A DNA stretch of 33,786 nucleotides from positions 1 through 33,786 of the forward strand of contig JAFMJG010000014.1 of assembly GCA_017853605.1 (NCBI GenBank), read 5' to 3'. The notes below the pieces were generated by a model, which was not told where the DNA came from, made no database searches, and saw nothing but the letters and a program-made list of their open reading frames with translations. How positions within the stretch are numbered: the stretch's first letter is position 1; each line of letters begins with the position of its first letter. Source of the stretch: a bacterium. Lineage in GTDB: Bacteria > Bdellovibrionota_C > UBA2361 > OMII01. The position numbers and the translations under genes were made by a program. Below are positions 1 through 33,786 of the stretch, piece by piece.

Positions 1-153
1 TCCGAGTTGCCCTCCCTCATCACGCGCAACTGCCTTACCCCAACACCGAAGACAAGCCGGGGAGCCTCGTATCGCCGCTGTTTGCGCTGCTGCTTCTGCC
101 CCCAATCCCCCGCCGAGTAGCTCCCCTATCAGCCCTCCGATATAGTGGGCGGC

Positions 154-861
154 ATGTCGCTCGAGCATCACCCTGAACCAGAGGCTACGTGCCCTACCTG
201 TGGCCGGGCAGCCGCCTACTGTGTGTGCGAGTTCATAACCCCGATCGCAACAAGGACTAAGCTCCTCATACTGCAGCACCCGCAAGAGCCTGGAGTGGAC
301 ATCGGCACCGTGCCGATCCTCAAGGCGTCGTTCCCCTCTTCTCTGATACGGACCGGGCTATCGTGGCCCAACCTCAAAAAGGTGCTCGGCCGCGAGGTTG
401 AGAATCAGCGCTGGGGAGTCCTCTACTTAGGAAGCGTCCACGTTGAGAATCTCCCCAAGGAGCGCTCCCTCTTTGTGGTGGACAAAAAAGGTGATCCGCG
501 AGCTGATCAGGAGCAGGCACTTCAGCGCCTCGAAGGGATCGTGGTTCTGGACGGCACATGGAGCCAGGCGAAGACGTTGTGGTGGCGCAACGCGTGGCTC
601 CTCAAGCTATCGAGGCTCGTTCTCCGGCCAGCCCGCCACTCTATCTACGACAAGGTGCGCAGGGAGCCCCGCAAGGGTTGCCTCTCAACTGTGGAGAGCG
701 TGGGCGAGGTGCTTTCACTCCTTGAGGGGCGCCCCGATATTCAGGAGGGCTTGGCCAAGCCTCTGCGTGAGCTAGTGGAGCGCCTCGCAAAGACCCGCCC
801 AAGAGGCTCCGGGCCTCAGCGGCGGCACCGCGGCGGGGCAAGGCGCCGTAGGCCGCAGTGA
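154..861 (+). CDS. DTW-domain tRNA-uridine aminocarboxypropyltransferase
   Basis: This looks like a 235-residue member of the DTW/TapT family, which transfers the 3-amino-3-carboxypropyl group of S-adenosylmethionine to uridine in tRNA. The N-terminus has the family's Cys cluster (C13, C16, C23, C25; CPTCGR then CVC), probably metal-binding. The signature motif appears as D-G-T-W at residues 133-136, followed by SQAKTLWWRN. A conserved RREPRKGCLSTVESV stretch follows, also usual for the family. The C-terminus ends in a very basic Arg/Gly-rich tail that could help bind RNA. An in-frame GTG at 145 would add three residues; I prefer the ATG at 154, though neither has a clear Shine-Dalgarno sequence. 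A TATAGT hexamer at 141-146 sits so close to the ATG that a leaderless transcript is possible. Family call is firm; the exact tRNA target is inferred. Confidence 0.85.
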   Translation: MSLEHHPEPEATCPTCGRAAAYCVCEFITPIATRTKLLILQHPQEPGVDIGTVPILKASFPSSLIRTGLSWPNLKKVLGREVENQRWGVLYLGSVHVENLPKERSLFVVDKKGDPRADQEQALQRLEGIVVLDGTWSQAKTLWWRNAWLLKLSRLVLRPARHSIYDKVRREPRKGCLSTVESVGEVLSLLEGRPDIQEGLAKPLRELVERLAKTRPRGSGPQRRHRGGARRRRPQ

Positions 862-878
862 TCGCCCTGCATGGGCCC

Positions 879-906
879 GAGGGTGCGCGCTCTCATGGAT
901 TTTTTT
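879..906 (+). terminator. Possible intrinsic terminator after the DTW gene
   Basis: A short stem (GAGGG pairing with CTCTC, one G-T wobble) at 879-894 is followed by five bases and then seven T residues at 900-906. The stem is weak, so this is tentative. The rest of 862-1126 shows no convincing gene. Confidence 0.35.
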
Positions 907-1126
907 ATCCGCTGACGTGACTAAGTACGGGATCCTCGCAGCAGATTCCAGGAACTTTGCGTTCCTGTCTCGGCGCCAGCTGATAGGCCCTTAGCTCGCA
1001 AGGTCCTGCGGTGGCTCACAGCACTTGCAGCCCCGCCGGTCGTGGCGATATGCGAGCCGTGGTACCATCAAGGTATCTCCGGGCGTACGCTGTCACCACC
1101 GTGAAGGCTGCTACTGAGGAGGCATT

Positions 1127-1552
1127 ATGGAGTTGCCGCACACCCAAAGGTACCTGCTCCCCCTGGTTCTGCTCGCCGCGTCGGCCGGCTGCCGCCCGTC
1201 GCTTCCCGCACCCAACATCACCACGCTGGAGTCGACTCCGAAGATCTCCTACCAGGAGCTGTGCACCTTGGTTCACTCAAAAGCCAGCTTCACCGTGGCT
1301 GGAGATACCCCTATGAATGGCTCCATAGAATGCACCCCTCAGGAGGCATCCGTCGTCATCTTTAACCGCGACGGCGTGCAGGTTCGGGCGATCCGCCTCT
1401 CTGAGTCAGGCGTCATCGTTGATGAAGTTTCATTCATCTCGCCGGACAACACTTCAACGCTTGAACTACTCGAGGAGCTGCGATCTGCCCTCGACACGGC
1501 TCACAGCTCCCCATTGCATGGCCGAGTGACGCTCGTGAACTCACTGCCGTGA
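1127..1552 (+). CDS. Putative lipoprotein, unknown function
   Basis: A 141-residue protein with a lipoprotein-type N-terminus: a short polar start, a hydrophobic stretch (LLPLVLLAASAG) and Cys22. The lipobox is slightly atypical because Ser is at -3. The ATG is well supported by a GAGGAGG Shine-Dalgarno sequence at 1116-1122. The mature part is mixed alpha/beta with two further Cys residues (ELCTL and IECTP) that could form a disulphide. I do not recognise a family. It lies between the DTW enzyme and the twin anchor-module proteins on the same strand; the 265-base gap upstream argues for its own promoter. Confidence 0.7.
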   Translation: MELPHTQRYLLPLVLLAASAGCRPSLPAPNITTLESTPKISYQELCTLVHSKASFTVAGDTPMNGSIECTPQEASVVIFNRDGVQVRAIRLSESGVIVDEVSFISPDNTSTLELLEELRSALDTAHSSPLHGRVTLVNSLP

Positions 1553-1772
1553 CCGGCTAGCGCCCCAGCGCCCACACGGAGCCTGCAAGTCGGCCCCGCC
1601 CTGCGCTATCTGATTCCTGAACAGCGCATCGCCTCTGAATTCAATCCAAAAAAAATTGCCTTGTGGCGAAGCCGGAGTAAGCTCCTTGATGGCGGGCGTT
1701 TTGCTGGGCAGAGAGGGCGTGATGCTGATCGCTCTCCTCACAAAGCCCCGGACTTTCCGTTGTGAGCGAGAG

Positions 1773-3488
1773 ATGAACTTTCCATTCTTAGGTCCGAGAC
1801 GAGCGCACAACGCCCCTCAAGGGGCCGCTGCTCCCTCGCCGGTAAATCAGCCGCAACCTGCCGCCCCCGACGACGAGCGGCCCGTCCAATTTCTTAAGCT
1901 CTACATCCACGTTCTGGCCGCATCGTGCCTCCTCGGGCCCCTGCTGAGCAGGAGGGATTCAGGCAGCAACATCCCTGCGCCTGAGAGCCCCAGCCGCCCT
2001 GAGCCGGCACTAACTGAGCGGGTTTCCCCCTTCGATAGCCTCATCCTGCCGCGCCCCCCTGCGCAAAAGGCGCCCGTCACAGGCTCAGCGGGCAGCGCCG
2101 GGGGCGCTCCCGAAACCGGCTCGGCTCGCCCCGGAACGAGTCCCGCTGATACGCCCGCCAGCGCAGCCCCTGTCAGCCAGGCACCCAAGCCCCCCGTGTC
2201 GGGCCCACTTCCTCCGGCGCACATGAACATCCCCGAGCGAGACACCCCTATGCCTCCTGGTCAGATCGCTGGCTCCGAGACGCGCGCCAACGAGCGGAGC
2301 AACCCGGGAGCTGCTGCCGCTGCGAAGGCCAGCCAGGCCGATGCTACGGTCCCTGAAACGAAGCCTCCGGCTGCACGACCGGCACCTTTGGTTGGAGACC
2401 AAAGGCAGGAGCCCCCGCCGAAACCCACAACGGTTTCCGCCACCGACGGCCCCTCTTCTGCGGCGCACACAAAGCCCTCCGAGAAGCCCCCTGCAACAGC
2501 AACGCCACCTGCCCCCTCAGCGGCGCCGGCCAGTGCTGACTATCAGCAGAGCGTGCCTGCGCCAACCCTGTGCCTTGCGGACCAGATCGAGTTCCTCGAT
2601 TGCCAGATCGAACACGCAAAATTAATGATCGAGCGTGTGGCTCACATCCGCCACGAGAGGGAGATGTTCGAGAAGCTCCTGCAGTGGCACGAAAGCCACA
2701 GGGAGCGCTTGCTGCTGAAGGCCTCCTCAGGCCAGGCTGCTGAGGCTGGCAAGCGCGCCGCCACGGAAGCAAAAGATGCCCCCAAGGAGCCGGTCATCAA
2801 GGCTCCCGAATCGGCCCTGCCGATCCCCGCCGAACGAAAGAGTGGCAGTGCGGCATCCGAGGGCGAGCCTGTAGTGAGCGCTGAGCCCAAGCCCCCTCCC
2901 CCTTCGCCCACTGGCGGACCAGCCAGCAACTCTGCGCCGCAAGGCTCAACAGCTGCCAGCCAAGAACCCGCGGCCAGCCAACCTCAGCGGTCGATCTATT
3001 CCCAGGTGATCGATCTCTCCTCCTATAAGATACAGGACTACGTCTACAACCAACCCGCAACGAGGAAGCCTATTGAGCAGGGCAAGTTCGGCCTGATGAC
3101 CCAATCTTCCGGCGGGGTGCTGCAGATGGTGGCGATAGGCCTCGATCAGGTCGGGAGGGACAACATTCCCGGTGAGGCCCGCGCCCGTATCACGATCACC
3201 ATGGGAGCCTCGTCGCGAATCTTTGACTTCGACCCGATCTACGTGCCCCGCCCGGATGCAATCAACACGGCCTCCATGCAGTACGCCTTCATCAGGGAAC
3301 CCGGACTCAAGGCCCTTGAGCTCGCCATACAGCAGAGGGGCAGCAACGCCATCCGGATCTTTGTGGAGAGGGATGAGAGCCGTGGATACTTCTCAAAGCC
3401 TGTGATCCGGCAAACCTACAAGTCAGGCGCTCACTTTGCTGAGACAGCGTCGGTCAAGCTGACCTTCGTGCGAAAGCGGGGCTACTGA
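1773..3488 (+). CDS. Membrane-anchored Pro/Ala-rich protein, unknown C-terminal domain
   Basis: A 571-residue protein. The N-terminus (MNFPFLGPRR, then PDDERPVQFLKL and a hydrophobic segment at about residues 38-55) closely resembles that of the next gene (MNLLFFRKPN, PDDEHPLPFLKL), which is why I start it at ATG 1773 and not at upstream in-frame codons from 1656. After the probable membrane helix comes SPFDSLILPRPPA, matched in the neighbour by DPLQALVLPKPAA. A long Pro/Ala/Ser-rich stretch follows, interrupted by a charged, probably coiled-coil segment at about residues 262-320. The last about 160 residues (from YSQVIDLSSYKIQDY) form a compact, conserved-looking domain that I do not recognise. 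Topology is probably cytoplasmic N-terminus, one helix and a periplasmic rod plus C-terminal domain. This resembles TonB-like or envelope-spanning adaptors in shape only; no function is assigned. Confidence 0.75.
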   Translation: MNFPFLGPRRAHNAPQGAAAPSPVNQPQPAAPDDERPVQFLKLYIHVLAASCLLGPLLSRRDSGSNIPAPESPSRPEPALTERVSPFDSLILPRPPAQKAPVTGSAGSAGGAPETGSARPGTSPADTPASAAPVSQAPKPPVSGPLPPAHMNIPERDTPMPPGQIAGSETRANERSNPGAAAAAKASQADATVPETKPPAARPAPLVGDQRQEPPPKPTTVSATDGPSSAAHTKPSEKPPATATPPAPSAAPASADYQQSVPAPTLCLADQIEFLDCQIEHAKLMIERVAHIRHEREMFEKLLQWHESHRERLLLKASSGQAAEAGKRAATEAKDAPKEPVIKAPESALPIPAERKSGSAASEGEPVVSAEPKPPPPSPTGGPASNSAPQGSTAASQEPAASQPQRSIYSQVIDLSSYKIQDYVYNQPATRKPIEQGKFGLMTQSSGGVLQMVAIGLDQVGRDNIPGEARARITITMGASSRIFDFDPIYVPRPDAINTASMQYAFIREPGLKALELAIQQRGSNAIRIFVERDESRGYFSKPVIRQTYKSGAHFAETASVKLTFVRKRGY

Positions 3489-3565
3489 GCCGACCCCGGG
3501 GCTGGACGCTGCGAGCTTCTGATTCCTGCGCGGACAAGCGCTCCGGATCCTGTGCGCAAAATTCA

Positions 3566-3593
3566 TTGAGTTGCTGCCGGGCGCAGCTACAAT
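3566..3593 (+). promoter_or_regulatory. Candidate sigma70 promoter for the Sel1-repeat gene
   Basis: TTGAGT at 3566-3571 (-35) and TACAAT at 3588-3593 (-10) are separated by 16 bases. Transcription would start near 3600, about 84 bases before the ATG at 3684. The match is good for a GC-rich genome, but it is unproven. Confidence 0.5.
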
Positions 3594-3683
3594 AAGGGCA
3601 GGCTGCGTGCTGAACACCCCGTTCTGTGGAGCGCTCCGTGCCGCTCCGCCATAGGCAGCCGCGTACGCGAGGCACTCAAAGGG

Positions 3684-5267
3684 ATGAACCTCCTATTTTT
3701 TCGCAAACCGAACTCCCCACAAAAAGCAGCGCCTGGCCCTGCTGCTGCGCCGTCCCCAGCGGCTGGCCCTGATGATGAACATCCCCTGCCCTTTCTAAAG
3801 CTCTCTGTGGGCGTGGTGCTCACCTCCGTTGCGCTCGGCTTGCTGGTCGGGCGCCGCAGCGAGGCCCCCGAGCGTAAGGAGAGCCTCTCTCCCCAGCCGT
3901 CATCGCCCCCGTCAGGCCTTGTGGCACGGGGCGACCCGCTCCAAGCGCTCGTGCTGCCGAAGCCCGCAGCCATTCCAGTTGCACCTGCTTTACAACCATC
4001 ACCGGCCCCAGCCAGCGCACCAGCGGCGAGGCCATTAGCCCCTCAGCAGGCGCGCCCGTCGAGCCCCGCCGCAGCGCAAGCCAAGAGCGCCCCGCCGCGT
4101 AAAGAGCCGCCTGCGGCGAGCCAACAGGTGCCCGTGCAGCCGAGCAAGCCCCCGCCGGCGACGGCAGCGCCCCCCGCCACTCCACTGCCCGCAGCAACGC
4201 CGGCCGCCGCTCGGCCAGGCGGTCTTCCGCTGAACATTGAGAAGCTCGAGGGCAACGAGCTCACGAGGTACCTCCGGGCTGCCGAGGCGGGGGACCTCAA
4301 GGCGCAGTACGGGCTCTTCTGCCACTACGAGAAGGCTGCAGACCGCAAAACAGCGATCTCTTGGCTCAACCGATCATCAGCGGGCGGCTTCCTCATCGCT
4401 GAGATTGAGCTGACCGATCAGCTCCTCAAGGTTGCGTCAAGCCATGCTGACCGAGCAGCCCTCTTCGGCCGCTTGATGAGCCAAGCGAAGCGCGGCCACA
4501 CACGGTCTCAGGTGCACGTCGGCAACATGCTTCGCTACGGCATACCGGAGCCCGGCCGTGAGGCTGAGGGGCACGCATGGCTGCGTCTCGCAGAATCGCG
4601 CAGCGATCCAGCCAAGCCCAGCCCCTGTCATCAGGCGCGAGAGCACCTGCTCTCCTCCCTCGGCACCGAGAAGGCAGGACAGCTCCTGCGCCGCGAGTGT
4701 GAACGGGGCAACACAACTGCCATGGTGGACCTCGCGCTGGAGCTTCAGGCGCGCAGGATCCCCCCTACTGACTCGCAGGAGCCGACATCGTTGCTGCTGC
4801 GGGCAGCGGAGCTTGGCGATGATCGGGCCGTGCTCCTCCTTGCCAAGCTTTCGGGTGCCGAGGCAGGAGCCCCAGGGCGCGAGGAGCTCCTGCGCCGCGC
4901 CGCACAGGCCGGAAATCCTGCGGCACAGGAGCAGCTTGCGGCAGTGCTTAGCTTGCGCCTCGCCGCCACAAACGATCGCCAGGCGAGCATTGAGCACTGT
5001 TTCTGGCTCTCTGCGGCCGCTCACCAAGGGAGCACCTTCGCGCTCTGCGGCCTGGCAGCGTACGAGGCGCGGCTCTCTGTTGAGGAGCGCAACGAGGTGT
5101 CGTCCCGGCTGGCGAAGTGGCTTGACGGCAGGAGCTGCGCACCCGACATGCAGACAGCATACTTTAATTGGCCTGTGCCGCCCCTGCCGGGGAGCAGCGC
5201 ACCCGCCGCCGGGGATGGAAAAGGGGGACCGCTCCCCTCGCAGCCATCCCGGAGCCGCTCCTCATAG
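3684..5267 (+). CDS. Membrane-anchored Pro/Ala-rich protein with Sel1-like repeats
   Basis: A 527-residue protein whose first about 110 residues parallel the preceding gene: MNLLFFRKPN, a PDDEHPLPFLKL motif, one hydrophobic segment (VGVVLTSVALGLLVG), then a DPLQALVLPKP motif and a Pro/Ala linker to about residue 180. Residues about 182-482 are Sel1-like (TPR-related) helical repeats, seen as AAEAGDLKAQYGLFCHY, AKRGHTRSQVHVGNMLRYG, AAELGDDRAVLLLAKLSG, AAQAGNPAAQEQLAAVL and AAHQGSTFALCGLAAYE. Such repeats mediate protein-protein contacts, often in the periplasm. A Pro/Ser/Gly-rich tail ends the protein. The shared module suggests that both proteins dock at the same membrane site or with the same partner. 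A separate promoter is likely upstream. The repeat call is firm; the role is unknown. Confidence 0.82.
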   Translation: MNLLFFRKPNSPQKAAPGPAAAPSPAAGPDDEHPLPFLKLSVGVVLTSVALGLLVGRRSEAPERKESLSPQPSSPPSGLVARGDPLQALVLPKPAAIPVAPALQPSPAPASAPAARPLAPQQARPSSPAAAQAKSAPPRKEPPAASQQVPVQPSKPPPATAAPPATPLPAATPAAARPGGLPLNIEKLEGNELTRYLRAAEAGDLKAQYGLFCHYEKAADRKTAISWLNRSSAGGFLIAEIELTDQLLKVASSHADRAALFGRLMSQAKRGHTRSQVHVGNMLRYGIPEPGREAEGHAWLRLAESRSDPAKPSPCHQAREHLLSSLGTEKAGQLLRRECERGNTTAMVDLALELQARRIPPTDSQEPTSLLLRAAELGDDRAVLLLAKLSGAEAGAPGREELLRRAAQAGNPAAQEQLAAVLSLRLAATNDRQASIEHCFWLSAAAHQGSTFALCGLAAYEARLSVEERNEVSSRLAKWLDGRSCAPDMQTAYFNWPVPPLPGSSAPAAGDGKGGPLPSQPSRSRSS

Positions 5268-5301
5268 CCATCAGGGGGCCGGCGCATTTCGCCGAAGCTT
5301 G

Positions 5302-6102
5302 CTACAGGCTGTTCTCGCGCGCGTAGCGATCCGCATCCTGCAGATCTTGCGGAGTGTCAACCTCGATACACGGCTCAACTGCCGCGCGGGGCACGATGTG
5401 CGCCTTGATGCCGATGCCGTGAGCGAGCGCACGCAGCTGCTCCAGCGCCTCACGCTGCTCGGTAAACGCCTTGGGGAGCGTTGCTATTCGGGTCAGGGTG
5501 GCACGGCGAAAGATGTACAGCCCCATGTGCTTGTAGCCGAGCGGGCTCTCTGCCGTGACGGAGCCCTCACCCGGAAAGTTTCTCCAGTGGGGGATAGGAG
5601 CGCGAGAGAAGTAGAGTGCCCGCCCCCCCTCGCCGAGAGCTATCTTTACCGCAGCCGCGCGCTCGAACTCCTCTCGTGAGGTGATGGGGGTTCCTATGGT
5701 CGCCATGCCGAACTCGGCGTCAGCCGTCGCCAGTGAATGAACAACACTATCGATCACCTCCGGGCTAACAAACGGCATGTCACCCTGCACGTTGGCGACC
5801 AGGTCGAATGAGCCTCCCTGAGACTCAAGGATCGCACAGGCCTCAGCAACCCGGTCGGTCCCCGTCTCGTGGCTCGCGCTCGTCATCACGCAACGCATGC
5901 CCTTCGACGCACACTCGTCAGCTATCTCGCTGTTGTTGGTGGCGACAACCAGCGATGTCAGCCGACGGCTCCGGGACGCCTGAAGCCACACGCGCTCCAC
6001 CAAAGTCCTCCCGTGGATGACCTTGAGGGGCTTATTGGGAAAGCGCGTGCTCTCCAGGCGAACGGGGATGACACCGAGACAGGTGTACGAGGCAGGACTC
6101 AT
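5302..6102 (-). CDS. kdsB: 3-deoxy-manno-octulosonate cytidylyltransferase (CMP-Kdo synthetase)
   Basis: KdsB activates Kdo with CTP to give CMP-Kdo, the donor for the inner core of LPS, in the cytoplasm. The 266-residue length fits the family. Recognisable motifs are the N-terminal nucleotide-binding signature VIPVRLESTRFPNKPL, the TGTDRVAEAC segment, the metal-binding region ANVQGDMPFV (usually NVQGDEPLI, so the usual Glu after the Asp is Met here), YFSRAPIPHWR, the KHMGLYIFR block and the C-terminal IEVDTPQDLQDADR. The ATG has a strong GGAGG about seven bases upstream. The start overlaps the stop of a 38-codon ORF by four bases (ATGA), so translation may be coupled. It points to a Gram-negative, Kdo-containing envelope. 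High confidence. Confidence 0.95.
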   Translation of the reverse strand: MSPASYTCLGVIPVRLESTRFPNKPLKVIHGRTLVERVWLQASRSRRLTSLVVATNNSEIADECASKGMRCVMTSASHETGTDRVAEACAILESQGGSFDLVANVQGDMPFVSPEVIDSVVHSLATADAEFGMATIGTPITSREEFERAAAVKIALGEGGRALYFSRAPIPHWRNFPGEGSVTAESPLGYKHMGLYIFRRATLTRIATLPKAFTEQREALEQLRALAHGIGIKAHIVPRAAVEPCIEVDTPQDLQDADRYARENSL

Positions 6103-6215
6103 GCGATCCTCCAGGAATCAAGCTCCGGCTTAGCCGATCTTGTCGCCCGAGATTTCGAAGGTCTGCGCGCGAGCGAGGCGGCGTACAGGCATACGACAAG
6201 GCTTTTGGCTTTCAT
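6099..6215 (-). CDS. Short upstream ORF overlapping kdsB (38 codons)
   Basis: An ATG with a strong AAAGGAG Shine-Dalgarno sequence opens a 38-codon frame that ends in TGA overlapping the kdsB ATG (ATGA). The peptide starts like a signal sequence (MKAKSLVVCLYAASLA) and continues with a basic, low-complexity tail. If the frame is shifted after residue 16, the downstream sequence reads AQTFEISGDKIG and stops, which looks more like the start of a secreted protein; it could therefore be a decayed gene, not a leader. A translational-coupling leader for kdsB is the alternative. Conservation is unknown. Confidence 0.4.
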   Translation of the reverse strand: MKAKSLVVCLYAASLARRPSKSRATRSAKPELDSWRIA

Positions 6216-6345
6216 GGAGAGTCTCCTTTGTTGTAACGACTCGGTTTTGCGAGCGAAAAATAGCCCGAAACAGGGTGGGTGGCAATCAAAACCACGCCGA
6301 ACGCGCCTTGCGCCAAAAGTCCTGATGCATGCCCTCTTGCGGCTA

Positions 6346-6363
6346 GGCGTGGCACAGCACGCC
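6346..6363 (-). terminator. Hairpin just after the cupin stop codon
   Basis: A perfect six-base stem (GGCGTG/CACGCC) with a six-base loop lies directly after the cupin stop. It is not followed by a T run, so it is only a weak terminator candidate. The rest of 6216-6345 is leader sequence for the kdsB unit with no clear promoter hexamers. Confidence 0.3.
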
Positions 6364-6840
6364 CTAACGCGCTTCCGGCGGAATAATCATCTGGGTGCCC
6401 GTCCTGCCGTGACCAACCTCTTGGTACTCGACGGCGTCCTGCTGCGCCACAAGGAAATGCGGCTGCCCTGCCGCAACCACGTACGAGTCGCCGGCTCCTG
6501 CCGTCTGCGCCCGCGAGGTATCCACCACGTCCCCAAAACCTACCGAGAGCTTCCCTGAAATTACGGTGGTCACCCGGTCATCGGGGTGGGTGTGAGGCGG
6601 AATCACACCCCCTGGCGCTAGGCGAACCCTAAGCACGTACAGCCCACTGCCGCCCTCCTCTCCGACGGCCCACGCCGACGAGAGAGAGGGAATCTGCGGT
6701 GGCGAGCGAAAGGAGAGTTCCTTCGCCCGGCTAATGCGGGGAGCTAGTGGCGCTTCTGCGCTCTCGGCTAAGAGCGTGCGGGCTCCCACAGCCAGGCCTA
6801 TCCCGAGAAACACGACGCTCCATGCTGCCACCCCCCTCAT
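6364..6840 (-). CDS. Secreted cupin-domain protein
   Basis: A 158-residue protein with an N-terminal signal peptide or membrane anchor (residues about 1-25) and a single cupin barrel. Cupin motif 1 is seen as PPHTHPDDRVTTVISGKLSVGFG: the two metal-binding His are present, while the usual Glu position carries Asp. Motif 2 is GDSYVVAAGQPHFLVA, with a third His. These residues would hold a divalent metal. Related small cupins have varied roles (sugar, amino-acid or quercetin chemistry), so no substrate is assigned. An AAAGGGGGC sequence precedes the ATG. The gene starts 27 bases after the lysyl oxidase stop on the same strand, so the two are probably co-transcribed and may act together outside the cytoplasm. 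Confidence 0.8.
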   Translation of the reverse strand: MRGVAAWSVVFLGIGLAVGARTLLAESAEAPLAPRISRAKELSFRSPPQIPSLSSAWAVGEEGGSGLYVLRVRLAPGGVIPPHTHPDDRVTTVISGKLSVGFGDVVDTSRAQTAGAGDSYVVAAGQPHFLVAQQDAVEYQEVGHGRTGTQMIIPPEAR

Positions 6841-6867
6841 GCGCCCCCTTTGTCGCTGATGCCTGCC

Positions 6868-8088
6868 CTACCTGCACATAATCGCGACCTTGCCCGGCCC
6901 AACACGGGAGCACCGCCCAACCCCCGCCTGCGCCCAGCAGGTGTCGTTGGTCGAGGTGTTCGGCGCACCGCTCCAGGAGGCCGAGAAGGATACGGTCGTG
7001 GGCAGCGGGGGAACGAGCGTGGGATCAAGCCGTCCCCGCAGGGTCACGAAGAGCGATCTTCCCCTCCTCTCCACAACTGCCGAGCGCACCCCAGCCGTTG
7101 AGTTCCCGTAGCACTGCGCATCGAGCTCTGAGTCGGAGCGAAACTCCCACTTCCCATCGCCCGTGCGCTTCCAGCCGTCCTGCGGGAAGCATCCGGTCCC
7201 CACCTTTCCCGGCGGAAGGCCCGAAAACCCTGGGAGAGCGTAGCGGGAGTCCAGAATAAGCTGCGGGATGAGGCCATCGTCGATCGGGTCAAAATCTTTA
7301 AGGCTAACGCTCGAGGGAAAATTGAGGACCGCTTCAGCCGTGAAGGGCCTCTTGCCCCCCAACGCCGGATCACCAGGCGCAACGGTGAGGGTGATGCGGC
7401 TTGGCGTGCGGCGACACACCTCAAAGTCGAAGGTCTGCACGTTGTTGTCGTAGGAGGCCTCGGTGATGGTGCGCAGCGGATTGAGCTCAACGCGCAGCGT
7501 GTACTTCCCTGGGCGCAGGCGAGTGATATCCACGTACTGACACCCCAGGCCGCTTGAATAGACGTCGGCACATCCCGCAGCGAGCTGGTTGCAGTTGCCC
7601 CCCGTTGGCGGAGTGACGCCCTCTTTGCACACCGAGTTGACGAGGCAGAACCCCTCCTTGTGCCCGCGAACTTCAACGGCATCTTGGCCGCGCTTCATTA
7701 CGGAGTAGGCAGAGAAATTTTTGAGGTGCGCGTGGTTGTGCCCCCCTGCCGGGCTGCATTCAAATATGGGATTTGCGCACACCGGCACGAAGTCTGTTTG
7801 GCAGTCCGGACAGCCCGGATCCCCGAGGCTGATCTCGCCGGGGCCGTCATTCCACGCTAAGTGGTCGAATGCGAGGAGGGTTCGGCCACTCACCGCTGAC
7901 GCGCACCCCTCAGCAACGTCACCCTCGCTCACTGTCCGGTTGACCTTGATAGTTATGTTGCTGATCTCTGGCCGCAGGTCTGGAGCCTCCTGGCTTTTTG
8001 CGGCAGGGCACCAAAGAGGCGCGATCGCCAGCGCGAGCGCCAGCAGAGATTTTTTTAAGTCGCAGGACTGTGGCGTACAAAGGGACAT
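6868..8088 (-). CDS. Secreted lysyl oxidase-like copper amine oxidase
   Basis: A 406-residue protein whose first half after the signal peptide matches the lysyl oxidase fold. Animal enzymes oxidatively deaminate primary amines such as peptidyl lysine, using copper and a Lys-Tyr quinone. Present here are the copper motif H117-N-H119-A-H121, the GHKEGFC segment with Lys144 and the CADVYSSGLGCQYVDIT block with Tyr177. Spacing (His121 to Lys144 23; Lys144 to Tyr177 33) is nearly the same as in human LOX. The LRPGKYTLRVELNP and ASYDNNV strands are also typical. Residues about 225-406 are an extra domain with several Cys that I do not recognise. The start at 8088 is chosen because GAGGAGG lies just upstream; an in-frame ATG at 8109 lacks this. 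Residues 1-33 look like a Sec signal. Probably in an operon with the cupin. The natural substrate is unknown. Confidence 0.88.
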   Translation of the reverse strand: MSLCTPQSCDLKKSLLALALAIAPLWCPAAKSQEAPDLRPEISNITIKVNRTVSEGDVAEGCASAVSGRTLLAFDHLAWNDGPGEISLGDPGCPDCQTDFVPVCANPIFECSPAGGHNHAHLKNFSAYSVMKRGQDAVEVRGHKEGFCLVNSVCKEGVTPPTGGNCNQLAAGCADVYSSGLGCQYVDITRLRPGKYTLRVELNPLRTITEASYDNNVQTFDFEVCRRTPSRITLTVAPGDPALGGKRPFTAEAVLNFPSSVSLKDFDPIDDGLIPQLILDSRYALPGFSGLPPGKVGTGCFPQDGWKRTGDGKWEFRSDSELDAQCYGNSTAGVRSAVVERRGRSLFVTLRGRLDPTLVPPLPTTVSFSASWSGAPNTSTNDTCWAQAGVGRCSRVGPGKVAIMCR

Positions 8089-8130
8089 GGTTCCTCCTCG
8101 ACGGGACAATAATTACCCCGCAGCCTCCCA

Positions 8131-8160
8131 ATTGTACCACTCACAATCACCTTTTCTCAA
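8131..8160 (-). promoter_or_regulatory. Sigma70-type promoter for the lysyl oxidase-cupin unit
   Basis: On the minus strand TTGAGA (8160-8155) and TACAAT (8136-8131) are 18 bases apart, each five of six to consensus. Transcription would begin near 8124, giving a leader of about 36 bases that includes GAGGAGG. This is the best promoter match in the window. Confidence 0.6.
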
Positions 8161-8254
8161 CGCGGCATCGCCGCAGGCCTCCACCAAGCACCCTGACAGC
8201 CCCGGCTCACCCGTCGGCCTGCGCATTCCGCGAATGCTGGCAAATAGCTAGTAG

Positions 8255-9709
8255 CTAGCGACGGTGGCCAAGCACCACCTGCGCTGCCCGCCCTGCGGCG
8301 GCTGGCTTGCGGTAAAAGAGGAAGCCAACCGACCCGAGCGCGCCCTCGGCCTGCACTCGGTCTATATAGCGCAGGAAGCTGCCGGGCCGATCATCAAGGG
8401 TCACCAGCTCATCCTCGAAATGCTGCGCAATGGGTGCGCCGACGCGATACACCATCTCCTCTCCCTCTCCCAGCTGGTGAGAGCCCGGAAAGCATCCCTC
8501 AACTGCCGCAACGAGGCGCTTGATCGCCTCACGGGAAACCTCGAACTCGGCCCGCAAGCTGCCGGCGGCTGCGCCGGGGTGCTGCTTGTAGGTGAGGCTT
8601 GCAATGTTAAAGTGTCGCACCGTCTGCAAGAAGCGCAGCAGCTCCCCGTCACGCTCAGGAATCGCCACATCGAGCGCCACTCGGGTTTCAGTCGCGGTGT
8701 CGAGCCGCGCATCGAGGGCAAGCTCCCGCTCAAACGTGCCGCTGTCGATATTGCGCCCAGACACGAGCGCGAAGCTGAGCGCGCCCCGCGAGCCCCCGAG
8801 CAGCCCATAGGCGCTGGCCAGTCGCTCTCCAGTCAGGGCCAAGGCGCCGGCGCCCTCAAGCCGCTCGCCCGCCTCACGTTCGTGTTTGCGCATCGTGGCG
8901 ACGATCTCGTCATGCCGCACGAGCATCATGTAGTCCACCAGGTGTGACACTGAAAGAAACGTCTCGCCGATCACGGCGACCTTTGTGCCATCCGCGATCG
9001 TGTCAGGCACGGCAGCCACTGGACGCCCAAAGAGGGTGCCTAAAAGCGCCGCGGGCGAGCTCTCGTCGACGACGCCGATAATCTGCGGGCACGGCAGAAG
9101 CGGATTCCAGAAGGTCTTGATGGTGCTCGCAACCCCAGCGAGGAGCCCTCCACCTCCCAGCGGCAGGAAGACACGGATACGCTCCAGGGTCTGCTGCTGG
9201 GCGAGAGCCTCAATTCGCTCCAGAATCTCAAGGCCGATAGTCCCCTGTCCTGCGGCGACGGTGAGATCGTCGAAGGGGTGCACAAAGGCGCCCTCAGTGC
9301 CGGCTCGAGAGAGCGCGCCCCGCGCATGCGCCAATGCCTCGTCAAATGACTCTCCTGCCTTCACCACATCGGCACCGCACCCGGCGATCGTGTCAACTTT
9401 GACCTGCGGAGCTCCCTGCGGAACATAGACGAGCGCTCGCATGCCGAGCAGGTGTGCAGCGTGCGCCACGCCAGCACCGTGGTTGCCGGCTGACGCCGTG
9501 ATGACGAGCGTCTTACCCTCCGCTTGGGCCCTGGAGACGCTCGCCAGCGCTCCCCTCAGCTTGTAAGCCCCAGTGAGGTTGCGGGTCGCATCGACGATGC
9601 AGCGCCCACCTCTCTCTACCGGCGAAAAACGGAGCCGCACCCCGTGCTGCGCCATCAGCCCCTGCAGAGCCTGCGAAGCGACTGCTATGCGGAGCTCCGG
9701 GGCGAGCAT
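8255..9709 (-). CDS. ilvA: Threonine dehydratase (PLP-dependent) with C-terminal regulatory region
   Basis: IlvA deaminates L-threonine to 2-oxobutanoate, the first step to isoleucine. The fold-type II PLP domain is clear: NLTGAYKLRGA carries the Schiff-base Lys (K50), ASAGNHGAGVAHAA is the substrate Asn loop and LPLGGGGLLAGV the phosphate-binding glycine loop. Beyond residue about 330 there are two stretches resembling ACT-like regulatory units (AIPERDGELLRFLQTV and LDDRPGSFLRYIDRV), the usual place for isoleucine/valine control. I start at ATG 9709, which has GAGGAG nine bases upstream; ATG 9763 would add 18 residues but lacks a ribosome site. A TATAAA at about 9744-9739 lies between the two, which also favours the shorter form. 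Catabolic serine/threonine dehydratase is less likely given the long C-terminus. Confidence 0.9.
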   Translation of the reverse strand: MLAPELRIAVASQALQGLMAQHGVRLRFSPVERGGRCIVDATRNLTGAYKLRGALASVSRAQAEGKTLVITASAGNHGAGVAHAAHLLGMRALVYVPQGAPQVKVDTIAGCGADVVKAGESFDEALAHARGALSRAGTEGAFVHPFDDLTVAAGQGTIGLEILERIEALAQQQTLERIRVFLPLGGGGLLAGVASTIKTFWNPLLPCPQIIGVVDESSPAALLGTLFGRPVAAVPDTIADGTKVAVIGETFLSVSHLVDYMMLVRHDEIVATMRKHEREAGERLEGAGALALTGERLASAYGLLGGSRGALSFALVSGRNIDSGTFERELALDARLDTATETRVALDVAIPERDGELLRFLQTVRHFNIASLTYKQHPGAAAGSLRAEFEVSREAIKRLVAAVEGCFPGSHQLGEGEEMVYRVGAPIAQHFEDELVTLDDRPGSFLRYIDRVQAEGALGSVGFLFYRKPAAAGRAAQVVLGHRR

Positions 9710-9789
9710 CAGGGAGGGCTCCTCGTTCAAGGGGCGCTTTATAAAAGGGGTTTGGTGCAACATGCGAGGGGTGTCTGGTAGTCGTGTGC

Positions 9790-9807
9790 GGCGGCAACAG
9801 GGCCGCC
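9790..9807 (-). other. Hairpin upstream of ilvA
   Basis: A perfect six-base stem GGCGGC/GCCGCC with a six-base loop lies 80-100 bases upstream of the preferred ilvA start. No T run or leader peptide rich in branched-chain codons was found, so attenuation is not supported. The rest of 9710-10023 shows no gene. Confidence 0.25.
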
Positions 9808-10023
9808 CAATTCAAGGCTGGGAAGAGGTGTTGGGGTTTTGGGAGAGCGCCACCTTAACAGGCAGCCCCCTCCTAGCAAATTGAGGTGAAGCCGAAGGGG
9901 CCCCATGCAGCACGGCAGCCCGCCCCAAAAGGGACGAGGGGTGGTCGTGGCAGATCATGGCCGTTGCGTGTCATGGCGCGAAGGACTATAGCCCCGAGCT
10001 CCACGAAGTTCAAGGATCCGGGG

Positions 10024-11952
10024 CTACGGAAGGAGCCTCCGCACTCCGGCCGGCAGGGGCTCCTTATGGCGTTGCTTGCGAATCATCGCGCCGAGATCGT
10101 CTATAGCCTTCACCCGCCCAGGGCCGTAGAAATCCGAGGCAAGGATGTGGCAGACCTCGTATCCGCTCAGAATAAAGATGCGGTCCTGCAGGATGTCTGC
10201 GCCCATCGGCGTGCCCCCGTCCGGCCCCCGTGTGCGGTGATACCTGTCCCCGTCGCACTCAACTACAATCGGCCGTCCAGAGGTCGAGATGACCAGGTCT
10301 GTCTCTATCCCGCAGATCAGCCGCCGCTCCTGGATGTGGCGCCCTTGCACGTAGAGAACCTTCTGGATCTCAGCCACAACGTCCGACTCAAAGATGCTTC
10401 GGCCGCTCTCCGACCGCATCAGGCCTGCAGCCTTTGATGTCCATTGGCCCGCTGAGACCTGTCCCGACACAAGGAGGGCCTGGTACATCTGGAGCCACAC
10501 GACATCATCAAGCTGTCGCTCTAGCTCCTCTGCCCTGCATACCTTTGGCACGAGGTCCGCGTTGTGAACTGCCATGGCCCACGCCAAGGACGCCTGGGAG
10601 TCCTCGAGGCTTTTTGACTCTCCCTGGCGCACATTCTCAGAGAGTAGGGTAAAGAGCTCCCTGTCCTGGATATTCACATGGGCGAACGACCAAGCGATCT
10701 TTGGGCCGATCCGCTGCACCGTAGCCGCCCCTTCCTCGCACACGCGGCGCGCCACGCGCCCAAAAAGCTCCACATCCCGCCAGCGGTGGGACGCAAAGCC
10801 CCACACCACCTCTCCCAGCTGCCAGGCATTGAGCTCTGGAAGCCGCTCAAGGATCCCGTCACGAACCGCGTGCAGGGTCGCATCGTTTGTGTAGTTAAGC
10901 CGCACCGTAGCCCTTAGGATTTTGATGAGCAGCTTCGGATCAAAAGCGCCGGCACCCGTTGTGACGGCCTGGTCGAGCGACTGCATGATCGTCTGGTCGT
11001 AGTAGCGGGCCTCACCGCAGACCTTCACTAAGCCTGCCTGCCGCGCTGGTGCGAGGGAAAAAAAGGAGCCTCGCAGCAGGGGCAGGGCATCACGCAGAAG
11101 ATCCTTGGTGCCCTCCGCCTTGAGGTACTGTGCCAACTCTAACGACTCCACGAGGCCGCCTACCTGGAACTCCTTCACTCGCGAACGCGCATTAAGCACT
11201 AGGCTGGCTGCCAGGCTCGCATCGGTAATACCGTGGAGCTTGCAGCGCAGCAGGGCCCCGTGCGTATCGTCCGCGGAGAGCGTGAGGGCCCGCTTCGCAA
11301 GCTCGGCAACTAGCTCCTCCGGAACGGCAGCGCGCGAGTTGCCTGACTTGCGAAACACCGCCAGGCTCCTCAAAAGGGAGGGCAGCGGAAGGGCTTCCCG
11401 TTCCGCGATGACACCTCGAGCCAGCAGTTGCGCGCGCTGTCTGTCCCTAAGCCCAATCTGAAGGAGGTTCCAGGCAACAAAGGGAAGCTCGTCGCGGGGC
11501 ACCGGCCGTACTGCAGTTTCGCACGCCGAAAGAAGCGCCGAGGCGAGCCCGTCAGTCTCGAGCCTCGACACAGCCATGGCCTTGATAATGTGCCGCAGCT
11601 CAATGCCCGAGAACTCGGAGAGTCGCCCGGCGAGCACGCAGACGAGCCGGTCGCGAATAGCTTCCCGCTCGCCGGGAGCGCCGGGATCGGAGCCCTTCTT
11701 CGGCCAGAGACGCCCAAGGGCAACCGTCACGGCGGTGATGACCCTTGTGTCGACTTCGCTGTCCGGCGAGGGTGCTCTAAGAAAGTCGTCCAAGTGCTTG
11801 GCTAGGAATGCTATGCGCCGCGCGGGCACAACTGAGTTGCCCCGCGTTATGATGGAAGCGAGCATGCCGCAGCGGCCCGCCACGGTGTCGGGAACGACGA
11901 GTTTGGCAAGCGTATCTGCCTGCTCCTCGTGAGGTGATGCGGGCTCTAGCAT
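10024..11952 (-). CDS. OPR/FASTK-like helical-repeat protein with C-terminal RAP domain
   Basis: A 642-residue protein, probably cytoplasmic and RNA-associated. Residues about 100-470 consist of degenerate 35-40 residue helical repeats, with phrases such as ELRHIIKAMAVSRLETD, ELPFVAWNLLQIGLRDR, LLIKILRATVRLNYTND, QLGEVVWGFASHRWRDVELF and IGPKIAWSFAHVNIQDRELF. These follow the pattern of octotricopeptide and FASTK repeats. Residues about 533-625 form a RAP domain, a restriction-endonuclease-like fold: ICGIETDLVI, then PIVVECDGDRYHR (E565, D567) and FILSGYEVCHILASDFYG. In eukaryotes this combination acts in mitochondrial or chloroplast RNA processing. The active Lys of PD-(D/E)xK nucleases is replaced, as in RAP domains in general, so cleavage is uncertain. 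No signal peptide. The gene stands alone between ilvA and the GH5 gene. The domain call is good; the RNA target is unknown. Confidence 0.8.
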   Translation of the reverse strand: MLEPASPHEEQADTLAKLVVPDTVAGRCGMLASIITRGNSVVPARRIAFLAKHLDDFLRAPSPDSEVDTRVITAVTVALGRLWPKKGSDPGAPGEREAIRDRLVCVLAGRLSEFSGIELRHIIKAMAVSRLETDGLASALLSACETAVRPVPRDELPFVAWNLLQIGLRDRQRAQLLARGVIAEREALPLPSLLRSLAVFRKSGNSRAAVPEELVAELAKRALTLSADDTHGALLRCKLHGITDASLAASLVLNARSRVKEFQVGGLVESLELAQYLKAEGTKDLLRDALPLLRGSFFSLAPARQAGLVKVCGEARYYDQTIMQSLDQAVTTGAGAFDPKLLIKILRATVRLNYTNDATLHAVRDGILERLPELNAWQLGEVVWGFASHRWRDVELFGRVARRVCEEGAATVQRIGPKIAWSFAHVNIQDRELFTLLSENVRQGESKSLEDSQASLAWAMAVHNADLVPKVCRAEELERQLDDVVWLQMYQALLVSGQVSAGQWTSKAAGLMRSESGRSIFESDVVAEIQKVLYVQGRHIQERRLICGIETDLVISTSGRPIVVECDGDRYHRTRGPDGGTPMGADILQDRIFILSGYEVCHILASDFYGPGRVKAIDDLGAMIRKQRHKEPLPAGVRRLLP

Positions 11953-12216
11953 AGGGCCTGTAGGATTTCAGATCGCCCAGACATAGTCAAAAGCCGTTAC
12001 TGCCTGCAAGCGCATGGAAACACGTGCTTTTTCGCGCTTTCCCCGGCTTTCTCTACGGCTGCTCTCGAGCTTTCCTGGCGGGGCGCGATCCTGTGGGTTT
12101 CCTCTGTTGTATCTATAGATCCTCAAGTCGAGCTTTTAGCCACCTTCCACGGCGTGGTACCTTTGAGGGGCCGTCTAGCCCCATTCCGAAGGACGGCGCC
12201 AAAAGTTCATATCGTG

Positions 12217-13413
12217 ATGGTGCTTATGTCTCCCGCAAAAATCTTTGTCCCGGTCCTCCTCGCTTTTGCAATGCTCTGTCCCCTCTCTGCCTCCTCGGCA
12301 GCGCCCACGTTGCGGGGTTTTCAGATGCCGATATCCGCCGTCAACGAATCCTCCCTCAACGACCTAAAAAACAATTGGGGCGTCAACGTGCTCCGAATCG
12401 GCATCGGCAACGATGCTGAAATGGACGGCACCACCGGCGCCGCGTACGACGCGATGATGGAGGAGCAGTTCGCGCTTCTCGACGAAAAGCTCCCGCTGAT
12501 CGCCGCACGTGGCCTGAAGGTCATCTTTGTCTTTGCCTCCCCTCCAGGAGGGTTCGAGACCCGCGTCGCGCCTTCGCATTACGCGATGTTCTCAAGCGCC
12601 AGCCTGCAGCAGGAGTACATCGAGAAGTGGCGGCAGATCATGGCGCGGTATGGCAGCAATCCGACTATCGTTGCGTTTGATCTCAACAACGAGCCGGCCC
12701 ACCGAAAAGCCCTCATACCGCCCGGCGTGCGGAACTGGAACGAGCTTGTGCAGGTCCTGATCGCCGAGATTAGAGAGGTCTCGCCAACGGCCACGCTCAT
12801 CGTCAAGCCCCTCTACGGCGACCCGAACAAACTTGCAAGCTTGCCGGTCATCAACGATAGCCGCGTTGAGTACGCCTACAACTCGTACTACTTCCTTCGG
12901 TACCAGCATACCGGCGTTGGCACCGTCCCCTTCTCGATTGCGAGACCCGATTCGTCAGCCGTAAAGGAGAAGATCCGCTCAACTCTCGCGCCCTTCTTCA
13001 GGGTGATGTACGAGCGCCAAAGGGCGGGGCTCATTCCGGATAACGCATTTCCGCCGAAGCTTAGCGTAGGCGAGGCGGCCTCCTCGGCGTGTGCCCGAGA
13101 GAGCGGCACATTCCTGGCTGACCTGCTTACCAACCTGGAGCTCGACGAGAGCGCCGGTTCGCGCTCGAGCCGTGAGGCGGCACTGACGAGGTGGCGCAAT
13201 AACCGTAGGAGATTTCCGCGCCGTCCGCGGCCTGTCTTCAACGATAACGACTTCCGCCGTGACGTTGCCCACACAGGCTGGGCGATCCACGCCTACGACG
13301 AGGCACGCATCTGGGATCCCCGCTTTGAGTGCTCCGCTGACGGCACGCTCTCACAAGCTGCGTCCGACACTGATCGCGCAACGGCCCTCAAGAACCTCTT
13401 CGCCAAGAACTAG
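12217..13413 (+). CDS. Secreted glycoside hydrolase family 5-like protein
   Basis: A 398-residue (beta/alpha)8-barrel glycosidase of the GH5/cellulase type, exported by an N-terminal signal peptide (hydrophobic core FVPVLLAFAMLCPL, likely cut after SASSA). Expected catalytic residues are visible: the acid/base Glu159 in FDLNNEPAHR and the nucleophile Glu286 in KLSVGEA, 127 residues apart, a normal distance. GFQMPISAVNESSLNDL and VNVLRIGIG match the first barrel strands. Start choice is uncertain: GTG 12154, ATG 12217 and ATG 12226 are in frame and none has a clear ribosome site; I use 12217 because it leaves a normal signal peptide. The substrate (beta-glucan, mannan or the cell's own exopolysaccharide) cannot be told. 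It borders the glycan-assembly genes and may trim their product. The 264 bases upstream show no gene. Confidence 0.82.
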   Translation: MVLMSPAKIFVPVLLAFAMLCPLSASSAAPTLRGFQMPISAVNESSLNDLKNNWGVNVLRIGIGNDAEMDGTTGAAYDAMMEEQFALLDEKLPLIAARGLKVIFVFASPPGGFETRVAPSHYAMFSSASLQQEYIEKWRQIMARYGSNPTIVAFDLNNEPAHRKALIPPGVRNWNELVQVLIAEIREVSPTATLIVKPLYGDPNKLASLPVINDSRVEYAYNSYYFLRYQHTGVGTVPFSIARPDSSAVKEKIRSTLAPFFRVMYERQRAGLIPDNAFPPKLSVGEAASSACARESGTFLADLLTNLELDESAGSRSSREAALTRWRNNRRRFPRRPRPVFNDNDFRRDVAHTGWAIHAYDEARIWDPRFECSADGTLSQAASDTDRATALKNLFAKN

Positions 13414-13419
13414 TGTGTG

Positions 13420-13444
13420 GCGGGAAGCCCCCCTGGCTTCCCGC
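13420..13444. terminator. Hairpin terminator between convergent genes
   Basis: A perfect ten-base stem GCGGGAAGCC/GGCTTCCCGC with a five-base loop lies seven bases after the GH5 stop and 14 bases before the stop of the convergent gene. It is followed on the plus strand by the T/C-rich TCTTCCTC. It probably serves both genes. Confidence 0.7.
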
Positions 13445-13457
13445 TCTTCCTCATCTG

Positions 13458-15083
13458 CTAGGGAGCGCGCGTGAACAGCACCAGCTGCGTGTCTCGGTCG
13501 CGCTCGACGAGCCCGGGAACCTGCGCGGCCCGGGCAGCCATTTCACGCTCGGCGACCGGAACGATCACCCCGTCGATCTTGAGAGCCTCCAGGTCTGCCC
13601 CGGCTCCAGCGCCGCCATACACCTTCCTGCGCCCCTCGATGAACGACAGGAGCGGATTTTGCCTGGTGCGGCGCAGGGGCCCAAGCGGCCTGCGGGCCAG
13701 GAACCCAGCCAGAATGGGCTTCTGGTGCTGCACCTGGTGAAACATGCGCTCCTCGAAAGAGCCGCTTGCGTCGTGGAGCGCAGAGAGCTCAGAGCTGCGC
13801 ACACGCTCAAGGAGCGGACTGGCAGCCAGGCTGCGCCACTCAATTGGCGCCGGGAGCCACTCAAGCCCCACTAGCACTCCCACCGAGAGCACGATCGTCC
13901 GGGCCCTCTTTGCGTAAATCGCCAGGGCGGCGAGAAGCAGCAGGAGCGCGACACAAAAAAAGCGCGCTGGGACGGAGGGGAAGAGCGGCAGCCACGATAT
14001 TGCCGCGTACAAAGGGTTCCACCCGCCGCCAAGCCCAAAGATCCGCAGGTTTGGGCCGCACGCAAGGAGCAGGAACGCCACTGCCACCCCGAGCACCATC
14101 GCTCGCCACCTCCCTGCCCCCTTCAAGGCTACGATACAGAGCAGGAGCGCCATCGGAAAGCCGATGTACCCAGCTGACTCTGTGGGATTGGGCGATGCCG
14201 CAAGCTCAACGCCCCAGCCGAGAAGCCTTGAGATCTGCTGGTACGGCCCGGGAGCGGCGAAGGCCGACACGTCAAGCCCGTTACGCCCCGGGTCGTGGTT
14301 CGGGGTGAACTCCCCCGAGAGGGCAGCTTCCGCGGTAGGGTAGAGGCGCACGGCTGAGAGCACCACCCCGGCGCACAGCACCAAACCCAGCACCCGCGCA
14401 GCGTCGCGCCGTTGCGCGATGAGCGCCGCTCCACAAGCTGCGGCGAGGAGCATGCAGCCGAAGTAAAAGTAGTAGAGGTTAGCGAATGGCAGGAAGGCGA
14501 GGCACGTGCTGGCAAGCGTCGCCGCTGCCACTCTCTTGCGGACTTGCACGCTACTATCCGTCGCCACCAGGCAGGCATGAGCGCCAAAGATGACGGGGAA
14601 GAACGCCAGCATGTTAAGGTGCCCGCCATCGAGGTGCGCGAGCCAAAATGGGTGCATGGCAAAGAGAGCCGCCAGAAGCGCAGCCACAAGCGCAGAGCTG
14701 CTTAGGCGCCAAAAGAGGAGGAAGGCCGCAACTCCGTTGAGGAGGAAGCAGAGCGCGCAGCCCGCCACGTAGATCCTCCAGGGAGGGAGACCCGGAAGGG
14801 CGTTGCACAGGGGCCACAGGATCCCCTCCGTCAGGGTATGCAGGTAGAGCGACGTTCCCTCCGGCCAAAAGACGAGGGTCGTCCGGTATGACAGCCCCGG
14901 AGCAACAGACTGCAGGTACCATGCGTTCCACACGAAGTGGTAGACGTCAGGGTAGATGCCAGGGGCCCGGGGCGCAGCTGCAAAGAGCCCAGGAGCAAAG
15001 ACGGCGAGCACGAGCAGTCCCCAGCACAGCAGAAAGGCGCATGCCTGCGAGCCAGTGCGAGAGGGTAGCGCGGCGCGGATCAT
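13458..15083 (-). CDS. Polytopic GT-C-like membrane glycosyltransferase
   Basis: A 541-residue protein with about ten to twelve hydrophobic helices. After the first helix it has the pattern PDVYHFVWNAWYLQ, then a TTLVFWPEGTSLYLHTLTEG loop. This is typical of a large family of bacterial GT-C-fold proteins that use lipid-phosphate sugar donors, where an early Asp in the first periplasmic loop is catalytic. MHPFWLAHLDGGHLNMLAFFPVI is a further family-like stretch. The last about 130 residues form a soluble periplasmic end. Start choice is uncertain: GTG 15116 would add 11 residues; neither start shows a Shine-Dalgarno sequence. It is divergent from another polytopic protein and next to glycosyltransferase genes, so a role in polymerising or decorating a surface glycan is likely. 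The donor and acceptor are unknown. Confidence 0.72.
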   Translation of the reverse strand: MIRAALPSRTGSQACAFLLCWGLLVLAVFAPGLFAAAPRAPGIYPDVYHFVWNAWYLQSVAPGLSYRTTLVFWPEGTSLYLHTLTEGILWPLCNALPGLPPWRIYVAGCALCFLLNGVAAFLLFWRLSSSALVAALLAALFAMHPFWLAHLDGGHLNMLAFFPVIFGAHACLVATDSSVQVRKRVAAATLASTCLAFLPFANLYYFYFGCMLLAAACGAALIAQRRDAARVLGLVLCAGVVLSAVRLYPTAEAALSGEFTPNHDPGRNGLDVSAFAAPGPYQQISRLLGWGVELAASPNPTESAGYIGFPMALLLCIVALKGAGRWRAMVLGVAVAFLLLACGPNLRIFGLGGGWNPLYAAISWLPLFPSVPARFFCVALLLLLAALAIYAKRARTIVLSVGVLVGLEWLPAPIEWRSLAASPLLERVRSSELSALHDASGSFEERMFHQVQHQKPILAGFLARRPLGPLRRTRQNPLLSFIEGRRKVYGGAGAGADLEALKIDGVIVPVAEREMAARAAQVPGLVERDRDTQLVLFTRAP

Positions 15084-15275
15084 GAGAGCGCCCAGCTGGC
15101 GGGCTGCCAGCCGCACGAGTGGGCATCACGCCGATTCATTGTCGCATCTTTCTCAGAGTTGCCCTTCATTCAAGAGGTATATCCCTCACTCCGGCAGGTG
15201 GGGGCAATGGGGCGTGTCTCCTGCCCCAGCTATTCTCCCCCGCGCGCCCCTCAGCGCAGCATGGTAAGAGGGGGC

Positions 15276-16862
15276 ATGACGCCTTCCCCCCTGCTGCGCT
15301 TCCCCCTGGTCGCCGCCATCGCCCTCGGTCCAGCGCTCCTGCTCATCCTGTGCCTGCTCCTGCAGGGTCCCCACATCCTCGCCCTCTGTGAGGGGAGCGG
15401 GGATTATGCGCTCGCCCTCTTGGAAATAGAAAAGGCGTCCCGCCTTGAGGCGCTCACCGGTCCCTACTCACGGTTCCACGTGCGCCACCCGGCACCCTCC
15501 CTCTTCTACCTGTTGGCAGCACTCTCAAAGGGGCTGCACCTGCCGGGATCGGTGCGCGGCGCCGCTTCGCTGGCGCAGCTGCTGTTAAACACAGTGCTGC
15601 TCTGTGCAGCTACGGCTGCAATAGTCCGCTCGGGCGCGACCATTCGGTGGTCGCTCTTGACGTTCTACCTCTTCGCATTCCTCTTCTCAGCGACCCGGCC
15701 CGAGGCGCTCTATGACATCTGGGGCCCCAGCGCCGTGGTGGCGCCGATATTCTGCTTCATGTGCGTCGCGCCCCTCGTTGCGCAGGGACACTTTCAGTGG
15801 ACATTCTGGCTCGTCGGGTCGGCAGCGCTTGCGCTCTCTTCGCACATGGGAACCGTTGCCGTGATCGGCCCGGTTTCACTGCTGGTCGCCGCCAGCTTAT
15901 GGTCACGACGCGCAACGCTGCCCACGCGCACCCCTCTCTCCACGGCCTCGACAGCGGCAGCCGCGCTCTGCGCTGCTGCGGCGCTGCTGCCCCCGGCAGC
16001 TGATGCGTGGAGACATGGCGGCGGCAACCTGCTGCGGGTGGTTCAGTTCCTGGCGACTAGCCCAGGGAGCGAGAAAGCGGCAGGAATCCTCGGGGCGCCG
16101 GGCTTTCTCGGCTACTTCCTCGCGGCTCCCTTCGGGCTTCCAACGTGGCTTGGGGCGCTCTCGCTCGCAGCGATATTCCTTGTAGTGGCCAAGCGGCACG
16201 TGCTTCATCCCTCTGCGGCACGTTCCGAGGCTATCACCGTGATCGTCGCCTGCATTGGCGCTGTCATTGGCGCGGCGAGCATTCGGGGAGCCCAGCACCA
16301 CTACCTCATGATGTACATGTTCGGCATCGTCGCTCTTGCGCTCTCGGTGGCAGGCAAGCCAGCTGCCTCGGTGTGTCGCCATCGACAGCCGAGAGTGGGC
16401 GCAACGATCGCGCTCCTGGCGTTCTGCCTCTTCATGAGCGCCTCAATCTCTGTTCGCCCGTCCGAGCCGCGACACCCTGGCTGCCACGATGCGCTAGCGC
16501 CCTTTGTGCTGCGCTTTGGCCTCAACCCGTCACAGCGCGTTGAGCTGCACCCATCGGGAGCAGAGTCGTGGGAGGCGCTCGCCTCCTCTGTGTATCGGCT
16601 CTACCGTGATGGGTACTCACCGTGCGTGCCCCCGCGCTGGGGGTTTCTGGTTGGAGCTGGGCTAACCTGTTCAGGGGAGATAGGGGTCGAGGCCCCTAGG
16701 GCCCGCTTTGCTGTTGTTGATGCTGCACGTCGCCCGGTGCCCCCTTCGGCCTTCCAGGTGGGCGATATCGCTTGGGTTCAGGAAGGGATCCCTGAAGAGT
16801 TGCCGTCAGCCGCCGCAGAGCCCCTCACGCTTGACCATCCCCAGCCCCTCTTGTTAGGGTAA
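15276..16862 (+). CDS. Polytopic membrane protein, possible GT-C glycosyltransferase
   Basis: A 528-residue protein with about eleven hydrophobic segments. The first periplasmic loop holds GSGDYALALLEIEKASRLEALTG (an acidic pair near the first helix) and then GPYSRFHVRHPAPSLFYLLAAL, a layout seen in ArnT/PMT-like GT-C enzymes, but the match is loose. The C-terminal about 110 residues are soluble and include several Cys (CHDAL, CVPPRW, LTCSG) that may form disulphides outside the membrane. ATG 15276 is chosen because AAGAGGGGG lies just upstream; ATG 15261 and 15159 are in frame further up. The region 15084-15275 between this gene and its divergent neighbour must hold both promoters, but I cannot pick clear hexamers. 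Function is inferred from topology and context. Confidence 0.68.
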   Translation: MTPSPLLRFPLVAAIALGPALLLILCLLLQGPHILALCEGSGDYALALLEIEKASRLEALTGPYSRFHVRHPAPSLFYLLAALSKGLHLPGSVRGAASLAQLLLNTVLLCAATAAIVRSGATIRWSLLTFYLFAFLFSATRPEALYDIWGPSAVVAPIFCFMCVAPLVAQGHFQWTFWLVGSAALALSSHMGTVAVIGPVSLLVAASLWSRRATLPTRTPLSTASTAAAALCAAAALLPPAADAWRHGGGNLLRVVQFLATSPGSEKAAGILGAPGFLGYFLAAPFGLPTWLGALSLAAIFLVVAKRHVLHPSAARSEAITVIVACIGAVIGAASIRGAQHHYLMMYMFGIVALALSVAGKPAASVCRHRQPRVGATIALLAFCLFMSASISVRPSEPRHPGCHDALAPFVLRFGLNPSQRVELHPSGAESWEALASSVYRLYRDGYSPCVPPRWGFLVGAGLTCSGEIGVEAPRARFAVVDAARRPVPPSAFQVGDIAWVQEGIPEELPSAAAEPLTLDHPQPLLLG

Positions 16863-16888
16863 CCGCTCGTTTTCACGGTCCCTTTTTT
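16857..16888 (+). terminator. Intrinsic terminator overlapping the stop codon
   Basis: GGG and ACCG (16857-16865, two bulged bases) pair with CGGT and CCC (16876-16882), followed by six T residues at 16883-16888. The stem includes the TAA of the preceding gene. It separates this gene from the operon starting at 17020. Confidence 0.5.
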
Positions 16889-16964
16889 CGAAAAGCCAGA
16901 AGCGCGACGATGCTCCTCTTGACCCCTGCTACCCGTGTGCAAAACGCCCGTCGGGGCCGTGTGC

Positions 16965-16981
16965 CAGCCGCGCAGCGGCTG
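16965..16981. other. Hairpin in the leader of the COG5610-GT4 operon
   Basis: A perfect seven-base stem CAGCCGC/GCGGCTG with a three-base loop, about 40 bases before the GTG start at 17020. No T run follows. It would lie in the 5' leader if transcription starts near 16950 (TTGACC at 16919-16924 could be a -35 box, but no good -10 follows). Confidence 0.3.
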
Positions 16982-17019
16982 CGCTGCCGGTTGATGCGCA
17001 ATGCGAGTGGAGGTGGGCA

Positions 17020-18351
17020 GTGACCGCCGCTGTAGCCGAACCCCAACGATCCACTGAAGCTCGCCCGATCGGGGAGATCCTCGCCCCGCAAGACGCCTCA
17101 GACGTGTTCCCTGAGGTGGCGCTATCGCTCTTCACCTTTGAAGTGCTCCTTCTCAGGCGCCTCAGGGAGCTTGGGGTGCGGGACGTGTTCTTCCTCTCAC
17201 GCGAGGGGCAGCTCCTGAAGCAGCTCTTCGATAGGCTCCTGGTTGCCTCCGGTGAAACCGGCATCCGCTCACATTACCTGGAGGTCTCGCGCCGCTCGAC
17301 CTTCCTGCTCTCTCTTGGGCCAACCGCAACAGAGAGCTTCCAGACCCTCTTCCGGCAGTATCGGGCGATCTCGATGTATGAGTTCCTCTCAAGCCTCTCT
17401 CTTGAGGGCCTTGCGCCCCTGGCGGGTGAAGTGCTCGGCATCTCGCAAGAGGAGGTGCGGCGGCGGCGGGCAGACCTGCCGACGGATCCGCTCTTTACGG
17501 CGCTCATCACCAACGCCCGATTCAGGCAGGCGTATGAGTCCGCGCGCCTCGATCGGCGCTCGGCGTTCTCGGCATACGTGCAATCCCTCGCTGGAGGCAG
17601 GGCCCTCAATGAGCTCGTGGTCGTTGATGTGGGGTGGAAGGGCACCATCCAGGACAACCTGTTCAACATCCTTCGCCACGACCGCAACGCGCCGTTTAAG
17701 GCCGTGCGGGGCATCTACCTCGGGCTTACCGCTCCCGGCTCGCGCCACGAGGAGAGCCCTAAGGAGTGGATCCTCTTTAATTGCGTCTTCGGCCGCTCGC
17801 CCCACTCGCGGACCTTTGCCGAGAACCTCTCGCTCTTCGAGATCCTGCTCGCCGCCAACCACGGCTCGGTGTGCTCCTATGCAACGGGCCCGGATGGATT
17901 GGCCAAGCCAGTTCGCGATCCCTTCGAAGAGGAACACCTGGTGCGCTCGAAAGTGCAGCCGATACAGCGCCGGATTATCTCCCGGTTCGACGAGATCGCG
18001 GCGGGCGGCCTCATGCAGGCTCGCGCAGCTGACCTCCTCGCCCAAGCAGCAACAGCGCACCAGCGCATGGTGTTCCGCCCGAGCGAGCCGGAGCGCCGTT
18101 GGTTCGCAAACGTCTTTCACGTCGAGAACTTCGGAGTCTTCGAGCGATCAACCTTCCAGGGGCAGTCGATGTCTCCTACCCTGCTGCAGAGGCTCCGCTT
18201 CTCGCTCTCGCTGCTGCGAAGGCGGGGGCGTGCCCAGCTGGGCTTCTGGCCATACGCCACCGTGCGTGGCAGTGGCGGCGCCCTCCCGGCAACACTGTAC
18301 GCTGCGGCCCGCCGGCTCCAGGATAGAATCTCTCGTCGGGCGAGCTCATGA
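17020..18351 (+). CDS. COG5610-like protein lacking the HAD domain
   Basis: A 443-residue protein that matches the C-terminal half of the 678-residue protein two genes downstream and of COG5610 proteins found in surface-polysaccharide clusters. Shared blocks are FFLSREGQLLK, YLEVSRRSTF, VVVDVGWKGTIQDNL, GIYLGL and LFEILLAANHGSVCSY. The N-terminal HAD phosphatase-like domain is absent. There is no signal peptide or clear membrane helix; the Arg-rich C-terminus may be amphipathic. The GTG start is decided by a strong GGAGGTGGG at about 17009-17017. The stop overlaps the next ATG by four bases, so this and the GT4 gene are translationally coupled. The family's biochemical role is not established; the operon points to glycan synthesis. 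Confidence 0.75.
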   Translation: MTAAVAEPQRSTEARPIGEILAPQDASDVFPEVALSLFTFEVLLLRRLRELGVRDVFFLSREGQLLKQLFDRLLVASGETGIRSHYLEVSRRSTFLLSLGPTATESFQTLFRQYRAISMYEFLSSLSLEGLAPLAGEVLGISQEEVRRRRADLPTDPLFTALITNARFRQAYESARLDRRSAFSAYVQSLAGGRALNELVVVDVGWKGTIQDNLFNILRHDRNAPFKAVRGIYLGLTAPGSRHEESPKEWILFNCVFGRSPHSRTFAENLSLFEILLAANHGSVCSYATGPDGLAKPVRDPFEEEHLVRSKVQPIQRRIISRFDEIAAGGLMQARAADLLAQAATAHQRMVFRPSEPERRWFANVFHVENFGVFERSTFQGQSMSPTLLQRLRFSLSLLRRRGRAQLGFWPYATVRGSGGALPATLYAAARRLQDRISRRASS

Positions 18352-19571
18352 AGATCTGCTTCCTCGTTGGCTCGATGGCGGTGAGCGGCGGCACGTACGT
18401 CATCGTGCAGCATGCGAGCTTCCTCAGGGATGCCGGCCACGAGGTGACCCTCGCCGTGCAGGAGCCCTTCGCTCCCGAGACCCTCGTGTGGCACGACGAG
18501 GCCCCCAAGCTTCGCGCACTTCCATTTGAGGACGCCAAGCGGGAGCAGTTTGACCTCGTGATCGCCACGTGGTGGAAGACCGCGCTCGAGCTTGGGAACT
18601 TTCGGGCCAGCCGACACGCGTACTTTATCCAGTCCATCGAGTCGCGCTTCTACCCTGAGCACGAAGGCCCGCTTCGGCGCCTCGTTGACTCAACCTACAC
18701 CCTCCCTGTCCCAGTCATTACTGAGGCCTCGTGGATCAAGGCCTACCTGCAAGAGCGCTACGGGCACGAGGCTACGCTGGCGCGGAACGGAATTCGCAAG
18801 GACGTGTACTCAGCGGTCGGCAAGGCTGTTGAGGCTCGCCCTAAAGGCTCGCCCCGTGTCCTCATCGAGGGCCCCTTTGGGGTCAGCTTCAAGAACACAG
18901 CCCTAGCGCTGCGGCTCGCCAAGCGGGCAGGCGCCAAGGATATCTGGCTCCTCACGAGCTCCCCGGCGCGCTGGATCCCGGGGGTTTCCCGTGTCTTCTC
19001 GAGGATTCCGATCGGCGAGACTGCGGCGATCTACCGGTCGTGCGACATCCTCATCAAGCTGAGCACCGTGGAGGGCATGTTCGGCCCTCCCCTCGAGATC
19101 TTTCACTGCGGCGGCACGGCCCTCGTATTCGACGTTTCTGGGCATGACGAGTACATCCGCCACAATGAGAACGCTGTGGTCGTCCCGGCTGGGAACACCC
19201 GACGCGTTGTTGAGGAGCTTCGTGCCCTGCTCCGTGACCGCACAAGGCTTGAGGCCCTCAAGGATGGCGCAAAAAAGACGGCGGCAGAATGGCCGGCCTG
19301 GCCCGTGTCCTCGCAGCAGTTCGCAGGCTGGGTTGCCGCCATCTCCGTGGGCCCTGAAACTGACGCTCAACAGCTCAAGGCGATCTCCGAGTCTGCGTTT
19401 GCCGAGTACGTGCGGGATGAGCAGGCCCGCTTGGCCGCCATGAAGCAGGGATTCTCGCTGCGCGGCCTGTTGCGCAAGTTGGCGCGCCGAGCGCCCCGGC
19501 GGGTCGTGCGCGCCGTGAAGTCTTTTGAGCATGCCGGCGAAGTGCTCTTTGGCGGCCAGCGGGTGGGGTGA
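18348..19571 (+). CDS. Glycosyltransferase family 4 (GT-B fold)
   Basis: A 407-residue cytosolic or membrane-associated GT-B glycosyltransferase. The N-terminal Rossmann half begins KICFLVGSMAVSGGTYVIVQH with the glycine-rich loop for the acceptor; the C-terminal half has the retaining-GT E-x7-E motif (E242 and E250 in VEGMFGPPLE), followed by CGGTALVFDVSGHDEYI and NAVVVPAGN, as usual for GT4. The last about 60 residues are basic (RKLARRAPRRVVRAVK) and probably bind the membrane. It overlaps the preceding gene by four bases (ATGA) and the following one by one base (TGATG), the middle of a tightly coupled trio. It should add a sugar from a nucleotide donor to a lipid-linked or surface glycan; the sugar is unknown. 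Confidence 0.88.
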   Translation: MKICFLVGSMAVSGGTYVIVQHASFLRDAGHEVTLAVQEPFAPETLVWHDEAPKLRALPFEDAKREQFDLVIATWWKTALELGNFRASRHAYFIQSIESRFYPEHEGPLRRLVDSTYTLPVPVITEASWIKAYLQERYGHEATLARNGIRKDVYSAVGKAVEARPKGSPRVLIEGPFGVSFKNTALALRLAKRAGAKDIWLLTSSPARWIPGVSRVFSRIPIGETAAIYRSCDILIKLSTVEGMFGPPLEIFHCGGTALVFDVSGHDEYIRHNENAVVVPAGNTRRVVEELRALLRDRTRLEALKDGAKKTAAEWPAWPVSSQQFAGWVAAISVGPETDAQQLKAISESAFAEYVRDEQARLAAMKQGFSLRGLLRKLARRAPRRVVRAVKSFEHAGEVLFGGQRVG

Positions 19572-21607
19572 TGCACAAGCTGCGCACGCTCGACGTCTGG
19601 GACACCCTGCTCCGGCGAGACTGCCACCCTGAATGCCTGAAGTTGGGGACCGCCCGTCACGCGCTGCTGCGGCTCAAGGGCCGCATCGTTCCCCACAAGA
19701 GAGAGCTTTGGGCCCTCTACCGGGCGCGCCTCGACAGCGAGCTTTCAGTTGCGCAGCGGGCGAAGGCGTCAGGACTTGATGACGAGTACCATATCGAGGA
19801 TGTCCTCGCGGACTGGCTCTCCGGAGCGCTCCCTCCCGAGAGCCCAGCTGCCATCGCTGAGCTGGCGAGGGAGATGGCGCGCTTCGAGCTCGCCTCAGAG
19901 ATCCAGCGGTCCTTCGCTGACGGCGGGATTGAGGACTTTCTCCGAAGCCTCCCCGCCGAGAGGACGATCTTCCTCTCAGACTTTTACATGGATGCCGAGA
20001 TGCTCGGCGATCTGCTCGCTGCGAAGGGCCTTGGGCACCTCGCATCATCAGGCATCGCCTCGTGCGACGTTGGGCGCAACAAGCGCTCCGGAGCCCTCTT
20101 TCACCACGTGCACTCAGCATTGGGCGTTGCGCCCCATGAGCATGTCCACGTTGGGGACAATGAGCACTCGGATGTGCTGGTGCCGAGAGCGCTCGGCATA
20201 GAGTCGCACCACTACCTCCCTGGCGAGGCGCACACCGCCCGCAGGCAGCGCGAGGCGCTCTTTGAGTCGCGGCAGGCCCTCTGCAGCCATGTGGAGCGCG
20301 AGGTGGTCTCCAAGGCTGCCCTGCATTCCTCATCGATGAGCGAGGCGGAGAAGGCGGCTTTCTCTTGTGGGGCAGCCGCTGCGCCGCTCTTCGCGGGGTT
20401 TGCGCTCTTCTGCGCGGAGCAGTCCCTCCTGCACGGCGATGATGCGCTGCTCTTCCTTACGCGCGAGGGGGAGTTTTTTAAGCGCGTGCACGATGTGCTC
20501 TGTCCCTCGGGAGAGCTCGCCGGCCACCCCCTCCCCCGCGCATCAGTGCTTGAGGTCAGCAGGCTCTCGACCTTCGGCGCATCCATGGAGGCCCCGACCA
20601 TCAAGGAGTTCAGCCGGCTCTGGAACACGCACCGCCTGCAAAAGGTCGCAAGCATGCTCACTACCGTCGGGCTCGATGCCTCGGGCTACGCGCCGCTTCT
20701 CTCGCGCTGCGGGCTGGCGGCCGAGGAGATAGTCACCGAGCCAGCTGCTGATCCCCGCATCCACAAGCTCTTCTCAGATCCCGAGTTTGCCCGCGCGGCA
20801 ACCGAGTCGCTGTCGAAGATGACCAACTCATGCGTCCGCTACCTGGACCAGTCCGGAGTGTCGCAGCTCCAGCGCGTCGGCGTGGTCGATGTCGGCTGGA
20901 GCGGGTCCATTCAGGACAACCTCGCCCTCCTCCTCCCTGACTGCGAAATCCACGGCTACTACCTCGGGCTTCTGGGCGAGCCCGGCTCGCGCAAGCACCC
21001 CTATGCGGTGGTTAAGTCTCCCGCGACCCGCAGCTACTTTGATGGCGCCCACATCCTTGAGATGGTGTGCTCATCGCCCAACGGCAGCGTTGAAGGGTAC
21101 GCGCTCGAGGAGGGCGTGGCGCGCGCGATCCGCTCCCCTAACGGGGACGAGAACGCTTTTTTCAGCTCGTTTGCGGCGCCATTCCAGGACGGAGTGCTGT
21201 TTGCCGCCGCGGTGTGGCGCAGCTACATAGAGCGCTACGTCGTCACGGGCAGTGAGCTCGTTGATGCAGGCCGGAAGGTGTGGCGTAACCTCATTAAGCT
21301 CCCCCCCAAGGAGCTTGCCCGCGGAATCCTCACTACTCCGCAGCACGACGTGCTGATCTTCGGCGACTTCTTCACGCGCAGCACGCCGCCCGGCATCACT
21401 GCCCTGCTGCGAGCCCCATTCAGCGGCAAGGCCCGCTCGGAGCTTAAGACCTTTGTGCGGCGGTTCCAGTGGTCCGAAAGCGTGTGGCACCTCGAAGGCG
21501 TGAGCCTCGCCAACAAGGTGATGCTGAGCGCCCTCCTGCGCCTCTCAAAAGCGGTGCAGATCGCAAAGCTGTGGCGAGTCCGGGCCCGGGGGGCTCGAAA
21601 GGCGTAG
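19571..21607 (+). CDS. HAD-domain plus COG5610-like protein
   Basis: A 678-residue two-part protein. Residues 1 to about 215 are a HAD-superfamily domain: nucleophile Asp8 in LDVWDTLL, the motif II region FLSDFYM, Lys171 in VGRNKRSGALF and the acidic motif VGDNEHSD with Asp196. This suggests an active phosphatase or phosphotransferase. From about residue 295 it carries the same module as the gene at 17020: LLFLTREGEFFK, VLEVSRLSTF, GVVDVGWSGSIQDNL, GYYLGL and ILEMVCSSPNGSVEGY. Full-length proteins of this shape occur in O-antigen and capsule clusters. I start at ATG 19571, which forms TGATG with the stop of the GT4 gene; GTG 19568 is immediately before it. No signal peptide or membrane helix. 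Function beyond glycan-cluster association is inferred. Confidence 0.82.
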   Translation: MHKLRTLDVWDTLLRRDCHPECLKLGTARHALLRLKGRIVPHKRELWALYRARLDSELSVAQRAKASGLDDEYHIEDVLADWLSGALPPESPAAIAELAREMARFELASEIQRSFADGGIEDFLRSLPAERTIFLSDFYMDAEMLGDLLAAKGLGHLASSGIASCDVGRNKRSGALFHHVHSALGVAPHEHVHVGDNEHSDVLVPRALGIESHHYLPGEAHTARRQREALFESRQALCSHVEREVVSKAALHSSSMSEAEKAAFSCGAAAAPLFAGFALFCAEQSLLHGDDALLFLTREGEFFKRVHDVLCPSGELAGHPLPRASVLEVSRLSTFGASMEAPTIKEFSRLWNTHRLQKVASMLTTVGLDASGYAPLLSRCGLAAEEIVTEPAADPRIHKLFSDPEFARAATESLSKMTNSCVRYLDQSGVSQLQRVGVVDVGWSGSIQDNLALLLPDCEIHGYYLGLLGEPGSRKHPYAVVKSPATRSYFDGAHILEMVCSSPNGSVEGYALEEGVARAIRSPNGDENAFFSSFAAPFQDGVLFAAAVWRSYIERYVVTGSELVDAGRKVWRNLIKLPPKELARGILTTPQHDVLIFGDFFTRSTPPGITALLRAPFSGKARSELKTFVRRFQWSESVWHLEGVSLANKVMLSALLRLSKAVQIAKLWRVRARGARKA

Positions 21608-21638
21608 CCGGCCCTCGGCGCAGCAAGGCTGGGCGGTG

Positions 21639-23351
21639 CTACATCCGCTTGAGCGGCTTCATTCCGAGGATCTTCATCGCCGAGACCAGCACGGTGCGGG
21701 CAGCGACAAAGAGCGAGAGCCTCGCCTGCGCGACAGCCCGGTCCTCAACCCCAAGCACCCGCAGCACGAGGTAGGCTCGCGAAATCGCCTTTGCCAGATC
21801 GAGCGCGTACGCAGAGATGTGGCACGGCTCGTAATCCTGCGCCATCTTGTCGAGTGCAGGCCGGTACCTTGAAATCACGGTGCAGAGCTCCCACGCCTCA
21901 GGCTCGACGAGCTTGTCGCCAGCCGCAGCTGCCGCTGGCATGACGCCCTCTTCGCGCGCGCGCTCCTCAACGCTAAAGAGGCGCGCTGCCGCGTACAGAA
22001 GGTACGGGCCTGTGTCGCCCTTAAAGTTCAGCGCCTCATCCCAGCTGAAGTTGAAGGACTTGTTGTTGGTGCGGTTGAGATAGTTGAAGTACACAGCCCC
22101 AAGCCCTACTGCCTCGGCGACCTCCTCGACGTTAACCCCCTCGGGGCGCTTGGTGACCTCAGACTCATACGCCTCGCGGGCTCGCTCGTGCGCGTCCTCA
22201 AGCAGCGCGTCCAGCGAGATGTCGGCCGAGTCCGTCTTCATCTTGCGGGTGCTTATCCCCGGCACGTTGCCGAACGGGACGTGTGCCATCTTGCCCGCTG
22301 CCGGGTGCTTGAGCCGGTGCATGATTGCAATCAGCTGCTTAAAGTGCAGCGTCTGCGGAGCGCCCACCACGTACAGGATTCGCTCCGGGTGGTACGTGTG
22401 CTCGCGGTAGTCCGCTGTTACCACATCCCGGGTGAGGTAGAGCGACCGGCCATCTTCCGTCAGCAGCCGCGCGAACCCGAGCGGCTCGCCCAAGTCCACG
22501 CCGAGGGCGCCTCGGGAATCCTCGAGGATCCCCGAGGTCTTCAGCATCTCAACGGTCTTGTCGATCATCGGGAAGTAGAACGACTCCCCAGCCCACGACT
22601 CAAAGTGGATGCCCATGCGGGCGTATGTCCTTAGGTAGTACTCCTTCGAGACATCGAGGCTCCACTGCCAGAACTCCTTCGCCTCGGGGTCCCCGGCCTC
22701 AAGCCTGCGGAAGTAATCACGCGCGATCTCGTTGGCATTCGGCTTGTCGAGCTCCTGCCCAGCCTCTTGGGCCTTGCGGAGCATGTTCGCCTCAACATAG
22801 CGCCCCACGAGCGCATTCATGTCGTCGCCAGGCTTGCCCCAGATCTTGCACCCTGCGTACACAAACCCGAACTGGGTTCCCCAGTCTCCAAGGTGGTTAA
22901 CGCCTACCACCGAGTAGCCGAGGTGCCTAAAGAGCTGGCACAGCGAGAAGCCTATGATAGTGGTGCGCAGGTGCCCGATGTGAAACGGCTTGGCGATGTT
23001 GGGCGCTGAATAGTCGATGACGATTGTGCCCTTCTCAGTGTCGCCGCCGAACCCCTCGCCCCTCTCAAGAACCTCCGCCGTAACCCGCGAGATAACATCA
23101 GCACGAGAGAGGAAGAAGTTGAGGTAGGGCCCCTGAGCCTCCGCCCGCTCAAACCCGGCCGGCAGCTCAACCATGCCCTGAAGCCTCTTTGCGCACTCCG
23201 GAGGGGGAGCGCCCCACTCCTTGGCGAGCAGAAAACAGGGAAAGGCGAGGTCTCCGTGCGCGGTGTCCTTGGTGGGGGCAACATTCCTCGCCACTACCTC
23301 GATTGGAAGCCCTGAGGCGGCGTGGAGGGCTTGAATGAGGCTATCTTTCAT
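21639..23351 (-). CDS. argS: Arginyl-tRNA synthetase
   Basis: A 570-residue class I synthetase that charges tRNA-Arg with arginine. Visible parts in order are the N-terminal Add1-like tRNA D-loop domain, the catalytic core with SAPNIAKPFHIGHLRTT (HIGH motif with the preceding Lys used by ArgRS), VNHLGDWGTQFG, the AADYREH-like helix and the KMSKS-equivalent loop GISTRKMKTDSADISL, then the all-helical DALR anticodon-binding domain ending KILGMKPLKRM. The KMSKS-equivalent loop differs from the common KFKTRSG form (Asp for Arg). ATG 23351 is chosen by comparison with the family; ATG 23366 would add five residues. Neither has a clear Shine-Dalgarno sequence. The gene is convergent with the glycan operon, with 31 bases between the stops and no obvious terminator. 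Confidence 0.96.
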   Translation of the reverse strand: MKDSLIQALHAASGLPIEVVARNVAPTKDTAHGDLAFPCFLLAKEWGAPPPECAKRLQGMVELPAGFERAEAQGPYLNFFLSRADVISRVTAEVLERGEGFGGDTEKGTIVIDYSAPNIAKPFHIGHLRTTIIGFSLCQLFRHLGYSVVGVNHLGDWGTQFGFVYAGCKIWGKPGDDMNALVGRYVEANMLRKAQEAGQELDKPNANEIARDYFRRLEAGDPEAKEFWQWSLDVSKEYYLRTYARMGIHFESWAGESFYFPMIDKTVEMLKTSGILEDSRGALGVDLGEPLGFARLLTEDGRSLYLTRDVVTADYREHTYHPERILYVVGAPQTLHFKQLIAIMHRLKHPAAGKMAHVPFGNVPGISTRKMKTDSADISLDALLEDAHERAREAYESEVTKRPEGVNVEEVAEAVGLGAVYFNYLNRTNNKSFNFSWDEALNFKGDTGPYLLYAAARLFSVEERAREEGVMPAAAAAGDKLVEPEAWELCTVISRYRPALDKMAQDYEPCHISAYALDLAKAISRAYLVLRVLGVEDRAVAQARLSLFVAARTVLVSAMKILGMKPLKRM

Positions 23352-23383
23352 AAACGACACACACATAGAAGGCTCAACGCCTG

Positions 23384-23412
23384 CGGCGGATGATCCAGCC
23401 GCCTCTCCGCCG
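23384..23412 (-). other. Inverted repeat in the argS leader
   Basis: Arms CGGCGGA (23384-23390) and TCCGCCG (23406-23412) are perfect over seven bases with a 15-base loop. It lies about 33 bases upstream of the argS ATG, so it could fold in the mRNA leader. No known riboswitch or T-box core was seen. Confidence 0.3.
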
Positions 23413-23551
23413 AGGGGGGGACGATTTCACCCTCGGTGCCCCGGGAGCCAGCCGCCCGACTGTTTTATACTGCACCGGCACCCCTGCTGGCTAGGCTAGC
23501 CCCTTTTTCTCGCCCCCCAGCCCAGCGCCCCGTCCACGGCACAATCGAGGG

Positions 23552-23580
23552 GTGACCTTAGGCAGTGCCAGGGCTATAAG
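23552..23580 (+). promoter_or_regulatory. Candidate sigma70 promoter for the TRL lipoprotein pair
   Basis: GTGACC at 23552-23557 and TATAAG at 23575-23580 are spaced by exactly 17 bases. Transcription would start near 23587 and give a leader of about 170 bases before ATG 23759. Confidence 0.5.
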
Positions 23581-23582
23581 TG

Positions 23583-23697
23583 GGCGAGCGCGCGTGCACT
23601 CGCGGGGCAGGCGCGGCTCGCCAGATGTCAGCCTGTTCCGTATGCGACCAGGCAGGCCTGGGGCGGTTCGCCACAGGCTCCGGCGGGCCGAACTGCC
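23583..23697 (+). other. Potentially structured 5' leader of the TRL genes
   Basis: Two inverted repeats lie in the predicted leader: GGCGAGC (23583-23589) with GCTCGCC (23616-23622), and GGCGGTTCG (23662-23670) with CGAACTGCC (23689-23697), nine pairs with one G-U. The first begins at the predicted start site. I do not recognise a known riboswitch class. GC-rich sequence makes chance stems likely. Confidence 0.3.
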
Positions 23698-23758
23698 GCT
23701 GCCCTGCCCGACGCCACACCTTGCCGCGCAGGCGCCGTGCTAGCTAGTGAGAAAAACC

Positions 23759-24058
23759 ATGACGAGAAAATCCCCCCTCCTGCTCCTTGCCTTCCTGGCT
23801 ATATCCCTCCTCACCGGGTGCCTCTACTCCAATACGCGGGTGCCTCTCGATGATGATCTCTGGCGGACCGAGCTTGGAAAAAAGGTTGGGGTCGCATCGA
23901 ACTACTCGATTCTCTGGCTCGTTGCCTGGGGTGATGCTGGCGTCAAGAAGGCAGCCGAGAACGGCGGCCTCACAGTCGTCAACCACATGGACGTTGGGGT
24001 CGAGAGCTACATCTTCGGCGCCTACATTCGGCGTGACACGATCGTCTACGGCGACTGA
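23759..24058 (+). CDS. TRL-family lipoprotein
   Basis: A 99-residue lipoprotein: a basic start, a hydrophobic stretch and a good lipobox (LTGC, Cys21). The mature part matches the small TRL family: GVASNYSILWLVAWGDAGVKKAAENGG, then a VVNHMDVGVESYIFG block and a RDTIVYGD end. The family's function is unknown; its members are short secreted or lipid-anchored proteins, often in tandem copies. A GTG at 23747 is in frame four codons upstream, but the ATG gives the more normal signal. It is followed after 24 bases by a related gene, so the two are likely co-transcribed. Confidence 0.8.
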   Translation: MTRKSPLLLLAFLAISLLTGCLYSNTRVPLDDDLWRTELGKKVGVASNYSILWLVAWGDAGVKKAAENGGLTVVNHMDVGVESYIFGAYIRRDTIVYGD

Positions 24059-24082
24059 GCAGCAAGTTCGAGTGAGCACGCA

Positions 24083-24412
24083 ATGCGCAGCACCCTTGCA
24101 CTTCTAGCTCTCTGCTGCTCCCTCGCGGGCTGCAGCCTCATCTCGCGGGGGCTGCTGTACACCGACACCACACAGCCCCTCTGCTCCGACCTGCGCGGGA
24201 CTATTGTTGGGGACCGCGCTGCCATCGGGAGCTCAAAAAAAGTGGAGATACCTGTGACCAGGGTTGACTTCTCGGCGGAGTGGGATTCGCGAGCCATCGG
24301 GGACATCGCCAAGGCTCACGGCATGAGCGCGATCTACACCTGCGACGCGCGCCGGCAGTCGTACGTGCTCGGCATCTGGCGGAAAGATTCGGTCATCCTC
24401 TACGGCGAGTAA
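24083..24412 (+). CDS. TRL-like lipoprotein, diverged paralog
   Basis: A 109-residue lipoprotein with a clear signal and lipobox (LAGC, Cys17). Its C-terminal half (SRAIGDIAKAHGMSAIYTCD, SYVLGIWRKDSVILYGE) follows the same pattern as the preceding TRL protein (DAGVKKAAENGG, SYIFGAYIRRDTIVYGD), so it seems to be a diverged tandem duplicate. It carries two extra Cys (PLCSD and YTCDA) that the first copy lacks and that could form a disulphide. The function is unknown. Confidence 0.72.
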   Translation: MRSTLALLALCCSLAGCSLISRGLLYTDTTQPLCSDLRGTIVGDRAAIGSSKKVEIPVTRVDFSAEWDSRAIGDIAKAHGMSAIYTCDARRQSYVLGIWRKDSVILYGE

Positions 24413-24422
24413 GCCGGCACGA

Positions 24423-24671
24423 TTACCGTTTCTTTGCGGCCTTGAGGCGCTCTACGAGCCACGCGGCGAGGGGATACTTGCTCGGCGTGCCCTCGAAATG
24501 GATCGCCCCTGTGCAGTGCGCCTGCTCATCCAGCAGGGCGAGCACCCCTGGGTCCCTCTTAGCGTCCAGAAATAGCCGTCTCCAATCCGGGAGCTCTCCC
24601 TGCTCAATAGCCCGGCTGATCGATAGTGCCGTCCAGCCCCCCTGCTGCCTCGGTTTCTGCTCCTGCCTCAT
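24423..24671 (-). CDS. Small hypothetical protein
   Basis: An 82-residue soluble protein without signal or membrane helix. It has a helical middle (ALSISRAIEQGELPDWRRLFLDA) and a basic end (LVERLKAAKKR). GGGGG lies just before the ATG. It is downstream of the charged HTH protein on the same strand with a 79-base gap and may belong to the sigma-factor unit. No family recognised. Its end is 10 bases from the convergent TRL gene. Confidence 0.6.
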   Translation of the reverse strand: MRQEQKPRQQGGWTALSISRAIEQGELPDWRRLFLDAKRDPGVLALLDEQAHCTGAIHFEGTPSKYPLAAWLVERLKAAKKR

Positions 24672-24750
24672 GATACCCCCACAAAAAGAGGCGAGGTGCG
24701 CCGGGCGTTGCTAATTTCAGCAAGCGCCCGACGCCCCAGAAAACCTCCCG

Positions 24751-25116
24751 TCACAAGCCTCGGCCTACTCCCCTCAAGATCTCCTCCAAAACAGCTGTCT
24801 TGCGAAGCATCTGGGGATGTCCCCGCAGAAGCTCCCTCACGCTTGGGGGGAGCTTCTCCACGAGACCGAGAAGCCGCTGCACAGTCCCAGCATCGACCTT
24901 TAGCCGCTCTGCAATCTGCCCCTCGGAGAGCCCCGAGGAGATCGCCAGGTTGAGAGCCTCTCCCGCGTCCTCCTTGAAGAGATCCTTGAGAGCCCTCAGC
25001 ACCTCCTTGCCACCGGAGCTTTTGGGGTCCTGCCTCTTCGCTTCCTCTTCACGCCGCCGCGCTTCTGCTTTGCGGCGCTCGCGAGCCTTGCGGTACGCGT
25101 CGTCTTTTCGTGACAT
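24751..25116 (-). CDS. Small charged protein with ParB-like helix-turn-helix
   Basis: A 121-residue protein. Residues 1-30 are a highly charged helix (RKARERRKAEARRREEEAKR). Residues about 50-100 look like a helix-turn-helix of the ParB/KorB type: GLSEGQIAERLKVDAGTVQRLLGLVEKLPPSV resembles the recognition region of ParB, but the N-terminal CTPase domain and C-terminal dimer domain are missing. It is probably a DNA-binding accessory factor. The ATG at 25116 has a TGAGG ribosome site about seven bases upstream; the open frame extends back to 25380 but that part is low-complexity and lies over non-coding sequence. It is 214 bases downstream of the ECF sigma gene. Whether it regulates that sigma factor is unknown. 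Confidence 0.65.
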   Translation of the reverse strand: MSRKDDAYRKARERRKAEARRREEEAKRQDPKSSGGKEVLRALKDLFKEDAGEALNLAISSGLSEGQIAERLKVDAGTVQRLLGLVEKLPPSVRELLRGHPQMLRKTAVLEEILRGVGRGL

Positions 25117-25330
25117 GGCTAACCTCAGGTAAAAATGAAAAAAACCGGATGAGCTACGCACCCACCTCTGGCCCTCTCCTACCACAAGAGGCATGCACGG
25201 TGAACAACAACGTGCAGCGGCTGGCGCCACACTTGAGCCCCTTGACTCACAAAACACGGGCGCGGGCCATGAAGTCCCAAGAGGGCCAGCTGTTTTCGCG
25301 GCTTTCGGGGTCCGCAGGCGACGGGACAGA

Positions 25331-25891
25331 TCAGGGCTCTGCCGCGATAAGCGACTCGATGATTCGGCGAATCCGTGCAAGGCGGCCCCTTGTCGTGCTG
25401 GCCGGAATTCCCTGCTTCTCCGCTATCTCTCTGCTGTTTAGCCCTGCCACCCTGAGGTGGGCGGTCTCTGTGAGGCTGGGCGAAAGGCGCGCGAAGGCTT
25501 GCTCCTGAAACTCCTGCTCCAACAGCGCCGCCCCAGCTTCCTCGCTGCGGCCAGCGAGAGCCTTCCAAGCCTTCGGGTTGTCCTCAAGGGCAGGGAGCGG
25601 AACTGCCGAGAATCTCCGTGAGGAACGAAAGGAGTCGCGCGCGGTGTTAATCGCTATGCGAGCTATCCAGCGTTCCGCCCTGCACGCCGTGTTGTATTGG
25701 CCGAGACAAGACCACACCTTGACCACAGCATCCTGAACCACGGCATCGAGGTCAAAGGCCTGTAATCCGGGATAGACACTGCCAAGCACTATTCGACAAT
25801 GCTTGTAGACAAGGGGGAGAGCCTGCTCAAAGAGGCCCCTTGCCCCTTCAGGCTTGGCAGAGGCGCGGGCCCCCCTTAGGAGGTCCGTCAT
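25331..25891 (-). CDS. ECF-type RNA polymerase sigma factor
   Basis: A 186-residue sigma70-family factor of the extracytoplasmic-function type. Region 2 is seen as LDAVVQDAVVKVWSCLGQYN followed by AERWIARIAINTARDSFRSSRR (core binding and -10 recognition), and region 4 as ARLSPSLTETAHLRVAGLNSREIAEKQG with PASTTRGRLARIRRII (the -35 reading helix-turn-helix). ATG 25891 is preferred because GAGAGGGG lies seven to eight bases upstream; ATG 25921 and 25978 are in frame. I see no anti-sigma membrane protein next to it; the downstream partners are a small HTH protein and an unknown protein. The signal it responds to is unknown. The promoter lies in 25892-26100 on this strand; no classical ECF GAAC box was found. 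Confidence 0.88.
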   Translation of the reverse strand: MTDLLRGARASAKPEGARGLFEQALPLVYKHCRIVLGSVYPGLQAFDLDAVVQDAVVKVWSCLGQYNTACRAERWIARIAINTARDSFRSSRRFSAVPLPALEDNPKAWKALAGRSEEAGAALLEQEFQEQAFARLSPSLTETAHLRVAGLNSREIAEKQGIPASTTRGRLARIRRIIESLIAAEP

Positions 25892-26066
25892 AGAAGGCCC
25901 CTCTCTGCTCGCCACCGGCATCGTCAGGGCCCCCAAGGGGCCTCTCTCCTCACGCGTTTGTTTTTTGGTGCTCTGCACCGTAACACGGTACCAATCAGGC
26001 TCTTCTTACACCATCTTCGCGCTGTAAGGTGGTGACCAAAAACACCCAGTCCGGGCTGCTTAAATT

Positions 26067-26084
26067 GCCCCCTCAAACGGGGGC
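26067..26084. other. Perfect hairpin in the sigma / carbonic anhydrase intergenic region
   Basis: GCCCCC and GGGGGC flank a six-base loop. It lies between two divergent genes, about 175 bases upstream of the sigma-factor ATG. It may be a regulatory site; no T run follows on either strand. Confidence 0.3.
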
Positions 26085-26257
26085 ACCCTTCCGGCAAAAA
26101 ACACGGGTAAACAAGAGATGCCACCGAATCGCCACCTCGCGGCGTACTAGGGATGGGGCCAAAAACTCATTACCACTATAAGTGCATTATTTACATAGGG
26201 TTAGCTGATTGAGCCGGCTCCTATTGTTGTTTTTATTCAACGAGCCGATAGCTAATC

Positions 26258-26288
26258 TTGAAATTCCATTCATACATGCAGATATACT
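26258..26288 (+). promoter_or_regulatory. AT-rich promoter region of the carbonic anhydrase operon
   Basis: A markedly AT-rich stretch (about 26160-26315) precedes the operon. Within it TTGAAA (26258-26263) and TATACT (26283-26288) are possible -35/-10 boxes, but the 19-base spacer is long. GGAGG at 26312-26316 is the ribosome site. I could not pick a clean ArsR-type inverted repeat. Confidence 0.4.
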
Positions 26289-26321
26289 AATACTTAAATT
26301 GAAATCTCTTTGGAGGACAAT

Positions 26322-26972
26322 ATGAAAACGCTAGTCGAGGGTCTTCGCAGGTTTTCAAGTGATGTATTCCCCAACCAGAAGCCCCTCTTTGAAGAGCTCT
26401 CGCGTGGACAAAAGCCGCACACGCTCTTCATCACCTGCTCCGACTCTCGCATCGATCCGAACCTAGTGACGCAGACCGCCCCCGGGGAGATATTTGTGGT
26501 GCGCAATGCCGGCAATATTGTGCCCCCCTTCGGCGCCTCCCGTGGCGGCGAGGAGGCCTCTATTGAGTTCGCTATCGAAGCCCTGCAGGTGTCGAACATC
26601 GTAGTGTGCGGCCACTCTCAATGCGGCGCCATGAACGCCCTCATGGAGCCTGAGAAGGTGTCATCCCTGCCCTCCGTCTCTCGCTGGCTCGAGCATGCCA
26701 GCGCTACCCGGCGTAGGCTCCTCTCCAGCACTTCAAGCCCGTCTCCCAAGCTGTCACCAGCCGAGGAGAACGTTCTCGTTCAGGCCGAAAACCTCCGCAC
26801 GCATCCAGCTGTTTCAGCAGCCCTGCGGCGCGGTGTAGTTACCATTTACGGCTGGATGTACCATTTTGAGGAGGGCATAGTGACGGTCTACGACCCTTCG
26901 CGTGGAGTATTCGTTTCATCCAGCGACGTTCGAGATCGAGCCCTGACATCGCCCCAATCACTAGCCCTGTAG
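26322..26972 (+). CDS. Beta-class carbonic anhydrase
   Basis: A 216-residue zinc enzyme that interconverts CO2 and bicarbonate. The active-site residues are all present: Cys39 with Asp41 and Arg43 in CSDSRIDP, and His98 and Cys101 in GHSQCGAM; Cys39, His98 and Cys101 bind zinc and Asp41-Arg43 is the catalytic dyad. RNAGNIVPPFG and GVVTIYGWMYHFEEGIV complete the family signature. No signal peptide, so it is cytoplasmic. ATG 26322 has GGAGG six bases upstream; it is preferred over the TTG at 26310. The ArsR gene follows after seven bases and a bestrophin overlaps that gene, so the three form one transcript. Function is firm. Confidence 0.95.
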   Translation: MKTLVEGLRRFSSDVFPNQKPLFEELSRGQKPHTLFITCSDSRIDPNLVTQTAPGEIFVVRNAGNIVPPFGASRGGEEASIEFAIEALQVSNIVVCGHSQCGAMNALMEPEKVSSLPSVSRWLEHASATRRRLLSSTSSPSPKLSPAEENVLVQAENLRTHPAVSAALRRGVVTIYGWMYHFEEGIVTVYDPSRGVFVSSSDVRDRALTSPQSLAL

Positions 26973-26979
26973 GAGACCT

Positions 26980-27348
26980 ATGCCGCAACGACTCTTGGTA
27001 GCACAGCAGCTCGCATCGATCCTGGCAGTCATCGCGCACCCGCACCGTATTAGGCTCATTGAAGAGCTAGGCAGTGGAGAGCTCGATGTGCAGGGGATTA
27101 CCGAGGCGCTCGGACTCGCACAGTCGAGCGTATCCCAGCACCTCGCCCAGCTGCGGGCAAAAGGGATCGTGTGCTCGAGGCGGGAGGGACATCACGTATT
27201 TTACAAGCTGCGTGAGCCGTGGCTGGCGCGCTGGCTCCTCGACGGTTTCAGGCTCCTTGAACTGCAGGGACAAGACTCCGCCCAGCTTATGGCAGCCGCA
27301 CAGGTTGCACGAAAGCTGTGGGTAGGCGGAGAGGAGAAGACGAAATGA
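26980..27348 (+). CDS. ArsR-family transcriptional regulator
   Basis: A 122-residue winged-helix repressor-type protein: AVIAHPHRIRLIEEL, the recognition helix region GLAQSSVSQHLAQLRAKGIV and the wing SRREGHHVFYKL. In the position of the arsenic-sensing ELCVCDL box it has ELDVQGI, so the classical Cys metal site is absent. The only Cys is Cys65, so it is unlikely to be an As/Sb sensor of the usual kind. AGGAGA precedes the ATG. Lying between carbonic anhydrase and bestrophin, overlapping the latter by four bases, it probably controls this operon, sensing an unknown signal (pH, CO2/bicarbonate, redox or other). Confidence 0.88.
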   Translation: MPQRLLVAQQLASILAVIAHPHRIRLIEELGSGELDVQGITEALGLAQSSVSQHLAQLRAKGIVCSRREGHHVFYKLREPWLARWLLDGFRLLELQGQDSAQLMAAAQVARKLWVGGEEKTK

Positions 27349-28322
27349 TCACGAAAGTTTTTGCGCCGAGGGTATCCGTAGCACCGAACCGGGAGGAGCA
27401 TGAAGGTTTCCTCCAGAACGCGCTGGAGTGGCATGGTTCGGTCTCACCGAAGATTCTGCCTCGGGTCCTGGTTACGCTCCTGTATGGGACCGTAGTCACT
27501 GCCGTGCTCCCTCACTTCTCTCACCTAACTCTTGAGATGACCCCTTTTGAGTTCTCAGGCTTTGCGCTGGGCGTGTTGCTCGTGTTCCGCACCAACGCGG
27601 GATATGACCGGTGGTGGGAAGCCCGAAAGCTGTGGGGGAGCATCGTCAACCAGTCTCGCAACCTAGCCGCGCAGGGGTGCGGCTACGCCCATGAGTCTCA
27701 TGGTTGGCACCACAGCTTTCTCAGCCTGGTAGCCGCTTTTCCGCACGTCATCAAGAAGTCCCTCCGTGGGGAGTCTGACGTGGCCGACCTTTCAGCGCTG
27801 CTGACGGACGCACAGCGCCGAGAGCTCGCTGCCGCCCCGCATATGCCGTCTTGGATCAGCGCAGAGATCATTAAGCTGATAGATATTGCCCGGCAGGATT
27901 CCTTGATCGACGGCTTCGCGTTTCAGCGAATTGACCGTGAGCGCGCCCTAATCTTGGACGCGACCGGAGCATGCGAGAGGATTCTCAAAACCCCGATGCC
28001 TCTCATCTTCGCCATTAAGGCCCGCAGGTTTATCCTGATCTTCCTGCTTCTGCTGCCGTTCGCCCTGGTGGACCGAATCGGGTGGATAACCCCCCTGGTC
28101 TCCACCCTCGTGGGCTATGCCCTCTTCTCACTCGACCAGATCGGGCTTGAGCTCCAAAATCCCTTCTCAAAGCGTAATTTGAGCCACCTTCCCCTTGATG
28201 AGGTGTGCGCCACCATCCAATCGAACGTGCTAGCGCTAGAGGACCAGTTTCGTAAGCACCGCTCCGCAAGCGCCGAGCCTCTCACGGCCCTGGGCAACGA
28301 CTCGCTCACTAAATCCCGCTAA
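27345..28322 (+). CDS. Bestrophin-family anion channel
   Basis: A 325-residue membrane protein of the bestrophin/YneE (UPF0187) family, which forms pentameric ion channels. Hydrophobic helices near residues 40-58 and 68-82 are followed by the family's hallmark FRTNAGYDRWWEARKLWGSI with NQSRNLA; two further helices (FILIFLLLLPFALVDRIGWITPLVSTLVGYALF) are followed by DQIGLELQNPF, also typical. Eukaryotic members conduct chloride and bicarbonate, and algal ones feed bicarbonate to the carbon-concentrating system; some bacterial members are cation-selective. The ATG overlaps the ArsR stop (ATGA), so expression is coupled. Given the linked carbonic anhydrase, bicarbonate is a plausible ion, but the sequence does not prove selectivity. 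Confidence 0.9.
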   Translation: MITKVFAPRVSVAPNREEHEGFLQNALEWHGSVSPKILPRVLVTLLYGTVVTAVLPHFSHLTLEMTPFEFSGFALGVLLVFRTNAGYDRWWEARKLWGSIVNQSRNLAAQGCGYAHESHGWHHSFLSLVAAFPHVIKKSLRGESDVADLSALLTDAQRRELAAAPHMPSWISAEIIKLIDIARQDSLIDGFAFQRIDRERALILDATGACERILKTPMPLIFAIKARRFILIFLLLLPFALVDRIGWITPLVSTLVGYALFSLDQIGLELQNPFSKRNLSHLPLDEVCATIQSNVLALEDQFRKHRSASAEPLTALGNDSLTKSR

Positions 28323-28346
28323 GCGGATCCTGCAGCTCGCTTGAAG

Positions 28347-30101
28347 CTACGGCGAGGTGATAGTCGTTGAACGGACCCCAAACTCGTCCTCGGCATAGCA
28401 GAGGAGCCCCTGGGGAACCACACGGTTGAACATCTCGTACGCTCCGCTGGCGGCTGTTCGGGCCGAACCCTTGTACTCGCCGGCGCACACTACATCCACG
28501 AACAGCGGCGTCACCGGCATGCCTAGCACGTTCATCGCCACACCACTAAAGCGGGTGTACCGCCCAACCTTTGCGGCGGAAACCGAGACTGCGTACGGAA
28601 TCGGCGTCGGGGTAGGCGTGGCCCGCGGTGTGGGGGTCGCTGTCGGTGTAGGGGTCGGAGTGCTCGTCGGAGTGGGGGTGAAGGTGGGGGTTGCCGTCAC
28701 ACTGGGAGTCGGGGTCGGGGTCGGAGTCGGAGTCGCAGTCGGCGTTGGAAGCGTCCCGCCAGCCGCAAGGACCGCCCGGAAGAAGTTGGCTCGCCCTGAC
28801 GAGACGACCTTGCCGCTCATCGAGGCCGGCCTGTATGCGGTGTTGATCAGTATGTTCTTGATCTGTGTGTACGTGAGTGCAGGGTTGACTGAGCGCATCA
28901 CCGCCACAATCCCCGCGATGTGCGGGGTTGCCATAGAGGTGCCGCTCGCAGTCGCATAGCCGCCGTTAAGAGACGTGCTGTAGATGCCCTCCCCCGGCGC
29001 CGCGATATCGACCGTGGTCGCCCCGTAGTTAGACCACGAGGTAATCGTGTCTGAGGCATCGCTGGCCGCAACTGCGATAACGTTGTCTGAAGGAGATCCG
29101 GCAGGGTAGAAGGGCGTGACGTCGTTGTTGCTGCCCTCGTTTCCGGCAGCGGCAACGATCACCACATCGTTAAGCCGTGCCTCGACGATCGCATTCTCGA
29201 CTGCGTCTGACTGGCCTGACCCGAGCGAGAGGTTAATGACTTTTGCCCCGCGCGAAACCGCGTATTGGATACCCAAAGCAAGGTCCGCCACAGATCCGGT
29301 GCCGTTAGGCCCCATGATTCGGACCCCCAGGAGCGACACGTTCCACGCCATGCCCGTAACGCCAACGCCGTTGTTCCCCACTGCCCCGATCGTCCCGGCA
29401 CAGTGCGTCCCGTGAAAAAACTCGTCGTTCGGATCGCCATCCCTGCTGTAAAAGTCGTAGCCGTAGTAGTCGTCCACGTAGCCGTTGCCATCGTCATCGA
29501 CCCCATTGCCGTATATCTCGCCGTTGTTGACGAGCATGTTTGCGGCGAGATCCGGATGAGTCCTCTCAATCCCTGTGTCGACGACCGCAACCGTCACGCT
29601 CTTGCTGCCGGTTGACATGTCCCACGACACAGGGGCGCCTATCAGGCGCGGCCCCCACAACCTGTCAAAGGCTGGGTCATTTGGGTACCTGACTGCCTTG
29701 ACCACCTTGTTCGCCTCGCACGTCATTGACGCGCCAGGGTTGCTCGCTATCACCTGCTTGCAGTACTCGGCTATCAGCGCCGAGTCCACCTTTGCGGTTG
29801 CCCGCCTTTTGGCCGCTGGAGCGGCGGAGTATGAAAGCACACGCACCTTGCTCGATGGGCTGCCCGAGCGCACCGCAAGGCCCGCTGGACTCTTAAGAGT
29901 TGAGAGCGGCGCTGTTCTCGTTGCGCGCGGCAGGACCGTGCCGGGGTTGACCGAGACAACGATCTCCTCTCCCTTGAATACCTCAACGAGAGGCCCGGCG
30001 AGGGCCGCGTTAAACGGCACGAGGGCTGCGGACGCTGCCGCCACAGAAATGATGAGGCGCGAGAGGCGAAATGTGTTGGAACAAGCTGCATGAGTTTTCA
30101 T
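28347..30101 (-). CDS. Secreted subtilisin-like serine protease (S8) with Pro-Thr linker
   Basis: A 584-residue exported protease. The N-terminus has a Sec signal (cut probably after NAALA, residue 35), then a propeptide-like region to about residue 135. The S8 domain (about 140-445) has the full triad: Asp175 in VVDTGIERTHPDL, His230 in HGTHCAGTIGA and Ser389 in GTSMATPHIAG, with the oxyanion Asn321 in AAAGNEG. An acidic GNGVDDDGNGYVDD stretch may bind calcium. Residues 452-501 are a Pro-Thr linker, and the last about 80 residues form a beta-rich domain (possibly carboxypeptidase-regulatory-like) that may bind a surface. ATG 30101 follows AGGA; ATG 30110 is three codons upstream. Its end is 24 bases from the convergent bestrophin stop. 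Confidence 0.92.
   Translation of the reverse strand: MKTHAACSNTFRLSRLIISVAAASAALVPFNAALAGPLVEVFKGEEIVVSVNPGTVLPRATRTAPLSTLKSPAGLAVRSGSPSSKVRVLSYSAAPAAKRRATAKVDSALIAEYCKQVIASNPGASMTCEANKVVKAVRYPNDPAFDRLWGPRLIGAPVSWDMSTGSKSVTVAVVDTGIERTHPDLAANMLVNNGEIYGNGVDDDGNGYVDDYYGYDFYSRDGDPNDEFFHGTHCAGTIGAVGNNGVGVTGMAWNVSLLGVRIMGPNGTGSVADLALGIQYAVSRGAKVINLSLGSGQSDAVENAIVEARLNDVVIVAAAGNEGSNNDVTPFYPAGSPSDNVIAVAASDASDTITSWSNYGATTVDIAAPGEGIYSTSLNGGYATASGTSMATPHIAGIVAVMRSVNPALTYTQIKNILINTAYRPASMSGKVVSSGRANFFRAVLAAGGTLPTPTATPTPTPTPTPSVTATPTFTPTPTSTPTPTPTATPTPRATPTPTPIPYAVSVSAAKVGRYTRFSGVAMNVLGMPVTPLFVDVVCAGEYKGSARTAASGAYEMFNRVVPQGLLCYAEDEFGVRSTTITSP
28599..28748 (-). repeat. Tandem Pro-Thr codon repeat inside the S8 protease
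   Basis: About 50 codons of imperfect Pro-Thr repeats with Ala, Ser, Phe, Val and Arg interruptions. It reads on the plus strand as a GT/GC-rich tract. Such linkers are flexible, often glycosylated, and prone to length variation by slippage. Confidence 0.85.
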
Positions 30102-30267
30102 GCGGCGCATCCTAGTCAGAAATCAGCTGACCTGCCCACAGGCTTGGGCGAATTGGGCATGCCAGCAGAAAGCCGCTCGAAACGCCTAAAAACGCAGCGT
30201 GGCAAGAGGATTATCAGCGCCCGAAAGTCCGATGACGAAACGATCTCTGATGCATTTTCTGACTCCT

Positions 30268-32115
30268 CTACCTGGACGAGGCAGCAACATCCGGCGCACC
30301 GGAGGGGGCCTTGTCCTGCTCCTCGCCGAGATAGGGCTCGTCCCTAATCTGCGAAATGGACCGCTCCACGAGCAGGTCCAGCGTCCAGTCAATAACCACC
30401 CGCACCTTGTTGCTAAAGCCAACCAGCTTGCTGAGGTAGAGCGTGCGCCATATAAACCACCCAACTACCCCCGAGATCTTGAGCCCAAGGAGGTTGACCG
30501 CCGCGAAGTGCTCGCCCACTGAAACGAGCCCGCCGAAATTAAAGTAGCGGAACGGCTTTGTGCTGCGGCCACACAGCATGCGAACCAGATTCTTTGCCGT
30601 GTGAGCTCCCTGCTGAAACGCCACCTGCCCAAGGGGGGGAAGGTCCTTTCCCGTGCGCGGGTCGACGAAGCGCGCCACGTCACCGAGCACAAAAACGTTC
30701 TCAAATCCCTTTGCGCGGCAGTCTTGCCCAACTTCCACGCGCCCGGTGGCATCCAGGTTCAGCCCGCTTGTGCGCGCAAGGTCAGAAGGCCGGACGCCGG
30801 CCGCCCACACCACTGTGCGCGCCATAATCTTCTGCTCCCCGACCCGCACAAAGTTTGGGCCAACTTCGCTGACACGGTCGCCGAGCAGCAGCTTCAGGCC
30901 CATGCGCCGCAGCTGGGCGTCAGTCATCTTGACGATGCTCTCGTCCCAGCCCGGAAGCACCTGCTTGCCGGACTGCACGAGGAGCACCTCCGCCAGGGAG
31001 CGGTCAACCTCGGTGTAACGGCGCTGAAGGACCTGCTCGATCAGGTCGTAGATCTCGGTTGCAGTCTCAATGCCGGTGGGCCCAGCCCCAACAACAACGA
31101 AGGTCAGGAGCTCCCTCTGCGCATCGGGATCGTCGAGAACGGCTGCCCGCTCAAAGCAGCTGATGACCTGGTTGCGCAGCCGAACGGCATCGTTGAGCTC
31201 GCGCATAAAGAATGCGTGCTGGCTTGCCCCTTTGGTTCCAAAGGTCTGGCTCGTGGAGCCAGGAGCGAAGACCAGGTAGTCGTACGGGAATACCGCCTCG
31301 CGGCCAATGAGCTGGCGCGTGACGGGGTCCTCATTTACCTCGACAACTCCAGTTACCGTTTGCGCCCGAGGGTCTATCGAGGTAACCGTCATCTTCCGGA
31401 ATGCGATGTTTGTGGTCTCAAAGATGCGCCGGAACGGGTAAGACACCTGTCGGGTCTCAATAGTGCCAGCAGCAGCACTGGGGAGGAGAGGCGGAAAGAG
31501 GAAGTAGTTCCGCTTGTCGATCAGGGTGATCTCGAGGCTGCGGCTGTACCCAAGGCGCCGGTTGAGCCCCATCGCGGCGTACAGCCCAGCGAATCCCCCC
31601 CCGACGACGACGACCCGCTTAGTCGTACCATCGGGGCTCCTCCAGCGCCGGTAGCACCACATCTGGAACACCGGAACGATCGCGAGGAACAGTAGCGGCA
31701 CGCCGGCTGCTGCACCGAACGCGCCGACGTACACATTTGTTGCGCTGCATTTCGGGGCGAGCAGCCACCCCGCCAGGTCACACGACGCAAGCAATCCTAT
31801 GGTGAGGTAGAAGAGCCGGCGGAATCGGCGGTTAAAGGAGGTGAGCCGAAAAAGGTAAAAGGTTGTTATGACTAAGGCAACCAGCGTTCCGGCATGAATC
31901 GCCAGCAGCTCCTCGTATGCAAGGCGGTCGGTGGCATAGAGCTCAGCGAGCCGTTGGCCCAACAGCGCTGTTGGAGCACCGGGACCATACAGGGTGTGCA
32001 GAACCGCCAGCCAGCTCCCGATAAACAGAACAGACGCGCCCAAAAGCACCAGGGTTGCTGCGAGCTTTAGCAGAAGCGGGAGGTTAGGAAGCTTGATGTT
32101 GTTCGGGCGTTGCAT
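30268..32115 (-). CDS. Type II NADH dehydrogenase with N-terminal four-helix extension
   Basis: A 615-residue flavoprotein. Residues from about 166 form a standard NDH-2: FAD-binding VVVVGGGFAGLYAA (171-177), NAD-binding VVVGAGPTGIETA (343-348), AAGVRPSDLA, VFVLGDVA and LGQVAFQQGAHTAKNL, and a C-terminal amphipathic segment (VVGWFIWRTLYLSKLVGF). It passes electrons from NADH to quinone at the cytoplasmic face without pumping protons. Unusual is the N-terminal extension of about 160 residues with four hydrophobic helices (about 14-39, 71-90, 101-119, 126-152), which standard NDH-2 (about 400-450 residues) lacks. It may anchor the enzyme or deliver quinone. The region 30102-30267 downstream holds no gene. 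The 282 bases upstream (32116-32397) include a TATATT -10-like box at 32344-32349 for the divergent gene. Confidence 0.9.
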   Translation of the reverse strand: MQRPNNIKLPNLPLLLKLAATLVLLGASVLFIGSWLAVLHTLYGPGAPTALLGQRLAELYATDRLAYEELLAIHAGTLVALVITTFYLFRLTSFNRRFRRLFYLTIGLLASCDLAGWLLAPKCSATNVYVGAFGAAAGVPLLFLAIVPVFQMWCYRRWRSPDGTTKRVVVVGGGFAGLYAAMGLNRRLGYSRSLEITLIDKRNYFLFPPLLPSAAAGTIETRQVSYPFRRIFETTNIAFRKMTVTSIDPRAQTVTGVVEVNEDPVTRQLIGREAVFPYDYLVFAPGSTSQTFGTKGASQHAFFMRELNDAVRLRNQVISCFERAAVLDDPDAQRELLTFVVVGAGPTGIETATEIYDLIEQVLQRRYTEVDRSLAEVLLVQSGKQVLPGWDESIVKMTDAQLRRMGLKLLLGDRVSEVGPNFVRVGEQKIMARTVVWAAGVRPSDLARTSGLNLDATGRVEVGQDCRAKGFENVFVLGDVARFVDPRTGKDLPPLGQVAFQQGAHTAKNLVRMLCGRSTKPFRYFNFGGLVSVGEHFAAVNLLGLKISGVVGWFIWRTLYLSKLVGFSNKVRVVIDWTLDLLVERSISQIRDEPYLGEEQDKAPSGAPDVAASSR

Positions 32116-32397
32116 AGCGGAGGATTACGGGAGTGTGCCCGTTATCCCAGCGATACCGCGCCCAAGCAACCCGAAATATGCCCCCCAGCTGGCTCCGCCC
32201 TCGTTCTGGCAACAGAGTTGCAGCGAGCATGGCTGCCTCCCCTGGCGGCTCCCCCTTATTGGAGCCCCTGCCGAGTCAAGCACTCCGGCGTCTGCCTGGA
32301 GCTCCGGCCGCCGTGCGCCCGCCCCGGCGCAGCCGCCGTTGCCTATATTGAGGTGTAGCCTTCTCTGGGCTAGCGTCGTGGCCTGGAGGAACTCAGC

Positions 32398-33018
32398 ATG
32401 TCAGACAGCGATGCACGTGAACGGTTTGAGCTTGTCTCTGGGCTTACCTTAGCCCTGCTAGCAGCGGTTACGGCCCTCAACGACCTCCAAGCCGGCAAGT
32501 TCGGCGAGGACGAGATTATGGGGCATAACCAGCGGGCATCGGCCTACGCCTGGTACCAGTCTAAGAGCATCAAGGAGACCGCTGTCACCCAGGAGCTCTC
32601 GCTGCTCAATTCCCTCATGGCCGCGGGTGCCCTTGCCCCTGAGGTTAAGCCATCAATGGAGAAGCGGACCGCATCCCTGGAGGCGGAGGTAGGCCGCTAC
32701 AAGGCGGAAAAGAATGAGATTCTCAAGGGCTCAGCCGCTGTTGGCCCGGACGGGCAGGTGCTGGCTGACAAGGGCGGCCAAAAGGGCAAAATTATCGGCG
32801 CGCAAGAGTGGGAGGAGAAACTCGTTGTCCTTGAGCAGGCGGGCGACCTCTTTGATTGCGCAACGCTCTGGCTCCAGCTCTCCTTGGTGTGCGGCGCTAT
32901 AAGCCTCGTCCTAAATCGGCCGGATCTCAAAAGGGGGTTCTACGTCTCGATGATCATTCTCGGAATCCTCGGAGCATTTTACTCCGTGCGCGGCTGGAGC
33001 CTCGCTGTCACGGCGTAG
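32398..33018 (+). CDS. DUF4337-family membrane protein
   Basis: A 206-residue protein with one N-terminal hydrophobic segment (LVSGLTLALLAAVTAL), a soluble helical middle and two C-terminal helices (LWLQLSLVCGAISLVL and FYVSMIILGILGAFYSV). The phrase HNQRASAYAWYQSKSIKE matches the typical DUF4337 segment after the first helix. Family function is unknown. The middle part (about 70-150) is charged and probably coiled-coil on one face of the membrane. GGAGGA lies about eight bases before the ATG, and TATATT at 32344-32349 may be the -10 box. It is divergent from the NDH-2 gene. Confidence 0.82.
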   Translation: MSDSDARERFELVSGLTLALLAAVTALNDLQAGKFGEDEIMGHNQRASAYAWYQSKSIKETAVTQELSLLNSLMAAGALAPEVKPSMEKRTASLEAEVGRYKAEKNEILKGSAAVGPDGQVLADKGGQKGKIIGAQEWEEKLVVLEQAGDLFDCATLWLQLSLVCGAISLVLNRPDLKRGFYVSMIILGILGAFYSVRGWSLAVTA

Positions 33019-33052
33019 CGCCAGAGGTAGGCGCACTCACAGCGCCGTGGCC

Positions 33053-33079
33053 TTCCCTGTAACCTAGGAGCACAGGGAA
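33053..33079. other. Eight-base inverted repeat after the DUF4337 gene
   Basis: TTCCCTGT (33053-33060) and ACAGGGAA (33072-33079) are perfect arms around an 11-base loop. It may end transcription of the preceding gene, but no T run follows on the plus strand. The remaining sequence to 33226 shows no gene. Confidence 0.35.
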
Positions 33080-33226
33080 AACCTCAGCCCATCGACGGGC
33101 GCATACCGCACCGAGTTCTGTAGGGTGTCTGACGAAGTGAACGAGACCCTGATTGGGCGCATGACCTCCGAATACTTCTACGGCGGACATCGACGTTTAG
33201 GCGCCTCGCTCGGCAGCCACCGATGC

Positions 33227-33778
33227 CTAAGCGATGCTTGAGTTCTTGGATAGCCCTGCCTGCTGAAGGGCTTGTGCCTCATAGGCGGGATCGAGCGGAT
33301 AGTCCCTGACCTTGTGCGCCCGAAACATCGGCACTATCTGGTAGCTCGTCATCCAGCTTCCTAAACTTGTGCGCAGTCGATTGACCGCAGTTGGGACCTC
33401 CGACGGAGCCCTTACCACCAGGCCCATAACGTAGTCCCAATGCCCAGCACCCCGCGATAGCCACGGCACAAACGGGTTGAGCCGCGCGGCTTCGCAAACC
33501 TCCCTGTTGATCGCCTCTGAAACTCCATTCATGCCCAGCAGCAGCACGTAGTTCGAGAGCCCAATGAGCTCACCCCGTAGCTCATGAAGATCCCCCAAAA
33601 TCACCTTCTTCTCGGCAAGCTTCTTGACTCGGTACTCAACGGTGGTCGTCGGCAATCCGACCCTCCGGGCGAGCGCTGTCATGGAGCCAAAAGCTGGGTC
33701 CCCGATCTCAAACAGGATCTTCTTGTCGATCTCATCCACAGCTACGGTGAAGGGAGGCACCTGAAGGTGATACTCCAT
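33227..33778 (-). CDS. Lrp/AsnC-like transcriptional regulator, possibly 5'-partial
   Basis: At least 183 residues with a winged helix-turn-helix (VDEIDKKILFEIG, then SMTALARRVGLPTTTVEYRVKKLAEKKVI) followed by a ligand-binding-like alpha/beta domain (NPFVPWLSRGAGHWDYVMGLVVR, RTSLGSWMTSYQIVPMF). The arrangement resembles one module of the Lrp-type regulators that carry two such modules in tandem. The frame has no stop between ATG 33778 and the window edge at 33786, so the true start, and perhaps a first module, may lie outside. Regulatory target unknown. Confidence 0.75.
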   Translation of the reverse strand: MEYHLQVPPFTVAVDEIDKKILFEIGDPAFGSMTALARRVGLPTTTVEYRVKKLAEKKVILGDLHELRGELIGLSNYVLLLGMNGVSEAINREVCEAARLNPFVPWLSRGAGHWDYVMGLVVRAPSEVPTAVNRLRTSLGSWMTSYQIVPMFRAHKVRDYPLDPAYEAQALQQAGLSKNSSIA

Positions 33779-33786
33779 GTAGAGCG

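Follow-up and report, generated by a model that had tools for sequence, protein, structure and literature searches.

A carbonic anhydrase, an ArsR-type regulator and a bestrophin form a probable autoregulated inorganic-carbon operon in a bacterium of the Bdellovibrionota_C lineage

Introduction

Why are a beta-carbonic anhydrase (CA), an ArsR-type regulator and a bestrophin encoded in one bacterial operon, and which signal would such a regulator follow? The question is raised by a stretch of 33,786 nucleotides of a Bdellovibrionota_C genome (hereafter the window). Known bestrophins are pentamers. Their physiological role is still called unknown in PMC4893618, where those of bacteria are described as Na+ channels. 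In the review PMC8496536 the one characterised bacterial bestrophin is KpBest of Klebsiella, a Na+ channel with the neck I62-I66-F70, in which the substitutions I66F or I62R shift the preference to Cl-. In algae, growth at low CO2 requires the bestrophin-like BST1-3, which have been proposed to deliver HCO3- (PMC6708349). The joining of beta-CAs to anion transporters is known from SulP-CA fusions (Felce and Saier 2004, cited in PMC6458275 and PMC2621215) and from can2-sulP of Acidithiobacillus ferrooxidans, a CA-SulP operon whose transcript level drops as CO2 rises (PMC6458275). No paper on an ArsR-CA-bestrophin operon was found in the open-licence literature. From the operon analysed here, the little-understood bacterial bestrophins probably help to keep bicarbonate or pH in balance.

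Organisation of the operon

The features of the locus are the following:

26160 to 26321, forward strand: AT-rich leader and promoter region, the most AT-rich 162 bp of the window
26273 to 26294, no strand assigned: predicted ArsR operator TACATGCAGATATACTAATACT, an imperfect palindrome and the top match in the window for PWMs built from foreign loci
26312 to 26317, forward strand: Shine-Dalgarno-like GGAGGA ahead of the CA ATG, seen in the sequence
26322 to 26972, forward strand: beta-carbonic anhydrase, 216 aa (Pro_CA, 2.3e-46)
26980 to 27348, forward strand: ArsR/SmtB-fold regulator of a Cys-poor family, 122 aa (HTH_5, 8e-11)
27345 to 28322, forward strand: bestrophin of the RTNxGY (ArsR-CA-operon) clade, 325 aa (Bestrophin_2, PF25539, 6.7e-77)

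All three genes are complete and lie on the forward strand in the order CA, ArsR, bestrophin. The CA gene extends from its ATG at 26322 to a stop at 26970-26972, exactly 7 bases before the ArsR ATG at 26980, and the ArsR stop (27346-27348) overlaps the bestrophin ATG at 27345 as ATGA. The ORF coordinates thus reproduce exactly the layout that had been described in the original prediction. Its remark that the leader is unlike the rest of the window also holds: the G+C content is 34% in the leader and 62.7% in the whole window, and in a sliding count of 33,624 windows of 162 bp only 10 are equally AT-rich, every one starting within 26160-26169. No sigma-70 promoter was found at a strict consensus threshold in 25900-28500, and a scan of the whole window at the gathering threshold gave no Rfam element, in the leader or elsewhere. 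At the Shine-Dalgarno region of the CA gene, TTGGAGGA is also kept in a congener.

This congener (G002, loci L068/L076) is the one genome, among the 29 of the window's order searched, that carries the trio in matching order, with identities to the window of 76% for CA, 68% for ArsR and 69% for the bestrophin. The presence of the trio in a second genome of the genus indicates that the arrangement in the window is not due to chance. An ABC transporter gene lies downstream of the ArsR orthologue in 7 of 11 congeners, and two of these loci, when viewed more widely, contain HlyD-like and outer-membrane efflux genes further on (Pfam-confirmed in one). ArsR-SulP-CA operons headed by the same ArsR family occur in G026 and G021, two genomes that belong to the order but to other families, and the CA of G026 is the top CA match of the order outside the genus.

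The regulator and its family

The regulator scores 78.5 bits against the NCBIfam model HTH_metalloreg (cut-off 55), its AlphaFold model is a winged-helix fold (mean pLDDT 84.5), and SqrR, SmtB, HlyU and NolR are among its nearest solved folds in a fold search. It has a single, unconserved Cys, C65, and consequently lacks the arsenic CxC box, as had been noted at the outset. Cys is absent from 72 of the 85 members of the family, and there is no His in the helix at residues 81-96 of the window protein; the known metal and thiol sites are therefore missing. Metal, arsenic or thiol sensing was ruled out on the grounds that the ligands are not conserved across the family, and the redox state, one of the signals originally suggested, is argued against as far as thiols are concerned. 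Compared with ArsR/SmtB regulators such as SmtB, SqrR, BigR, NolR and HlyU, the window protein likewise combines a winged helix with a predicted AT-rich palindromic operator; it differs from them in having neither a conserved Cys nor the alpha-5 His metal site, in the two Trp residues (W85 and W114) that are invariant in all 85 family members, and in the ties of its family to CA/anion-transporter or exporter operons. Sensing of CO2 or pH by ArsR is a guess, which this exporter context weakens.

The ArsR alignment was scanned over 84,980 species genomes and the best 80 of 224 relatives were examined, their partner genes being called by tblastn with reference proteins. A CA lies within 1.2 kb of arsR in 38 of these 80 loci, a fraction that describes the nearest relatives and not a frequency over all bacteria, and two further loci hold a CA fragment. 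Eight of the 38 also have a bestrophin, 15 a SulP gene, 2 are flagged with both and 13 have CA alone; in one locus (L115) ArsR, CA, bestrophin and SulP follow in a row. Among the remaining partners are an ABC exporter within 1.8 kb (22 loci, one of which, L124, also carries SulP) and SulP only (2 loci), and 18 loci have none of these genes in this count. The phyla represented include Planctomycetota, Pseudomonadota, Melainabacteria, Acidobacteriota, Myxococcota and Armatimonadota. None of 17 more distant ArsR control loci has a CA within about 1.5 kb. On the ArsR tree the family occupies one side of a 97-supported branch separating it from the controls, and the starred branches give at least four separate origins for the CA and bestrophin pairing, on a tree whose inner forks are weak owing to the few alignment columns. 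A lack of conserved linkage had been named beforehand as the refuting result; linkage was found, in G002 for the whole trio and in several other phyla for CA beside arsR, in some loci together with a bestrophin. The anion or bicarbonate theme of the original prediction gains from the fact that SulP or bestrophin occupies the same operon slot in relatives.

A predicted operator in the leader

Expectation-maximisation was used to look for a palindrome within 130 bases 5' of arsR, the input being 41 foreign loci with CA and/or SulP beside that gene, none of them from the window's genus. The palindrome obtained was tATATTCAAAtaTTTGAATATa, with a log-likelihood of 425 as against 52-65 in shuffled sets, and the top site of this model in the 33.8-kb window is 26273-26294, which scores 13.5 bits (runner-up 7.4) and ends 27 bases ahead of the CA ATG. 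The same palindrome emerges from each of three separate training sets (Planctomycetota-plus-Melainabacteria CA loci, Pseudomonadota CA loci, and exporter loci), and the optimum in the window is 26273 every time. As models from three foreign sets all peak at this site, the reading of the locus as an autoregulated enzyme-plus-channel unit is well supported. Given that the leader is AT-rich, it was also shuffled as an extra control: 22 of 5000 shuffled window leaders reached the operator score, as did 44 of 5000 for the congener. In seven exporter loci of the genus, each shuffled 1000 times, the number was 0 or 1. The site of the window is of a weaker kind, most ArsR-CA loci having scores of 18-29 bits.

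With a degenerate pattern, 26273-26294 is the only site in the genome without mismatch, but this pattern had been drawn to fit that very site. Elsewhere in the genome it has only 3-mismatch matches, and inspection by eye of seven of them (L157-L160, L162-L164) revealed nothing related. The operator is absent from the other bestrophin gene of the genome, from its two other CA genes and from its three SulP genes, which marks the window operon as a specially regulated set. Where a promoter could be recognised in Planctomycetota ArsR-CA loci, the predicted operator either overlaps the -10 element or starts 10-12 nt after it, a placement that would suit a repressor. The top-scoring sites of G026 and G021 are located between arsR and sulP. 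An ABC gene 7 kb away from arsR also has operator-like sites (G023; L071:14323-14360), which suggests an action in trans.

A palindromic operator is accordingly predicted at the operon of ArsR itself, and the proposal of autoregulation through the AT-rich leader is sustained by a site derived from models of foreign loci. The Cys-poor ArsR, the beta-CA and the distinct-clade bestrophin form, as judged from sequence, a packed unit behind a palindrome common to ArsR-CA loci of other phyla. Tight packing, conserved linkage and the shared predicted operator speak for one regulated unit, as originally supposed.

The carbonic anhydrase

The zinc ligands C39, H98 and C101 and the D41/R43 dyad are all present, so that the claim of a beta-CA with all active-site residues stands. 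The protein is a beta-carbonic anhydrase by domain and active-site residues, and CO2 hydration is its predicted activity. Its nearest solved chain is the carbonic anhydrase 5swc (E 4e-61), which we take to be the cyanobacterial carboxysomal CcaA. Two more beta-CA genes are carried by the genome; they lie in tandem (G000:C62:10422-11735) and have about 30% identity to the window CA.

The bestrophin

The bestrophin model has a mean pLDDT of 75.4. KpBest is its best fold match (TM 0.85-0.89 on the target), and the 50 Foldseek matches listed are all bacterial bestrophin chains. A hydrophobic neck is present as F-V-F at KpBest positions 62/66/70, which is neither the IIF of KpBest nor the IFF of eukaryotes; this distinct neck and the RTNxGY motif mark the ArsR-CA-linked bestrophins. 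These form one clade with support 100/100 against KpBest, the genome's own paralogue, which falls outside it, and other bestrophins; its members come from the window, L076, Planctomycetota, Obscuribacterales and one Legionella. The window protein therefore shares the Pfam family and fold of KpBest (PDB 4wd7/4wd8) but belongs to another clade.

Since the linked bestrophins had been collected through ArsR, 392 Planctomycetota genomes were searched with the bestrophin alignment itself as an ArsR-independent check. Most of the bestrophins found with this clade alignment do not adjoin a CA. The use of the phylogeny as proof of bicarbonate transport was rejected, because linkage was the sampling criterion and the direct search finds close relatives without CA. 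One Planctomycetota locus that lacks an ArsR match (L198:2-1261 and 1492-2379) holds a SulP-CA fusion ORF with a bestrophin behind it on the same strand, and two others (L202:592-2475 and L214:1384-3280) have SulP-Usp-bestrophin runs. These three loci indicate that bestrophins are partly linked to inorganic-carbon genes even where the sampling did not go through ArsR. A universal-stress-protein-like gene was observed directly 5' of the bestrophin in L192, L204-L206, L202 and L214 (Pfam-confirmed in L202 only). In L096:6132-6892 the bestrophin match consists of two adjoining pieces in different frames, from a frameshift or a sequencing error.

Function of the operon and alternative explanations

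The window operon is a variant of the known module of CA plus anion transporter. Like can2-sulP of Acidithiobacillus and the SulP-CA fusions, it joins a beta-CA to a putative anion transporter, and the same ArsR family stands at the head of ArsR-SulP-CA operons elsewhere in the window's order; in contrast to those modules, it contains no SulP gene, a bestrophin stands in SulP's place and the gene order is CA-ArsR-bestrophin. Chlamydomonas BST1-3 with CAH3 offer a further parallel, a bestrophin together with a carbonic anhydrase acting on bicarbonate, as the window pair would; that system is eukaryotic and thylakoid, CAH3 is a lumen enzyme, and it serves Rubisco, which was not found in the window genome.

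On balance, the locus is probably an autoregulated inorganic-carbon operon. An ArsR dimer would sit on the operator at the promoter and repress transcription until a signal released it; the CA would bring cytoplasmic CO2 and HCO3- into equilibrium, and the bestrophin would pass HCO3- across the inner membrane, in the slot of the SulP transporter of the sister operons. Bicarbonate conduction is plausible by virtue of this exchange with SulP. Across an inside-negative membrane, a passive anion channel would mostly release HCO3- while H+ is kept inside, and the operon of this bacterium, whose genome gave no Rubisco match, would for this reason most likely serve to balance CO2/bicarbonate and pH and not to fix carbon. 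In a bolder form, possible but doubtful, the Cys-poor ArsR family of several phyla would sense CO2/bicarbonate or pH directly, without metal or thiol, and would control through one operator a CA with an interchangeable SulP or distinct-clade bestrophin; the bestrophins of this clade would then be the first in bacteria whose physiological role is that of a bicarbonate channel.

The presence of the same ArsR family and operator at exporter operons, which the original prediction had not anticipated, means that the signal need not be inorganic carbon. It might concern the envelope, surface growth or a small molecule, the CA-channel and ABC/HlyD/OEP exporter operons being two branches of one regulon kind and the CA being included because a change of lifestyle alters CO2 or pH. 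We regard this explanation as possible, though doubtful. The ArsR orthologue before an ABC gene in those seven congeners, the ABC gene adjoining arsR in many Acidobacteriota, the recovery of the same palindrome from exporter loci alone and the sites in G023 so distant from arsR are in its favour, as is the occurrence among the nearest folds of HlyU, which has the ArsR fold and is named an activator. The operon that HlyU controls codes for an exported toxin. Against it, no other single partner is as common as CA (38 of 80), and the recurrence of CA as two unlike beta-CA types with two unrelated transporters suggests that inorganic carbon is what unites the CA branch. A rather unlikely alternative is that the bestrophin passes cations (Na+) as its best fold match KpBest does through a hydrophobic neck (PMC8496536), the operon serving pH or Na+ balance with protons supplied by CA; the middle neck residue of the window protein is indeed Val and not Phe, whereas the separate fully supported clade, the different neck, the RTNxGY motif and the replacement or accompaniment of SulP anion transporters by the linked bestrophins argue against it.

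A carbon-concentrating mechanism feeding autotrophic CO2 fixation is very improbable, despite the relationship of the CA to 5swc and the use of CA plus bestrophin in the algal mechanism (PMC6708349). The 96.6%-complete genome has no match to PF00016, the Rubisco large subunit and the only fixation-pathway marker covered, which largely refutes a Calvin-cycle mechanism and argues against an algal-style mechanism for Rubisco of the kind mentioned in the original prediction. Finally, the genome is metagenome-assembled and consists of 220 contigs, and the genes could in principle be chance neighbours or the product of an assembly join; the probability of this is negligible, as a second, independent genome repeats the order and overlaps and other phyla have the same partners, a conservation that refutes it.

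The autoregulated inorganic-carbon reading makes the ArsR family a candidate inorganic-carbon regulator in bacteria without Rubisco. The role of bestrophins becomes testable in bench strains through a clade that travels with CA, occurs in place of SulP or alongside it, and has a defined operator in common.

Neighbouring genes

Two small adjacent genes with lipoprotein-like starts lie at 23747-24412 on the forward strand; the first is TRL-like (PF13146) and the second has no Pfam match. An ECF-type sigma factor gene (25331-25978, reverse strand) points away from the operon, and the congener has a different gene before CA. Convergent with the bestrophin gene is a subtilase gene with a TPTP-rich linker (28347-30110, reverse strand).
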